Shown here: piece after piece, positions 1 through 64,000 of the stretch
Layout of the letters: each line of letters begins with the position of its first letter
How positions within the stretch are numbered: the stretch's first letter is position 1
Assembly: GCA_902593675.1 (NCBI GenBank)
Contig: CACJJI010000002.1
Location: 124,001-188,000 of the forward strand
Reading direction: 5' to 3'
DNA from: an uncultured SAR86 cluster bacterium
GTDB lineage: Bacteria > Pseudomonadota > Gammaproteobacteria > Magnimaribacterales > D2472
DNA length: 64,000 nt
The notes under the pieces: generated by a model
Seen by the model: the letters and a program-made list of their open reading frames with translations, nothing else
What the model was told of the DNA's origin: nothing
The model's database searches: none
Program-made: the position numbers and the translations under genes

Positions 1-409
1 CGACCAATTTGTGGTAGCTCATCGTGCCAATCATCCTATCTCTCAAGCATCAGACATTACGCTTGATGAATTACTTAAATTAAAATATATCAACATCTCC
101 AATAGAAAAAGAGGTGCCTCTGTTGTAGAGATGGAAATGCAAAAAATGCAGCTACAACCAGAAATTGCTCTTAGATCTCAGCATTATCAAGTGACTCCAG
201 AAATAGTTAGATCAACAGACCTATGCCTACTTTGCTCAGAGACTTTTGCAAAAAAACACGGACTAAGTTACCTAGAACTTCCATTTAATGTTCCCGCCCT
301 TGAGCAATACTTAATTTGGCATTCTAGTGACGATAATGATGGTTCTCACATTTGGATGAGAAATCTGATAATTGAATCCTTTGAAGAAGTTAGCGCGCTT
401 AAGTCTTAG
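1..409 (+). CDS. LysR-type regulator, C-terminal fragment (cut by window edge)
   Basis: The reading frame is open from base 2 and ends at 409, so this is the last ~135 residues of a protein that starts outside the window. The sequence resembles the second half of a LysR-type effector-binding domain: it opens with a VVAHRANHP stretch like the usual 'v.r..HPL' strand, has a middle segment on which serine or lineage residues would contact an inducer, and ends with the 'W..R..I' helix seen at the C-terminus of many LysR proteins. The DNA-binding helix-turn-helix is not in view. Its 3' end overlaps the convergent methyltransferase gene by 11 bases. The target genes are unknown. Confidence 0.65.
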   Translation, partial: DQFVVAHRANHPISQASDITLDELLKLKYINISNRKRGASVVEMEMQKMQLQPEIALRSQHYQVTPEIVRSTDLCLLCSETFAKKHGLSYLELPFNVPALEQYLIWHSSDDNDGSHIWMRNLIIESFEEVSALKS

Positions 410-1016
410 GAGCTTCACCATAATATAAAAAAGATGCTATTTTTGGCCCTTTTATATATTTCTTTTTTAAATCTTTAAATTTAAAGCCTCCTGCAAGAAT
501 GAGCTCTTCAATATTTCTGTTCAGATTGCAGCCACCAGCAATTTTTTTCCAAACAGGTGTAATTCTATGTTGCCATTTTTGAACATTAGGTTCAGACGAT
601 AGACCATGCTCCATAAAAAATAATGAACCTCCAGGTTTAAGCAATCGGCGAGCTTCTGCAAGAGCTTGCATGGGATCAGGAATGGTGCAAAGACTAAAGC
701 CAATAACCGCACTATCAAATGTTGAAGATTCCAAATCAATTGACTCAGCAGTTGTCTCAATGAAAGAAATTTTAGAGTCAAAATTTGAAGCCCTAGATTT
801 TGCAATTGCCACCGAGCTAACAGCCGGATCAACTCCAACAACCTCAGTTACCTTCTTAAAATCATAAAAATCAAAATTTAAACCTGATCCAATACCAATC
901 TCTAGAACTCTCCCATGGGCTCTAGGAATAATTTGTGCTCTCTTTTTTTGAAAGCCCTCCATGCCACAACAACAATCTAATAATTTTGGTAAGAAATATT
1001 TCTCATATAGAGTCAT
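399..1016 (-). CDS. Class I SAM-dependent methyltransferase
   Basis: A 205-residue soluble protein with a Rossmann-type methyltransferase fold. Motif I is VLEIGIGSGLNFDFY (about residues 37-51), an acidic VVGVDP follows at the end of strand 2, and motif IV-VI features (DSAVIGFSLCTIPDP, then RRLLKPGGSLFFMEHG) are in order. The last feature places it near the small lipid/thiol methyltransferases related to METTL7 and phosphatidylethanolamine methylases. The substrate cannot be read from the sequence. It is followed 2 bases upstream by the SDR gene on the same strand, so the two are probably co-transcribed. Confidence 0.75.
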   Translation of the reverse strand: MTLYEKYFLPKLLDCCCGMEGFQKKRAQIIPRAHGRVLEIGIGSGLNFDFYDFKKVTEVVGVDPAVSSVAIAKSRASNFDSKISFIETTAESIDLESSTFDSAVIGFSLCTIPDPMQALAEARRLLKPGGSLFFMEHGLSSEPNVQKWQHRITPVWKKIAGGCNLNRNIEELILAGGFKFKDLKKKYIKGPKIASFLYYGEAPKT

Positions 1017-1018
1017 AA

Positions 1019-1816
1019 TTAGCTCAAATCATGACCCGCTGTTCCAACCAAACCACCATCGGAAGGAATAGTGGCGCCAACTGTGTATGCGCCAGCTCTT
1101 GAGCAAAGGAATATTGCTAATCCAGCTATGTCCTCAGGAGAGCCAATTCTTTTTCGTGGATTCCTTGATTCTATAAATGAATAGTCATGATTGACAGCAG
1201 CTCCTAACATCATAGATTCATATGGGCCTGGTGCTATTGCATTAACTAAAATATTGTCACCAACAAGCCTTTTAGCCAAAATCCTTGTTAAGTGATGAAC
1301 TGCAGCCTTAGAGGTCCCATAGGCATAGGCTTCTATTACAGGAACATTCATTCCATCTACAGACCCAATGTTGATCACTCGAGATGGGTCTTCTAATGAT
1401 GAATTTACACTAAGCAATGGGGTAAGTTTTTGAGTTAGATAAAATATACTTTTTACATTTAAGTCCATTACCTTATCCCATCCCTTTTCTGAATACTCGG
1501 CATACGGCTCTCCCCATGAAGCACCAGCATTATTTATGAGAAAATCAATGTGCTCTTCTTTTGATTGAATGAATTCAACAAAGTCACTCATTCCATCCAT
1601 GGTGCTTAAGTCACAGGGAACGGGAATACACTCGCCCGAAAACTTATCTGATAATTCTTTAGCTTTTTCAATTAGAGCAGCTTCTTTTCTGGCTGTAATA
1701 TATACCTTGACGCCATTAGCCAAAAAGCCTGCAGCTATCATCTCGCCTATTCCTCTTGAGCCACCAGTTACTATTGCTACCTTTCCAGAGACATTAAAAA
1801 GTTCCTCGATTTTCAT
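1019..1816 (-). CDS. Short-chain dehydrogenase/reductase (RhlG-like)
   Basis: A 265-residue classical SDR. The NAD(P)-binding motif TGGSRGIG is at residues 17-24, NNAG at 95-98, the catalytic Ser at about 152 and YxxxK at Y166/K170. An Arg in the glycine motif (GSRG) suggests NADP(H) preference. The C-terminal half, with APGPYESMM and GATIPSDGG, resembles 3-oxoacyl reductases of the RhlG/FabG type. The substrate is probably a 3-keto or hydroxy acyl compound, which is an inference. It forms a two-gene unit with the methyltransferase downstream. Confidence 0.8.
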   Translation of the reverse strand: MKIEELFNVSGKVAIVTGGSRGIGEMIAAGFLANGVKVYITARKEAALIEKAKELSDKFSGECIPVPCDLSTMDGMSDFVEFIQSKEEHIDFLINNAGASWGEPYAEYSEKGWDKVMDLNVKSIFYLTQKLTPLLSVNSSLEDPSRVINIGSVDGMNVPVIEAYAYGTSKAAVHHLTRILAKRLVGDNILVNAIAPGPYESMMLGAAVNHDYSFIESRNPRKRIGSPEDIAGLAIFLCSRAGAYTVGATIPSDGGLVGTAGHDLS

Positions 1817-1899
1817 AATTATCCTTGCTTAATTTAACAAATGCTTATGTTCTCTTGAAATCATTATGAATTCAATAGCATTGCCTTTAGAATACTGTC

Positions 1900-2841
1900 A
1901 TGGAATTAACTTTAAATATTATTCTGCTAATAGCAGGAATCACAATTCTTGTTTGGGGAGCAAATAAATTTGTTGATCATGCGTCTGTCATAGCCAAACA
2001 TTTAGGTGTTGGAGATCTTGTGATTGGGCTTACGCTCATTGCAGCTGGAACCTCTGCTCCGGAGGTATTTGTTGGAATATCTGCAGTCTTAAATGGGAAT
2101 GAAGATATTGCTCTTGGAACAGCTATTGGTTCAAATATTTCAAATATTGCTCTAATTTTTGGTGTCTCTTGTCTTTACTTTAATGCGACCTCTAAAACCC
2201 ATTTGTGGAATTTAATGCCCTTTGCTTTAACTGTATTCTTACTTGGATTAACTTTGGCAGATGGAACAATCTCTTTTAGCGAGAGCATGGGTTTTGTGGG
2301 TTTGTTTATGTTATTTATGTACATCCTCATGAAAACAGATGGTGTTTCACATGATGAAAGCTCTGAAGTCTCTCAATTTACAAAAAGCTTATTTTTATCA
2401 ATGGTTGGTCTGGTTGGTTTAATAGCAGGAGCCAATATCTCCATTATCTATGCAGAGAGCACAGCTTTATTGTTGGGTATATCTGAGCTAATTATTGGTC
2501 TAACAATCATTGCTTTAGGAACAAGCTTACCTGAGTTAGCAGCTACAGTTGCTGCCCTTAAAAAAGGCAAACATCAAATGGTTGTTGGTAACATAATTGG
2601 GTCCAATGTTCTGAATTTAGTATTTGTTATTCCAATTATTGGATTTTTTGGGTCTGTTCAACTCAGCCCAATTGTCATGGAAAGAGATTTCAGCATCCTT
2701 GCAATTTTAAGCTTAGCTTTTATTTTATTGGCCATTTCATTGACCAAATTAAAATTTAAGAGAAGTTTGTATATGGGCGCTGGGATAATCTTAGTCAGTA
2801 GCTACCTTCTCTACATCGCTGTTCTTTCTGGGATTGTATAG
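1900..2841 (+). CDS. yrbG: Calcium/sodium antiporter, CaCA family (YrbG-like)
   Basis: A 313-residue inner-membrane protein with about ten hydrophobic segments and the two inverted alpha repeats that define the family. Each repeat carries an ion-binding motif: GLTLIAAGTSAPE in the first half and GLTIIALGTSLPE in the second, each with the Glu that binds Na+/Ca2+. Length matches E. coli YrbG (325 residues). It exchanges Na+ (or H+) for Ca2+ across the inner membrane. It is transcribed alone, and its last 51 bases overlap the convergent membrane-protein gene. Confidence 0.88.
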   Translation: MELTLNIILLIAGITILVWGANKFVDHASVIAKHLGVGDLVIGLTLIAAGTSAPEVFVGISAVLNGNEDIALGTAIGSNISNIALIFGVSCLYFNATSKTHLWNLMPFALTVFLLGLTLADGTISFSESMGFVGLFMLFMYILMKTDGVSHDESSEVSQFTKSLFLSMVGLVGLIAGANISIIYAESTALLLGISELIIGLTIIALGTSLPELAATVAALKKGKHQMVVGNIIGSNVLNLVFVIPIIGFFGSVQLSPIVMERDFSILAILSLAFILLAISLTKLKFKRSLYMGAGIILVSSYLLYIAVLSGIV

Positions 2842-3252
2842 ATATTTCATATACAAGAAAAAAAATAGCGAGAGGACAAAAGTAACCACTTCGAAAATAA
2901 AGAAGGTGTTATAAAAAGTAGGCGTTGATGGAATTAATGCAAAAAGATATCTGCCTAGAGCAATGCTAAAAGTTAAAAATGCAAGCAGTGATAATACATA
3001 TGTTGCTATGCCTCTGCTGAAAAGGCCCAGCAGGCATAACAGACCAATAATCATATTGATGCCGCCATACAAACCTGCCACCTCTGAATAACCTATCTCT
3101 CCTGAAACCTTTAAGCCCACAGCATCCATAAAAGAAGGAATTTCATAACTAAGCTCAAGCGCATCTTTCACAGGATCAATGATCGCCCATGCGCCTATGC
3201 CAAAATATAAAACTGCATAAGCCATCAGAAAAAGTCTAATAATCCAAATCAT
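2791..3252 (-). CDS. Small four-helix membrane protein, function unknown (DUF4345-like)
   Basis: A 153-residue protein with about four hydrophobic helices, including one near the N-terminus, one around 75-95 and a C-terminal one followed by a basic tail. The second half has the pattern GxYGGxNxxxGLL...GR seen in DUF4345-type proteins, to which I assign it only tentatively. It lies 8 bases after another small membrane protein gene on the same strand. Its 3' end runs 51 bases into yrbG, an unusually long convergent overlap. Confidence 0.6.
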   Translation of the reverse strand: MIWIIRLFLMAYAVLYFGIGAWAIIDPVKDALELSYEIPSFMDAVGLKVSGEIGYSEVAGLYGGINMIIGLLCLLGLFSRGIATYVLSLLAFLTFSIALGRYLFALIPSTPTFYNTFFIFEVVTFVLSLFFFLYMKYLYNPRKNSDVEKVATD

Positions 3253-3260
3253 TGTATTTC

Positions 3261-3674
3261 CTATAAAATTTCGTTTTTTCTCTTATTGTGACCTGATCTT
3301 GCAACAAAACAAATAAACAAGCTTATTAAGAACATTATAATAGGATCTTTGGACAAGGGCATAAATGTGATAAAGCCAATGATGTGGGTTAGCAAAAGCG
3401 AAACAGAGATTACGTAAATTGGCCAAAGAGGCGAAGTTGGGTTCTTACCGGAAAAATATCTAAAGATAAAATAATTTAATGTCAGGAAAAAAGCTGGAAG
3501 CAGCACTCTGGCTCTGTACTCATCCATTTGATCTTGATTAAATTCGGTGGCAAGAAAAGCAATTGGTAACTGATCATAAAAAAATAAAGCAATTATCGTT
3601 CTCATTGCAGTATACAAACCAACCAATATCAGTGAATATTTAATCAACTTATCCATCAACACATTAGAATACAC
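3261..3674 (-). CDS. Small membrane protein, function unknown
   Basis: A 137-residue protein with four predicted transmembrane segments (roughly 9-30, 57-72, 85-105 and 112-126) and a basic C-terminus (HNKRKNEIL). I do not recognise the family. It heads a two-gene minus-strand unit with the next small membrane protein and is divergent from the thioredoxin-like gene, with 42 bases between the starts. An alternative start at the MDKLIK methionine, 6 codons in, is possible. Confidence 0.5.
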   Translation of the reverse strand: MYSNVLMDKLIKYSLILVGLYTAMRTIIALFFYDQLPIAFLATEFNQDQMDEYRARVLLPAFFLTLNYFIFRYFSGKNPTSPLWPIYVISVSLLLTHIIGFITFMPLSKDPIIMFLISLFICFVARSGHNKRKNEIL

Positions 3675-3716
3675 TTAAATGAATAAAAATTTAAATATTT
3701 ACAAGGCGTAAAAAAC

Positions 3717-4157
3717 ATGAATAAAATTTTAGATTCAAATGATTGCCCTAGCTCACCTCATCCAGAGCCTTTTTCGGGGACTGCAGTTTCCCAAGAAGCA
3801 TTGGAAGAATTTATAAAAAAAACACTTTTCCAAAACAAGCAACCCATTGTTATATTTGGGGCTAATTGGTGCCCAGATGCGAGATTGTTGGAGGGAGTAA
3901 TTCGTCTACCTTCTGTAAAAAATTTCCTTGAAAGGAATGCAGATATTTTAAATATTGATGTGGGTCAGTATGAAATTAATACAGAGTTATTCAAATTTTT
4001 TGATGGAAATATTCAAGATGGAATTCCAAGAGTGTTTATCATGAATAGAATGGGTCAAAATATTAACCTTCACGCAAATGCAACCATGCGAAAGGCAAGA
4101 GAACTCTCAACTCAAGATATCTTTGACTACTTTCAAGAATTTGTTACTGAAGCTTAA
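3717..4157 (+). CDS. Thioredoxin-fold protein with a single active-site Cys (WCPDA)
   Basis: A 146-residue protein without a signal peptide. The thioredoxin signature is recognisable: a hydrophobic strand PIVIFGANWC, then PDA where thioredoxins have GPC, and the cis-proline GIPRVFIM about 60 residues later. The second Cys of CxxC is replaced by Ala, so it cannot form the usual intramolecular disulfide. It could act as a monothiol reductase, a peroxiredoxin- or glutaredoxin-like protein, or a binding protein. The stop codon abuts the stop of the convergent AMP nucleosidase gene with no spacer. Confidence 0.65.
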   Translation: MNKILDSNDCPSSPHPEPFSGTAVSQEALEEFIKKTLFQNKQPIVIFGANWCPDARLLEGVIRLPSVKNFLERNADILNIDVGQYEINTELFKFFDGNIQDGIPRVFIMNRMGQNINLHANATMRKARELSTQDIFDYFQEFVTEA

Positions 4158-4931
4158 TTAGTAACGAAAATGTTTGATCTTGTCTCTGCTATTTTTTAAA
4201 TCTGTCATAGCGTGAATGCCTATGTCTAGATGTTGTTTTGCCCATTTCGATGTAACAGCTTGATCAGATTTTTCTGTCTTCACTCCATCAGGTGTTACAG
4301 GAACATCAGAAACCAAAAGCAAGGCTCCTCTGGGGATTTCATTGTAATGACCAACAATAAAAATAGTGGCAACTTCCATATCAATACCAATGGCAGTTGT
4401 CTTTTTGAGTTTTTTCAAGAATGTTTTGTCATGCTCCCATACCCTTCTATTGGTGGTATAAATCACACCTGTTCGATAGTCTGTTCCAGCATCTAAAATT
4501 TTGTCAGAGACAAATTTATGTAATTTAAATGAAGGCAAGGCAGGCACCTCGGGGGGAAAGTAATCATTGGATGTACCGTCGCCTCTAATAGCTGCAATTG
4601 GCAAAATAAGATTTCCAATTTCAGATGAATCCTTTAATCCTCCGCATTTTCCTAGAAACAATACGCCTTTTGGTTTTCTTGCAACCAATAAGTCCATGAT
4701 AGTTGCAGCATTGGGTGAGCCTATACCAAAGTTAATAATACTAAGGCCGCCATCATTTGTGCATGAAGACATAGGTCTATTTTCACCTTGAATATTGCAT
4801 TGAAATCTATCAGCAAACTGCTCTACATAATCTTGAAAATTAGTAAGGAGAATGTAGTCACCAAAATCGTCTACAGGCATGCCTGTGTATCTTGGGAGCC
4901 AGTCTTTAGCTATATCATATTTATTATCCAT
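4158..4931 (-). CDS. AMP nucleosidase, short form (PNP/UDP phosphorylase superfamily)
   Basis: A 257-residue enzyme that hydrolyses AMP to adenine and ribose 5-phosphate. Nucleoside-phosphorylase features are present: NFGIGSPNAATIMDLL, the GKCGGL phosphate-site loop, the purine-site IGIDMEVATIF with the conserved Met-Glu, and LLLVSDVPVTPDGVKT near the end. The long N-terminal domain of E. coli Amn (about 480 residues) is absent, as in the short AMP nucleosidases known from Bacteroidetes. Other purine phosphorylases are possible but the GDGTSNDYFPPEVPA segment fits AMP nucleosidase. It is a single-gene unit. Confidence 0.8.
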   Translation of the reverse strand: MDNKYDIAKDWLPRYTGMPVDDFGDYILLTNFQDYVEQFADRFQCNIQGENRPMSSCTNDGGLSIINFGIGSPNAATIMDLLVARKPKGVLFLGKCGGLKDSSEIGNLILPIAAIRGDGTSNDYFPPEVPALPSFKLHKFVSDKILDAGTDYRTGVIYTTNRRVWEHDKTFLKKLKKTTAIGIDMEVATIFIVGHYNEIPRGALLLVSDVPVTPDGVKTEKSDQAVTSKWAKQHLDIGIHAMTDLKNSRDKIKHFRY

Positions 4932-4986
4932 GAACCATTATAGACCAACTAGGATAACCGGCTAAATTAAAAGGTTTTAGAAAATT

Positions 4987-6681
4987 TTAAGCGGATTTAA
5001 GCATGTTCCAATCCTCAAGAATCATGTCAGATGCTTTTTCTCCAATCATAATAGTTGGAGCATTGGTATTGCCACCAACAATTGTCGGCATAATTGATGC
5101 ATCTACCACTCGCAATCCTTGTATTTTGCGCACTTTAAGTCTGGTATCGACCACCGACATTTCATCATTCCCCATTTTGCACGTGCCTACAGGATGATAA
5201 ACAGTATCAGCTCCCTCACGCATGGCTTGTTCAATGTCAGCGTCATCATTTATATCAATGGGTCTTTGAGAGTGATTAGATATGTACTTACTAAATGGTT
5301 CGCTGCCAAGAACTTTCATCATTATTTTATATCCATCAATCATATCTTTCATATCATCGGGATGACTCAAAAATTTTGGATCGATCAAAGGATCCGCAAA
5401 TGGATCAGCAGATGCAAGAGTGACCTCGCCATGAGATTTAGGTCTTAACAAGCATGAATGACAGCTCATTCCTGTTCCCCAAAGAAGCGTTCTGCCATGA
5501 TCAACAATCATTGCCGGCGCATAATGAAATTGAATGTTTGGTATTTCTAAATCGTCGTTTGTTTTAACAAAAGCTCCGGCCTCTGCAATGGTAGAGGTAA
5601 ACAGACCAGTTTTTGTAAAAAGATATTTTAAGATCTCATAGGGATATTTAAAGAATATATTTTTTAAACTGAAACCTATCAATTTCATTGAGTTGTACTT
5701 ATGGACGGTTATGTAATCAATGTGATCTTGAAGATTTTTTCCAACACCGGGAAGATCTACAAGGTGATCAATACCATGTCTGGTAATTTCATTAGCTGGC
5801 CCTACTCCTGACCTTAAAAGTATTTGAGGAGATCCAAATGCTCCTGATGAGAGGATCACTTCCTTTGAAGCGTTTAATGTAAAAGAATTATTATTACTGC
5901 CAATACATTCAACGCCTTTTGCATGACTTCCGTCAATCAAAATTCTGTTTACTTGAGTGTCGGTCATTACTGTTAGATTATTTCTATCAAGGACTGGAAC
6001 CAGGTATGCTTTAGCTGCGCTGCACCGTTTGCCATTAATTTGAGTTGTTTGATAATAACCGAAGCCCTCTTGCTCGGCGCCGTTGAAGTCATCATTGAAG
6101 TTAAATAAATTCGACCCAGCCTCAACGAAAGATTTACATGACTCAGGCTGATGAGCAATGTTGCAAACGTTTAATGGGCCATTTTGACCATGATATTCAT
6201 TGTTATGAATCTCATTGTGCTCTGCTTTTTTAAAATACGGTAATACTTCATCATATGACCATCCCTCATTGCCAAGCTCAGACCAATGATCATAATCCCA
6301 ACGATGACCTCTCACATATAACATTGCATTAATTGAGCTTGAACCGCCTAATGTTTTGCCTCGAGGCTGAAAACCCTTCCTATGTTCTTGAGTTTCACTA
6401 GGCATTTTATGAGTGCCGCCGGCAGAATCTACTACCACTGATTCTGGTTCAGTTACTGTAACTTTTTCAAATCCTTTTTGTGGAACCGTGTCATAGGACC
6501 AACTATACTTGCTTTGCGTCATCCCAAAAGCAAAGCCAATAGGCACATGTAATCTTGGATCACTATCCTTTGAACCAGCCTCAATTAAGCATACTGATGT
6601 ATTTGGATCTTTGCTAAGCCTGTTAGCTAGGACACAACCGGCCGAACCAGCACCCAAAATAATAAAATCAAATTCTTTCAT
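4987..6681 (-). CDS. GMC-family FAD oxidoreductase (choline/alcohol dehydrogenase-like)
   Basis: A 564-residue flavoprotein. The FAD-binding motif GAGSAGCVLANRL is at the N-terminus, the GMC signature with GGSSSINAMLYVRGH lies at about 113-127, and the C-terminal half has the catalytic-site VYHPVGTCKMG and the closing NTNAPTIMIGEKA. A segment at about 75-105 (acidic, then HKMPSETQEHRKGF) is longer than in BetA. GMC enzymes oxidise primary alcohols to aldehydes. Choline itself is not assured, because family members act on many alcohols. It is followed 26 bases downstream of the PQQ dehydrogenase stop, so both alcohol-oxidising genes are likely on one transcript. Confidence 0.85.
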   Translation of the reverse strand: MKEFDFIILGAGSAGCVLANRLSKDPNTSVCLIEAGSKDSDPRLHVPIGFAFGMTQSKYSWSYDTVPQKGFEKVTVTEPESVVVDSAGGTHKMPSETQEHRKGFQPRGKTLGGSSSINAMLYVRGHRWDYDHWSELGNEGWSYDEVLPYFKKAEHNEIHNNEYHGQNGPLNVCNIAHQPESCKSFVEAGSNLFNFNDDFNGAEQEGFGYYQTTQINGKRCSAAKAYLVPVLDRNNLTVMTDTQVNRILIDGSHAKGVECIGSNNNSFTLNASKEVILSSGAFGSPQILLRSGVGPANEITRHGIDHLVDLPGVGKNLQDHIDYITVHKYNSMKLIGFSLKNIFFKYPYEILKYLFTKTGLFTSTIAEAGAFVKTNDDLEIPNIQFHYAPAMIVDHGRTLLWGTGMSCHSCLLRPKSHGEVTLASADPFADPLIDPKFLSHPDDMKDMIDGYKIMMKVLGSEPFSKYISNHSQRPIDINDDADIEQAMREGADTVYHPVGTCKMGNDEMSVVDTRLKVRKIQGLRVVDASIMPTIVGGNTNAPTIMIGEKASDMILEDWNMLKSA

Positions 6682-6707
6682 CTATACACTTGTTCCTTAA
6701 AAATATT

Positions 6708-8786
6708 TTATTCTTCTGCTGCAGTGGCTAAGCCAGTTAAAACAGTTTGATGTTTGATGTATTCATGAATTTGCTGAGCTTGCTCTAGGTTTAGCACGTC
6801 CTTAAATGAAGCCATGCCGCTTCCATGAATTCCACCCAAGACACTCCCTAAAAAAGAAGCATGGCCTTGAGCATCCAACATCCTTAAGTCAGGTAATACT
6901 CCCCCGCCAATTACACCTGCCCCATGGCAAAATTGACAATGCTCATGGTACTCATACTCACCTCTTGCAATTACCAAAGCATCTGAATTTAATTCAAAAA
7001 TGGTAGGATTTAATTCAGCTATTGTTGCAACTGGCTCCTCAAGTTGAGTGCCGCCGATTTCAAAAATCATCATTCTGCCATCTCTAGACGGGTTTTCGTT
7101 TGGTGATTCTAGTCCGCCAGTAAGTGCGTAGGCACCACCATAGCCAACTTGGACTGCAATGTATTGCTTACCTTCAATCTTATAGGTTATTGGAGGTGCT
7201 ACGATTCCTTGCCCAGTATCAACGCTCCAAAGCAGATCGCCAGAATCTGCTGCATAGGCTACAAACCTACCATCTGATGTTCCTTGAAAAACTAAATTTC
7301 CATCAGTTGAAAGAACACCTCCACTCCAGGGTCTTTTATATTGAGCGCGCCAAACTTCTTTTTGCTCTTTTGGATCCCAAGCAAGCAAATAGCCAACCGT
7401 CGCTGAATCAACCATAGCCAGCTCATCCGGATCTTTTGGAAGATAGCTCATTTCTATCTGATTACCTAAATTCCAAGTGCGTGGATTGTATTCAAATTTA
7501 TTATCTGTCGAGTAGATAAATATTGTCTCTTGGGCTGGAATATATACCAATCCAGTTTGAGGGCTATAGGACATCGGATGCCAATTATGACCGCCTAAGG
7601 GTCCAGGCGTTGTGAGCGCTGGTTGTAATTCATGATTGGTCTCCTTAATCTCTACAGGTCTTCCAGTTTCTGGGTCTACATGAGACGCCCAATTTGTAGG
7701 TACAAAATTATTTGCTGAAATAAACTCGCCAGATGTTCTATCGATTACATAGAAAAAACCATTTTTTGGAGCCTGCATAATGACTTTTCTTTGCTCGCCA
7801 TTGATCTCCATATCGGCAAGGATCATGTGTTGAGTGGCAGTATAATCCCAGGTATCCCCTGGAGTAGTTTGATAGTGCCAAACGTATTCCCCATTATCTG
7901 GATTAATTGCAACAATAGATGAAAGATATAAATTATCGCCGCCACCAGGACTTCGAACATACCTATTCCAGGGAGAACCATTCCCAGTACCTATATAGAG
8001 AAGATTTAATTCTGGATCATATGCCATAGAATCCCACACTGTTCCTCCGCCACCAATTTCCCACCATTTTCCTCCAGACCATGTTTCAGCAGCTTTAGCT
8101 AAGGCCTCTGATTCAAAAGGCTCATCAGGATTGCCGGGAACAGTAAAAAATCTCCATAACATAGAGCCATCTTGGACATCATAAGCAGAAATATAACCTC
8201 TGACTCCAAACTCTCCGCCACCATTTCCAATAATTATTTTCCCATCTATGATTCTTGGCGCGCCTGTAATTGTGTAGGGTTTTGATTTATCAATTGTCAA
8301 AACATCCCAGTTCACCTCTCCAGATTTTTTATCAAGAGAAATTAACCGGCCATCGATGGTTGCAAAAACCACATGATCACCCCAAACAGCGACCCCTCTA
8401 TTAACCACATCGCAACAAGCATTTCTTGCCCAAGCTTTATCAGCCTCAGGGTCAAACGACCAAATTTCTTCCCCAGTCTTTGCATCCAAAGCAAAAACGA
8501 TGCTCCATGGAGCTGTTATAAACATCATGCCATCAACTACAATAGGAGTAGTTTCATGCCCTCTATTAGTGCCTGTTTCGAACGACCATGACAATCCAAG
8601 GTCACCAACATTTGTATCATTGATATCTTTTAGTGGACTAAATCTTGACTCATCATAAGTCCTTCCATGCAACAACCATGACTCACTTTCTGAGTCTGCA
8701 TTTAATGCTCGCAAAGAGTATGAATCTGACTCTGAACAAGAAATCACAAAGATCAGCGAAAGAAGTGATAGAGCTAATTTTTTCAT
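6708..8786 (-). CDS. PQQ-dependent quinohemoprotein dehydrogenase, lipoprotein
   Basis: A 692-residue periplasmic dehydrogenase. I start it at 8786 (MKKLALSLLS) because this gives a lipoprotein signal with lipobox FVIS-C17. The longer frame would read through the tRNA. The eight-bladed propeller is visible, with the vicinal Cys124-Cys125 disulfide (NACCD), PQQ-contacting E78, and WDYTA with the catalytic-base Asp. A cytochrome c domain closes the protein: C617-x2-C620-H621 with M658 as probable sixth ligand. Such enzymes oxidise alcohols or aldehydes and pass electrons through heme c to the respiratory chain. The gene begins 39 bases after tRNA-Leu and precedes a GMC dehydrogenase. Confidence 0.9.
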   Translation of the reverse strand: MKKLALSLLSLIFVISCSESDSYSLRALNADSESESWLLHGRTYDESRFSPLKDINDTNVGDLGLSWSFETGTNRGHETTPIVVDGMMFITAPWSIVFALDAKTGEEIWSFDPEADKAWARNACCDVVNRGVAVWGDHVVFATIDGRLISLDKKSGEVNWDVLTIDKSKPYTITGAPRIIDGKIIIGNGGGEFGVRGYISAYDVQDGSMLWRFFTVPGNPDEPFESEALAKAAETWSGGKWWEIGGGGTVWDSMAYDPELNLLYIGTGNGSPWNRYVRSPGGGDNLYLSSIVAINPDNGEYVWHYQTTPGDTWDYTATQHMILADMEINGEQRKVIMQAPKNGFFYVIDRTSGEFISANNFVPTNWASHVDPETGRPVEIKETNHELQPALTTPGPLGGHNWHPMSYSPQTGLVYIPAQETIFIYSTDNKFEYNPRTWNLGNQIEMSYLPKDPDELAMVDSATVGYLLAWDPKEQKEVWRAQYKRPWSGGVLSTDGNLVFQGTSDGRFVAYAADSGDLLWSVDTGQGIVAPPITYKIEGKQYIAVQVGYGGAYALTGGLESPNENPSRDGRMMIFEIGGTQLEEPVATIAELNPTIFELNSDALVIARGEYEYHEHCQFCHGAGVIGGGVLPDLRMLDAQGHASFLGSVLGGIHGSGMASFKDVLNLEQAQQIHEYIKHQTVLTGLATAAEE

Positions 8787-8825
8787 AGAAACAATATACC
8801 AAAGCATAGGTAAATGTACATCAGT

Positions 8826-8910
8826 TGGTAGGGATGGAGGGAGTCGAACCCCCACACCTTTCGGCACTTGGTTCTAAGCCAAGCGTGTCTACCAGTTCCA
8901 CCACATCCCC
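8826..8910 (-). tRNA. tRNA-Leu (anticodon UAG)
   Basis: An 85-base cloverleaf. The acceptor GGGGATG pairs with CATCCCT (one G-T), followed by discriminator A and an encoded CCA. The D-arm has TGG-TAGACAC, the anticodon stem is CTTGG/CCAAG with loop CTTAGAA (anticodon TAG), a long class II variable arm follows, and the T-loop is GTTCGACTC. These are leucine tRNA features. The PQQ dehydrogenase starts 39 bases downstream on the same strand. Confidence 0.96.
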
Positions 8911-8923
8911 AGAAAGAAAAAGA

Positions 8924-8951
8924 ATTATATTACAGAATTAGTAAATGTTAA
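8924..8951 (-). promoter_or_regulatory. Sigma-70 promoter for tRNA-Leu
   Basis: On the minus strand a perfect -10 TATAAT (8929-8924) is preceded at 16 bases by TTAACA (8951-8946), five of six matches to the -35 consensus. The predicted start is about 6-8 bases before the tRNA 5' end. With no obvious terminator after the tRNA, this promoter may also serve the PQQ and GMC dehydrogenase genes. Confidence 0.6.
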
Positions 8952-8975
8952 GAAGTTTTGAATAATCAATGAAAA

Positions 8976-9362
8976 CTAAAAATAAGGGATTTCATTTTTT
9001 CTTTTACGATGAGCCATTATTAAGACTATCACTAAAAAAACTTCGCCAAAAAATACAAATAAACCAAATGAATTCATGCCTTCGTAAAAGAAACTCACAA
9101 GTCTACCAAAGGCAATGAAGCTCATAATGTATGCAATGGTTTGCGCAATAGAGATTGAATTAAAAGAAAATGTAAAACGAACCAAAAGATAGCCATAGGC
9201 TATAAATGAGCCTGCAAACAGAGATCTAAATTCAGATGCAGTTTCCGCGTTGGTTGCAACCACAGGAATAAAGCCTAAATCACTTAAGTCAGGTTTAAAC
9301 ATTACATAACAACCGATTGCAAACAAGCAAGCAGCTGAAAAAAGAATGAATGCTTTTAACAC
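8976..9362 (-). CDS. DUF4345-type small membrane protein
   Basis: A 128-residue protein with four hydrophobic helices. The pattern fits DUF4345 proteins: an N-terminal helix, an extracytoplasmic segment ending in ASEFRSLFAGSFIAYG, a helix with IAFGRLVSFFYEG, and a last helix with a basic tail. No enzymatic residues are evident and the function of this family is unknown. Its start is the base after the stop of the 70-residue membrane protein, so they are translationally linked. Confidence 0.65.
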   Translation of the reverse strand: MLKAFILFSAACLFAIGCYVMFKPDLSDLGFIPVVATNAETASEFRSLFAGSFIAYGYLLVRFTFSFNSISIAQTIAYIMSFIAFGRLVSFFYEGMNSFGLFVFFGEVFLVIVLIMAHRKRKNEIPYF

Positions 9363-9575
9363 TTATAAAACTCCTAAGACAAATAATGCCAAGAAAAAGG
9401 CTACAACTCCCATTGCCAGCCAGAAATATAATTCTTTGGTATTTCCAAAGCGATAAGAGTTAATTGCAAGACCCCAGCAATATAGAGGAGCTAAAGTGAT
9501 AATTATTGAACTAATCAATATAGCTATAGGAATAAAAGCTAAGACTAAAAATAATTGAAGTGCTAATTTATTCAT
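9363..9575 (-). CDS. Small two- or three-helix membrane protein
   Basis: A 70-residue protein that is mostly two long hydrophobic stretches (about 4-40 and 50-69) separated by a short polar loop SYRFGNTKEL. An AGG-containing ribosome site (TTAGGTT) sits just before the ATG. Family unknown. It directly precedes the DUF4345-type gene with no spacer, and the DUF3604 gene ends 31 bases upstream of its start. Confidence 0.55.
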   Translation of the reverse strand: MNKLALQLFLVLAFIPIAILISSIIITLAPLYCWGLAINSYRFGNTKELYFWLAMGVVAFFLALFVLGVL

Positions 9576-9606
9576 AACCTAATGGAACATAAATCTTTAG
9601 GTCATG

Positions 9607-11418
9607 TCAAATATCCAAGGATTTTTCAAGCCAAATTGGTGATGTCCAGGCTCTTTCTTGAATAAACTTTGGGATATTTAAATTACTATCTTCGCAGTAC
9701 TCAGAATTTTTTATACACAGATCATGCGACCAACGACAAGATTTATTTGCGATAACTCTTACATAGTAATAAGCTTCATCGCCTTGAATAAAATTAGGAT
9801 CATCCCACACAGCGCACATTGATCGAACTCCATTACCAATTACCTCGCAAGAATTTAAGTCAATGTCAGCTGTTTCATGGGTCATGATATCTTGAACTGT
9901 TGTGATAACTTCACCATCAACAATTGTGCCTTTTACCACCTGCAATTTCTCAATGTATTGATCTTTCAATGATGAATCTGCTGAGGCAGAAATAAATAGT
10001 CGAGCTCTATTTAAAAGATCAGCTTGAGATGTGCCACCCATAGGAACGCCAGTTTTATAAGCACGTGAAATTGCCTCTGGTTGACTGCAAAGATCTAAAT
10101 CTAAGCTCTCTCCTAAAAAAAATCTAACCAAAAATCTTGGGCCCGAGGTTCCATATACCTCCTTACGCTTCAGTGCATTAAAAATAGAGGTTCGACTATT
10201 TTCTTCAGCCCAGACAACTGCTAAACCACCTGGATTAAATTCAATATCGTCTGGGAGACCTTCTGGAATAGAGCTTCGAAAGGATTTACCAGCTCCACCA
10301 TGCCCTGGAAAAACATCTTCATCAACTAGCCCAGGTGTGCCTAAGTGAGTGTCAGTACTCCCAATAAATCCAAATTTAAAGGGATTGATACTTTCCTGTG
10401 CTTGAATAAGTAATCCTTGATTTAATGCATCTCGAACAAAACTAGATTTTGGAGGGGTAGAAAAATCCTTGCTAAATTTTGATTTAAAATCTTTGTAGGG
10501 CAATTGCTCAAAACTGCATAAAGGATCGCTTGAATTAATTGCACACTCAGAACTTCCCTTATGTTGAAAAATTTCAACCAAAGGCTCTTTGATATTCTGG
10601 AGATAGATTTCATCTTGATTTGGTTTTTCAAACATAAATCCATTGCTAAGGTTTGAGTTATGGGGGATCACCATATAATTACAATCTTTTGAGCATTCTA
10701 GATCAAGTTGCTCCCATAGCTTAGCTCGGGTAGGTGCTTCATAAAAACTGATTGGCTGATAAGGAACATTTGAACTCTCAAATATAATATTTCTATGTAG
10801 ATTATTTCCTGAGTATGCTGCGCCAGTCCACTCATAACCTACAAAGGTTGTAAATCCACAAGACTCAGTCCTGTCATAATGATCTTCAGCTGCTTGGATA
10901 ATCTCTTGCCATGGTTTCTCAGCCGCATCTAAGCATATTTCTCTTGAGTCTCCGCACATCCCTAGAGGCTTACGCATGCTAGCTTTTGCATTCATAAAAA
11001 AATATGACAATTTTGGAAAGCCTCTATAAGCTCTGCATTGAAGACTATTGTACTTAACGCTTTCAGAATTCAAACACAATCTAACCTCTCCAAGAAGTTC
11101 TGCATGATCTGTTACAGCGGCAAAATCTAATGCTTGATTTAATTTAGTTCTTCTTGAGCTTGTTCTATCTTCATCATAGGGCTGCAAATAAAGTGGTTGG
11201 CCTTTTGCGTATCTATATGCATCGTCTGGGGTATTTAATGTTCCCTGAGTATTAGCATCAAGTGATAAAGCGGTGTGAACATGTAAATCACCAAATAATG
11301 GTATTTTGTTTGGGACATAAACACCACAAGGCTCTCGATCTTCATTCGGATAGACTTGGTCTTGATTTGCGTATAACAAATTAGAAGTAAATACGAGTAA
11401 TAAAAATATTTTTTGCAT
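9607..11418 (-). CDS. Secreted DUF3604 protein (PHP-like predicted metal hydrolase)
   Basis: A 603-residue protein with an N-terminal signal peptide (MQKIFLLLVFTSNLLYA, cleavage after YA). I place the start at 11418 because the longer frame would include the upstream terminator hairpin. DUF3604 resembles PHP-fold phosphoesterases. Metal-binding motifs visible are GDLHVHTALSLDA, AVTDHAELLGE, IPHNSN and GSTDTHLG. Several Cys residues suggest periplasmic disulfides. The real substrate of the family is not established. It lies just downstream of a TonB-dependent receptor in the same orientation, which hints at joint uptake and processing, but a terminator separates them. Confidence 0.8.
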   Translation of the reverse strand: MQKIFLLLVFTSNLLYANQDQVYPNEDREPCGVYVPNKIPLFGDLHVHTALSLDANTQGTLNTPDDAYRYAKGQPLYLQPYDEDRTSSRRTKLNQALDFAAVTDHAELLGEVRLCLNSESVKYNSLQCRAYRGFPKLSYFFMNAKASMRKPLGMCGDSREICLDAAEKPWQEIIQAAEDHYDRTESCGFTTFVGYEWTGAAYSGNNLHRNIIFESSNVPYQPISFYEAPTRAKLWEQLDLECSKDCNYMVIPHNSNLSNGFMFEKPNQDEIYLQNIKEPLVEIFQHKGSSECAINSSDPLCSFEQLPYKDFKSKFSKDFSTPPKSSFVRDALNQGLLIQAQESINPFKFGFIGSTDTHLGTPGLVDEDVFPGHGGAGKSFRSSIPEGLPDDIEFNPGGLAVVWAEENSRTSIFNALKRKEVYGTSGPRFLVRFFLGESLDLDLCSQPEAISRAYKTGVPMGGTSQADLLNRARLFISASADSSLKDQYIEKLQVVKGTIVDGEVITTVQDIMTHETADIDLNSCEVIGNGVRSMCAVWDDPNFIQGDEAYYYVRVIANKSCRWSHDLCIKNSEYCEDSNLNIPKFIQERAWTSPIWLEKSLDI

Positions 11419-11435
11419 AAAAATTATTTCTAAAA

Positions 11436-11461
11436 AAAACGGCAACCTAAGTTGCCGTTTT
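11436..11461 (-). terminator. Rho-independent terminator after the TonB receptor gene
   Basis: A perfect 7-bp GC-rich hairpin (CGGCAAC / GTTGCCG, 4-base loop) at 11440-11457 is flanked by A and T runs. Read on the minus strand it ends in eight Ts and lies 24 bases past the receptor stop. The A run on the other side would let it work in both directions. Confidence 0.85.
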
Positions 11462-11484
11462 AAAAGTCATATTAGACCAACTTG

Positions 11485-14016
11485 TTAGAAGTTATATACG
11501 AGCTGAGCTCCTAACTGTCTTCCCATATTGGTATTAGCCGCATAAAACTTAGATGGTAAACTACCTCCACCGGGAAGGTGATAGTCTGAGTAGTAGGCTT
11601 GAATATGAGATAAATCAACATCATCTGTGATGTTCTTCACAAATAAACTTGCATCCCATACACCATCAGAAGACCTCCATCCAACAATAATGTTTGCAAG
11701 ATAAAGAGCTTTAATTTTTAGCTCTGGATTGATAGCGCTAGTACGCTCGTCTCTCCAACTAACATTATATCTTGTGTATCTCTCGCCACCCCAGTATGCA
11801 GGCACAGTGTGATCTAAGTAGAAAGTAAAAGATGATTCGGCATCGTCATTTACACGCTGACCACTGACATCTCTTGTTGCAGCACCCATACCAGTATATG
11901 AAGGATCATTAGCATAACCAATAGAGCCTCCATCATATTCACTATCGGTAGAAGTAAAACTTCCACCTAAAGTAAGATCAGAATTAACTACATAAGCATA
12001 CTCAAGATCAACACCTGAGATAGTGGCATCATTATTATTAAAAATACCTCCTTGAACTTGTTGGACAAGCCCTGGACCAGCAGCACTGTATACTCTTGCA
12101 GAAACGTTATCCCACTTTGTTTGATATCCCTCAAATGTGTAGTCATAGTAGGCAGCATTCAATCTTAATCTGCCATCCATGAAAGTACCCTTCATACCAA
12201 TCTCTGTCATGTCACTCTCTTCTTCTTCAAAAGTAATTAATGAAGGATTGATTGCAACTGGAGAAATGGTTGCCCCAGGACTTCTGTAACCACTCTCAGT
12301 TGAGATATATATCATTACATCATCATTGAGATAATGGCCTATCTTAAAACTTCCAGTTGTTGAATTGTTGTCAGAGTTTTGAAGATTGATTGGAATTCTT
12401 GGGATGGTTAGACCGCCACCTGTTGCTGCGGTTACAAGAGCAGTAACTGGCAAGTATAGGTTTTGAGCTCTATACCCAATCATCTCTTGATCCCTTAAAC
12501 CAAATTGAAGGAAGGTATTTTCAGTCATGTTGTACTTAAAGTTCGCAAAGTATGCTTCAGTTTTATTATCAAGCGGAATTCCCATACATGTAGTTACAAC
12601 TGGTTTAGCTGCAAAAAGTCCTGGGCTTGCTTTTTCAGCAAGACATGCTTGATTTGGTGTCTTATATTCAAACCCAACAAGAGGTTTAAAGATATGAGGA
12701 GCAACTTCATAGTTGTCCATTGAGACATCTAAGTCTGCATCGGTATATGTTTGAGAATCTCTTGAAAAGAATCCAATGGTATACTCAAGCTTGTCGTTAT
12801 CTTGATTTGAGATCCTCATCTCAAAGGTTTCAATTCCAGTATTAGTTCTAACTTCTTGTGGATACCCATATGTATAGGCTCCCGCATAGTCTCTATCAAT
12901 CAGACCCATGGAATCACTTTGTGAATCAGACCACCTAATAGCTAGCGCATGGCTGCCCATATCATAATCAATCATTAGATTGTGGACTTCAGCACTGGTA
13001 TTTTGCCTTGGGTTTTGATAATGCAAAGCAACTCCGTCTTCAGGTTTTAATCCATCAGCTGGAATGTCTGCATAACTGGGTCTGTGAAGGAATGCTAGCT
13101 GACCTGCAGCAGCAGATCCAGCCAATGCTCCAATAGTTGATACCCATGCATTAGCTGCGCCAGCGTAATCAACTGTGACAGGAGGAAAAAATGGATTTGA
13201 AACTCCAGCAACAAATTTGAATGCATCAAACGGAAATGCTCCATTGGAGCCTGCAACAGGCTGGGGGTAAATAGAGTTTACTTCCATATTTTGATATTTA
13301 AATCTAACAGAGAGTTCATCTGAGGGCTCCCAACTTAAACTTATTCTGCCTGAATCATAACTGTGGGATTCATTAACTCTGGTTCTAATATTTCTTACTT
13401 CCTTGCCATCGTTATTATTCATAACGCCTGCAACTCTCATAGATAAAGTATCGGACAAATGGAGGTCACTAGCAGCTTCAAGAATTGAAGTCATATTATC
13501 TGCCCATGTTGTTTTGACATATCCATTTCTCTCATCGCTGCCAACTTGAGCTGATCGAGTATAAATTTGAAGCGCACCACCTGTGCTAACAACTCCTTGC
13601 AGGGTGCCCTGAGCACCTTTAAGAATTTCTACACGTTCAGTATCGTACATTTGAAGAAACATCTCTCCAGCACGAAGAGGCACTTCATCAATATAGCCTT
13701 GAATTGGTTGATCATTTCCACCATCCGGATCCATTTTCTGACCACGCATAATAATAGTTGACCTTCTAGGATCAATCTGAGTAAATTCAACACCAGATAC
13801 AACCTGAGCCAATTCGCTTAAATCTCTTATTTGATAATCATCCAATGTGCTCCCTGTAACAGCATTAACGGTTTGAGCAATGTCCTGAACATTTTCTTCT
13901 TTTTTAGTTGCAGTTACGACAACTTCTTCTAGAACAAGCTCGGAATCTTGAGCAATCGAGATGTTTGGTGCAGCTATGAAAGCAGCAACAGTTAATATGC
14001 TTAATAGTCTCTTCAT
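11485..14016 (-). CDS. TonB-dependent outer-membrane receptor
   Basis: An 843-residue receptor. A strong ribosome site (GGAGGGGG) lies 5 bases before the ATG at 14016, so the TTG further upstream is rejected. It has a signal peptide (MKRLLSILTVAAF...SIAQ), a TonB box (EEVVVTATKKEE), a plug domain with VSGVEF and IIMRG, and a beta-barrel ending in LVYNF with a terminal Phe. Plug and barrel proportions are normal. Such receptors import siderophores, cobalamin, sugars or lipids using TonB energy. The substrate is not identifiable here. The VVVTATK TonB box type is common in marine gammaproteobacteria. Confidence 0.93.
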   Translation of the reverse strand: MKRLLSILTVAAFIAAPNISIAQDSELVLEEVVVTATKKEENVQDIAQTVNAVTGSTLDDYQIRDLSELAQVVSGVEFTQIDPRRSTIIMRGQKMDPDGGNDQPIQGYIDEVPLRAGEMFLQMYDTERVEILKGAQGTLQGVVSTGGALQIYTRSAQVGSDERNGYVKTTWADNMTSILEAASDLHLSDTLSMRVAGVMNNNDGKEVRNIRTRVNESHSYDSGRISLSWEPSDELSVRFKYQNMEVNSIYPQPVAGSNGAFPFDAFKFVAGVSNPFFPPVTVDYAGAANAWVSTIGALAGSAAAGQLAFLHRPSYADIPADGLKPEDGVALHYQNPRQNTSAEVHNLMIDYDMGSHALAIRWSDSQSDSMGLIDRDYAGAYTYGYPQEVRTNTGIETFEMRISNQDNDKLEYTIGFFSRDSQTYTDADLDVSMDNYEVAPHIFKPLVGFEYKTPNQACLAEKASPGLFAAKPVVTTCMGIPLDNKTEAYFANFKYNMTENTFLQFGLRDQEMIGYRAQNLYLPVTALVTAATGGGLTIPRIPINLQNSDNNSTTGSFKIGHYLNDDVMIYISTESGYRSPGATISPVAINPSLITFEEEESDMTEIGMKGTFMDGRLRLNAAYYDYTFEGYQTKWDNVSARVYSAAGPGLVQQVQGGIFNNNDATISGVDLEYAYVVNSDLTLGGSFTSTDSEYDGGSIGYANDPSYTGMGAATRDVSGQRVNDDAESSFTFYLDHTVPAYWGGERYTRYNVSWRDERTSAINPELKIKALYLANIIVGWRSSDGVWDASLFVKNITDDVDLSHIQAYYSDYHLPGGGSLPSKFYAANTNMGRQLGAQLVYNF

Positions 14017-14082
14017 GGTTTCCCCCTCCAAAGTGAAGAATGTATTTTAAAAATATACCTGTTTTTTAACAAAATCCCAAAC

Positions 14083-14102
14083 TTTTTACTTAAAAGTAAA
14101 AA
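14083..14102 (-). terminator. AT-only inverted repeat, weak terminator candidate
   Basis: A perfect 9-bp inverted repeat (TTTTTACTT / AAGTAAAAA, 2-base loop) sits 6 bases beyond the stop of the coiled-coil protein gene and upstream of the TonB receptor gene. The low GC content and short loop make it a poor classical terminator. It could instead be an operator for the receptor. Confidence 0.3.
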
Positions 14103-14108
14103 ATAATT

Positions 14109-14735
14109 TTAAGGCGAAGTTAAAGTTTCAATACTAGAAATTTTCAATTGCATCTCTTGAAGCATTTCATTATTTTGCCTTCTATAAGAATCAAATGCCT
14201 GAACAGTTTCTTCAAGTAATAAAACGCTCTTATTGAGCTCAGCAATTTTATTCTGCGCGATCAGGTTATCTTTATTTGCTTGGGAGAGCTCATTGACCAA
14301 AGCTTTCAATTTAAGAGACTCATTTTTGATAGCATTTATATTACTTTGGTCATTTGTTTGGGTCACTGCTATTTCTTTTAAAGCAGTGGAGTGTTTGGCA
14401 ATATCTTGCGTTAGTTTTGCAATATTAACTTTGTTACGTTTATTACTTAAATCCCATAATTTCCTGATTTCCTTGTCAAGAAATTGAAGTTGAGAATTAA
14501 TATCAGACAAAAATTCAGTGGAAGTTGAATCAGCCAATTGAAGTTGCTCTTCTAATATTGAAAGTCTAGATTCTACTTTAGAGTTTATATTGCTAGAAGC
14601 TTTAGAAAGCTCGCTAACCCATAAAGATAGAGCAAGAATTCCAATTAATAATAAAACAAACACAACCCCAAGAAACAAGCCACTGGAGCTTTTGTTGATG
14701 TATGAATCACCATCTTTAGTAGCAGAGATTTTCAT
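14109..14735 (-). CDS. Membrane-anchored coiled-coil protein, function unknown
   Basis: A 208-residue protein with a short cytoplasmic N-terminus, one transmembrane helix (about 20-42) and a long heptad-rich, Leu/Lys/Glu/Asn-rich remainder that would form an extended periplasmic coiled coil. It looks like uncharacterised gammaproteobacterial proteins with the same layout. No catalytic motif is seen. It is divergent from the acyl-CoA dehydrogenase operon (101 bases between starts) and stands upstream of the TonB receptor. Confidence 0.65.
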   Translation of the reverse strand: MKISATKDGDSYINKSSSGLFLGVVFVLLLIGILALSLWVSELSKASSNINSKVESRLSILEEQLQLADSTSTEFLSDINSQLQFLDKEIRKLWDLSNKRNKVNIAKLTQDIAKHSTALKEIAVTQTNDQSNINAIKNESLKLKALVNELSQANKDNLIAQNKIAELNKSVLLLEETVQAFDSYRRQNNEMLQEMQLKISSIETLTSP

Positions 14736-14836
14736 GTTTATTAGTAATAAAAATCAGTTTGTTAAATTGTATTAAATTATATGTTCTAATATGGCTTTGA
14801 ATTATAAGCCTTAACTTTAAACTATATAACAATAAT

Positions 14837-15958
14837 ATGAATTTAGATTTTTCAGACGACCAAAAATTTTTACAAGATGAAGCCAAAAAATTCTTTGATA
14901 AAGAGGGAGGTCTTTCAAATGCGCGAAGCGTCATGGACAATTCCCTTGAGGGTGATAAAGAGCTTTGGCAAAAAATTGTTGAGCTTGGCTGGACTGGAAT
15001 TAGGATTCCTGAAGCATATGAAGGTCTTGGATTAGGCCATTTAGAGCTTTGTGTTATTGCTGAAGAGCTTGGTAGATCACTTGCGCCGGTACCCTTTTCT
15101 TCTTCCGTTTATTTTTTTACTGAGGCCCTGATTAAGTATAGCAGTGAAGAGATTAAATCTGAATTATTACCAAACTTAGTTTCAGGAGAAGTTGTGGGCA
15201 CCTATGGCATAGCTGAGGATATGCACCAAGCAACAGAATCTAATCTTTCTGTATCAGTGGCATCTGACAAAATTAATGGCATCAAAATCGCTGTTCCAGA
15301 TGCTGGAATGGCCTCACATATGATTGTAGTTGTTAAATCAAGCGCTGGCACCGATTTGAGATTGGTTGATCTTGATGATGCTTCAGTCACAGTAACTCAA
15401 CAAAAAAACCTTGATACTTCGAGAGCCTTTTTCAAAGTTGAATTTAAAGATACCCCATCTAAGTTAATTGGAGAACCTGGTGATGGTTGGACTTATATTC
15501 AACATCTGCTTGATCAAGCTGCAGTTTTATTTGCATTTGAGCAAGTTGGTGGCTCGCAAGCTGCACTTGATATGGCTAAAGCATATTCCTTGGAAAGATT
15601 TGCATTTGGCAGGCAAATTGGTTCTTATCAAGCGATAAAGCATAAACTTGCTGATATGTACATTGCCGTCACGCTTGCAAAATCAAATTGTTATTATGGT
15701 GCTTGGGCATTATCTTCAGAGTCTGCAGAGCTACCGCTTGCCGCAGCAACTGCAAGGGTAAGTGCCACTAAAGCTTTCCAATTATGCTCTAAAGAAAATA
15801 TTCAAACTCATGGTGGCAACGGATTTACATGGGAATACGACTGTCATTTATTTTATAAACGATCTAAGGTTCTATCAGTTTTACTTGGATCCGAGGCAAC
15901 TTGGAAAGAAAAATTAGTTACAAACTTAGAAAAAACTAACACTTTGGCAAAGGGGTAA
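14837..15958 (+). CDS. Acyl-CoA dehydrogenase, non-catalytic (beta-type) subunit
   Basis: A 373-residue acyl-CoA dehydrogenase-fold protein: N-terminal helical domain (FSDDQKFLQDEAKKF), central beta domain and C-terminal four-helix domain with RFAFGRQIGSYQAIKHKLADM and QTHGGNGFTWEYD. At the two usual catalytic-Glu positions I see no suitable residue, whereas the adjacent gene has one. This matches the steroid-type FadE heterotetramers in which only one subunit is catalytic. It is 3 bases from the next gene. Confidence 0.8.
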   Translation: MNLDFSDDQKFLQDEAKKFFDKEGGLSNARSVMDNSLEGDKELWQKIVELGWTGIRIPEAYEGLGLGHLELCVIAEELGRSLAPVPFSSSVYFFTEALIKYSSEEIKSELLPNLVSGEVVGTYGIAEDMHQATESNLSVSVASDKINGIKIAVPDAGMASHMIVVVKSSAGTDLRLVDLDDASVTVTQQKNLDTSRAFFKVEFKDTPSKLIGEPGDGWTYIQHLLDQAAVLFAFEQVGGSQAALDMAKAYSLERFAFGRQIGSYQAIKHKLADMYIAVTLAKSNCYYGAWALSSESAELPLAAATARVSATKAFQLCSKENIQTHGGNGFTWEYDCHLFYKRSKVLSVLLGSEATWKEKLVTNLEKTNTLAKG

Positions 15959-15961
15959 ATT

Positions 15962-17194
15962 ATGGATTTTAACGACACACCAGATCAAGCTAAATTTAGA
16001 GCTAAATGCAGAGAATGGTTAGAAGCCAATGCTGAGCTTAAAGAGAGTAAAAGCAGTGGGCATGCTGACTCATCACTAGAAGATCACCTTAAAGTTGCAA
16101 AGGCCTGGCAACAAAAAAAATATGAAGCTGGATGGGCAATGCTGCATTGGCCAAAAGAATATGGAGGCATTGAAGCCTCGCCGATTGAAAGAATTATATG
16201 GGGGCAAGAGGAAGCGAAATTTAATGTACCTGGAGGTATATTTGAGATTGGTCTGGGTATGTGTGGTCCTGTGATGATGCAGTATGCATCTGAAGAGCAA
16301 AAAGATAGATACCTCGCGCCCATGGCTGAAGGAAAAGAAATCTGGTGTCAGCTTTTTTCTGAACCAGCTGCTGGATCTGATGTCGCTGGATTAAGAAGCA
16401 AGGCTGAAAAAGATGGTGACGATTGGATAATTAATGGCCAAAAAGTTTGGACTTCTGGCGCCCATTACTCTGATTTCGGTATCTTGGTTGTGCGTCATGA
16501 TCCTGATGTTGCAAAACATAAAGGACTGACATTCTTTTTTGTGGATATGAAATCTCCTGGAATCACTGTAAAACCCATAAAACAAATCACTGGACAAGCA
16601 GGAACTGGGGCTGGGTTTAATGAAGTTTACTTTGATAATGTTCGAATCCCTGATTCGCAGCGTCTTGGTGAAATTGGAGATGGATGGAAAGTTGCTATAA
16701 CTACACTCATGAATGAAAGATTGGCTGTTGGTGATGCAAGAGGTTCCGACATTGAGGAAGCATTAATTCTCTCTAAGACTAAGGATGATGCTGGAGAGGC
16801 CTTGATTAAGAATGATTCTGTAAGAGAAAGACTTGCTGACTGGTTTTGCCAAGCTAATGGTCTTAAATACACTAAATTTCGAACAATTTCTGCTCTATCT
16901 AAAGGTGAGGCACCTGGGCCAGAGGCGTCCATTACAAAAATAGTCAGCGCAAATAAACTGCAAGAAATAGGTAACTTTGGGATTGATTCTGGTGATATGG
17001 CTGGCATGCTGATAGATGAAAATGACGGAGTCAGCTCATTTCAAGGTGCGTGGTTGGGAGCTCCTGGTTTAAGAATTGCCGGTGGAACAGATGAGATTCT
17101 AAGAAATGTAATCGCCGAAAGAGTTCTTGGTCTGCCTCAGGACCCAAGGGCTGATAAAGGTTTAGCCTTTAAAGATATACCAACTAAGGCCTAA
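15962..17194 (+). CDS. Acyl-CoA dehydrogenase, catalytic (alpha-type) subunit
   Basis: A 410-residue acyl-CoA dehydrogenase. It has QLFSEPAAGSDVAGL for flavin and substrate contacts, VWTSGAHYSD, the LMNERL segment where isovaleryl-type enzymes carry the catalytic Glu, and the C-terminal GGTDEILRNVIAERVLGLP. The usual medium-chain YEGT Glu is replaced. With the preceding gene it probably forms an alpha2beta2 FAD enzyme that introduces an alpha-beta double bond in a bulky acyl-CoA. Its 3' end overlaps the convergent sulfatase-like gene by 11 bases. Confidence 0.85.
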   Translation: MDFNDTPDQAKFRAKCREWLEANAELKESKSSGHADSSLEDHLKVAKAWQQKKYEAGWAMLHWPKEYGGIEASPIERIIWGQEEAKFNVPGGIFEIGLGMCGPVMMQYASEEQKDRYLAPMAEGKEIWCQLFSEPAAGSDVAGLRSKAEKDGDDWIINGQKVWTSGAHYSDFGILVVRHDPDVAKHKGLTFFFVDMKSPGITVKPIKQITGQAGTGAGFNEVYFDNVRIPDSQRLGEIGDGWKVAITTLMNERLAVGDARGSDIEEALILSKTKDDAGEALIKNDSVRERLADWFCQANGLKYTKFRTISALSKGEAPGPEASITKIVSANKLQEIGNFGIDSGDMAGMLIDENDGVSSFQGAWLGAPGLRIAGGTDEILRNVIAERVLGLPQDPRADKGLAFKDIPTKA

Positions 17195-18902
17195 ACACTG
17201 TTAAAAGCTTTAGGAACTGAACATCCTTATCTACAATAAGATTGCCACTAGCAATTTCTGTAATTGGATTTTTAATTCCTGCTAAAACTTGTTTTAAAAC
17301 TTGCTCATCGGTTTGAATATTTAGCGTGCAATCAATTGGCAGAACACCTTTAATTTGAGCAACCTGATTTCTTAAAATCATTGCTTTGGACAACCCAGAC
17401 GAAAATTCAAAACAAGCAGTGATAATTTCATTTGGATCAACCTTATCTGGATTAAGATTAACCCTCAATACATCAAAAAACATATCCATTGGAATTTGAT
17501 CAAGCATTGAGGCTTCGGGTGGAATAATATTATCTGGCTCCTTATCTCCTATAAGTCTTTGAGCTTCACTTAAAAAATAATTCCTTTTATTCGGATTGGA
17601 GGCCATGGTTCCAAGATAAAAAGCAGCTTCAGCCCGATATCTGGCAACTTCTGAGGCACGATAATCCATTGCTAGCAATAGATCTGATAACTCCAATGCC
17701 CATTGCATTTCCTCATTGGTAATAGCCTTTTCAAGTTCAGCAAATAAAGCATCAGGACCGCCAACCATATTAGAAACAAATTTTGCTCTTTTGAAAGTTG
17801 GAATGGGATCAAGTTCTGAAATATTTCCAGAGAACCAGCCCAGATAACCATTAAATATGCTTTTAACCGACCAGCGCACTGTGCCATAAAACTCTTGCAA
17901 GTATGGAGAAGCAGCAACTGCTGCAGGTAATTCTATATTTTCAATAATTTCTTCTGGATGCATACCCTGGTTCATCAACCTAATTGTTTGATCATGGATA
18001 AATTGAATTCCGTCTCGATAAATCATTAATGTCTCAATGGCGAAATCGCCTGAAAAGGGTAATGTGTGACTTGGAAAAATATTCTTTGGCTCAAGAGCTA
18101 TCATCCTATCAAGACTATTTACCCATGCATTAACATCTCTATGCGAGGTTCCTCTAATGGTATAGAGGTTTGGAAATGTTTTATAAATATTATCTCCTGG
18201 AAATAAAGCTTGATATTCTGGCAACCAAACAAAAATTTGGTCATCGGTTTCTCCTGGCGCATGAAAAAATTCAAATGCAATGCCAGCAATATTGATTTTC
18301 AATTCATTATCAAAAGTTACATTTGGCTTAATGTACCCTGGGGCACTCCTGCCTACACTTAAATAAGGACCAATACCAACATTGACGACATCCTCCTCAG
18401 GAAGAGCAGTGCCAAACATTTTGGAGGAGCGTGATGAAATAATAGGGTTAAGGATTCCGAAAATTTTTTCAACAGATTTTGCAGTTGATTCGTGAGCTAT
18501 GACTAAGGGAGCCTCATCCTGTTGATCAAGAAAATATTTTGCTCCTAAAGTATGGTCTCCGTGATTGTGGGTATAAACAATTGCTGCTATGGGATTAGCG
18601 TTAATTGCATTAAACTCTTTGAAAACTTTTTCGGCCTGAAAAACACTATCTGTAGCATCAATAATGATATTAAACCCATCGCCCTCAATTAAATAAGAGT
18701 TTGCAATTCCATAGCCAACCGCAGCATGAATACCATTCTCATAGGAATAAACTTTTTGAGTAAATTCTTTTGAATGCTCAAAGAGCTTTTCTACCTCTGT
18801 GGTTTTTTCAATCAAAGGCATTGATACTGGATCAGTTTTAGAGCAACCCAATAAAAGAATGCTTATAATAAATAGTTGTAGGAAAGTGCTAATTTTTTTC
18901 AT
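17184..18902 (-). CDS. Alkylsulfatase-like metallo-beta-lactamase lipoprotein
   Basis: A 572-residue protein with a lipoprotein signal (FIISILLLGC, Cys20). The metallo-beta-lactamase domain has THNHGDHTLGA (zinc ligands), HAPGETDDQ, and LFPGDNIY. A helical dimerisation domain and a C-terminal SCP2-like domain follow. This layout is that of SdsA/Pseudomonas linear alkylsulfatases, which hydrolyse alkyl sulfate esters with inversion. A related phosphatase or lactonase role cannot be excluded. Being a lipoprotein is unusual against the soluble periplasmic SdsA1. It is 13 bases from the divergent mnmC start. Confidence 0.78.
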   Translation of the reverse strand: MKKISTFLQLFIISILLLGCSKTDPVSMPLIEKTTEVEKLFEHSKEFTQKVYSYENGIHAAVGYGIANSYLIEGDGFNIIIDATDSVFQAEKVFKEFNAINANPIAAIVYTHNHGDHTLGAKYFLDQQDEAPLVIAHESTAKSVEKIFGILNPIISSRSSKMFGTALPEEDVVNVGIGPYLSVGRSAPGYIKPNVTFDNELKINIAGIAFEFFHAPGETDDQIFVWLPEYQALFPGDNIYKTFPNLYTIRGTSHRDVNAWVNSLDRMIALEPKNIFPSHTLPFSGDFAIETLMIYRDGIQFIHDQTIRLMNQGMHPEEIIENIELPAAVAASPYLQEFYGTVRWSVKSIFNGYLGWFSGNISELDPIPTFKRAKFVSNMVGGPDALFAELEKAITNEEMQWALELSDLLLAMDYRASEVARYRAEAAFYLGTMASNPNKRNYFLSEAQRLIGDKEPDNIIPPEASMLDQIPMDMFFDVLRVNLNPDKVDPNEIITACFEFSSGLSKAMILRNQVAQIKGVLPIDCTLNIQTDEQVLKQVLAGIKNPITEIASGNLIVDKDVQFLKLLTVFRP

Positions 18903-18915
18903 AAGCTCCTGTTAA

Positions 18916-20739
18916 ATGTCAATTCATCATAGCTGTTTTAAAAATCCATTTGAAGAGAAGCACCAAGAAGTTGTTTGGAAAGATAGCCTTCCCTACTCCA
19001 GCGCATATCAAGATAGATTTTTTCAGGATGATGCAATCTCAGAAATTACAAATATCTTTATTGAGCCCAATCAACTGCTTGAAAGAATTAAACATGGCTC
19101 CAGGGTCCATATCGGCGAACTTGGATTTGGATTTGGAATAAATTTTTTAGTCACGGCAAAATTTTGGCTTGAAAATAATAAAAACTCTGATTCTCTTAAT
19201 CTTGAATATCTTGCAATTGATGAGGCGCTACCAACCAAAGCGCAGATACTAAAGATCATTAATAATTTCCCTGAACTGAAAGAGGTAAGCAATATTTTTT
19301 TAAATAGTTATGATCCTTCCCATAACGATTCGCAAAGAATCTACTTCCCCTCTCTTAAAATTCGACTAACGCTTATTCAAAATGATGTTGAATCAGGGCT
19401 AAAGAATCTTCTAGGGCTAGCAAACAATCAAATTGATGCCTGGTATCTTGACGGATTTGATCCCAGCAAAAATAAATCGATGTGGAGCAATTCTATTTTT
19501 CAATATATAAAATTTTTATCTGCAAACAATGCGACTTTTGGAACTTTTACTTCAGCAGGTTTTGTTAAAAGAGGGTTAAAAAAATTTGGTTTTGAAGTTA
19601 ATAAGGTCAAAGGCTTTGGAAGAAAGCGTCATAAGCTCACTGGAATAAGATCTCCAAATCCTACAGTAAATATCGAACGAAATAAAAAGAAAAAAATAGG
19701 TATTATCGGAAGCGGTATTGCAGCCAGTTCTGCAGCTTATGCAGCTGTTCAAAATGGAGCTGATGTAGAAATATTCGAGCTTTCAGATGATATTGCAGCT
19801 GGTGCATCAGGCAATCCAATTGCTGCAATGTATCCAAGATTTTCAGCAAATGATTCGCCCTATTCATTTTTAACTGCTCAAAGTTATTTTTTTGCTGAAA
19901 AAATATACTCTCAACTGCCCAATGCTTATAAAAAAACAGGTCTTTTATTCTCCCATTCAAATGATTATCAAAAGCAATGGATAACAGACATGAAGAATTT
20001 AAATCGAGAAGATCTCTTTGAAACTATAGATAAGCAAAAAATGAAGAAATTGTATGGATTTGAGTCCCATGGATTATTAGTTAAAAAAGGTGGTTATTTA
20101 TTTCCAAAATTAATTTGCCAAGAATTGACTAGCCATCCAAATATAAAAATTTCTTATAATTATTGTTTTAATAGCTGGTTTAAAAATAAGTCTAAAATAG
20201 ACATTCATTTTTCAAATCAAGAAAAAAAATCTGGCTTTGATGATTTAATTATTGCTAATGGCTCAAGTTTGGAGAGATACGTATCAGGCCTGAAAATTTC
20301 AAAAGGTCAGTTGGTTGGCTTGAAGGGTGACCAGCAAATTGATTTAGATCTTCCGATCAATTCCGCCGGTTATATCCTACCTAAGTTAGATGGGATCACT
20401 TGGATTGGCTCTACACATGAAAGAGAATTTGAAAATATTGAAATTTGTTATGAAACTGGACGTGAACTGATCAAGAGAACAAACAAAAACTTTAATGTTT
20501 CTTTGCAAGGTTCAGATGACATGCAGATGACAGCTAATTTTAGAGTGAGTAGCAAGGATAGGTTGCCTCTAGCAGGGAAAATTGAAAAAAATATTTATGC
20601 TATTGGCGGCCTTGGTTCAAGAGGCTTTAGTTTGGGGCCTATACTGGGAGAACATGTCGCATCTCTAATTAATAACTCTCCAAGCCCAATATCCTCTGGG
20701 ATAGCCTTGGCTATTGAGCCACTTAGATTTAAAGATTAA
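18916..20739 (+). CDS. mnmC: Bifunctional tRNA wobble-uridine enzyme MnmC
   Basis: A 607-residue fusion. Residues 1 to about 245 form the MnmD methyltransferase (GELGFGFGINFL as SAM motif I; DAWYLDGFDPSKN motif IV). Residues from about 260 form the FAD-dependent oxidoreductase (GIIGSGIAASSAAYAA; end motif GGLGSRGFSLGP). It demodifies cmnm5s2U34 to nm5s2U and then methylates it to mnm5s2U in tRNAs that read split codon boxes. Length is slightly below E. coli MnmC (668). The last bases overlap the convergent DUF4136-type lipoprotein gene. Confidence 0.93.
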   Translation: MSIHHSCFKNPFEEKHQEVVWKDSLPYSSAYQDRFFQDDAISEITNIFIEPNQLLERIKHGSRVHIGELGFGFGINFLVTAKFWLENNKNSDSLNLEYLAIDEALPTKAQILKIINNFPELKEVSNIFLNSYDPSHNDSQRIYFPSLKIRLTLIQNDVESGLKNLLGLANNQIDAWYLDGFDPSKNKSMWSNSIFQYIKFLSANNATFGTFTSAGFVKRGLKKFGFEVNKVKGFGRKRHKLTGIRSPNPTVNIERNKKKKIGIIGSGIAASSAAYAAVQNGADVEIFELSDDIAAGASGNPIAAMYPRFSANDSPYSFLTAQSYFFAEKIYSQLPNAYKKTGLLFSHSNDYQKQWITDMKNLNREDLFETIDKQKMKKLYGFESHGLLVKKGGYLFPKLICQELTSHPNIKISYNYCFNSWFKNKSKIDIHFSNQEKKSGFDDLIIANGSSLERYVSGLKISKGQLVGLKGDQQIDLDLPINSAGYILPKLDGITWIGSTHEREFENIEICYETGRELIKRTNKNFNVSLQGSDDMQMTANFRVSSKDRLPLAGKIEKNIYAIGGLGSRGFSLGPILGEHVASLINNSPSPISSGIALAIEPLRFKD

Positions 20740-21244
20740 CTAATAGATTTTCTACCAACATTTCTGCAGAAGGTATATCGGTTGGAGCATAGCTTGAGCC
20801 TTTTCGCCATTTGGTAAGCCCAGTCCAAAGAGTTTTATCTGACTGCTCATTCCTTACAGATATTCTTAGAAAAAATTCTGGAACAGAATTAATTCTATCT
20901 GGTTCATAAAGATAACTTCTATACATTGGATAGCCATAAAAACGGAAATCATCGTATTTAATTTTTTCCTTTGTTGTGACACTAACATCTATTGAAATTA
21001 CAGCATCTTCAGAAAATTGATGCCCTACGCCTTCGAGATAATCTTTTGCTGCATCTCCAAGATTTTCAATTAAAATTGGATCCATCTCAACAGGCAACAA
21101 GTCTTTATTCAATTGAATTTTAAAACTTGTTTCTTCTTCCAATTGAAAATTATCTCGACTGTTTAGCTCCGTAAATGGTGAAGACGTGCAGGCTGCGAAA
21201 ATGCTTATAACAGAAAAAATTAAAAAGTTTCTTTTAAGTGTCAT
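20729..21244 (-). CDS. DUF4136-like lipoprotein
   Basis: A 171-residue protein. The start at 21244 gives a signal peptide ending in FAAC-T (lipobox SIFAAC). The mature part resembles DUF4136 proteins: residues 'F..Y.Y..' replaced here by DDFRFYGYPMYRSYLY, followed by a strand with FLRISVRN and a WTGLTKW motif. It should sit in the outer or inner membrane facing the periplasm. No known function. It overlaps mnmC by 11 bases. Confidence 0.65.
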   Translation of the reverse strand: MTLKRNFLIFSVISIFAACTSSPFTELNSRDNFQLEEETSFKIQLNKDLLPVEMDPILIENLGDAAKDYLEGVGHQFSEDAVISIDVSVTTKEKIKYDDFRFYGYPMYRSYLYEPDRINSVPEFFLRISVRNEQSDKTLWTGLTKWRKGSSYAPTDIPSAEMLVENLLVNL

Positions 21245-21304
21245 AGGTAATAGTAATCTCTCAATAATATGACTAATATAATGCATTTATTTAATTTATA
21301 AAGC

Positions 21305-24145
21305 ATGTTTGAATTAAAAGAATCGAAAAAAATTGAATTATTGGATGTAAATGCGCAAATTTATAAGCATTCAAAATTTAACACACAACATATTCATCTA
21401 GATGCGGATAATGATGAAAAAGTTTTTATGGTTGCCTTTCGAACTATCCCTGAGGATTCTACAGGTGTAGCTCACATCTTAGAGCACACATCTTTATGCG
21501 GTTCGAAGAAATACCCAGTTCGGGATCCGTTTTTTATGATGATCAGACGATCCCTTAATTCATTTATGAATGCATTTACATCAAGTGACTGGACTGCCTA
21601 TCCCTTTGCAACTCAAAATAGTAAAGACTTTAATAATTTATTAGATGTTTATGTTGACTCGGCTTTCTTTCCAAGATTAGATCCACTTGATTTTTCCCAA
21701 GAAGGTCATCGACTGGAAATGAATGATGATAATAAATTAGAAATCAAAGGGGTTGTGTTTAATGAAATGAAGGGAGCGATGAGCTCTCCAACAGATCAAC
21801 TATGGCATGGAATGTGTAAATATCTTTTCGAAGAAACCACATATCATCACAATAGTGGTGGGGATCCTGAAAAAATTATTGATTTAACGCATGCAGATTT
21901 AGTTGCCTTCCATCAAAAACACTACCATCCTAGCAATGCAACCTTTTTTACATTTGGTAATGTTGCTATAGATGAGGTTCATAATCATCTAGAGGAAAAT
22001 GTTTTTCAAAAATTTACGCCTGCCTCTGAGCAACTAATAATCAAGCCAGCAAAAATATTTACAAGTCCAGTTCAAGCAAGCGGCACCTATCAACCACTTC
22101 CAGGCGATGAATCAAATCATCATGTGGTTATTAGCTGGCTGCTTGGCGATAGTCATGATCCGCTGAATTTATTAGAAAAATATTTTTTATCGAATATTTT
22201 ACTTGATAATTCTGCGTCTCCTCTTAGAAAAGCTTTGGAACTTTCAAAATTAGGAAAATCTCCCTCTCCATTCTTAGGGATTGAGCCAAGCAATAAAGAA
22301 ATTGTATTTATGGCTGGTCTAGAGGGAGTTGGGCAAAATAGAGCTGGCGATGTTGAAGCATTAATTTTAAGAACTCTTGAGAAACTTGTCATAGATGGTG
22401 TCCCCGAGGATTTAATCAATTCCTCTCTTCATCAGTTAGAGATTGGTCAAAGAGAAGTGTCAGGTGGAGGAATGCCTTATGGGCTGCAATTAATGCTTGG
22501 ATGTATGAATGCATGTATACATCATGATGATCCTATTTCAATGTTGGATTTAGATGAAAACTTTTCAAAACTCAAAACCTTAATATCTAAAAAAGGTTAC
22601 TTAGAAGAATTAATATCAACCAATTTAATAAAAAATCAACATAGGTTGAACTATGAATTGAAGCCAGATCCTAAATTTAATGAGAACTTAGAAAATTTCT
22701 TCTCATCAACACTCCGAAGTAAAGAGGAAGCTTTAACTGATAGAGATGTTGGAGAACTCAATGATCTTGCCAAAGCATTGAAAGATCGTCAGGAGGCTGT
22801 TGATAATGTTGAAATCTTGCCAAAAGTTACCAAGCAGGATATACCTTTAAAGCGTGAGTATACCCATGTCTCCTTTCTAAAAAATAATAGATCGGTCTAC
22901 GAGGTTGGAACAAATGGTCTAATGTATTCTGATTTTTTATTCCCGTGCAAAAACCTTTCATCTCAAGAGTTATTATTCTCTTCTTTATACACCTTTATTC
23001 TCACTGAAGTGGGTCTAAAGGAAAGTTCCTATGAAGAAATTCAAGCTCTTCAATCAAGCATCACCGGCGGCATGAATGCTTCCTTTAAGCTACATACAGA
23101 TGGCCAGGACTCGCCAGGAAAACTTTTCCTTTGTATTTCTTCAAAATCTCTAGAAGAAAATTTCGATGCAATGGAAAAACTCATATTAAGAACTATAGAA
23201 AATGTTAGGTTTGATGAAGAAAGTAGAATATTAGATTTATTTAATATTTTTATTGCTCGAAATGAGGAATCATTAAATCAAAATGGTCATATTTTAGCCA
23301 TGAATTCAGCTGCTAGCAGCTTAAATGCATTCTCTGCTACAGCATTTCAAATGTCTGGACTGCAAATGCTAAATCATTCCAAAGCAGCTATTTCAAAAAT
23401 TAAAGAAATTGCTGATGCTATTGAGTTAATTGGTATTTTAAAAAGCATCCATTCAAAAGTTTTAAGGGCTCCGTTCAAGATTTTTACAGCATGTTCTCCA
23501 AAAGCTCTTAATGATAAATCTATGGAATTTAATGATATTCAGTATGAAGCTGAACAATCCTTGACCAAACCAATAAATGATCAGATTGGATGGATCACAG
23601 GATCACAAGTATGCTATTGCGCTGAAGCATTTCAAGGCGTGCCAAGAGAACACCCTGATGCGCCTGCCCTTTCTGTTTTAGCAACTGTATTAAGGAATGG
23701 CTTTCTGCATACAGCAATTCGTGAAAAAGGAGGAGCATATGGAGCGGGCGCTACAAATGATACTTCAACCAATACCTTTAAATTCTTTTCATACAGAGAT
23801 CCAAAATGCACAGAAACCTTTGCCGCATTTAAGGATGCTATCGAATGGTCAAAAACATCAATTACTGATCAACATCTTGAAGAGGCAATCTTAGGTGTTG
23901 TTTCATCTATTGATAAGCCACTGTCACCAGTAGGTGAAGCAAAAAATGATTTTAATTTTAATTTAGAGAACATCTCAACCAAAGAACGGCTAGAAATGAG
24001 ACAGCAAGTAATTAATTGCTCAATTGAAGATTTAATAAGAGTAAGTAAAAAATATCTTACTCAGAATTCTAAAAAATCTATTCTTGCTGGTGAGGCTTAC
24101 AGAGAAGAAGCAGCTTTACTGGGCTTAACTCTCAGAGAAGTGTAA
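21305..24145 (+). CDS. M16C zinc metalloprotease (presequence protease-like)
   Basis: A 946-residue peptidase with two homologous halves, each with two M16 domains. The inverted zinc motif HxxEH is at H57-E60-H61 (HILEHTSLCGS), and the distal Glu ligand lies in NEMKGAMSS about 95 residues later. Length and the C-terminal segments (REKGGAYGAGATND) match PreP/Cym1-type M16C enzymes, which degrade short unstructured peptides in a closed chamber. There is no signal peptide, so it is probably cytoplasmic. It is a single-gene unit 60 bases from the divergent lipoprotein. Confidence 0.88.
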   Translation: MFELKESKKIELLDVNAQIYKHSKFNTQHIHLDADNDEKVFMVAFRTIPEDSTGVAHILEHTSLCGSKKYPVRDPFFMMIRRSLNSFMNAFTSSDWTAYPFATQNSKDFNNLLDVYVDSAFFPRLDPLDFSQEGHRLEMNDDNKLEIKGVVFNEMKGAMSSPTDQLWHGMCKYLFEETTYHHNSGGDPEKIIDLTHADLVAFHQKHYHPSNATFFTFGNVAIDEVHNHLEENVFQKFTPASEQLIIKPAKIFTSPVQASGTYQPLPGDESNHHVVISWLLGDSHDPLNLLEKYFLSNILLDNSASPLRKALELSKLGKSPSPFLGIEPSNKEIVFMAGLEGVGQNRAGDVEALILRTLEKLVIDGVPEDLINSSLHQLEIGQREVSGGGMPYGLQLMLGCMNACIHHDDPISMLDLDENFSKLKTLISKKGYLEELISTNLIKNQHRLNYELKPDPKFNENLENFFSSTLRSKEEALTDRDVGELNDLAKALKDRQEAVDNVEILPKVTKQDIPLKREYTHVSFLKNNRSVYEVGTNGLMYSDFLFPCKNLSSQELLFSSLYTFILTEVGLKESSYEEIQALQSSITGGMNASFKLHTDGQDSPGKLFLCISSKSLEENFDAMEKLILRTIENVRFDEESRILDLFNIFIARNEESLNQNGHILAMNSAASSLNAFSATAFQMSGLQMLNHSKAAISKIKEIADAIELIGILKSIHSKVLRAPFKIFTACSPKALNDKSMEFNDIQYEAEQSLTKPINDQIGWITGSQVCYCAEAFQGVPREHPDAPALSVLATVLRNGFLHTAIREKGGAYGAGATNDTSTNTFKFFSYRDPKCTETFAAFKDAIEWSKTSITDQHLEEAILGVVSSIDKPLSPVGEAKNDFNFNLENISTKERLEMRQQVINCSIEDLIRVSKKYLTQNSKKSILAGEAYREEAALLGLTLREV

Positions 24146-24147
24146 TC

Positions 24148-27501
<3,354 letters not shown>

Positions 27502-27502
27502 T

Positions 27503-29701
27503 CTATGAAGCAGCTAATTCGAGCGCTTCTTTTACATCTACGGATACCACACGAGAAACTCCAGCCTCCTGCATGGTGACCCCCATTAAATGATCACTTT
27601 TCTCCATGGAGATTTTATTATGTGTAATAAATATAAATTGAACTCTGTCAGACATCTCCTCAACCATTGCTACAAACCTTGTTGCATTTATATCATCTAA
27701 TGGCGCATCAACCTCATCAAGCATGCAAAATGGTGCTGGGTTTAGTTCAAATAATGCAAACACCAATGAAAGCGCTGTCATTGCTTTCTCTCCACCAGAA
27801 AGCTGAGAGATAGTTGCATTTTTCTTGCCAGGAGGTTGAGCAGCAAGCGTGATTCCTGAATTTAATGAATCTCCATCTATTAATTGCAAAGCAGCTTTGC
27901 CTCCACCAAAAAGCTTTGGAAAGATTTCCTGTATTTTTGAATTTACAGCATTAAAGCTTTCATCAAACTTCATCTTTGACTCAACATCTATTTTTTTAAT
28001 TGCACTTTGGAGCTTATCCAATGCTTCATGGAGGTCTTCTAGCTGAGAATCAAGCTCCTCGATTCGCTTTGATTCCTCAGCAATTTCATCTGGAGCTGCT
28101 AAATTAATTGCACCCAAAGAAATAATAGAAGACTGGATTGATGCAAGAGATGACTCTAAATCTGAAAGTTCCATTGACTCAAAATCTCCAGGATTAAGAT
28201 CAGAGATTGATATCCCAGCTTTTTTTAATGTCTGTGACGCATTATCTAGATTTACCTCAAATGTTCTTAAGTCAAGCTTTAAATTATTAAGCTTTTCTTC
28301 TAAGGAGCGCAGATCTAAGGAAGCGATAGATTTTTTATTTTCTGCATCTTGAATAGATGCGTCTACAACAGATTGTTTTTGACGAATTAAATTTAACTCT
28401 AATTCTGCAGAAGAACTTTTTTCAACAAGCAGAGCTAAATCAGCCTCTACTTTAAATTTATTTTCTGTTGCTTGATCAAGTTGTTCAGAAATTTCATTCT
28501 GCCTATGTAAATATTCATTAGTTATATTTTTAGATTGAGCTGAAGTAATTTTAAGAATGCTTGTAAGTAAATCTTTAAGCTCAGATGCTTTGTTGCGAAG
28601 ACCATCAGCGCTGGGACCAAAATCTTTTAGACCCTCTGAAATAGCATCTAGCAGCTTCATTGCTTTTTCTTTTGGGCTTAGATTTTCTATACTAGATTCA
28701 TTATCTAACGCTTCGGCATATCGATCTTTTGCTCTAGTTAAGCCCTCTTCATGCCCAAGAATGGCCTTGTTGATGTTTTGAAGATTTGTTTCATGCCGAG
28801 CTATTTCTGAGCCAATGGTATAAAAATTCTTTTGTGCGATCTCAAAAGCAGATAGCACAGATGCATGCTCCGTCTTGATTTGATCAATAGATGCTTGATG
28901 CGTATTCACTTCTGCAGATTTCACAGTAACCTGATTGCTAAGTTGAGATATCTTTGAACTTAAAGAATCTTTTTTGGCTTTAGCACTTAATGTATTCAAA
29001 ATTGAAATATTTAATTTAAGCTCTTTTTCCTCAATCTGGAGTTTTTTATACTTTTCTGCAGCCTTGGCTTGGTTTTCCAGTCTATTAATTAATCTTTGAA
29101 TTTCATCTCTGATGTCTTTTACTCTAGAGAGGTTTTCTTTAGTTTTTTTAATTCTTTGCTCTGTTTCTTTTCTCCGTTCTTTATATTTAGAAATTCCAGC
29201 CGCCTCTTCTATAAAGACTCTCATCTCCTCTGGTTTGGCGCTAACTATTTTTGAGACCATGCCTTGCTCAATAATGGCGTAGCTTCTAGGTCCAAGACCT
29301 GTGCCTAGAAAAATATCTTGGACGTCTTTTCGCCTGCATCTAGTATTATTTATAGAATAGTGAGATTGGCCGTCCCTTGTCATCATTCTCTTGATTGAAA
29401 TTTCATTGTATTTAGAATATTCGCCTCCTAGCTTGCCCAATGAATTATCAAACAAAAGTTCAATACTGCATTGACCAGATGGCTTTCTTAAATCTGAACC
29501 ATTAAAGATAACATCTGACATGGATTCGCCGCGTAAGTTTTTTGCAGATAACTCTCCGAGAACCCATCGAACAGCATCGATAACATTGGATTTACCACAC
29601 CCATTGGGCCCAACTACAGCAACCATATTTGTAGGGAAAGATATCCTCGTGGGATCCACGAAACTCTTGAATCCAGCCAGTTTGATGTGTTTAAGCTGCA
29701 T
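27503..29701 (-). CDS. smc: Short SMC chromosome-condensation ATPase without a hinge domain
   Basis: A 732-residue protein in one uninterrupted frame. Walker A is GPNGCGKSN (31-39), the ABC signature LSGGEKA is at 634-640, Walker B is FCMLDEVDAPLDD (658-670), and FITHNK is the switch region. The head and proximal arms align closely with Pseudomonas SMC (about 1160 residues). After the coiled coil at 175-330 the chain passes through a short non-coil stretch (about 335-375) straight into the returning coil. The globular hinge, and most of the arm length, are not there. It is 26 bases from ccmI and 1 base from zipA. Confidence 0.9.
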   Translation of the reverse strand: MQLKHIKLAGFKSFVDPTRISFPTNMVAVVGPNGCGKSNVIDAVRWVLGELSAKNLRGESMSDVIFNGSDLRKPSGQCSIELLFDNSLGKLGGEYSKYNEISIKRMMTRDGQSHYSINNTRCRRKDVQDIFLGTGLGPRSYAIIEQGMVSKIVSAKPEEMRVFIEEAAGISKYKERRKETEQRIKKTKENLSRVKDIRDEIQRLINRLENQAKAAEKYKKLQIEEKELKLNISILNTLSAKAKKDSLSSKISQLSNQVTVKSAEVNTHQASIDQIKTEHASVLSAFEIAQKNFYTIGSEIARHETNLQNINKAILGHEEGLTRAKDRYAEALDNESSIENLSPKEKAMKLLDAISEGLKDFGPSADGLRNKASELKDLLTSILKITSAQSKNITNEYLHRQNEISEQLDQATENKFKVEADLALLVEKSSSAELELNLIRQKQSVVDASIQDAENKKSIASLDLRSLEEKLNNLKLDLRTFEVNLDNASQTLKKAGISISDLNPGDFESMELSDLESSLASIQSSIISLGAINLAAPDEIAEESKRIEELDSQLEDLHEALDKLQSAIKKIDVESKMKFDESFNAVNSKIQEIFPKLFGGGKAALQLIDGDSLNSGITLAAQPPGKKNATISQLSGGEKAMTALSLVFALFELNPAPFCMLDEVDAPLDDINATRFVAMVEEMSDRVQFIFITHNKISMEKSDHLMGVTMQEAGVSRVVSVDVKEALELAAS

Positions 29702-29727
29702 TAAATTTATCCTTCACTCATTTTAAA

Positions 29728-30516
29728 CTATTGTTCCTTTTTTAACCATTCGTTATTATAAAAAAATAGCTCCTCTTGGTTGCTTTTTGAGTACTTTAAA
29801 TCTAGGGTTTTAAAAGCGCTAAAAACTATATTCTTGCAATTGGCTTGAGCCTCAATCTTAATGATTTCTTGCTGTAAAAAAGCCGAGGTAATATCAAACC
29901 CTCTTACCAAAGAGTGAGATTTATCTAATTTAAAAGGTTTATCAATTTCAGGGGAAGTAATTTCCCTAGAAGCAATATTTACTGAAGGTCCATTAGGAAT
30001 GGAAACAAAGAAACTCAATGATTCCAAGTTACAAGTAGGTGGATTTTCAATGTTCAGTAGAAGATTTGAGCTTGCTAGATCTGGATACTTTAAGTCTCGC
30101 AAATCAGCTAAGAGATTAAAGATAGGCACTTGGAAATTCTCTGATGTAAATTGTGAGCTTAGAGTTTTAAGAATGCTCTCTGCAGAGTTAAATGATCTTA
30201 ATTCTAAAGCCTTGTAAAAAACCTCAACTCCAAGCATAAAAGAATCTTCTTCTAATGACTGATTTTGTAAATATTTTTTAATTAGAAGATCATCAAATTC
30301 TTTATTATCTGAGATAGTTCTGTAAATTGATTCTGATTGCGTTACTTGCAACCATGAGCCTAATAAAGGGTTAGGTGAAATGAAATTAATAAAAAATCCA
30401 CCAAAAATAAAAAAAGTAAACAAAAATATTAAAGACTTCTGGCTTGATAGCGGTTGAAGTAAATAGGAGATTACAGGCAAAAGCAAAATAGATAAAATGA
30501 CTATGATTATTAGCAT
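29728..30516 (-). CDS. ccmI: Cytochrome c maturation protein CcmI-like
   Basis: A 262-residue protein, starting at 30516 so that its ATG overlaps the ccmH stop (TGATG). It has two N-terminal transmembrane helices (1-20 and 27-45), a linker, and a periplasmic helical part with possible tetratrico-like repeats. This is the layout of CcmI, which presents apocytochrome to the heme ligation complex. Sequence identity to known CcmI is weak to my eye, so the name rests mainly on its place directly after ccmH. It separates the ccm genes from smc. Confidence 0.6.
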   Translation of the reverse strand: MLIIIVILSILLLPVISYLLQPLSSQKSLIFLFTFFIFGGFFINFISPNPLLGSWLQVTQSESIYRTISDNKEFDDLLIKKYLQNQSLEEDSFMLGVEVFYKALELRSFNSAESILKTLSSQFTSENFQVPIFNLLADLRDLKYPDLASSNLLLNIENPPTCNLESLSFFVSIPNGPSVNIASREITSPEIDKPFKLDKSHSLVRGFDITSAFLQQEIIKIEAQANCKNIVFSAFKTLDLKYSKSNQEELFFYNNEWLKKEQ

Positions 30517-30899
30517 CAAATTCTGCGCTTTACAAAAAAGATTACTAACACTAAAGCAAGAAAAATAAATGGTCCGAACCATAGAAAATAATTAGAGCCT
30601 TGAAGTGGAGGTCTGTAGTCTGAAAAATCACCAAATCTTTCTGACACATAGTGCTTAATTTCTTCATCAGTTGAGCCATCAAGAACTAACTGATAAACCT
30701 TTTTCTTTAAGTCTCGTGAAATGGGTGCATCAGAACTAGCGATGCTTCCGCTAGTACATTTTGGGCATCTTATCTCTGATATTAATTCGTAAAATCTTTT
30801 TTCCTGAAGCGAATCCTCGAACTCATATACCATCTGATTAAATACAGAGGTGGATAAGGAAAAGCAATAAATAACTACAAGGAGTTTCTTGACATTCAT
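30516..30899 (-). CDS. ccmH: Cytochrome c maturation protein CcmH
   Basis: A 127-residue periplasmic membrane-anchored thiol oxidoreductase. The start at 30899 (overlapping the ccmG stop as ATGA) gives a signal helix MNVKKLLVVIYCF. The active-site RCPKC is followed by SIASSDAP and the VYQLV helix, as in E. coli CcmH; then FGDFSDYRPPL and a transmembrane C-terminus. It reduces the CxxCH cysteines of apocytochrome before heme attachment. Overlaps ccmI by 1 base. Confidence 0.9.
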   Translation of the reverse strand: MNVKKLLVVIYCFSLSTSVFNQMVYEFEDSLQEKRFYELISEIRCPKCTSGSIASSDAPISRDLKKKVYQLVLDGSTDEEIKHYVSERFGDFSDYRPPLQGSNYFLWFGPFIFLALVLVIFFVKRRI

Positions 30900-31417
30900 G
30901 AGCTTCGCTTGGCTTTTTGTATTAAAGGTAAAAAAATTGTTTCCCATTTTGATTGATTCATTTCGCCCTGAATATGGCCAACAACCTTATTATTAATTAG
31001 CAAGTATGATTCAGGTGCTCCAGTAACTCCAAGATCAAAAGCCAAGTCACCTCTTGGATCATACATGGAGAACAAATAAGGGTTACCATGTTTTTCAAGC
31101 CAAGCATTTGCCTTGGCATCGTTATCCTTGTAGTTCAAGCCAATAATCTCAATGTCATTATTTGAAAGTTTTGTTAGAAATGGATGTTCAACAAGGCATG
31201 TAATACACCAACTCGCCCAAACATTGACAAGCTTAATCCCATTCAAAGACTCAGCTTCAACAGGATTTCCACTTAAATCATTTAATTGAAATTCTGGAAA
31301 ATTTTTTGCTTCAAAATTAGCAAAATTAATCTCTTCCTCGACCAAAAGCACTTTTGCAAAAAAAATTAGGATAAGAATTGGAAGAATGACAATCAAAAAC
31401 CTGAGGAGCTGATTCAT
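30896..31417 (-). CDS. ccmG: Thiol:disulfide interchange protein CcmG/DsbE
   Basis: A 173-residue thioredoxin-fold protein anchored by an N-terminal helix. The catalytic motif is WASWCITC, followed by the typical CcmG VEHPFL and an acidic loop. The GAPESYLL cis-Pro and the GTPE-like region are conserved. It keeps CcmH and apocytochrome thiols reduced. It starts inside the 3' end of ccmF (4-base ATGA overlap), in line with translational coupling along the ccm genes. Confidence 0.92.
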   Translation of the reverse strand: MNQLLRFLIVILPILILIFFAKVLLVEEEINFANFEAKNFPEFQLNDLSGNPVEAESLNGIKLVNVWASWCITCLVEHPFLTKLSNNDIEIIGLNYKDNDAKANAWLEKHGNPYLFSMYDPRGDLAFDLGVTGAPESYLLINNKVVGHIQGEMNQSKWETIFLPLIQKAKRSS

Positions 31418-33312
31418 AAAACTTTCTTTTTAAAAATTGTTAGCAACATCCCAAGCACCATTAACGCTGCTGAAAACCAAATCCACTTTATGAAATAGTT
31501 TATTTTAAGTGAAAAGGTCCAACTACCATTGTCGAGCTGATCACCAATAGTTAAGTATGTATCTTTTAATATAGATGCATGAATGGCTGATTCTGAAGTA
31601 ATCTGGCCTCTTGTGGCATATTTTCTTTTTTGAGGATTTAGAAATATCTCTCTATCATCATGCATTAATGAAATCTCAGCAGAAATAACATCATGATTTG
31701 AAGCTTTTAAAACTCGAATATCATCAAAAGAAAATTCTTGCACTGATTCATTCACCGAAATAGATTGACCAGGAGCAAGATTTAAGTTTTTTTCATAACT
31801 GAGAATGCTATTCATAGACACGGCAAAAAACAATAAGCCAAGGCCAACATGAGCGACTGCACTGCCTTTATTAATATATTTTTTATTGAAAACATTATTA
31901 ATGGTTCTAAAGAGGTAGCTAAAAAGAATCAGCAATCCAGAAAAAATTCCTATGTATGCAAGAATGGAAAAAACTGCGGTGGCCCTCCATATAAGAAACA
32001 TAGAAAGCAAAGATAATAATGTTGGAGCAGTCGCAGTAACAAATAAGACCCTCAGAGACATTGAACGTTGCCATAAAGCATCAACCGAAATCATAATAAA
32101 TACGGCAGCTATTAAGATTAATGGGGAAAAAATTGTGTTGTAATATGGTGGACCTATGCTGATCTTTTCCCCGCTTATAGATTCAATAATAAGAGGGTAA
32201 GTAACACCAAGAAATATAGAAAATATACTAGTAACCATCAATATGTTGTTCATTGATAAAAATGATTCCTTGGAGCCAGTAACAACCAATTTTGAAGAAT
32301 TCAAGGCTGGAAGTCGATATGCAAAAATTGACAGAGCAAGGAGCGTAATCAAACCTGAAAAACCTAAAAGATACAACCCTCTTTCAGGATCATTTGCGAA
32401 TGAATGCACGCTATCAATAATTCCAGATCTTACAATAAACGCACCAAAGAGACTTAATGCAAAAATTAAGATGCCTAAAAACATGGTCCAAGTTTTAAGG
32501 ACATCTGATTTTGAGGATGCAAATAATGAGTGCATAAATGCTGTGGCTGCAAGCCATGGCATAAGAGCAACATTTTCAACAGGATCCCAGAACCAATACC
32601 CTCCCCAACCTAATTCATAATACGCCCACCAACTTCCAAGAGCGATCCCGATGGTAAGAAAAATCCAAGCAACAAAAGACCAATTTTTTATATCCTTTTC
32701 CCATTGCAATTCAAAATCGCCATTTAGCAAGTAGGCTGAAATAAAACTGAAGGAAATTACGAATCCAACATACCCTAAATAGAGCATCGGAGGATGAATG
32801 GCTAAAGCAGGATCTTGTAAAACAGGGTTTATATCTGCTCCCTCAATAACCCCAAATGGCAAAATTCTTTCAAAAGGATTAGATGTTAAGAGCAAGAATA
32901 ACAAAAAACCTAAAATGATAAGACTCAACATTAATAAAGTTAATTTTTTTAAAGGGTGATCTTTGTCAAGCGAGTTTATAAATAAAATACTCCATGCTGT
33001 TAAAAATACTATCCACAAAAACATTGATCCTTCGTGGGCACTCCATATAGAGGTTACCTTATAAAAAATTGGCAGTTGAGAGTTTGAATGACTGGCTATG
33101 TATGCTATTGAAAAATCATCGCTTATCGCAAGATAAACATACATACCAAATGAAATAAATACCAACCAGCAAGCTTGATTAAAAAGTCTCACTGAGAGAA
33201 TTAATTGATTTGGGTGAAATTTATTAAGAGAGAAGAAAAGATTAAAAATTAATACTAGACTCAACAAAACAACTGCTGATAGGGATAGAAAGTGTGAAAT
33301 CTCACCAATCAT
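31414..33312 (-). CDS. ccmF: Heme lyase subunit CcmF
   Basis: A 632-residue integral membrane protein with about 15 helices. The WWD heme-handling motif appears as WGGYWFWDPVENVALMPW, and HPPMLYLGYVGF is the conserved periplasmic loop with a His ligand. Length matches the family (about 650). With CcmH and CcmI it attaches heme to apocytochrome c. This pathway is needed by the PQQ dehydrogenase (CxxCH) encoded in this window. Overlaps ccmE by 4 bases. Confidence 0.95.
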   Translation of the reverse strand: MIGEISHFLSLSAVVLLSLVLIFNLFFSLNKFHPNQLILSVRLFNQACWLVFISFGMYVYLAISDDFSIAYIASHSNSQLPIFYKVTSIWSAHEGSMFLWIVFLTAWSILFINSLDKDHPLKKLTLLMLSLIILGFLLFLLLTSNPFERILPFGVIEGADINPVLQDPALAIHPPMLYLGYVGFVISFSFISAYLLNGDFELQWEKDIKNWSFVAWIFLTIGIALGSWWAYYELGWGGYWFWDPVENVALMPWLAATAFMHSLFASSKSDVLKTWTMFLGILIFALSLFGAFIVRSGIIDSVHSFANDPERGLYLLGFSGLITLLALSIFAYRLPALNSSKLVVTGSKESFLSMNNILMVTSIFSIFLGVTYPLIIESISGEKISIGPPYYNTIFSPLILIAAVFIMISVDALWQRSMSLRVLFVTATAPTLLSLLSMFLIWRATAVFSILAYIGIFSGLLILFSYLFRTINNVFNKKYINKGSAVAHVGLGLLFFAVSMNSILSYEKNLNLAPGQSISVNESVQEFSFDDIRVLKASNHDVISAEISLMHDDREIFLNPQKRKYATRGQITSESAIHASILKDTYLTIGDQLDNGSWTFSLKINYFIKWIWFSAALMVLGMLLTIFKKKVL

Positions 33313-33722
33313 ACTTTGTCTTCTTCCATGTATAACTCTGGAGGCATATAATTTTCATCATGTTTAGCAAAAATTTCTTCTGCCTCAAACATACCATTTA
33401 TAAAATACCCTAAGGCAACAACCCCACTATCCTCTTTAAATAGATCAGGCGGGATTCCGTCAAAGGTTACTGGAACTTCTTTCACAAAATCAGTAACTTG
33501 AAATTTAATAATAGTTCCATCTCTCTTGATAGAGCCATTCTTTACCATTCCACCAAGTTTAATCCTGTAACCAGATTTTAACTCCGCCTGAAGCATCTCA
33601 GAAGGTGTGTAGAAAAGATCTAACTTTGAATTCAAAGAAAAAAGAATTAATGCAATTCCGCCTGCAGACAAAAAAAGAATAATGATTAATTTCCAAAGAC
33701 GGTTTTTTCTAGCTTGAAGCAT
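33309..33722 (-). CDS. ccmE: Periplasmic heme chaperone CcmE
   Basis: A 137-residue protein with an N-terminal anchor (LWKLIIILFLSAGGIALILF) and an OB-fold domain. The heme-binding motif is AKHDENYMPPE, in which the His forms the covalent heme bond and the Tyr is the axial ligand. It carries heme from CcmC to CcmF. Its start overlaps the ccmD stop by 14 bases. Confidence 0.94.
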   Translation of the reverse strand: MLQARKNRLWKLIIILFLSAGGIALILFSLNSKLDLFYTPSEMLQAELKSGYRIKLGGMVKNGSIKRDGTIIKFQVTDFVKEVPVTFDGIPPDLFKEDSGVVALGYFINGMFEAEEIFAKHDENYMPPELYMEEDKV

Positions 33723-33885
33723 TTTTTTTATTTATTTTTTTTTGTATATCTACAATCCTTTTTTTTGCAATCAGAAAGCTTAAAAAAATAATAGATATGC
33801 CAATTAAATATACTGACCAAACATAAATACCATGACCATCCATATCCAAAATTTCATTAAAATTATCAAAAGCTAAATTAAACAT
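33709..33885 (-). CDS. ccmD: Cytochrome c maturation protein CcmD
   Basis: A 58-residue gene that lies between ccmC and ccmE. Start ATG at 33885-33883, stop TAG at 33711-33709. The N-terminal half has MDGHGIYVWSVY, the GxYVW signature of CcmD, followed by one transmembrane helix (about 27-40) and a Lys-rich C-terminus (KKRIVDIQKKINKK). It helps release CcmE from the CcmABC complex. It overlaps ccmC by 8 bases and ccmE by 14. Confidence 0.9.
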   Translation of the reverse strand: MFNLAFDNFNEILDMDGHGIYVWSVYLIGISIIFLSFLIAKKRIVDIQKKINKKNASS

Positions 33886-34609
33886 GTTCTAAAATCCATT
33901 TTTTATTTTTTTCTCTCGTAAATATATAAGAACGGCTACTTAAAATACCAAGGGCAATAAGCGTAAAACCCAAGCCAATTACCGAGATAAGTAATGGATA
34001 TAACATTGATGGATCAATTGAACTGCCTCCTGAGACTGAAATTGATGCTGGTTGATGGAGTGTTGACCACCAATCAACGGACTTTTTGATAATAGGGATA
34101 TTCACCACCCCAATAACAACCAAAATTGACATAAGCCGATCAGCCTTTTCTAAATTAGAGAAAGACCCATGCAAGGTTAAAATTCCAAGATACATAATGA
34201 ACAGTATTAATGTTGATGTAATTCTTGCATCCCATTGCCACCAGGTTCCCCAGGTAGGAATTCCCCATATTGACCCTGATAATAAGCCCATGAATGTGAT
34301 CATTGCGCCTATTGGTGCTGCAGATTTAATTAAATACGCTGCTAACTTTACACGCCACACAAGGTGCATTAGTGCACAAACAGCCATAAAAAAGTAAATT
34401 AACTCAGCAAAAATTACAGATGGTACATGAAGAAATATAATTCTATAGGAATTTCCTTGAACTGCATCTTGAGGAGCAAATAACAAGCCCCATGTCCATC
34501 CAAGTATTAACATTGAAACCCCAACTATTAAAAAAAATGGATATAGTTTTTCTGTAATATTTACAAAACTTTTTGCAGAGGAAAATTGATGAATAAATGC
34601 TGTAATCAC
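33878..34609 (-). CDS. ccmC: Heme exporter/handling protein CcmC
   Basis: A 243-residue membrane protein with six helices and the tryptophan-rich WWD motif WGTWWQWDARITSTL. The two flanking conserved His residues are in FLHVPS and LHQPAS. It loads heme onto CcmE in the periplasm. It follows ccmB by 25 bases. Confidence 0.93.
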   Translation of the reverse strand: MITAFIHQFSSAKSFVNITEKLYPFFLIVGVSMLILGWTWGLLFAPQDAVQGNSYRIIFLHVPSVIFAELIYFFMAVCALMHLVWRVKLAAYLIKSAAPIGAMITFMGLLSGSIWGIPTWGTWWQWDARITSTLILFIMYLGILTLHGSFSNLEKADRLMSILVVIGVVNIPIIKKSVDWWSTLHQPASISVSGGSSIDPSMLYPLLISVIGLGFTLIALGILSSRSYIFTREKNKKWILEHV

Positions 34610-34634
34610 AACCAGTATTATAAACCTAAGTTGA

Positions 34635-35288
34635 TTAATCTATATGTGTTTTTAAGGCCGCAGAGATAATTAATGGCATGATGGCTGACATCAACAACCC
34701 TATACCTGTCATTAAGGTAATAATTGCTACAAAACCATCTCCAAATTGAATGCTCCTTACTGCGGTTCCAAGCAAAATGATAATAGGCAGTGCAAGCGGT
34801 AAAGAAGAAAGAACTCCTAACATTGCACCCTTATTAATTGATAAAGCATTACCGAAAGCAAATAAATTAAATAGCAAAAGATTTGATAGGCTGAGCAATA
34901 AAAATACGCTGGCAAAACTACCAATGGCAACTCCATTAGCAAATGAAAACAATGCCCCTATAAATGCAATGGGAATTCCAATCAAACACACATAAACAAA
35001 TATCTTTGAAAGAACAAGTTTGTAGAAGTCCTTTTCAATCAGAAATTCTTGCTCAAGCGATCCATCTTCAAAATCCTCTTCAAACATGCCCTCTGTTGCT
35101 ACAAAAGAAGTCATTAACAAAGAGACAACAATAATCGAGAAATAAAATTTAGCTAAATCAAATTGAGAGATATCTATGCTCAACGGAAATGCAATAAGAA
35201 CAAGAACCATAATTAATAAAGGCCCTAGCCAAGATTTTAACTTTTTTGAAAGCTTGAAAGATTCTGCTTTGACTAATCTAAGCATCAT
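34635..35288 (-). CDS. ccmB: Heme exporter membrane subunit CcmB
   Basis: A 217-residue protein with six transmembrane helices, the size of the CcmB family, and an N-terminal cytoplasmic stretch (KAESFKLSKKLKSWLGP). Together with CcmA it forms an ABC unit that releases holo-CcmE. The start overlaps the ccmA end by 11 bases. Confidence 0.88.
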   Translation of the reverse strand: MMLRLVKAESFKLSKKLKSWLGPLLIMVLVLIAFPLSIDISQFDLAKFYFSIIVVSLLMTSFVATEGMFEEDFEDGSLEQEFLIEKDFYKLVLSKIFVYVCLIGIPIAFIGALFSFANGVAIGSFASVFLLLSLSNLLLFNLFAFGNALSINKGAMLGVLSSLPLALPIIILLGTAVRSIQFGDGFVAIITLMTGIGLLMSAIMPLIISAALKTHID

Positions 35289-35862
35289 TTGCTCCTATAT
35301 CTAGTACTCTACAATCAATCATTGGGTTTATATGTGAAGTAAGGATCAGGCTAACTCCCTCAGATAATTTTTCAATAAGGAAACTGGTTAGTTGGTCAGC
35401 TGTTGCTTGATCCAAGCCAACTAAGGGTTCATCAAGGATAATCAAATCTGAAGATCTAGCCAAAACTCTTATCAAGGCTAACTTTTTTTGCTGCCCATAG
35501 GATAAACTCGCTGTAAGCTCATCCTGCAGATCAAATAAACCAAATTTTCTTAGCCATTCAAATGCAATTTTTAACTCAGCATCATTGAATAGCAATTCTA
35601 AATTCTCCAGTGGTGTAAGATAATTTTTTATTGCATTTTTATGACCAAGATAAGATATATTTAAATCTTGAGCATGTGTCTCAACAAAACCTTTAGATGG
35701 CGATGTTATTCCCAAAATGATTCTCAGCAGTGTGCTTTTTCCAGACCCATTACCACCTTTAATATGCAATCCCTCTCCGGAATTGATATTAAAAGAAAGG
35801 TTATGAAAAAGCTTATTTTCATTTATCGAATAAGTAATATTTTGAGCTGATAAAAGCTTCAT
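35278..35862 (-). CDS. ccmA: ABC ATPase subunit CcmA
   Basis: A 194-residue ATPase. Walker A GGNGSGKST (36-44), ABC signature LSYGQQ, Walker B LIILDEPLVGLD and the switch His in TSHINP are all intact. Compact for its class, as are other CcmA proteins. It powers holo-CcmE release with CcmB and CcmC. First gene of the ccm set, 6 bases after the glycosyltransferase-like gene. Confidence 0.92.
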   Translation of the reverse strand: MKLLSAQNITYSINENKLFHNLSFNINSGEGLHIKGGNGSGKSTLLRIILGITSPSKGFVETHAQDLNISYLGHKNAIKNYLTPLENLELLFNDAELKIAFEWLRKFGLFDLQDELTASLSYGQQKKLALIRVLARSSDLIILDEPLVGLDQATADQLTSFLIEKLSEGVSLILTSHINPMIDCRVLDIGANDA

Positions 35863-35868
35863 GCAGTT

Positions 35869-36384
35869 CTAATATAAAAGTGATTTTGCCCTTATTGTAA
35901 GGGAAGGAAGTGGTTTTTGTGGATCTAATCTTAGATAAAATCTTTTAGCTAATTCAGCAAATGGGTTATCGCCGCTATCTCCAAGCCCTCCTACTGAAAA
36001 ATATAATAATTTTGAAAAAAATATACCTTGTTCTAATTGAGGCACTTTATTCAAGAAGGTATTTAACTTTCTAATCCTTTGAGATGCTCCTTTAAACTTA
36101 TTCCCAAAATGATACCAACCCCAAAACTGATACTCGCTTCTAGAAAAATGAATAAGCTGCTCTCTAGCAGCCTTTCTAGGGAAAGCTCCAGCAGGGATTA
36201 AAGATATAACTGATGAATCTATATCAGCAATTTTTGAATCTAATATTGACGGAAGCTCCTGTAAGGATTTAAAAGGACAAAGCAAACACTCTGCCCCTTT
36301 TTCTATTTGATAAGATTTAACTCTTGAGAGCCTCTCCTTGGAACCAATGATTACATAGCTAACATTAAGGAAATTCTCTGACAA
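35869..36384 (-). CDS. Possible divergent or truncated family 2 glycosyltransferase
   Basis: A 171-residue protein I do not recognise with certainty. Its second half has the order seen in TIGR04283-type (rSAM/selenodomain-associated) glycosyltransferases: a YQFWGWYHFG segment, a short basic helix, then EQGIFFSKLLYFSVGGLGD and AELAKRF, comparable to 'DQ.IF.RR..F..VGGFPD.P..ED..L..RL'. The N-terminal nucleotide-binding half of such enzymes (GGS.DgT, DaD) is not evident and the protein is about 50 residues short. Sits between metY and ccmA with 6-base gaps on each side, so it is certainly co-transcribed. Confidence 0.4.
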   Translation of the reverse strand: MSENFLNVSYVIIGSKERLSRVKSYQIEKGAECLLCPFKSLQELPSILDSKIADIDSSVISLIPAGAFPRKAAREQLIHFSRSEYQFWGWYHFGNKFKGASQRIRKLNTFLNKVPQLEQGIFFSKLLYFSVGGLGDSGDNPFAELAKRFYLRLDPQKPLPSLTIRAKSLLY

Positions 36385-36390
36385 ACGAAC

Positions 36391-37689
36391 TTAATCTGCT
36401 TTAGCTAAAGCTTGGTCAATGTCAGCTAAAATGTCATCGATATGCTCAAGCCCAATTGATAATCTAATATAGCCCGAACTAATTCCGCCTGAAGCTAACT
36501 CCTCTTCATTTAACTGAGAATGAGTAGTACTCGCAGGATGAATAGCCAAACTTCTTGAATCACCAATATTAGCAACGTGATAAAGCATCTCTAGTGAGTT
36601 GATAAACTTTTTACCTGCTTCATGGCCGCCTTTTATTTCAAAGCCTAGCAGCCCACCACAGCCATTGGACAGATATTTATCTGCTCTTTCCTTAGGTAAA
36701 CCAGAAGATGTACCAGGATAAGCAACTCTTTCAACCATTGTGTGTTTGCTGAGGTGCTCTGCAACCTTTTGTCCATTTGATGAGTGCTCCTTCATTCTTA
36801 AATGCAATGTTTCTAAACCTTGAATGAACATGAAAGCATTAAAGGGACTCATTGCGGCCCCCATATCTCTTAACAATGTGGTTCTTGCCTTTAAAATATA
36901 AGCTATTGGCCCCAATGCCTTAACTGCTTCAGTCCAAACTACCCCATTGTAATTAGGATCAGGCTGATTAAGCTTAGGCTGTCTTTCGGGATGAGCCTCC
37001 CAATCAAAATTACCACCATCAATCAATACTCCCCCAATAGATGTTCCGTGACCGCCAATGTATTTTGTTGCAGAATGAAGAATAATTGCTGCTCCATGAT
37101 CAAACGGGCGGCAGATCAAAGGTGCTGCTGTGTTGTCCACGATCAATGGAATGCCTAATGGCCTGCCTAGGTCTGCAACCTCTTGCAATGGAAAGACTTG
37201 GAAGCTTGGGTTCGGAAGTACTTCACCATAGTAAGCTCGAGTTTTATCATCTGTTGCATCAAGAAAGTTTTGTGGATCACTTGGATCAACAAATCTAACC
37301 TCAATCCCCATGTCGGAGAATGGATTTTTGAACTGATTATAGGTTCCGCCATACAGATGAGATGATGCAACGAAATTGTCACCATGACTGCATAAATTTT
37401 GGATAGCATAGGCTGAAGCTGCTTGCCCTGAAGCGAGGCCCAGAGCTGCTACACCTCCCTCTATTTCAGCAACTCTTTCCTCGAAAATTGCATTAGTAGG
37501 ATTCATAATCCTTGAATAAATATTTCCTAGCTCACTTAAAGCAAATAAGTTTGCAGCATGATCAGTATCATCAAATTGATAACTAGATGTCATGTGTATT
37601 GGAACAGCTACAGAGTTAGTATTTTCATCTTTTCTCCAGCCAGCGTGCAATGCAATAGTTGCAGGATTTGTATATTTTTTATCGCTCAT
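36391..37689 (-). CDS. metY: O-acetylhomoserine sulfhydrylase MetY
   Basis: A 432-residue PLP enzyme of the Cys/Met metabolism family. The PLP Lys lies in HSATKYIGGHGTSIGG, other family features are SGQAASAYAI, VDNTAAPLICRP and the C-terminal HPASTTHSQL. The length and the internal PNYNGVVW segment favour O-acetylhomoserine aminocarboxypropyltransferase over cystathionine gamma-synthase or methionine gamma-lyase. It makes homocysteine from O-acetylhomoserine and sulfide. A GGAG ribosome site precedes the ATG. A SAM-sensing RNA may control it (see 37750-37800). Confidence 0.9.
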   Translation of the reverse strand: MSDKKYTNPATIALHAGWRKDENTNSVAVPIHMTSSYQFDDTDHAANLFALSELGNIYSRIMNPTNAIFEERVAEIEGGVAALGLASGQAASAYAIQNLCSHGDNFVASSHLYGGTYNQFKNPFSDMGIEVRFVDPSDPQNFLDATDDKTRAYYGEVLPNPSFQVFPLQEVADLGRPLGIPLIVDNTAAPLICRPFDHGAAIILHSATKYIGGHGTSIGGVLIDGGNFDWEAHPERQPKLNQPDPNYNGVVWTEAVKALGPIAYILKARTTLLRDMGAAMSPFNAFMFIQGLETLHLRMKEHSSNGQKVAEHLSKHTMVERVAYPGTSSGLPKERADKYLSNGCGGLLGFEIKGGHEAGKKFINSLEMLYHVANIGDSRSLAIHPASTTHSQLNEEELASGGISSGYIRLSIGLEHIDDILADIDQALAKAD

Positions 37690-37749
37690 TATTTCTCCAA
37701 TTAAATTTCAAAAAGAAGGCCAAGCTAAATAAGATGCTCATACTAGAAT

Positions 37750-37800
37750 CTATTTTTAGCAATATTTATATAGCGCCTAGAAGCCAAACAAAACCGCGCT
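37750..37800 (-). promoter_or_regulatory. Candidate SAM-II/SAM-V-like riboswitch upstream of metY
   Basis: On the minus strand: AGCGC, 19 bases, GCGCT, 11 bases, GCTAAAAATAG. The two arms pair perfectly (P1). The loop bases TTTGGC (37788-37783) can pair with GCTAAA (37760-37755) in an H-type pseudoknot. From memory this geometry (5-19-5-11-GCUAAAAA) equals that of the SAM-II aptamer, and the linker shares the AUAAAU core in register. The usual UGAUUUAA after the first arm is not intact. It ends 60 bases before the metY start. Known SAM-V RNAs control metY in marine bacteria. Confidence 0.45.
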
Positions 37801-37910
37801 GATGTAATTATAAACATATTTGTAAATTTATCTTTAAAAAATAATTTATGTAGTAAAACTACTTAAAAAATAATTAATTTTTCTTATAAATAAAGGTTTT
37901 TAAAATTTTA

Positions 37911-37939
37911 TTGACAATTTATACGAAATAAATTCAAAT
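37911..37939 (+). promoter_or_regulatory. Sigma-70 promoter for the cupin gene
   Basis: A perfect TTGACA (37911-37916), a 17-base spacer and TCAAAT (37934-37939, four of six -10 matches) precede the cupin ATG by 29 bases. The surrounding 279-base intergenic region is very AT-rich and also carries the metY leader on the other strand. Confidence 0.5.
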
Positions 37940-37968
37940 TCACTACATCTTTAATAACTAAAAAATAA

Positions 37969-38367
37969 ATGGCAAAGAAATATGTAAATTTTAGAGTCGG
38001 TGGTTCCCCCTATAAAGTTACCGACGATTATTCGGTTTGGACAAACGACTTGCTAGGTAAAATTATAGCGAGCAAGACCGTAATCCAACCAGGCAAATCT
38101 ACAGTGGGTCATAGATTAAGCGACTCAGATGTTGTTTACATTATAGTAAATGGTAGAGGAATGATGGAGGTTGTTGAATATATGAATTCCATGGAAGGAC
38201 ATGGAACCGATCCAAGTGAAGGTATCGAACACCAAGATTCATTTTCATTAACGGCAGGCGATGTGATTCTTGTCCAATCAGGCGATTTTGTGAAAGTAGT
38301 CAATGAATCTGAGCACGACCAACTGACATATCTTAGAGTCTTTGATAGAGAAGGTTGGAGAATTTAA
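37969..38367 (+). CDS. Single-domain cupin protein
   Basis: A 132-residue protein that fits one cupin beta-barrel. Cupin motif 1 is degenerate: GKSTVGHRLSDSDVVYIIVNGRG has one His and no HxH, with VYIIVNGRG as the central strand. Motif 2 is around TAGDVILVQSGDFVKVVNES, in which the usual His is partly replaced. Metal binding is therefore uncertain, and the role may be ligand binding or isomerase activity. It is transcribed alone and convergent with thrS, with 4 bases between stops. Confidence 0.6.
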   Translation: MAKKYVNFRVGGSPYKVTDDYSVWTNDLLGKIIASKTVIQPGKSTVGHRLSDSDVVYIIVNGRGMMEVVEYMNSMEGHGTDPSEGIEHQDSFSLTAGDVILVQSGDFVKVVNESEHDQLTYLRVFDREGWRI

Positions 38368-38371
38368 TTTA

Positions 38372-40312
38372 CTAAGGCGAGTGAGATTCTGTCTCTAAAA
38401 GTTTGATAGCTTCATCAATGGTGTACGTATTAGTTTTGTTTTCACGCAAATTCCTAATAGAAACAGTTTTAGCAGACATTTCTTCTTTACCAATCACAGC
38501 CATAAGCGGGACTTTAGCATTGCTATGTTCTCTTATCTTATAACCAATTTTTTCGTTTCTATTGTCAAGCTCAACTCGTAGATTAATTACATCAAATTTT
38601 TCTTTCAAACTCATAGCATATTCATTCACTTCTTCGGTGACAGTTAAAATTGATAATTGAGTTGGAGCCAACCATAAGGGCAATTTACCTGAATAATTTT
38701 CGATTAAGATGCCAATAAACCTCTCAAAAGAACCAAGAATTGCTCTATGCATCATGACAGGTTGATGCTTGGCGCCATCTTCTCCAATATACTCAGCATC
38801 TAGTCTATCAGGCAGGTTAAAATCAGCCTGAAAAGTACCACATTGCCATTCACGCCCTATTGCATCAGTTAAAACAAAATCTAGTTTAGGCCCATAAAAA
38901 GCTCCATCTCCTGCTTCAACGGTATAAGGGATATCAAGTTTTTTAATTGCATTTTCTAATGCAGTTTCTGCTTTATCCCAAACTTCATCTGAGCCAACTC
39001 TTGTTTCAGGTCTAGTTGATAATTTTATATCAAAGGATTCGAAGCCAAGCTCGGTATAAATCTCGGACAACAATGATATGAAGTCAGCTGTTTCGCTCTC
39101 TATTTGATCTTCAGTGCAAAAAATATGGCCATCATCTTGAGTAAAGCCTCGAACCCTCATTAGGCCATGCATGGTGCCCGAAGCTTCATACCTATGACAG
39201 GAGCCGAATTCTGCAAGTCTCACTGGAAGGTCTTTGTAGGATTTAAGACCCTGATTATATACCTGGACATGACAGGGGCAGTTCATGGGCTTGAGAGCAT
39301 TTACTCTTTTTTCATTAGCATGCTCTTCATCAATTTCTGTGATGAACATATTTTCACGATATTTGTCCCAGTGGCCTGAAGCCTCCCATAGTTTACGATC
39401 AACAACTAAAGGAGTGTTGATTTCTTCGTATCCATTAGCAATTTGCTTATTACGTATATAGTTTTGCAAAGCTACATATATTAACCAACCTTTTGCATGC
39501 CAAAAAACCATTCCAGGTGCCTCTTCTTGCAAATGAAACAAATCCATTTCTTTGGCAAGTTTGCGATGGTCTCGCTTTTCAGCCTCTTCTAAAAGAGTTA
39601 AATATTTTTTTTGATCTTTTTCATTTTTCCAAGCCGTTCCATAAATTCGAGACAACATTTCATTTTGTGAATCGCCTTTCCAATATGCACCCGCGATCTT
39701 TGTAAGTTTAAAAGCTCCAACTTTATCTAAACTTGGTAAATGAGGGCCGCGACATAAATCTATAAAGCCGGTATCACCTTGATTGTAGAGTTGAAAGTTA
39801 TCCTCTTGCTCAGAGTCTTCGATGATCTTAACCTTGTAATCTTCTTTGATATTAGCAAAATTCTTTATCGCCTCTTTCTTTGAATGAATCGTTTTGGTAA
39901 TGTCAGATTTTTCAGCAACAATCTTCTCCATTTCTTTTTCAATTTTTGGTAAATCGTCTATAGAAACCCTCTCATCAGATAAAAAATCATAGTAAAAACC
40001 ATTTTCAATGGTTGGGCCGATGGCTAATTTAGCTTTTGGGTAAAGATTTTTTATAGCACGAGCTAACACCTGAGCCGCAACAGTATGCCGCATAATTTCT
40101 AGACCTTCATCTGAATCAAGTGTAAAAATAGAAATATCGGCATCCTGATTAACAACGTCACTCAGGTCTCTTTGCTCACCATTTACACTAAAGGCAACAG
40201 CAGCTTTAGCTAGACCAGCGCCAATCATGTTTGCAATTTCAAACCCGCTAATACCAACAGGAGCTTGCTTCTGAGATCCGTCAGGGAGTGTAATAGTGAT
40301 TTCTTTGCTCAT
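38372..40312 (-). CDS. thrS: Threonyl-tRNA synthetase
   Basis: A 646-residue class II synthetase. Residues 1-60 form a TGS domain, followed by the editing domain, the catalytic core with MNCPCHVQVYNQ (zinc Cys), RYEASGTMHGLMRVRGFTQDDGHIF (motif 2) and the motif 3 region around MMHRAILGSFERFIGILIE, and the anticodon-binding domain. Length matches E. coli ThrS (642). It charges tRNA-Thr. In many gammaproteobacteria thrS is followed by infC-rpmI-rplT. Here it is followed by a convergent gene, so the translation operon is broken. Confidence 0.96.
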   Translation of the reverse strand: MSKEITITLPDGSQKQAPVGISGFEIANMIGAGLAKAAVAFSVNGEQRDLSDVVNQDADISIFTLDSDEGLEIMRHTVAAQVLARAIKNLYPKAKLAIGPTIENGFYYDFLSDERVSIDDLPKIEKEMEKIVAEKSDITKTIHSKKEAIKNFANIKEDYKVKIIEDSEQEDNFQLYNQGDTGFIDLCRGPHLPSLDKVGAFKLTKIAGAYWKGDSQNEMLSRIYGTAWKNEKDQKKYLTLLEEAEKRDHRKLAKEMDLFHLQEEAPGMVFWHAKGWLIYVALQNYIRNKQIANGYEEINTPLVVDRKLWEASGHWDKYRENMFITEIDEEHANEKRVNALKPMNCPCHVQVYNQGLKSYKDLPVRLAEFGSCHRYEASGTMHGLMRVRGFTQDDGHIFCTEDQIESETADFISLLSEIYTELGFESFDIKLSTRPETRVGSDEVWDKAETALENAIKKLDIPYTVEAGDGAFYGPKLDFVLTDAIGREWQCGTFQADFNLPDRLDAEYIGEDGAKHQPVMMHRAILGSFERFIGILIENYSGKLPLWLAPTQLSILTVTEEVNEYAMSLKEKFDVINLRVELDNRNEKIGYKIREHSNAKVPLMAVIGKEEMSAKTVSIRNLRENKTNTYTIDEAIKLLETESHSP

Positions 40313-40440
40313 GGAATTAGTCCTTGCGCCCTATTCTAATATTTTTAACTCGAAAGGTATATTTTCAGTAGCTCTTTCTATTAAACAATCTTTAATTTAA
40401 CATGAAGAAAGGTTTTAATTTAGAAAGTTTAGGAGTCATT

Positions 40441-40734
40441 ATGGCAGTGAGTGTTTTACTTAGCGGAACTTTGAAGACTGGTTTGGTTGATCAGTTTTCA
40501 GGAATTTGTACCGAGGCTTTTCATGTCACCCGTGCATTTGATGGGTGTCAAAATATTAATCTCACATTGCATGTTGAAGATCCTCATAAATTTGTTCTTA
40601 CAGAGGTTTGGGATTCAAAAGAGCACTATGAAAAATATTTAGCTTTTAGAACAGAGGATGGGACTGTTGGCGCTATTGAGGAGATGTGCGTTGATGGGCC
40701 AAACATAGATATATTTGATATTACAGACGCTTAA
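40441..40734 (+). CDS. Antibiotic-biosynthesis-monooxygenase (ABM) domain protein
   Basis: A 97-residue protein from the ATG at 40441, which has an AGGAG ribosome site 7 bases upstream. An upstream in-frame ATG at 40402 would add 13 residues and is less likely. The sequence has the ABM dimeric alpha-beta barrel pattern: VSVLLSGTLKTGLVDQF, a central NLTLHVEDPHKFVLTEVWDS and the helix KEHYEKYLAFR. Related enzymes are quinol monooxygenases or heme-degrading proteins. Function unknown. The stop is 5 bases before tRNA-Arg. Confidence 0.7.
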   Translation: MAVSVLLSGTLKTGLVDQFSGICTEAFHVTRAFDGCQNINLTLHVEDPHKFVLTEVWDSKEHYEKYLAFRTEDGTVGAIEEMCVDGPNIDIFDITDA

Positions 40735-40739
40735 TACAA

Positions 40740-40814
40740 GCCTTCTTAGTTAAACGGATATAACAACTCCCTCCTAAGGAGTAGTTCTAGGTTCGATTCC
40801 TGGAGAGGGCACCA
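40740..40814 (+). tRNA. tRNA-Arg (anticodon CCU)
   Basis: A 75-base cloverleaf. The acceptor GCCTTCT pairs with AGAGGGC (one T-G pair), discriminator A and encoded CCA follow. The anticodon stem is ACTCC/GGAGT with loop CTCCTAA (anticodon CCT). The T-loop is GTTCGATTC. It looks closely like the E. coli AGG-reading tRNA-Arg. It lies 5 bases after a protein gene and 16 bases before the next. Confidence 0.95.
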
Positions 40815-40830
40815 AATTTAGGAGAAAAAA

Positions 40831-42036
40831 ATTTTAAAAAAAATATTAGCTCTACTGACAATCATTGCTTTGATTGTGATCTTTATGTACAAAGATTTGT
40901 ATACTCGATTGACAGTTATCGGGACTCTTTTTTCAGGAGAAGAGCAGTATGAAAATTTAAATAGGTTCTATAAATTCATTGATTCATCAACTTTATCGCC
41001 CTCTTCTAATCCTTTAAATTTTCAATCCAGTAAAACTATATCTTTACCAGCAAGCTTTAATTTCAATGATGCAGTAATTGGAGCTGAGAATTTTCTCCAG
41101 CGAACAGACACTAGCGCTTTATTGATTCTACAAAATGGAAGAATTCGATTTGAAAAGTACTGGTTAACTGGAGGAGAAAATGTTCAGTGGATGTCTATGT
41201 CTGTTGCCAAAAGCTTTATTTCTGCTCTAGTTGGCATTGCAATAAGAGATGGTCATATCAACAATATAGAAGAGGCAATTTCAGATTATGTGCCTGAATT
41301 AAAAAATTCACCATATAACAACGTGCGTATAAAAGATGTGCTACAAATGTCTTCCGGCGCATCATGGAACGAGGATTACAGTGATCCTGAATCAGATATA
41401 AATCGATGGGCTAAAATTTTTGCTTTGGGCGGTTCGTTCGATGAATTTATTCAAACCTTAAGTGATGACTTCAAACCTGGAACAAGAAATCATTACAATT
41501 CTATGGATACTCAAGCTCTTGGCATGTTAGTTAATCGGGCTACGGGAAAAACAATTACTAACTACATGACAGAAATGCTCTGGCATCCGATGGGTGCTTC
41601 TAATGAGGGTTATTGGCTACTTGATTCTGAAGGCATGGAAATGGCATTTGCTGGACTAAATATCACAGCAAGAGATTATGCAAAATTTGGAGAGCTTTAC
41701 CGTTTAGATGGCAAATTAAATGGACAACAAATTGTTCCTAAATCTTGGGTAAAAGATTCGATCACCCCAGATGGACCACATCTAACTCCAGGGGATAATC
41801 CTCTTTCTGATTATCCCTTGGGATATGGCTATCAGTGGTGGGTGCCTGGAGGTGACAAAGGTGAATTCATGGCAATTGGGGTTTACAACCAAATGATTTA
41901 TGTTGCACCAGAATCCAACATGGTAATTGTCAAATTATCTGCTAACAGCTCATATGGGACTGCTGAAGACACAGATATGGCGAGCGAACTTGAGACAATT
42001 GAATTTTTTAGAGCTATTGCAAACAAGAGCCTTTAA
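40831..42036 (+). CDS. Serine hydrolase of the beta-lactamase/class C fold, apparent ATT start
   Basis: A 401-residue protein, if it begins at ATT (40831): the codons then read as Leu-Lys-Lys-Ile-Leu..., an N-terminal membrane anchor, with AGGAG 6 bases upstream. No ATG, GTG or TTG is available there; the first TTG is at 40870 and would cut the anchor. The catalytic motif S-x-x-K is in MSVAKSF, the second-site Tyr in NHYNSMD and the third motif in the GYGYQWWV region. It is like 6-aminohexanoate-dimer hydrolase or esterases of this fold. It is expressed from the tRNA-Arg transcript. Confidence 0.75.
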   Translation: MLKKILALLTIIALIVIFMYKDLYTRLTVIGTLFSGEEQYENLNRFYKFIDSSTLSPSSNPLNFQSSKTISLPASFNFNDAVIGAENFLQRTDTSALLILQNGRIRFEKYWLTGGENVQWMSMSVAKSFISALVGIAIRDGHINNIEEAISDYVPELKNSPYNNVRIKDVLQMSSGASWNEDYSDPESDINRWAKIFALGGSFDEFIQTLSDDFKPGTRNHYNSMDTQALGMLVNRATGKTITNYMTEMLWHPMGASNEGYWLLDSEGMEMAFAGLNITARDYAKFGELYRLDGKLNGQQIVPKSWVKDSITPDGPHLTPGDNPLSDYPLGYGYQWWVPGGDKGEFMAIGVYNQMIYVAPESNMVIVKLSANSSYGTAEDTDMASELETIEFFRAIANKSL

Positions 42037-42067
42037 TTAATTTACTCTTTATTTTATAAAAAAAGAT

Positions 42068-42358
42068 TTAAAAACAGTCCAAAGCATCCAAAACCATATG
42101 GATGGTTAAACCAGCTCCAATTAATCTAGTTTTTGAAAAAAAAATCATAGCTATGTATATGCCAATAAACCAATACTGATGGAGGGGATGAAATCCTATG
42201 CTGCAACGATTAGCGTCGTAAATTGGGCTCGCAAATAAATGATCCAAGTCAACTAGGATGGTTGCTATCATTATTAAATAAGACGACTTCCAATTTTCTT
42301 TAAAAAATAGAAAAGCAATTAATAAGGGAGCTATGAAATGCAGAGCTAGATGAAACAT
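42068..42358 (-). CDS. Small membrane protein (DUF6122-like)
   Basis: A 96-residue protein with three hydrophobic helices. Conserved-looking polar features are MFHLALHFIAP, DLDHL, and HPLHQYW, then IHMVLDALDCF. This His- and Asp-rich membrane pattern (H...DxDH...H..H...H..LD) recalls DUF6122 proteins and other membrane-bound metal-dependent hydrolases. The function is not known. It is 46 bases after the MFS transporter on the same strand and is the last gene of the long minus-strand cluster. Confidence 0.55.
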   Translation of the reverse strand: MFHLALHFIAPLLIAFLFFKENWKSSYLIMIATILVDLDHLFASPIYDANRCSIGFHPLHQYWFIGIYIAMIFFSKTRLIGAGLTIHMVLDALDCF

Positions 42359-42404
42359 ATGCTCATTATTTTTCTATTTCTGAAATTCCCATGCACATTT
42401 GTAA

Positions 42405-43649
42405 CTAAATAATTCTTTCAGGCTCTTGAATTTGGCTCGCAAAAACTGCAGCAACAAGAGCAAAACATCCCATAATATTGAAAGCTACAAAGTAAGTATC
42501 TTGGAAACCTATCAATATGCTTGTTATTAGAATTCCAATTGGTTGAAGCGGCGAAATAATTGGAGATGATATACCTCTGGCTTTCCCAAGATTATGTGCC
42601 CCAAAAATTCTTAGGTAACACGCAGTCATAAGAGGAGTTGCAGCACCAAAACCTAAACCAAATATTAATGCGCTTATAAAAAATATAATTGGTTCATTAA
42701 AATAAGTAATTCCAAAGATTCCAATTGCTTGAAGGAACATCGACATCATCGAAGGATATGCAGCTTTCATCATGTCCATGAGATATCCAAATATTATTTT
42801 TCCTAGGACTCCACCAAAAGCAGATAAAGCATAAGCAAAAACATATTGTTTAACAGGAAGACCTAAAAGATTCCAAGTTTCATCTAGCCCCATTTTGCTT
42901 GCATGAACGGGCAAAAAAGCAAGCACACCCATCATTGAAAGAAATTGGAAGGCGAATGCTAAGGAAATCATCCAAAAAACTTTTTGAGATATAAGATCTT
43001 TTGCGGTTATCTCCTGTGGTAAAGATTCTTCTTCATTATTTTTCTTCATACCATCTTTAACTTGATTAACAGATCTTGGATCATCAATCACAATAAAAAA
43101 GATAAGAGGTAACATAATGAAAAGAACTACAGAAGCAAAGATTACATAAACATTTCTCCAGCCCACTAAATCAAGAAGAGGATCAACAACCAAAGGAAGC
43201 ACAACCCCTGAAAAGGAAATACCTATTGCTGCAATACCTAGTGCTCTGCCAGCATTTTTGTCAAACCAATTTGAGATTAATTTAGCTACAGCTAAATTTC
43301 CCATCATAATAGACCCCAGAGCAAGAATGGTCAGATAAATTGTTAGAAGAGACCAAAAAGAATTTATGAAACTTAAAGAGAAAAGTCCTGCGGCATAAAT
43401 TATAGCCCCGATCATCATAAAATTTTTAACAGAATACTTATCAAGGGCGCGCCCTACGACAATTGCCAAAATTCCCACAGGTATAAAATAGAATGCGGAA
43501 ACCATACCGAGCTGACTTTCGGTCATACCTAGTTCTGATATTAGGTAAGGCCAAATGACAGGAAAGCTATAAAAAATGAAACCTACAACAGTGAATTCAA
43601 GGGTAAGACCCGTAAATACCATTCTCCACCCAAAAAACTTCATTCCCAC
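42405..43649 (-). CDS. MFS transporter (monocarboxylate / oxalate-formate type)
   Basis: A 414-residue protein with twelve transmembrane helices. The loop between helices 2 and 3 carries GRALDKYSVKNFM (MFS motif A, variant), and the second half has a matching GYLMDMMKAAY loop. This looks like the OFA/MCT subfamily, which moves small carboxylates. In the setting of ligase and dehydrogenase genes it could import the organic acid or steroid acid substrate of the cluster, which is an inference. Confidence 0.8.
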   Translation of the reverse strand: MGMKFFGWRMVFTGLTLEFTVVGFIFYSFPVIWPYLISELGMTESQLGMVSAFYFIPVGILAIVVGRALDKYSVKNFMMIGAIIYAAGLFSLSFINSFWSLLTIYLTILALGSIMMGNLAVAKLISNWFDKNAGRALGIAAIGISFSGVVLPLVVDPLLDLVGWRNVYVIFASVVLFIMLPLIFFIVIDDPRSVNQVKDGMKKNNEEESLPQEITAKDLISQKVFWMISLAFAFQFLSMMGVLAFLPVHASKMGLDETWNLLGLPVKQYVFAYALSAFGGVLGKIIFGYLMDMMKAAYPSMMSMFLQAIGIFGITYFNEPIIFFISALIFGLGFGAATPLMTACYLRIFGAHNLGKARGISSPIISPLQPIGILITSILIGFQDTYFVAFNIMGCFALVAAVFASQIQEPERII

Positions 43650-43704
43650 TCAATAGTTACCATTGGTTTGCTAGAAGAATCATATATTATTCCAATCATT
43701 CTCT

Positions 43705-44679
43705 TTATTCTGAATAAAGATTTACTATTTGATCACCGTTTTTAATATTTTTAATATTTTCAGCAAATAAGCTAAAGGCTCTGGGTATTGATAACAATGA
43801 ATGAGCTGAATCATGAGCTGAAATAAAACAGTTTGGGGTGTTCCACAGTGGTGATGAGCTCTCTAGCGGCTCAATCTTAGTGGTATCTAATGCTGCTGCT
43901 GCAATCTCTTTATCATGTAGCGCATCAGACAGATCTTGTTCATTAATTGCGGTCCCCCTACCTACATTAACTAACATAGCTGAATCATTAAGCTTCTTTA
44001 AAACATTTTGATTAATAATATCTCTTGTTTGCGAACTATCAGGAAGTGCTAGAACTAAATAATCAGTCAATGGTAGCAACTCTTCAAAAGAATCCAGCCC
44101 TAGAACCTCATCTGCATACTCGTCATCAACTGGATTTCGTCTTATTCCAGTAACCTTCATACCAAAAGCTTTGCCAAGTTTAGCCACCTCTTTGCCTATA
44201 CCTCCATAACCAAGAATAACTAAAGTTTTATTGGTCAACTCTCCATCTCCACCTAATGGAGTCCAACTTTTAGATTGTTGTAATTCAATATGCTGATCTA
44301 TTCTCTTATTCCACCTTAAGATTTGTGAAAAAACGTAATGAGCAATTGGAATTGCATAAATACTGCTTGCATTGGCAATTAATATATCTTTTTCCTTCAA
44401 GACCTCTTGGAGGATTGGAGCATCCATACCAGCAAATCCACTTTGAATAAACTTCATACGCTTAGATAAATCTAAGAGGGAATTAAAAATTTCTGGAAAA
44501 TCTCTAGCAGCAAACAAAAATTGGTAGGACATAAAAAAAGCATCTGACTCAGGTACCTTCTCCCACGAAGGGTTAGTTGAATCTTCTGGGTTCAAAGAAA
44601 TAATCTCCATAGAAGGATCAATAGATAAAAGCTCTGATCGGTAAAATTTATTTGTATCTTCTGAAATAACAATTCTCAT
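43705..44679 (-). CDS. D-2-hydroxyacid dehydrogenase
   Basis: A 324-residue NAD(P)-dependent oxidoreductase. The Rossmann motif is GYGGIGKEVAKLGKAFG, followed by Arg-rich VTGIRRNP (NADP preference possible). The catalytic Arg is in NVGRGTAINEQ, Glu in TKIEPLESSSPLW and His in ISAHDSAHS, in that order. It reduces 2-oxoacids or oxidises D-2-hydroxyacids. Start overlaps the ligase stop by 1 base. Role in the catabolic cluster unknown. Confidence 0.85.
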   Translation of the reverse strand: MRIVISEDTNKFYRSELLSIDPSMEIISLNPEDSTNPSWEKVPESDAFFMSYQFLFAARDFPEIFNSLLDLSKRMKFIQSGFAGMDAPILQEVLKEKDILIANASSIYAIPIAHYVFSQILRWNKRIDQHIELQQSKSWTPLGGDGELTNKTLVILGYGGIGKEVAKLGKAFGMKVTGIRRNPVDDEYADEVLGLDSFEELLPLTDYLVLALPDSSQTRDIINQNVLKKLNDSAMLVNVGRGTAINEQDLSDALHDKEIAAAALDTTKIEPLESSSPLWNTPNCFISAHDSAHSLLSIPRAFSLFAENIKNIKNGDQIVNLYSE

Positions 44680-46241
44680 TAGCCTTCCTTTAAAATATAT
44701 TTCATTACTTTTCCTGCTGCATTTGTAGGTAAGGATTCAACAAATACTATCTCTCTTGGAACTTTATAATTTGCCATATTTTCTTTTGACCATTGCACCA
44801 AAGTATCTTCTTGGAGTTCATGATTTGGTTTTAATACAACAAATGCTTTGGCAACCTCTCCCATTCTTTCATCTGCAATACCAATAACTGCAGCTTGGGA
44901 GATTGAAGGATGGTCACAGAGAATATTTTCAATTTCAGCTGGATAAGCATTAAATCCCCCAACAATAAACATATCTTTGCTTCTATCAGTAATTTTAATA
45001 TAGCCATTTTGATCAAGTATTCCTATATCACCGGTATGCAACCAGCCCTCTGTGTCGATAGTCTCTTTGGTCGCCTCAGGATTATTAAAATAACCTTTAG
45101 TTACATTATAGCCTCTTACTAAAATCTCTCCTGGCTCTCCGACCGGAACTTCTTGATTGTCTTGATTGACACACTTCACCTCTACATCAGCAATAGCACA
45201 GCCTGAGGTGGATGCTATTGTTTCATAGTTATCATCAGGAGTACACATGGTAACCACTCCTGTGCTTTCTGTTAATCCATATGCTGTAATGACAGTCTCA
45301 AAACCCAATCTTTCTTTCATATCCTTAATAAGCTGAACTGGTATAGAGGCAGCTCCAGTAACCCCTAATCTTAAAGAAGAAATATCTAACTTATCTATTA
45401 ATTGACTGGTAAGAATTGACTGGTAAAGAGTTGGAGGTCCTGGCAGCATAGAAATTTGATGCTCATTGATTATCTTAATAATTTTATCTGCATCAAATAC
45501 AGGACACGGGTAAGCCGTTGCCCCCCTCATCACTGAGGCTAGCCAACCAGCCTTATATCCAAAAGTATGGAAAAACGGATTTACAATTAAATATTGGTCA
45601 TTTTCATTTAAGCCAATATAAGTAGACCAATACTCGAACACTTTAATATTTTGTAAATGTGAAGAAATAACTCCTTTAGGTTTTCCAGTTGTACCTGAGG
45701 TGAAAATAATATCAGCCATATCGGTTTCACTTACTTCAGGCAATTCAACATCCAAAGCTTGCTCTTTGATAGTTTCAAAAGATTGAATTAAGTCTTTTGG
45801 CTCACTTTCATCAAGCGTAATTTTATGTAGCAAATGAGGTAGATCTTCATTTTCTAGTAACTCAAAGTAATCTGTCCCAAGAAAAGTTTTTACGCTAAAT
45901 AAAAATTTAGCCCCTGAATTATTTAAAATATAGGCAGCCTCCTTGCCTTTCATTCGGGTGTTAATAGGAACTAAAACTCCGCCAGCTTTATGAATAGCAA
46001 TTGCTGCAAGCACCCATTCATTCATATTTGGAGCCCAAATAGCAGCTCGATCGCCTGGTAAAATACCAAGATGTATTAAATGAGTAGCAATGTTAGTTGA
46101 TAGGTTATCTAGATCTGCAAAAGATAACACTTCATTGTCAGAAATTAATGCAGGCTTTGAGGAAAAATTTTCAGCTTGCAGCTTGATTAGCTTGGGTATT
46201 GTTAATGTATTTACTGGTTTCAATCTAATATCCTGGCCCAT
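44679..46241 (-). CDS. Acyl-CoA synthetase (FadD3-like candidate)
   Basis: A 520-residue AMP-forming ligase. The P-loop TSGTTGKPKG, the adenylate-contacting AYGLTESTG, the hinge TGDIG and the C-terminal catalytic Lys in NAAGKVMK are intact. It activates a carboxylic acid to acyl-AMP and then acyl-CoA. The surrounding steroid-type genes make HIP-CoA synthetase (FadD3) the most attractive role, but fatty or aromatic acids fit the sequence equally. Its start overlaps the first Lrp gene by 22 bases. Confidence 0.8.
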   Translation of the reverse strand: MGQDIRLKPVNTLTIPKLIKLQAENFSSKPALISDNEVLSFADLDNLSTNIATHLIHLGILPGDRAAIWAPNMNEWVLAAIAIHKAGGVLVPINTRMKGKEAAYILNNSGAKFLFSVKTFLGTDYFELLENEDLPHLLHKITLDESEPKDLIQSFETIKEQALDVELPEVSETDMADIIFTSGTTGKPKGVISSHLQNIKVFEYWSTYIGLNENDQYLIVNPFFHTFGYKAGWLASVMRGATAYPCPVFDADKIIKIINEHQISMLPGPPTLYQSILTSQLIDKLDISSLRLGVTGAASIPVQLIKDMKERLGFETVITAYGLTESTGVVTMCTPDDNYETIASTSGCAIADVEVKCVNQDNQEVPVGEPGEILVRGYNVTKGYFNNPEATKETIDTEGWLHTGDIGILDQNGYIKITDRSKDMFIVGGFNAYPAEIENILCDHPSISQAAVIGIADERMGEVAKAFVVLKPNHELQEDTLVQWSKENMANYKVPREIVFVESLPTNAAGKVMKYILKEG

Positions 46242-46675
46242 CTATAATCATATTTGTAATACTTTAACCCGATAGATGATTCTGAAAACCTTACACCAGG
46301 CAAAGAAGAAATTTCTTCATATAAAACTTTAGAAAGTTTAGTCACATCTTCAGCCAGAATGAACACCATAAGATCATGACGCCCCATGAGACTTGAAACA
46401 AACCTAACTTCCTTCATTTTTGAAAGAGCTTTTGCAACAGAGTCTTTAGCTCTAGTTTCAACATCCAACCCTACAAAAGCTAAAGAAGGATTCTCCATGC
46501 GATTGATATTATTTATAACAGAGATTTTAATAACTTTATTCTGAATAAGTTTTTGGATTCTATTGCGAACAGTGCCTTCAGTTACTCCAATCACCTTGGC
46601 CATTTGATTGTTTGACATTCTTGCATCAGCCCCAAGCAATTGAATAATTTTTTTATCTGTTTGATCAAGCTTCAT
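46220..46675 (-). CDS. Lrp/AsnC-family regulator 1
   Basis: A 151-residue protein starting at ATG 46675 (MKLDQTDKKIIQLLG). The helix-turn-helix lies at about 8-50 (MSNNQMAKVIGVTEGTVRNRI), followed by the RAM/AsnC dimerisation domain. The usual family size is 150-165. The start overlaps the end of the next Lrp gene by 11 bases, and its stop lies inside the ligase gene. Probably senses an amino acid or a pathway acyl compound and controls this cluster. Confidence 0.85.
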   Translation of the reverse strand: MKLDQTDKKIIQLLGADARMSNNQMAKVIGVTEGTVRNRIQKLIQNKVIKISVINNINRMENPSLAFVGLDVETRAKDSVAKALSKMKEVRFVSSLMGRHDLMVFILAEDVTKLSKVLYEEISSLPGVRFSESSIGLKYYKYDYRWARILD

Positions 46676-47132
46676 TTGCAAAAGGCGTCCAGTCCGTTTC
46701 AAATTTATACACGCTTGACGCAATTGCAGGTGCAATACTCTTAATTCCAACAATGGATGGCAAGGTTTCATCTAAAAATATTTTTGTTTCATGTAAAGTT
46801 TGGGTGGCACATAGAATTTCTATATCCTGAATTCCGCTAACAACATTTACACTGAACACTTCTTTTTGCCGAGAAAGAATCTCTGCAACCTCCTCTAATT
46901 TATCACCTTGAACTCTTATACCGATTGGAAGCAAATAGTCATAGCCACATTTTTCAAAATCTGCTATTGCAATGATTTTGCAAAAACCTCCATCAATAAT
47001 TTTTGTCAGACGTTTGCTAACAGTTACCTCATTTACAGATAGCTTTTCTGCAATGAATTTTGCTGGCGCACGACCATCTTCTTCAAGAATTTGAAGAATC
47101 TTGTGATCAAGATCATCGAGTGAAAGCTTCAC
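46665..47132 (-). CDS. Lrp/AsnC-family regulator 2
   Basis: A 155-residue protein. The helix-turn-helix region is LDHKILQILEEDGRAPAKFIAEKL followed by VNEVTVSKRL, and the RAM domain follows. It is clearly different in sequence from the neighbouring regulator, so this is not a recent duplication. Tandem Lrp proteins can form mixed oligomers. It sits 24 bases after the Rieske oxygenase catalytic gene. Confidence 0.82.
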   Translation of the reverse strand: MKLSLDDLDHKILQILEEDGRAPAKFIAEKLSVNEVTVSKRLTKIIDGGFCKIIAIADFEKCGYDYLLPIGIRVQGDKLEEVAEILSRQKEVFSVNVVSGIQDIEILCATQTLHETKIFLDETLPSIVGIKSIAPAIASSVYKFETDWTPFANEA

Positions 47133-47156
47133 TTTATTAAAAAATTACAGCGGAAA

Positions 47157-48002
47157 TTAAAATTCTCTTTTTTCTAAATCTAGACCTGGAGGAATATCAG
47201 CTCTATTAACTAAAAATTGTCCGTACCATTTTCTTAGTTTATGCAATGGCCCATCGCCATCACAAACCACGGGATCGGGAATATAAATTTTATTCTCCCA
47301 AATAGCTACATCTTGTCCAAAAGCAAAATTATTCGCATCAACATAGCCTTGAATAAAGGCAGCCTCATCTTCAGCAGACATACCAGGAACTTTTTTAACC
47401 ATGACTCCAAAATTAATAACAAAAGAAGTGAGGGTTAAAGGTATATGACTGACCAAAAGTCTGCTTTCAACTTTCGCTCCGTCATGAACAGCACTCATAT
47501 ATGTTGTCATGTAGGCTGGGCCTTCGTATCTGGCTTGGGAAAATAAATCCCTTCCTAGTATCGGGCTGTCAGCTGTCATTTCTTGTATATAGGTATGGTC
47601 TTTAGCTTCATTCCAAAATCCTTCAAATGGAGCTTGGTGAACTGGACCAAAATGACCTTTATCAGCCATATTATCGATCAACTCTCTACAATTATTCTTT
47701 ACCAAAAAACTCGCCATACCATAATCAGACCAATCATCTGAATAGCACTCTTCTATTTTATCAGGAGTAAAATCAGGAGCTTGTTTCTCGATGTCATGCC
47801 ATACCATAACCATTTGGTTTATTTCCAAAACTGGCCAAGAAGTATCACCGCCAACATTCACCTCAACAGAACTGTCCTCATTTCGAGAAATTAATATTTT
47901 ATTATTAAATCCAAAAATTGTTTTAGTTTCTCCAATCGGAAAATCTCTTTGATGACCCAAAACAAACCACCCTCTTGGAAACCTATCTGGTAAATCACTC
48001 AT
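47157..48002 (-). CDS. Rieske-type oxygenase catalytic subunit lacking its Rieske core (KshA-like)
   Basis: A 281-residue protein related to 3-ketosteroid 9-alpha-hydroxylase oxygenase (KshA). The mononuclear iron site is intact: NCRELIDN, H117 and H122, then D231 in GQDVAIWENK. The N-terminus keeps the outer strands of a Rieske domain (RGWFVLGHQ...ETKTIFGFNNKILISRNEDSS; then SWPVLEINQMVMVWHD) but the central segment of about 60 residues that carries C-x-H and C-x2-H is gone. It is 9 bases downstream of a stand-alone Rieske protein gene, which probably supplies electrons. Confidence 0.8.
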   Translation of the reverse strand: MSDLPDRFPRGWFVLGHQRDFPIGETKTIFGFNNKILISRNEDSSVEVNVGGDTSWPVLEINQMVMVWHDIEKQAPDFTPDKIEECYSDDWSDYGMASFLVKNNCRELIDNMADKGHFGPVHQAPFEGFWNEAKDHTYIQEMTADSPILGRDLFSQARYEGPAYMTTYMSAVHDGAKVESRLLVSHIPLTLTSFVINFGVMVKKVPGMSAEDEAAFIQGYVDANNFAFGQDVAIWENKIYIPDPVVCDGDGPLHKLRKWYGQFLVNRADIPPGLDLEKREF

Positions 48003-48011
48003 GACTATCTC

Positions 48012-48455
48012 CTATCTTAAATTAAACTTTTGTCCATCTGGATCTGCTGGTTTTTGATCTCTATCAAACCAAACATATACCATCCCATTATCCTCACTTA
48101 CTTCCCATGATCGGGTTGTGGCCTTGGCAGGAATTTTTTTTGCGTATGGAATATCATCACATTGGCCATCTCCTCCCCAACGCCAGGCATGAAAAGGGCA
48201 TCGAATGCTATTTTCATCAACTTCCCCACAAGCTAATGAAGCTCCCATGTGCTTACAATACAGATCAAGGCCTCTTAAAACAGCATCCTCTCCTCTCCAA
48301 ACTACAATCTGAGTTGGGAAATCATCAACCTGGATTGCTGTCTTAGAAGGAATGTCCTGACTCTTTGCAATTTTGTACCAACCAGACTCCAAATTGCTAG
48401 CAGCAGGATCTTTCTGTTCTGGAAGCTCAGGTGCTATTAACTCTTGATCAGTCAA
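48012..48455 (-). CDS. Stand-alone Rieske [2Fe-2S] protein, partner of the KshA-like catalytic subunit
   Basis: A 147-residue protein that is a single Rieske domain. Cluster ligands are C67-x-H69 and C86-x2-H89 (LYCKHMGAS ... RCPFHAWRW). It begins and ends with the strands usual for oxygenase alpha subunits (SGWYKIAKS; SWEVSEDNGMVYVWF) and stops before any catalytic domain. It is the first gene of a two-gene unit, with an AGGAGA ribosome site for the next gene. Confidence 0.85.
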   Translation of the reverse strand: MTDQELIAPELPEQKDPAASNLESGWYKIAKSQDIPSKTAIQVDDFPTQIVVWRGEDAVLRGLDLYCKHMGASLACGEVDENSIRCPFHAWRWGGDGQCDDIPYAKKIPAKATTRSWEVSEDNGMVYVWFDRDQKPADPDGQKFNLR

Positions 48456-48547
48456 AATATTCTCCCTGTATTTTTATAACTAATAATAACTATTATATAA
48501 ATACATCAAATAATCAACGAGTAACAAGTGGATTTGATTTGTCAAAT

Positions 48548-49420
48548 TTATCTAAATTTAGCAACCACTTCTTCCGCTAAGATTAATTGCTCAATATTTT
48601 TTGAGGTAGGAACTAAAATTACGTCTGTTGCCCCTGCGGCCTTAATTAACAAAAGAAAATCATTTAAATCATCTTGACTGCCTGAAAAACCTGCTATTTT
48701 TGCTAAATCCTTAGCAAGATCATCCCCCATCCAACTTAAATATCTTTCAAGATGAGTTTGAATATCTGATCGAGCACCTTCACCCAAACCAAACCAAAAG
48801 CTTGTAACCAATCTTGGAGTTTTGCCTTTATTCTTAAAGGCGCCAATAACTCGATTAAATGAATCTTTAATCTCTTCGATATCTGCATTGAATGAAAACC
48901 CAGCTAAACCTTGGGCAAAATCAGAAGACATTTCCATGGCTTTAGGACCAACTGCACCTGCTAATATTTCTGGTCCATTCTTAGAAAAAGTTGTTGGGCC
49001 AAGATCAGGGTGATACTCCTTTGACCAAACAGATTGCATCGTTTTCACATGATTTGAAAGTATGCCCCATCTTCTATCAGACCATTTTGAGTCTATAGCA
49101 TTGTAGTCTTCTTCCCTACCACCAACTCCAACGCCAAGGGTAAACCGGCCTTCTGAAATCATATCAATGGTTGCAAACTGTTTAGCGCTAAGTATCGGGT
49201 TATGCATTGTTAACACAGAGATGGTTGCAATAATCTCTACACGCTTAGTCCAAGCAGCCACCGCACTTAAAGTAGAAATGAATTCTGGATTAGGAAATAA
49301 TATTCTTTCTCCTAGGGCAATATGTGACCATGGGCCAGCATCTATTCTAAGTGTCCAATCCTCTAAATTTTGCCTGGTCAGGCCAGGCTCCATGACCGGA
49401 AGGGTCATGCCAATTTTCAT
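48548..49420 (-). CDS. LLM-class flavin-dependent oxidoreductase (luciferase-like)
   Basis: A 290-residue protein of the bacterial luciferase / F420 or FMN monooxygenase fold. Typical strands are visible: [38 protein letters not shown] and the DVILVP end. The cofactor cannot be settled. In Hsa-type clusters no direct equivalent is standard. Its start overlaps the aldolase stop by 4 bases (ATGA), so it is coupled to the meta-cleavage genes. Could be an accessory monooxygenase acting on the ring skeleton. Confidence 0.8.
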
Positions 49421-50433
49421 GATTTAGATTTCTTTTTTAATAAATCTAAAGCCACATCAACGATCATATCTTCCTGACCACCCACCATCTTTCTTTTGCC
49501 TAGCTCAACTAAGATCTCTCTAGTATCAAGATTATAAGTTTCGGCAGCTGATTCAGCATGCCTTAAAAAGGACGAGTAAACTCCTGCATAACCCAATGTT
49601 AACGTTTCTCTATCTACTCTAACAGGTCTATCCTGCAAGGGTCGAACGAGTTCTTCAGCAGCATCCATTAACCTAAAAAGATCAGTACCATGGGTCCAAC
49701 CAAGTCTATCAATTGCAGCAATAAAAACTTCAAGAGGTGCATTTCCTGCTCCAGCACCCATCCCTGCAAGGCTTGCATCAACTCTATTGGCTCCATTTTC
49801 AACCGCCACAATAGAGTTAGCAACTCCTAAGGATAAATTGTGATGAGCATGCATACCTGTTTGAGTTCGAGAATCCAAGGCATCCTTGAAAGCTTTAAAT
49901 CTATCTGCCACATCCTCCATGCTTAACGCACCACCTGAGTCAACAACATAAACACATTCAGCTCCATAAGACTCCATTAATTTAGCTTGTACAGCTAAAT
50001 TTGATGGAGAGGTCATATGTGACATCATTAAAAAACCGATAGTATCCATCCCTAATTCTCTTGCAAACTCTATATGCTGCTTTGAAACATCTGCCTCTGT
50101 GCAATGTGTTGCAACTCGCACCGACCTGACACCAAGATCCCATGCCCATTTAAGATCTTCTTTTACAGCTATTCCAGGTAAAATAAGAGTGGTTAACTTT
50201 GCATGATTTAATTTCTCTCCTACAGCTCCAATCCACTCTTGATCGGTGTGAGCGCCAAAGCCATAATTAAAAGAAGATCCAGACAATCCATCTCCATGAG
50301 CCACCTCAATAGCATCAACTTTAGCCTCATCCAATGCTTTTGCAATTTCAATGACATGATCTAAGCCGTATTGGTGTCGAATAGCATGCATTCCATCTCT
50401 TAGTGTGACATCTTGTATATATAGCTTTTTCAT
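49417..50433 (-). CDS. 4-Hydroxy-2-oxovalerate aldolase (HsaF/BphI type)
   Basis: A 338-residue DmpG-type aldolase. The metal-site motif is VTLRDGMHA, with DVTLRDG near the N-terminus and [13 protein letters not shown] for metal-binding His residues. It cleaves a 4-hydroxy-2-oxoacid into pyruvate and an aldehyde that is channelled to the acetaldehyde dehydrogenase next door. Size and neighbours match HsaF/HsaG. It overlaps the dehydrogenase gene by 4 bases. Confidence 0.9.
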
Positions 50434-51353
50434 GAATTGAGTTTAATTAATTCTTGCGCTGTTCCCATTGCTGCAGAAGTCATAATATCTAAATTTCCTG
50501 CATAGGTTGGTAAGTAATGTCCAGCTCCCTCAACTTCAAGAAAAATTGATGCTTTTAGACCTTCAAACTCACCATAGCCAGGAATTGAACATGGATTATT
50601 GGAACCAAATCTTTCAAACTGAACTTCTTGCTTCAAACGATATCCTGGCACATATGATTGAACACGCCCTACCATAGCTTCAATGCTATCTTTAACCAAC
50701 TCTTGATCAACTGGATCACATAAGGTAAAAACAGTATTTCGCATCAACAAGGGAGGCTCTGCAGGATTTAACACTATGATTGCTTTAGCTCTGTCTGCTC
50801 CTCCAACTTTTTCAAGTCCAAGCTTGGTTGTTTGAGTGAATTCATCAATGTTAGCTCTTGTTCCTGGGCCAGCAGACCTGGAAGAAACAGATGCAACTAT
50901 TTCAGCATACTTAACACTAGAGACTTGATTTACTGCTGCAACCATTGGGATAGTAGCTTGGCCGCCGCAAGTCACCATATTTACATTCTTTTCTTTTAAA
51001 TGTTCGGTTAAATTAACAACCGGTACACAATACGGACCAATTGCTGCTGGTGTTAGATCTATCATCTGTTTCCCATCATTGATAATTAAATCATGATGAT
51101 TCTTATGGGCGCCAGCAGATGTTGCATCAAAAAATATTTCCGTATCTTGGTATTCATCCATTTCCATAAACCCTAATAAACCTGATGTTGAAATTGGGAT
51201 ATTCTGAGATTTCGCCATTGCTAAACCCTCAGAATCAGGATCAATTCCAATAACTCCATTTAAGGACAATGATTGAGAGGTTTTAATGATTTTTAGCATC
51301 AAATCTGTTCCGATGTTTCCTGATCCGATGATTGCGCATTTTACTTTATTCAT
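50430..51353 (-). CDS. Acylating acetaldehyde/propanal dehydrogenase (HsaG/BphJ type)
   Basis: A 307-residue NAD-dependent enzyme. The Rossmann motif [13 protein letters not shown] is at the N-terminus and the catalytic Cys is in [10 protein letters not shown]. It oxidises the aldolase aldehyde to acetyl- or propionyl-CoA. In the known complexes it channels the aldehyde from the aldolase. In steroid A/B-ring catabolism the product is propionyl-CoA. Confidence 0.92.
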
Positions 51354-51355
51354 AA

Positions 51356-52141
51356 TTAGATAAAATTAATTTCGCAAGTTCCAACCCCCTTAAGTTCCAA
51401 TGAAAAACTATCACCAGCTACAGCTGGCTCAAGAGGAACTAAAGACCCAGAAAGAATAAACTCACCTTTTAGCAATGGAATATCATATTCACCTAAGGTG
51501 TTAGCAAGCCATGCAACTGCTTCCGCTGGATGGCCTTGAACTGCAGAGCCAAGACCTGATGATAAAAATTCTCCATTCTTATGAACAATAACTTCTAACT
51601 CATCCATTTGAAATTTCTCAGGAGAGGATGAGCCCTCTCCCAACACAAAAATTCCACAAGAGGCATTATCAGCAATAGTATCTTGAATTTTAATTTTCCA
51701 ATCATCAATCCTAGAATCAACAATTTCAAAACATGGAACAATTTTTTCAGTTGAAGAAATGACATCTTCTTTGGTTATTCCGGGACCTTGAATATCTTCT
51801 TTTAGAATAAAAGCAATTTCAGCTTCCGCCCTTGGCTGAATTAAAGAGCTTTCTATTGAAAAATTTGACTTATTTTTAACATGCATATCATCTGTTAAGA
51901 AACCAAAATCTGGTTGATTAACACCAAGCATTTCTTGAACAACTGGGCTTGTAACACCAATTTTTTTACCAATAACTTTTTCTCCTTGGTCCTCTCTCAA
52001 AGAAAGAAATTTCCGAGAGATTTGATAGGCATCATTGATATCTATTTCTTGATATTTTTCAGAGAGCGGCTGAATTGTTTCTTGATTTTTTAATGCCAAA
52101 AAGAGTTCAGATGCTATCTCATTAATAGTATTTAAATTCAT
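51356..52141 (-). CDS. 2-Oxopent-4-enoate / 2-hydroxyhexa-2,4-dienoate hydratase (HsaE type)
   Basis: A 261-residue fumarylacetoacetase-fold hydratase with the [17 protein letters not shown] start pattern, [13 protein letters not shown] metal-site segment and [12 protein letters not shown]. It hydrates a 2-hydroxydienoate to the 4-hydroxy-2-oxoacid that the aldolase cleaves. Two bases separate it from the dehydrogenase gene. Confidence 0.9.
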
Positions 52142-52144
52142 TGA

Positions 52145-52954
52145 TTAAGATGATAAAAATTTAATGCAAGACTCGTTAAAGATTTGCTCTTTTTCGATCA
52201 TAACCCAATGTCCACACTGACTGAAAAGCATAATTTGAGCATTTGGACAATTTTGACCGATTTTTATTGAGCCTGACAAAGGGATGAATTGATCATTAAT
52301 ACCCCAAAAAGCCAGGACAGGCTGGTGAATTGATGAAAGTTTAGACTCCATATTTGGAATGTCCATTGTGGCCATTACTTGAGTATTCATAAGAGGTAGA
52401 ATTTCCATTCTATCTTCAATCATTTCCTTACTAATAATTGATTTATCAAATGGGAAAAGTTCAAGCAACCCTTCTATTTTTTCTTGATCCATGCTGCCGC
52501 CAAGAAAATCTGATAATAACTTTTTAATGCCAGGCATTTCATCGTATACCTTTCGATCTTCAACCCCGCCTGGCGCCATTAAGATTAATTTTTGTATCCT
52601 GTCAGGCTCATTTAAAGCAAGACCAATTGATAAGGCTCCCCCCAGACTATTACCAATCAATGAAAATGAATCAATCTTCAACTCATCAAGAAGCTCAAGT
52701 ATTTTGCCATTAAAATAGTCTAGCGAATAAATTTCATTTTCTGGTTTGCTAGAAAAGCCATAGCCAGGAAGATCGGGCAAAATGACTCGAAACCCTGCTT
52801 CTCTTAAGGCCTTAAAATTATTTTTAAAATTAGTGTGGCCAGAAGCTCCCGTTCCACTTCCATGGAGCAAAACCACAACATCTCCATCTCCTTCATCGTA
52901 ATAATGAAATGTAAAATTATCGCTGACTTCGAGAAATGAACCTTTAGGAATCAT
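52145..52954 (-). CDS. Meta-cleavage-product C-C hydrolase (HsaD/BphD type)
   Basis: A 269-residue alpha/beta hydrolase. The nucleophile S103 lies in GNSLGG, acid D221 in WGINDQFIP and H249 in CGHWVMIE. The oxyanion region is HGSGTGASG. These are the hallmarks of MCP hydrolases such as BphD and HsaD, which split the C-C bond of an extradiol cleavage product. The extradiol dioxygenase is not in this window. Gene sits 3 bases from the hydratase. Confidence 0.88.
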   Translation of the reverse strand: MIPKGSFLEVSDNFTFHYYDEGDGDVVVLLHGSGTGASGHTNFKNNFKALREAGFRVILPDLPGYGFSSKPENEIYSLDYFNGKILELLDELKIDSFSLIGNSLGGALSIGLALNEPDRIQKLILMAPGGVEDRKVYDEMPGIKKLLSDFLGGSMDQEKIEGLLELFPFDKSIISKEMIEDRMEILPLMNTQVMATMDIPNMESKLSSIHQPVLAFWGINDQFIPLSGSIKIGQNCPNAQIMLFSQCGHWVMIEKEQIFNESCIKFLSS

Positions 52955-52958
52955 TGAA

Positions 52959-54308
52959 CTAAATCCTAGTTAAAGTTAATGGAAGTCCGTCTTTTGGTCT
53001 TGGCAAATGGACATGCATGAATGCAGGATCATAATTGGATCTTAGGTTAACTTTATAGTTTTTTAATAATCTAAATAAATATAGTTTTGCATTCATCATT
53101 GCAAAATGCATACCAATGCATTTATGCGCACCACCACCAAATGGAATGTAACTAAATCCATGTTTTTTATGCTCGGCTCTTTCTGGAGAAAATCTCATAG
53201 GATCAAACTCTAAAGGGTTTGACCACCATTCTTTCATGCGGTGAGTAAATGGTGGACTGAGCATAACAACAGTATTTGCAGGTATGTCATATCCAGCAAC
53301 ATTTACATCTCTCGTGGTGCGCCTATTTAAAATCATCACTGATGGATAAAATCTAAGAGTTTCTTGAAATACATATTCGGTCATGGTCATTTCTGCCATA
53401 TCTTCAAATGTAGGCATTTCATTGTTGATACCAAATATTTCTTCACGGACTTTATCTTGCCATTGAGGATTTTTACCAAGGTAATAAAGAATATTAGTCA
53501 ATGCGCTGGTAGTGGTATCAAATGCTGCAAATAATAAAAAGGCCAAGTGACCATCTATATCGATATCTTCTAAATACTCTCCATCCTCATCTTGAGCATT
53601 GCAGTATCTAGTAAACATATCTTGTGCATCTGATCCTCTTCTTTGAGGAATATTTGAAATAAAAAATTTCCTTAATTCTTCTCTTGCTTGCATAGATTTT
53701 CTAAATTTTAAAAATGGAAGATCATAAGGTAAGGGAGTTACTAATCCCTCATTGATTGTTGAAAAGAGATAATTAAGCCTCTGAGCTTCTGGGCTTCTTT
53801 CATCCAAACCTATGAATACTCTTGCGGCAACATCCATCAATGTTTCTTGAATATTGTCATAGAATACAAATTCCTCATCAATGGGAAGCGCTTGGATACG
53901 TCGCTCTTGAATGGGAATCAACATATCAACATATGACTTGAGAGCATCTGTCTTAAATGCTGGTTGCGATGCCCGTCTTGTCTTTTTATGTTTTTTGTCA
54001 TCCCTGAGCAACATACCCTCAGGGTATAAGGTGCCCAGTGAACTTGCATAACCACCCGCAACACTAAAATTACCCTTGGGATCAAATAAGGCTGCCTCAT
54101 TAAATTCTGGACCAAGACACATTAAAACTCTTTGATTACGAACCATATCTAACCTAGAAACAGGGCCATATCTATCATAGTGCTTGTTACACATTGCCAA
54201 AGTATCTTTAACTAGCTCGACTGTCTTGCCAAGAAAAGGCCAGCCATACTGTCCTGGGAACATAGAAAGATCTCTATTATCAGGAGGTAATTTATCTACA
54301 TATTCCAT
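52959..54308 (-). CDS. Cytochrome P450 (group IV/CYP51-like fold)
   Basis: A 449-residue P450. The I-helix oxygen groove is AAFDTTTSAL, the K-helix ExxR is ETLRF and the heme-binding motif is FGGGAHKCIGMHFA with Cys397. The N-terminus is soluble, as in bacterial P450s. The sequence resembles CYP51/CYP120-like enzymes, which act on sterols or isoprenoids. Position inside a steroid-like cluster suggests oxidation of a sterol or side chain. It is 4 bases upstream of the hydrolase gene. Confidence 0.85.
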   Translation of the reverse strand: MEYVDKLPPDNRDLSMFPGQYGWPFLGKTVELVKDTLAMCNKHYDRYGPVSRLDMVRNQRVLMCLGPEFNEAALFDPKGNFSVAGGYASSLGTLYPEGMLLRDDKKHKKTRRASQPAFKTDALKSYVDMLIPIQERRIQALPIDEEFVFYDNIQETLMDVAARVFIGLDERSPEAQRLNYLFSTINEGLVTPLPYDLPFLKFRKSMQAREELRKFFISNIPQRRGSDAQDMFTRYCNAQDEDGEYLEDIDIDGHLAFLLFAAFDTTTSALTNILYYLGKNPQWQDKVREEIFGINNEMPTFEDMAEMTMTEYVFQETLRFYPSVMILNRRTTRDVNVAGYDIPANTVVMLSPPFTHRMKEWWSNPLEFDPMRFSPERAEHKKHGFSYIPFGGGAHKCIGMHFAMMNAKLYLFRLLKNYKVNLRSNYDPAFMHVHLPRPKDGLPLTLTRI

Positions 54309-54319
54309 TGTCTATTTTA

Positions 54320-55093
54320 TTATGAGTTTTTTTGGACTAATTTCCACCAATAATTTGGGAAAAATCTTCTTATCCTCGTGGCGAATACAGCTTCTTTTGA
54401 AGGGTAACAAATAATTTTATTAGTCAGTAAGTCTTTTTCTATTTGATCAACCACTTCCTCTGGATCGCAAAGCATGCCTTTTTTCACTGCAGTATTAATT
54501 GCATCAGGCGCATCAGTCTCATCAACAAATCTCATCAAAGGAGTGTCAGTTTGGGCTGGACAAACTACCATAACTCTAATATTGGTATCTTTAACCTCTT
54601 TAGCTAAGATTTCGCCAAAAATATTTACGGCTGCTTTAGAAGCACAATAAGCTGACATGTTTTCGAGAGGGCACATTCCTGCAATTGAACCAAAAAGTAT
54701 TATTTGCCCATTATTCTTTTCAAGCATTGATGGCAAAACATTGCTAACAATATTTACAGTACCCTCATAATTAATTCTCATTAAATTATTTATTGAAGTT
54801 GAGTCTAAGTCTTGAATTTTGGCCATTGGCATTACTGCGCCTGCTTGTGTAACTCTATCAATTGAGCCCACTTCTAATTGAACCTGTTGAATCATGGTCC
54901 TAACGGCATTTGAATCAGATAAATCACATGGGAAAATAGAGATGTTATTTGATTCTTGCTTTAGCTCGTTTAATCCTTCTTCATTTACATCTACAGCTGC
55001 AACATGAACACCTTCAGCAGCCAGCCTTTTAGCAGAAATTCTACCCATGCCACTTGCAGCTCCTGTAACCAATGCAACTTTTAAATCATTCAT
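54320..55093 (-). CDS. Short-chain dehydrogenase/reductase
   Basis: A 257-residue SDR with TGAASGMG (10-17), S136 and Y149-x3-K153. The usual NNAG is replaced by TQAG. The C-terminus is extended with a hydrophobic WWKLVQ end. Probable alcohol/ketone oxidoreductase on a cyclic substrate. It lies between the P450 and the EthD-like gene. Confidence 0.82.
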   Translation of the reverse strand: MNDLKVALVTGAASGMGRISAKRLAAEGVHVAAVDVNEEGLNELKQESNNISIFPCDLSDSNAVRTMIQQVQLEVGSIDRVTQAGAVMPMAKIQDLDSTSINNLMRINYEGTVNIVSNVLPSMLEKNNGQIILFGSIAGMCPLENMSAYCASKAAVNIFGEILAKEVKDTNIRVMVVCPAQTDTPLMRFVDETDAPDAINTAVKKGMLCDPEEVVDQIEKDLLTNKIICYPSKEAVFATRIRRFFPNYWWKLVQKNS

Positions 55094-55131
55094 ATTGTTC
55101 TCTCCCCATCTCTCTTAATTTCTTTGTTGGC

Positions 55132-55824
55132 TTAAATTATTCTATACCTACTTGTAGGAATTACCTCAATCTTTTTAAAGTCAATAAATTTCTCACAACT
55201 ATCCATCATGATCTGAGCATGTTTTGCCAATTGCTCTGGATTATTTTTAGCATCATAAAAAACCTCTGGATCTGTCATAGCCTCAAATGGAAAGCACTCT
55301 TCGATAATTGCAATAAATGAAGGCGATGCTTTCTGTAAAGGCCTAACGATTGTATTTTGAACATAAATAAAATTAGATTGGGTCCGAATCGCAATTTCTG
55401 TGTGGTAGTTGGTCCAATGATCGAACCACTCAAATGAAGACATTGTTTCTGGCTTCTCTAAAAAAACAACTTGTGAAAACCCTTCTGACCTTGAGCCCAA
55501 AGGACTTTTTTTTGAGTTTTCTAAAATAATTGATTCGCTAACAATAAAGCCATGAATTTTTTTTGTAATTTTTTTTAGATGACTTTCGAGTGTATCTGCT
55601 AAAAAATAACTTTTTACTTTTATAAATATTACTGCATTTGGCGTGGGTGGATAGTTTGATTGTGCTAAATTATTTGCTGGTAAAACATCAGCATCAGCGA
55701 TATTAATTTGTAATTCTGAAACTAGCTCGCCAATATCTTTACTAAGGTTTTTAAGAAGCAATTCTTTAAAAGTTTCTAGACTATCATCATCTTTTTTCCA
55801 AAGTTGATAGGCTAGTTTTTCCAT
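55132..55824 (-). CDS. EthD-like dimeric alpha-beta barrel protein
   Basis: A 230-residue protein, apparently two ferredoxin-like halves. The second half carries SSFEWFDHWTNYHTEIAI and FIYVQNTIVRPL, the DHW..xH pattern of EthD/ABM domains. Proteins of this type are found in degradation clusters for bulky substrates. No catalytic residues can be assigned. It follows the SDR (IpdF-like) gene directly, with no spacer. Confidence 0.6.
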   Translation of the reverse strand: MEKLAYQLWKKDDDSLETFKELLLKNLSKDIGELVSELQINIADADVLPANNLAQSNYPPTPNAVIFIKVKSYFLADTLESHLKKITKKIHGFIVSESIILENSKKSPLGSRSEGFSQVVFLEKPETMSSFEWFDHWTNYHTEIAIRTQSNFIYVQNTIVRPLQKASPSFIAIIEECFPFEAMTDPEVFYDAKNNPEQLAKHAQIMMDSCEKFIDFKKIEVIPTSRYRII

Positions 55825-56607
55825 CTATGCCCTTTGAGATGATGCAGATATCACCTCACCAGTCATATACGAAGAGAGGTCGGATGCTAGGAACAAAATA
55901 ATGTTTGCTATTTCCCAAGGTTCAGCACCTCTACCAAAAGCTTCTTTAGATTCTAATTCAGCGATCAATTCATCCGAGTTAGTCTTAGACAGATGTGGAT
56001 TCATTGCAAGGCTGGGAGCTACTGCATTAATTCTAATTCCATGATCTACGGTTTCTAATGCAACACACCTTGTTAAAGCCATCACTCCAGCCTTTGCAGC
56101 AGCATAATGAGATTGACCTGCTTGCGCTCTCCAACCTAACACAGATGCATTGTTAACAATTACGCCTTGTGTATCTTTAAGCACTGGAATGGCAGCTCTC
56201 ATAATTTTCATCGCACCATTAAGAGTGACGTCCATTACTAGATCCCAAGCATCATTGGTCATATTTTCTAGCAAGGACTCTCCCCCAAGCCCTGCGTTAT
56301 TAATCACACCATTTAAAAATGAATAGCAAGTAATGGCCTCTTTGAACATAGCTTTAATTTCTTCATCATTCGTGACATTGCAAAGACAACCTTTGACTTC
56401 GCCCATATTCATTTTTTGCAAACTTTCTATTGCCTCATCCAATCTTCCCTGATGAACATCAGAAATAAAAATATTTGCCCCCTCCTCAAGAAATCGCTTC
56501 GCTGTTGAAAAGCCAATTCCGGAGCCGGCTGCAGCTGTAATTAAAATATTTTGATCTTTAAAAAGATTTCTTCCTATGGGATATTCTGGGTTCGTTAGAT
56601 TGTTCAT
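55825..56607 (-). CDS. SDR resembling IpdF (5-hydroxy-indane-propanoyl-CoA dehydrogenase)
   Basis: A 260-residue SDR starting at ATG 56607, overlapping the thiolase stop (ATGA). Cofactor loop AAAGSGIGFSTA (25-36), S155, Y168 and K172 (SHYAAAKAG). The C-terminal pattern EAFGRGAEPWEIANI...GEVISASSQRA and VNNASVLGWRAQAGQ closely resembles KstR2-regulon IpdF as I remember it. It would oxidise a 5-hydroxyl of an indane-dione CoA ester. Confidence 0.72.
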   Translation of the reverse strand: MNNLTNPEYPIGRNLFKDQNILITAAAGSGIGFSTAKRFLEEGANIFISDVHQGRLDEAIESLQKMNMGEVKGCLCNVTNDEEIKAMFKEAITCYSFLNGVINNAGLGGESLLENMTNDAWDLVMDVTLNGAMKIMRAAIPVLKDTQGVIVNNASVLGWRAQAGQSHYAAAKAGVMALTRCVALETVDHGIRINAVAPSLAMNPHLSKTNSDELIAELESKEAFGRGAEPWEIANIILFLASDLSSYMTGEVISASSQRA

Positions 56608-57758
56608 GAGCAATTCTCTAAAATTGTAACGTTTGCCTGACCTCCTCCTTCACACATAGTCTGCAAACCATATTTAATATTATCTCTTTTCATATTATGA
56701 ACTAATGTGGTCATCAATCTTGCGCCAGTTGCCCCAAGCGGATGACCAAGGGCGATTGCTCCTCCGTTTGAATTAATTCGATCCATTGGGTACTCCATCT
56801 CTTTCTGCCAAGCCATAGCAACAGATGCAAAAGCTTCATTTATCTCAACTAAACCAATCTCATGTAATTGGATGCCTGACTTTTTAACTGCGTACTCTGT
56901 TGCAGGTATAGGTGCGGTAAGCATCCAGATTGGATCATCAGCTCTAACACTAATGTGCGCTATTCTAGCCATAGGAATAAGGTTGTTCTCTTTAAGAATT
57001 TTTTCAGAAACAATCAAAATAGCTGAAGATGCATCCGCATTTTGTGAAGAAATAGCGGCTGTAATATCATGGCCATCAATCAAAGGATTCAAGGAAGCCA
57101 TTTTTTCCAATGAAGTTTCTGCTCTTGGAGTCTCATCAGTGTCAAAATCTTGAACAGAAACAATTTCATCTTTAAACAAACCTTTTTCAATAGCCTTCAT
57201 GGCTTTTTGATGGCTTTGGTATGCATAGTTTTCCATCTCTAATCTGGATATATTCCATTTTTCTGCAATCATCTGTGCTGAATTAAACTGACTTACTTCT
57301 TTATTACCATAGCGGTTGACCCAGCCTTTTGATCCAGAAAATGGATCAGCAAAACCTAGTGCTTGCCCAGCAATCATTGCATAAGATATGGGAATCAAAT
57401 TCATGTTTTGAACGCCTCCTGCAATAACTACATCAGAGGTACCAGACATAATAGCTTGAGCAGCAAAATGAACAGCTTGTTGAGATGAACCACATTGACG
57501 GTCAACGGTTGTCCCTGGAACATGAACAGGAAGACCTGCAGCCAACCAACAAGTCCTAGCTATGTCACCAGCTTGAGGTCCAACTGTATCAACGCAACCA
57601 AAAATTACATCCTCAACTAACGCGGGATCTAAATCTACCTGATCAAAGGTTGCAGAAAGAACAACAGCCCCTAAATCAGCTGGGTGCATATTTGATAAAG
57701 CGCCCTTCTTCTTACCTATTGGTGTTCTCAACGCGCTAACTATGAATGCATCTCGCAT
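56604..57758 (-). CDS. Thiolase (FadA6-like)
   Basis: A 384-residue thiolase with C89 (DRQCGSSQQA), H339 (GHPLGATGAR) and C369 (MCEGGGQANV). It cleaves a 3-oxoacyl-CoA with CoA to release acetyl-CoA. FadA6 of the steroid pathway is of this size and lies beside ipdF and fadE30 in Mycobacterium. A general acetyl-CoA acetyltransferase is possible. Confidence 0.87.
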   Translation of the reverse strand: MRDAFIVSALRTPIGKKKGALSNMHPADLGAVVLSATFDQVDLDPALVEDVIFGCVDTVGPQAGDIARTCWLAAGLPVHVPGTTVDRQCGSSQQAVHFAAQAIMSGTSDVVIAGGVQNMNLIPISYAMIAGQALGFADPFSGSKGWVNRYGNKEVSQFNSAQMIAEKWNISRLEMENYAYQSHQKAMKAIEKGLFKDEIVSVQDFDTDETPRAETSLEKMASLNPLIDGHDITAAISSQNADASSAILIVSEKILKENNLIPMARIAHISVRADDPIWMLTAPIPATEYAVKKSGIQLHEIGLVEINEAFASVAMAWQKEMEYPMDRINSNGGAIALGHPLGATGARLMTTLVHNMKRDNIKYGLQTMCEGGGQANVTILENCS

Positions 57759-57770
57759 AGCTATTTCCCC

Positions 57771-58808
57771 CTAAAAAGTATATAAAACACCAAGCTCTTC
57801 ACTAGTGGAAGACAGTGTATTGAAAATTATATCCTGTTGCCTGTCTTCATTACCCCAACAAGCCATCATCGACCAAGCTTTTCTCATGTATATATGAAGA
57901 TCCATCTCCCAGGTATAGCCCATTGCTCCATGAGCCTGAATACTATTTTTACAGGCAAGTTCAGCAGCTTGAGCACACATAAATTTTGCATGAGCGCAAT
58001 GTAAAGCGGATTTTGGATTATTCTCAGACAAAGAATACGCAGCTCTGTAAACAGCAGGTTTTGCAAACTCAATTTTTACTGCTACATCAGCCAACATATG
58101 TTTAACAGCCTGAAACGATCCAATTGGCTTGCCGAATTGAGTTCTATCTAAAACATAAACTGAGCTTAAATCTATCATTTTTTGGGCCAATCCAATCAAC
58201 AAAGCTGCTGTCATTAATGCCCCTCTTGCTGAAACGGCAGAATTAATTTCATCAAAATTTTCAGATGTGCAAATAGCGTTATTAATAGAATTTATCTTGA
58301 AGAGCTCTCTAGAAGGATCATTAGAGGATATCACTTCAAAATCCATATCGTCTTTTGCAATAAACTTGCATTCAGAATTATCAAACAAAATCAGTCCGGC
58401 TGAGTCATTTAAAAACAGTGGGTTCGGAGCTAAAGGATGCGCAAGAGCAATATACTGACCGCCATCATTGTAATTACTCTCAATAGCTTCAGTAATATTT
58501 TTAGGCAGGAAAGGAATTGCATCGTTTATTAAAAAAGTTTGCTCTGCCACTGGTTCAGGTAATCCCGCATAACCCATCTCCTCAACCATTAAGGCTAATG
58601 TAACTTGATCCATACCTAAACCACCTTTATCTTGAGGAAGATTTGAGTTCAAGACCCCTAGCTCAATCAAATTTTTCCATCGGTCTAGGTTAAATGACTT
58701 ATTTGCTTGCCAACCATCTCTGATTGAAGAGGGAGTACATTCTTCAGCTAAAAAAGATTTGATAGCATCCTTAAATTGAATTTGCTCTTCTGAAAAAATA
58801 AAGTTCAT
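57771..58808 (-). CDS. Acyl-CoA dehydrogenase, beta-type subunit
   Basis: A 345-residue protein with the acyl-CoA dehydrogenase fold, shorter than the usual ~380. It keeps RTQFGKPIGSFQAVKHMLADV and AHGAMGYTWEMDLHIYMRKAW. No Glu is present at either of the two usual catalytic-base positions. It is 5 bases from the catalytic subunit, so the pair most likely forms a FadE heterotetramer. Confidence 0.8.
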   Translation of the reverse strand: MNFIFSEEQIQFKDAIKSFLAEECTPSSIRDGWQANKSFNLDRWKNLIELGVLNSNLPQDKGGLGMDQVTLALMVEEMGYAGLPEPVAEQTFLINDAIPFLPKNITEAIESNYNDGGQYIALAHPLAPNPLFLNDSAGLILFDNSECKFIAKDDMDFEVISSNDPSRELFKINSINNAICTSENFDEINSAVSARGALMTAALLIGLAQKMIDLSSVYVLDRTQFGKPIGSFQAVKHMLADVAVKIEFAKPAVYRAAYSLSENNPKSALHCAHAKFMCAQAAELACKNSIQAHGAMGYTWEMDLHIYMRKAWSMMACWGNEDRQQDIIFNTLSSTSEELGVLYTF

Positions 58809-58813
58809 TTTTT

Positions 58814-59965
58814 TTACCTAGGAAGCCCTAGTAACCTTTCAGCAATAATATTTTTTTGAATTTCATTGGTACCGGCATAAATTGGTCCTGCATAAGAAAA
58901 CATGAAGCCCTTGATCCATTTAGCAGCATCATATTTAGATTCTTGGGATAATTCTGCGCTTGCTCCCAAGATTTTCAATGCTGTTTGATGCATCATGTGA
59001 TCAAGTTCAGACCAAAAAATCTTGCCCAAACTAGATTCTGAGCCAATGGAACCTCCATCAAGCATTTTTGATGCAGTATGATAAATGCTTAAAGCATATG
59101 ACTCTGATTGAGCCCAAGCCTCAACAACCTTAGCCTGAATCATTGGAGAGCAATGGTCTTGCTTTGCAAGATAAAGTTCTAATAGTTTTGCGGCTGTTTG
59201 CTGAAAGCGCGCTGGGCTTCTTAGCATTAGACCTCTCTCAAATCCTGCTGTTGCCATTGCAATCTTCCAGCCTTCACCATCACCGCCAAGTAGATTTTCT
59301 ACAGGAACTTTTACATCATCAAAATATATTTCTGCAAAACCTGGTTCGCCATCCAATTGAGGTATAGGTCTGACAGTAATGCCAGGCAAATCCAAAGGCA
59401 CTAATATAAAAGATAAGCCTCTGTGTCTTTCAGAGTGTAAATCTGTTCTGAATAAACCGAAGGTCCAGTCAGCATATGCTGCTCTTGAAGACCAAGTTTT
59501 TTGCCCATTAATTTTGTAATGATCACCTTCTAGCACTGCTGTTGTTCTGATAGCAGCCATATCACTTCCAGCGCCCGGCTCAGACCAACCTTGTGCCCAT
59601 ATATGATCACCAGTAGCCATTGCGTTTAAAAATTTAGATTTCTGCTCATGAGTTCCAAATTCCATCAATGTTGGGCCGAGTAAAAAAACTCCATTTTGAT
59701 TCACTCTTGTAGGAGCTTCTGCTCGATAATACTCCTCTTCAAATATTAACCATTGAATTAGGTCTAGACCCCTTCCTCCATACTCTTTAGGCCAAGTAAC
59801 CATTGACCAATTTCCTTGATTTAATGTTTTTTCCCATTCCCTATGCTGCTCAAAACCTTCTTTAGTATCCAATGATAAAAGTGATGTCTCAGGAACATTG
59901 CTCTCCAGCCAAGTGCGCACCTCGTCTCTAAATAGGTTTTGTTCATTTGTAAAATTAATTTTCAT
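58814..59965 (-). CDS. Acyl-CoA dehydrogenase, catalytic alpha-type subunit (FadE30-like)
   Basis: A 383-residue enzyme from ATG 59965 (MKINFTNEQN); the longer frame is rejected because it lies within the upstream enoyl-CoA hydratase gene. It has AQGWSEPGAGSDMAAI, the FERGL segment with probable catalytic Glu and the end GTNEIQKNIIAERLLGLP. FadE30-like enzymes desaturate the HIP-type propanoyl-CoA chain. The start overlaps the crotonase stop by 11 bases. Confidence 0.83.
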   Translation of the reverse strand: MKINFTNEQNLFRDEVRTWLESNVPETSLLSLDTKEGFEQHREWEKTLNQGNWSMVTWPKEYGGRGLDLIQWLIFEEEYYRAEAPTRVNQNGVFLLGPTLMEFGTHEQKSKFLNAMATGDHIWAQGWSEPGAGSDMAAIRTTAVLEGDHYKINGQKTWSSRAAYADWTFGLFRTDLHSERHRGLSFILVPLDLPGITVRPIPQLDGEPGFAEIYFDDVKVPVENLLGGDGEGWKIAMATAGFERGLMLRSPARFQQTAAKLLELYLAKQDHCSPMIQAKVVEAWAQSESYALSIYHTASKMLDGGSIGSESSLGKIFWSELDHMMHQTALKILGASAELSQESKYDAAKWIKGFMFSYAGPIYAGTNEIQKNIIAERLLGLPR

Positions 59966-60716
59966 CTTTAAAATCTGCGTCTCTTTTTTCAACGAATGCA
60001 TCTCGAGCTTCTTGAGAATCCCTAGATTTATATAGCTCAAGAGTAAAAGCTTGCTCTGACTTGTAATGCTCATCAACATTGCCGTTCTCAATTTCATTCA
60101 ATGCTTTTTTAGCTAAATTCATTGCTATAGGACTTTTTGAGGCTATATCATTTGCAATAATAAGCGCTGCTTCTCGAACAGATTCTAGGTCTGGATGCAG
60201 CGACTCAATCGAACCGTATTCATAAGCTCTTTGAGCAGAAATAGGTTTTCCAGTAAACATCATTTTTCTAACCGCCTGAAGTGGAAACAGCCTGCTCAAA
60301 TGAGCTCCACCACCCAGCGCACCTCTATCAATTTCAGGTAAGCCAAAATAAGAATCCTCAGTTGCTAAAACAATATCAGAAGCTCCAGCAAGCAAAATTC
60401 CTCCTCCAAGAATAAATCCATGACAGGCTGATATTACAGGAACATTTGAAACATGAATTGCTCTTGCTGTTTTCCAACAACCATCATTAACATCTGTAAT
60501 TTTTGTTGGATCCTCCTGCAACTCTTTTATGTCTGCACCAGCACAAAAACCTTTACCCCTAGCTGATATTAAAATAACTCTAACATCGTTATTATGCGCA
60601 AGATTATCGATGTTAATTGCTAAATCTAGCCATTCAGTTGAAGTTAGGGCATTAACGGGAGGACAATCTAAAATAATTTCAGCAACATTATTGCTGATGG
60701 AAGTTTCAACGCTCAT
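59955..60716 (-). CDS. Enoyl-CoA hydratase/isomerase (crotonase)
   Basis: A 253-residue crotonase. The first oxyanion-hole segment is KGFCAGADIKEL and the second is GGGILLAGASDIVLA, then YFGLPEIDRGALGGGAHL. It hydrates an enoyl-CoA or isomerises it. Possible steroid-ring equivalent is EchA, but the substrate is open. Overlaps the NMO-like gene end by 4 bases and the FadE gene by 11. Confidence 0.83.
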   Translation of the reverse strand: MSVETSISNNVAEIILDCPPVNALTSTEWLDLAINIDNLAHNNDVRVILISARGKGFCAGADIKELQEDPTKITDVNDGCWKTARAIHVSNVPVISACHGFILGGGILLAGASDIVLATEDSYFGLPEIDRGALGGGAHLSRLFPLQAVRKMMFTGKPISAQRAYEYGSIESLHPDLESVREAALIIANDIASKSPIAMNLAKKALNEIENGNVDEHYKSEQAFTLELYKSRDSQEARDAFVEKRDADFKDEN

Positions 60717-61768
60717 GATTTCCCCTCAATCTTTTTAAAGTTTTCAGCAGCAATATTAAATTCTCCCATGATTTCATCAATCAACTCTTTGCATGAAGGT
60801 AGATTTGCAATGATTCCTGCAACTTGACCAGATGGCATAGCGCCTTCATGAGGAGATCCTTCGACCATTGCCTTTTGAATAATTGCTGGGCTATTAGCAG
60901 ACATAATTGATTGTGAGATAGTTAAATCATCTCCTTTAAGCATTGCAAAGAAGGACTTAATAAGATCTCCAAAAGATGCTTTGGTAATTTGCTTATATTT
61001 CCAGGCAGAAGTAATCGACATTAAAAATAATGAAATGGGATTAGAGCGATCTATTTTTTTTATATATTTGTTAAAAATAAGACGATGAGACATGCCATCA
61101 AATTTTTTTGTTATTTTGATTTCATCAACCTCAGCTGAAACATATGCTTTCTTTGTTTCACCTGGGACAGGACTTTCTTGAGTCATCATAAAGCGAGTTC
61201 CCATCGCTATTCCGCATGCACCCCATGCAAGAGATGCAGCTAAACCTGATCCATCCCGAAACCCACCAGCAGCGACGACTGGAATATCAACATGCTCAAG
61301 AACAGAACTAAGCAACAAGGTTGTTGGTGTTGATCCGGTATGGCCGCCACCCTCCGAACCTTGTATAACAAGAGCATCAGCGCCTAGCTGCTCAGCTTTT
61401 ATTGCATGTTTAAGAGCACCAACAGTTGGTATGCAGATAATTCCCTGCTGCTTAAAGGCTTTTATATAATCTGGCGTTGGAGATCTTGAATAACTAACAG
61501 CTTTAATTTTTTTATCCAAAACTGCTTGGACGATCTCATCAGCCCCTGGTTGGAACATATGAAAATTTACGCCAAAGGGTTTATTCGTCAAGCTCATTGT
61601 TTCATCTATCATTTCAATTGCTTCCTGAGGTCCAGCAGTAGCCAAAGCTAAAAACCCAAAAGCGCCAGCATTTGAAGTTGCAGCAACTAACTGAGGCATA
61701 GCCACCCAACCCATTGCTGTTTGAATAATGGGATAATCGCAACCTAAAATGTCAGTTAATTTATTAAT
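60713..61768 (-). CDS. NMO-family FMN enzyme resembling IpdC, apparent non-ATG (ATT) start
   Basis: A 351-residue protein from ATT 61768 (or 61771). The first ATG in the frame (61714) would remove the conserved first strand GCDYPIIQTAMGW that binds FMN, so it starts upstream; only ATT codons occur there, behind an AAGAG ribosome site. The phosphate-site EGGGHTG, PVVAAGGFRDG and WGACGIAMGTRF are typical of nitronate monooxygenases. IpdC of steroid catabolism is in this family. It follows the EchA20-like gene immediately. Confidence 0.75.
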   Translation of the reverse strand: MNKLTDILGCDYPIIQTAMGWVAMPQLVAATSNAGAFGFLALATAGPQEAIEMIDETMSLTNKPFGVNFHMFQPGADEIVQAVLDKKIKAVSYSRSPTPDYIKAFKQQGIICIPTVGALKHAIKAEQLGADALVIQGSEGGGHTGSTPTTLLLSSVLEHVDIPVVAAGGFRDGSGLAASLAWGACGIAMGTRFMMTQESPVPGETKKAYVSAEVDEIKITKKFDGMSHRLIFNKYIKKIDRSNPISLFLMSITSAWKYKQITKASFGDLIKSFFAMLKGDDLTISQSIMSANSPAIIQKAMVEGSPHEGAMPSGQVAGIIANLPSCKELIDEIMGEFNIAAENFKKIEGKS

Positions 61769-61780
61769 AATTTTTCTCTT

Positions 61781-62692
61781 CTATTTTTTTTTCTTTTTTG
61801 TGTCAGGCTTTTTAACTGCTGTTTTTTTTGAATGAGTTTTTTTAGTTTTAGTACGTTGAGATTTGGCCATCTTCTTTGCATCAAAACCTGATAACACATT
61901 ACCAGTAGTTAAATCATTATGTGCATGAGAAAAATGATGCCATGCGAAAGCAGCTTCCATCCCATTGCGTTTACCCTGAAGATCCTCAACATGATTGATA
62001 GCCTGTTTGGTTAAAGTTAAACCCAGTCTTGGCATTGCAGATATTTTTTTGGCCATCTCCATAACGGTTGATTCAAGATTCTCAATAGGAACAACCTTAT
62101 TAACCATGCCCATTTCATAAGCTCTTGATGAAGACATTCTCTCGCCAAGAAATAGAAATTCTTTTGCGATTCTTGGATTTAACTCATATGGATGAGCAAA
62201 ATATTCAACTCCTGGAATTCCCATACGTACAACTGGATCAGCAAAAAAAGCATCCTCAGATGCAATAATAAGATCACATACCCACGCCAACATGCATCCA
62301 CCTGCAACACAGGCACCATGTACCATAGCAATTGTTGGTTTAGGCATATCTCTCCAGCGCCTACACATGTTTAAATAAACTTCTTGTTCTCTAACGTACC
62401 AAAACTCTCCACCAGGCTTATTGGTGTGGTCGTACCACATAGATTTTCGGTCGTACTCAACATCAACATCTCTTCCAGGTGTGCCGATATCATGGCCTGC
62501 TGAAAAATGCTTGCCATTACCTTTAAGCACAATAACCTTTACCTCATCATCATCTATTGCTTTTTTAAAAGCTTTATCTAAGTCATATGTCATCTTTCCA
62601 TTTTGTGCATTGTTGTACTCAGGTCTGTTCATAGAAATGACTGCTATTTCATCTTTCTTTTTATAGGTGATTGTTGGTTTGCTTCTAACCAT
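61781..62692 (-). CDS. Crotonase-type hydrolase resembling EchA20, with basic C-terminal tail
   Basis: A 303-residue crotonase from ATG 62692 with a GGAG site 9 bases upstream. KHFSAGHDIG and CVAGGCMLAWVCDLIIASEDAFFADP are the CoA-binding and oxyanion regions. A long insertion (MWYDHTNKPGGEF...) between them is unusual. In Mycobacterium echA20 is next to ipdAB and hydrolyses the D ring. The last ~28 residues are an extreme Lys/Thr/Ser-rich tail with no counterpart in standard crotonases. Confidence 0.75.
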   Translation of the reverse strand: MVRSKPTITYKKKDEIAVISMNRPEYNNAQNGKMTYDLDKAFKKAIDDDEVKVIVLKGNGKHFSAGHDIGTPGRDVDVEYDRKSMWYDHTNKPGGEFWYVREQEVYLNMCRRWRDMPKPTIAMVHGACVAGGCMLAWVCDLIIASEDAFFADPVVRMGIPGVEYFAHPYELNPRIAKEFLFLGERMSSSRAYEMGMVNKVVPIENLESTVMEMAKKISAMPRLGLTLTKQAINHVEDLQGKRNGMEAAFAWHHFSHAHNDLTTGNVLSGFDAKKMAKSQRTKTKKTHSKKTAVKKPDTKKKKK

Positions 62693-62696
62693 ATCT

Positions 62697-63452
62697 TTAT
62701 TCTCCAAAAATTGAGTTGCGAATACCTTGAGGATCAAGAACCTCTCTGATAAGGGCAAGTTCCTGATCAGAGGGCATTGTTGTAACCTCTTCTGATTTAA
62801 TGATTACATCAAAACCAGTATTTGAAATAACATCATCAACACTTACACCGGGATGAAGGCTGATCAACTGCAGTTTATTATTTGCACCATTAAAATCAAA
62901 TACGCCTAGATTTGTTACGACAAGTTTTATTTCAAAATTACCATTCGAAAGTTCTTGATTCTTGTAACCCATGCTTGAAACCATATCAACCTCGCCTTGA
63001 ACAAAAGTTTTCTGAGAATGATTCGGAATAAAAATAGAATTTTTATGATGAATCGAGTTTCCAGGGAAACCTCTTACGCCCAATAGTTGAACTTTAGGAG
63101 AATTATAGTCACCTATCGCACTAATATTGGTTTGTCCAAAAGAATCTACTTGTGTTGGGGTTACCATGGCGTGTCGCTTACCTCCCCAAAGATTTTCAAA
63201 GACGCGGCTGTAACTCATATATCCCTCAACTTGATCAGAAGAAGCGTCTCTCTTTCCCATAGGAGCTGGCTCTGCAATTAAATAGGTTTCGCCATCGGTC
63301 ATCATTAAGTCAGGATTGAGAGTTAGCTTTGCTAAGCCTGCGGCGATTCTCGGGATCAAACCAATACCTGTTGCAAGGATTTCACCGTCACCTTTCCATG
63401 CCTTGGAAGCGGCGCTTATGCATATCTCTGCTAATGAAATTGAGTTTGACAT
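62697..63452 (-). CDS. CoA-transferase family beta subunit (IpdB-like)
   Basis: A 251-residue protein of the family I CoA-transferase beta fold, the size of IpdB. In steroid catabolism IpdAB hydrolyses ring C of a bicyclic CoA ester and is not a transferase. The family Glu of true transferases is not obvious here. It lies 1 base after the alpha subunit. Confidence 0.75.
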   Translation of the reverse strand: MSNSISLAEICISAASKAWKGDGEILATGIGLIPRIAAGLAKLTLNPDLMMTDGETYLIAEPAPMGKRDASSDQVEGYMSYSRVFENLWGGKRHAMVTPTQVDSFGQTNISAIGDYNSPKVQLLGVRGFPGNSIHHKNSIFIPNHSQKTFVQGEVDMVSSMGYKNQELSNGNFEIKLVVTNLGVFDFNGANNKLQLISLHPGVSVDDVISNTGFDVIIKSEEVTTMPSDQELALIREVLDPQGIRNSIFGE

Positions 63453-63453
63453 T

Positions 63454-64000
63454 TTAAAATTGTGGTAACGGTATATTTTCTATTGCTTCGGACCCCCCAA
63501 CAGAGTCTAGATATTCCTCATGAGTTTTATTCATATATTTTAAGATATAATCATCAAAGGATTTAGCTGAATCTGAGTATTCTTTTAAATGACTCATGTC
63601 AAATCCATAATTTGGTGCGCATGATGTTGGATGAGCTCCACAGGGAGAATGAACCACTCCAGTGACAAGACTTCTCTCAAATCTATTATAAATAGCTCCT
63701 TCCTTGCCCCCCAACTCTTGAGTAGATACAACTTCTTCAGAAGATACAAAAGTCTTAGTGGCTGCCCTAGCAAAGAGGTCATCAAAAAATGGGTCAGGGC
63801 CTATTATTTGAGTATTTCCTTTTTCATCAGATTTATTAACATGAAGTAATGCAACATCCAGATTCAGGGCAGGCATAGCAACAAGTCTTTCAGCATCTGA
63901 ATAAGGTGATGTAACTAACTTTAATTCTGGGCTATGTTTCAAAACATCTGTACCTAAACCTATTCTGGTTGGTAAAAAAGGTAAGTTCATTGCAGCTGCA
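63454..64000 (-). CDS. CoA-transferase family alpha subunit (IpdA-like), cut by window edge
   Basis: The frame stays open to the edge (Ala codons before the first Met), so the N-terminal third is missing. The visible 182 residues contain AERLVAMPALNLDVALLHVNKSDEKGN, FEEVVSTQELGG-like EEVVSTQELGG and PCGAHPTSCAPNYGFD, the end of an IpdA-type alpha subunit. First visible gene of the catabolic cluster, whose start lies beyond the window. Confidence 0.75.
   Translation of the reverse strand, partial: AAAMNLPFLPTRIGLGTDVLKHSPELKLVTSPYSDAERLVAMPALNLDVALLHVNKSDEKGNTQIIGPDPFFDDLFARAATKTFVSSEEVVSTQELGGKEGAIYNRFERSLVTGVVHSPCGAHPTSCAPNYGFDMSHLKEYSDSAKSFDDYILKYMNKTHEEYLDSVGGSEAIENIPLPQF

Follow-up and report, generated by a model that had tools for sequence, protein, structure and literature searches.

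A probable KshA-type Rieske oxygenase encoded by two adjacent genes in SAR86 bacteria, a candidate two-chain 3-ketosteroid 9-alpha-hydroxylase

The 3-ketosteroid 9-alpha-hydroxylase (KSH) is described as a key enzyme of bacterial steroid breakdown, which initiates the opening of the ring structure; its KshA protein carries the Rieske and the catalytic domains on one chain and is accompanied by the reductase KshB (PMC4064121). In Rieske oxygenases the iron of a subunit receives its electrons from the cluster of the adjacent subunit, the distance from cluster to iron being ~12 Å between subunits as against ~45 Å within a chain, with a conserved Asp between the two centers (PMC4064121, PMC12445004). 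A catalytic chain without a Rieske core, which receives the cluster from another chain, has been described for NdmC/NdmD (PMC4408171, PMC10380055), and the chlorophyllide a oxygenase of Micromonas pusilla (MpCAO) consists of two chains and was active in vitro (PMC9615114). SAR86 bacteria have previously been credited with steroid-ring breakdown and with kshA (PMC4810484, PMC11582366).

The gene pair described here, designated rsk and cat, was found in a window (the whole stretch of DNA analyzed, 64,000 nucleotides) from an uncultured SAR86 bacterium, the source genome (G000) comprising 1.51 Mb at 81% completeness. The closest named relatives belong to SAR86, and cat is 99% identical to L042. 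The coordinates, the metal ligands, the separate starts and stops, the ribosome site and the 9-base gap given in the preliminary description were all recovered (Table 1).

Table 1. Features of the rsk-cat locus and its neighbors (positions in the window).
Feature	Position	Strand	Remarks
rsk	48012..48455	(-)	free-standing Rieske protein, 147 aa, TTG start, TAG stop
rsk cluster-ligand segment, C67-x-H69 to C86-x-x-H89	48189..48257	(-)	sequence
rsk-cat spacer	48003..48011	(-)	9 bases, includes part of the AGGAG ribosome-site sequence
cat	47157..48002	(-)	KshA-type catalytic chain without Rieske core, 281 aa, ATG start
Rieske-domain remnant in cat, residues 5-69	47796..47990	(-)	flanking strands, no cluster ligands
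KshA_C catalytic domain of cat, residues 67-263	47214..47804	(-)	with D114, H117, H122, D231
Lrp/AsnC-type regulator genes	46220-47132	(-)	two overlapping genes
FadD3-family acyl-CoA ligase, downstream neighbor	44679..46241	(-)	680.3 bits, cut-off 657
Upstream block	48548..52954	(-)	five genes, luciferase-like oxidoreductase to HsaD/BphD-like hydrolase
Luciferase-like oxidoreductase	48548-49420	(-)	

The protein encoded by rsk matched the Pfam Rieske profile with 75.3 bits over profile positions 2-85 of 88. This was its sole domain match, and no reductase is fused to it, unlike in NdmD. Its earlier portrayal as a Rieske domain and nothing else is nearly exact, the remainder being ~24 residues N-terminal to the domain and a short tail. 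The cat protein matched KshA_C with 192.9 bits (cut-off 23.3) over profile positions 1-206 of 207, and the Pfam profile search gave no Rieske match in it at E values up to 1. An AGGAG sequence stands directly 5' of the cat start codon. The TTG start of rsk occupies 48453-48455 of the window. Across 26 named loci, the start codon was TTG in 16 and ATG in three, and was left unsettled by the script in the other seven; a TTG start may keep the rsk:cat ratio low.

The pair shares with KshA (M. tuberculosis 2ZYL/4QCK; R. rhodochrous 4QDC/4QDF) the catalytic fold, the iron ligands, the bridging Asp and a steroid gene context. It differs from KshA in that the Rieske domain is a separate protein and in that no KshB-like match was obtained in the genomes searched. 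Judged strictly, it is not a canonical KshA, its domains standing on two chains, though it probably works like one. As in NdmCDE, the 7-methylxanthine N7-demethylase of Pseudomonas putida CBB5, the catalytic chain has no Rieske core; in that enzyme, however, the Rieske domain is fused to the reductase NdmD and the GST-like NdmE is required, whereas SAR86 has a small free Rieske protein and the KshA family is concerned. MpCAO, like the proposed SAR86 enzyme, is one Rieske oxygenase made from two chains, but it belongs to another family and to a eukaryote. Each of its chains reportedly lacks the metal site of the other. By analogy, the SAR86 pair can be regarded as the same kind of solution as NdmC/NdmD and the Micromonas enzyme, reached in another family. 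The statement that no ketosteroid hydroxylase so arranged had been described holds for the KshA literature searched, since no split KshA appears in the text available from the open-licence papers covered (the word "split" has no occurrence in PMC4810484, nor "Rieske" in PMC11582366), but NdmC/NdmD and the Micromonas enzyme are precedents from other families.

Small free-standing Rieske proteins are also known as soluble Rieske ferredoxins, such as CarAc. The rsk protein differs from these in scoring 110 bits against KshA and 22.5 bits against CarAc, and in having a catalytic partner that carries no cluster. All ferredoxin-subunit models remained under their cut-offs with rsk, which grouped with KshA-type proteins in a tree built without ferredoxins, and the top PDB matches of cat and of rsk were both KshA oxygenases. 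The recruitment of a foreign ferredoxin as the source of rsk was considered and rejected, rsk being nearest to KshA.

The conservation of the arrangement was analyzed by searching a profile of split cat chains (A2) against the genomes of the family and of the order. Split-type cat chains were detected in 26 of 107 family genomes, distributed over three of ten genera, and a 27th family genome matched the profile with a fused copy only. The same profile found the chain in 28 of the 203 genomes of the order (SAR86), the two beyond the 26 (G521 and G528) belonging to another family. Since one genome carries the split on two contigs, these 28 genomes provided 29 loci. The preliminary description had proposed looking for conserved adjacency, and rsk was indeed found immediately upstream of cat, in its own frame, in 28 of the 29 loci; at the remaining one the contig starts within cat. 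Moreover, the two genes stayed separate in all 28 loci where both are present, and two of the 28 genomes show cat only as far as the contig end. A shorter, catalytic-only version of 217 aa in G528 was rejected as a distinct form, as it ends at a contig edge.

The metal sites are retained along with the arrangement. Residues C67, C86 and H89 of rsk were kept in 28 of 28 sequences and H69 in 27, the other being unreadable, while D114, H117 and H122 of cat were kept in 29 of 29 and D231 in 28, the other being truncated. The C-x-H...C-x-x-H motif was absent from all 29 cat chains. The split is therefore genuine and conserved. No split was detected among 369 genomes of the class at E 1e-35, nor among 398 genomes of the phylum at E 1e-20, both sets being samples from which rare splits could escape. 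Besides the genome of the window, only G267 matched in the class sample, its two frames (349 and 360 aa) being fused, and four genomes matched in the phylum sample, with fused frames of 354-421 aa.

Substitution rates were compared in 28 pairs, formed from eight of the ten prepared rows. Finite dS was obtained for 25 of 28 cat pairs, with omega values of 0.03-0.10, and for 23 of 28 rsk pairs, with omega values of 0.07-0.37. These values are indicative only, as dS was mostly saturated: where finite it mostly exceeded 1, and three cat pairs and five rsk pairs gave an infinite value. The flank of cat (residues 1-46) had a higher dN than the catalytic part in 28 of 28 pairs. Purifying selection thus appears to act on both genes.

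These data bear on two further explanations. Errors of sequencing or assembly, or gene decay, could be suspected in source genomes that are mostly single cells or metagenome bins. The recurrence of the pair in 28 genomes of the order shows, however, that the arrangement is not a local error; the same anatomy occurs in many assemblies, including CP097973 (L058), titled a complete genome, and the ligands are kept at low omega. Read-through of the TAG, yielding one fused protein, might be suggested by the window, where rsk and cat lie in one common frame with the TAG between them. Across the 26 named loci, however, the two genes share a frame in 11 but not in the other 15, and stops and gaps vary, so that neither read-through nor a shared error accounts for the split. 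We give practically no credence to error or decay, and hardly any to read-through; all three were rejected because the arrangement is conserved, the relative frame varies and omega is low.

The origin of the pair was examined by comparing the two chains with each other. A profile-profile comparison paired residues 7-84 of cat with residues 21-145 of rsk in 78 columns (E 1.1e-5, probability 81.5%), leaving rsk residues 65-110 unmatched in cat. The ~60-residue core reported as missing from cat is thus indeed absent, but its size is nearer 50, the unmatched segment comprising 46 residues. The flanking strands of the Rieske domain are consequently present twice, once per chain. The predicted fold of cat (16 rows) reached a mean pLDDT of 78.5, with six strands across residues 11-69, where block means were 85-94, and was poor at the first residues and at 244-262. 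It superposed on M. tuberculosis KshA (4QCK) over residues 3-260 (Z 24.2, rmsd 2.8 over 251 residues). As the model superposes on KshA and has strands at 11-69, cat corresponds to a basal Rieske part without the cluster-binding part, joined to the catalytic domain.

The presence of Rieske flanks on both chains points to tandem duplication followed by complementary loss, rather than to simple fission. The kshA gene would have been duplicated in tandem, the upstream copy would have retained the Rieske domain only, and the downstream copy would have dropped the cluster-binding core while retaining the flanking strands and the catalytic domain; the order of these events is inferred. The earlier proposal that the [2Fe-2S] module had moved to a separate subunit needs correcting accordingly, as the module did not simply move.

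Separate trees of cat and rsk were built from 46 rows each, 12 split pairs and 34 fused proteins, in which hits above 50% identity were treated as split copies and kept apart, identical proteins were excluded, and L102, L030 and L085 were dropped for a length below 300 aa. Both chains fell within a 23-row KshA-type clade with 100/100 support in both trees, which includes 11 fused KshA-type proteins from SAR86, Halieaceae and other Pseudomonadota. The split rows stood on one side of a branch with support of 84/59 (cat) and 96/85 (rsk), in trees that gave a long-branch warning for the outer rows and whose rows include no experimentally characterized KshA. A single origin of the split is likely from these trees, with support that is only moderate.

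The genes around the pair were also analyzed. Within the upstream block, a 4-hydroxy-2-oxovalerate aldolase and an acetaldehyde dehydrogenase scored above their cut-offs, and a 2-oxopent-4-enoate hydratase and the HsaD/BphD-like hydrolase under theirs. An HsaC/BphC-like dioxygenase lies just outside the window, and the HsaC, HsaD and KstD assignments are all under the NCBIfam cut-offs. In the second family the pair is flanked directly by genes whose products, as read from the listed proteins, correspond to the aldolase on one side and the ligase on the other. Gene content thus places the rsk-cat pair in what appears to be a steroid-ring-degradation cluster. The luciferase-like oxidoreductase precedes rsk in the window and in G048, not in the second family (L101, L103). 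The two Lrp/AsnC-type regulator genes, situated between cat and the FadD3-type ligase, are missing from the corresponding place in L101 and L103.

The preliminary description had taken a fused homologue in the closest relatives as a sign of local error. An intact fused KshA of 356 aa does exist, as a paralogue elsewhere in the genome of the window, and fused copies are rare in the order: full-length ones were found at 1e-30 in six of 203 genomes, plus one cut by a contig end, as against 28 with the split. The fused gene is followed by two FAD_binding_2 proteins, one of them nearest to 3-ketosteroid-delta-1-dehydrogenase (KstD) and under its cut-off; together these genes (L107:11946-16346; G000:C1, about 323.9-328.3 kb) are possibly a second steroid module of the same genome. 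Among 12 split-bearing genomes examined, the split chain was the best KshA_C match in ten and the only one in G051, and the other 11 also carry weaker fused KshA_C proteins.

Of the 107 family genomes, 32 had a KstD-like gene; the split was present in 23 of these and absent from nine, and three of the 26 split genomes, which are incomplete, gave no KstD-like match. The nine genomes with a KstD-like gene and no split-type cat (G005-G009, G012, G013, G017, G024) belong to the genus, and G013 has a fused KshA in place of the split. The use of KstD as a marker of the split was rejected, the association being only loose.

The reading that we favor, with somewhat better than even confidence, is that of a single Rieske oxygenase assembled from rsk and cat and acting as a two-chain 3-ketosteroid 9-alpha-hydroxylase. 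The two proteins most likely associate into a heteromer, with the iron of cat being served by rsk, a function that we infer. In the proposed mechanism, cat would assemble into the usual head-to-tail ring, and rsk would dock, one per interface, at the former site of the neighboring subunit's cluster. Electrons would then travel via D114 to the mononuclear iron of cat, which would hydroxylate a 3-ketosteroid. The joint fold of rsk and cat, modeled as a read-through chain (7 aligned rows), gave pLDDT 47.0 and pTM 0.37 and lends no support to the docking.

The proposal of a two-chain enzyme made in the preliminary description stands as the best reading, with a complete Rieske domain and a catalytic iron conserved on separate chains. 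The passage of electrons between chains, which had been deduced from the split, is by contrast what ordinary Rieske oxygenases already do at the distances mentioned above. Because transfer between subunits is already normal, splitting the chain preserves the electron path and removes only the tether; the novelty is the loss of the covalent tether, rather than transfer between chains.

It could be argued that cat and rsk are not partners, and that rsk serves another oxygenase or a fused oxygenase lends its cluster to cat. The genome has seven Rieske matches including rsk, and so other Rieske oxygenases exist in it. This explanation is nevertheless very improbable, given that the genes are adjacent in 28 of 29 loci and in two families, and that the element missing from each chain is precisely the one present in the other.

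An unlikely but serious alternative is that the two-chain oxygenase acts on another steroid intermediate, or at another position than C9 of a 3-ketosteroid. Counting against the hydroxylase assignment itself, the fused KshA beside the KstD-like gene could perform the 9-alpha step in the genome of the window; the other substrate would also agree with the full-length fused copies in the six order genomes and with an identity of just ~30% between cat and characterized KshA. It fits less well with the split chain being the best KshA_C match in most of the genomes examined, and with the position of the pair beside ring-cleavage genes in both families.

Electron supply to the proposed two-chain hydroxylase was addressed through the reductases and ferredoxins. 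Neither the FAD_binding_6 match of G000 nor any Fer2 match in seven genomes was seen to be a KshB-like reductase, most of the genomes being incomplete. The single FAD_binding_6 match of G000 is an open frame of 413 aa, and the Fer2 matches corresponded to open frames of 94-123, 238 or 411-444 aa. Three Fer2 loci were read and named accordingly: an Isc-operon ferredoxin in G000, and an IscA-ferredoxin fusion and an NqrF-like protein in G048. In G048 (L114:1093-1803), the sequence of a 236-aa frame suggests a fusion of IscA and the Isc ferredoxin, which are separate genes in G000. Each of the seven genomes encodes one Reductase_C protein, that of G000 having putidaredoxin reductase as its nearest PDB match and, under the cut-off, HcaD as its nearest NCBIfam match. 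Based on these matches, the electron chain is likely to run from NADH to the ferredoxin reductase and on to the cat iron, either through the Isc ferredoxin and rsk or through rsk directly.

The direct route leads to another alternative, compatible with the proposed 9-alpha-hydroxylase reaction, in which rsk would act as a mobile Rieske shuttle that takes its electrons directly from a stand-alone ferredoxin--NAD(+) reductase and docks only briefly on a ring of cluster-less cat. It would suit the absence of KshB-like proteins from the matches obtained in the genomes searched and the one Reductase_C protein per genome, with its resemblance to HcaD in G000. We consider it rather doubtful: putidaredoxin reductase, the nearest PDB relative of the G000 protein, serves a P450 system, the Isc ferredoxin could act between reductase and rsk, and rsk is far closer to KshA than to Rieske ferredoxins. 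If true, it would mean an oxygenase without a resident cluster, in which ferredoxin and Rieske domain are one protein and rsk passes the electron straight to the mononuclear iron, merging two roles that are elsewhere separate.

SAR86 is described as one of the most abundant bacterial groups in the surface ocean (PMC11582366). An annotation that calls "kshA" by its catalytic domain would overlook a second gene that is probably required. For steroid biocatalysis, the split provides a redox and a catalytic component that can be separated, and, being natural, it makes testable whether the cluster must be tethered to the catalytic chain in Rieske oxygenases.
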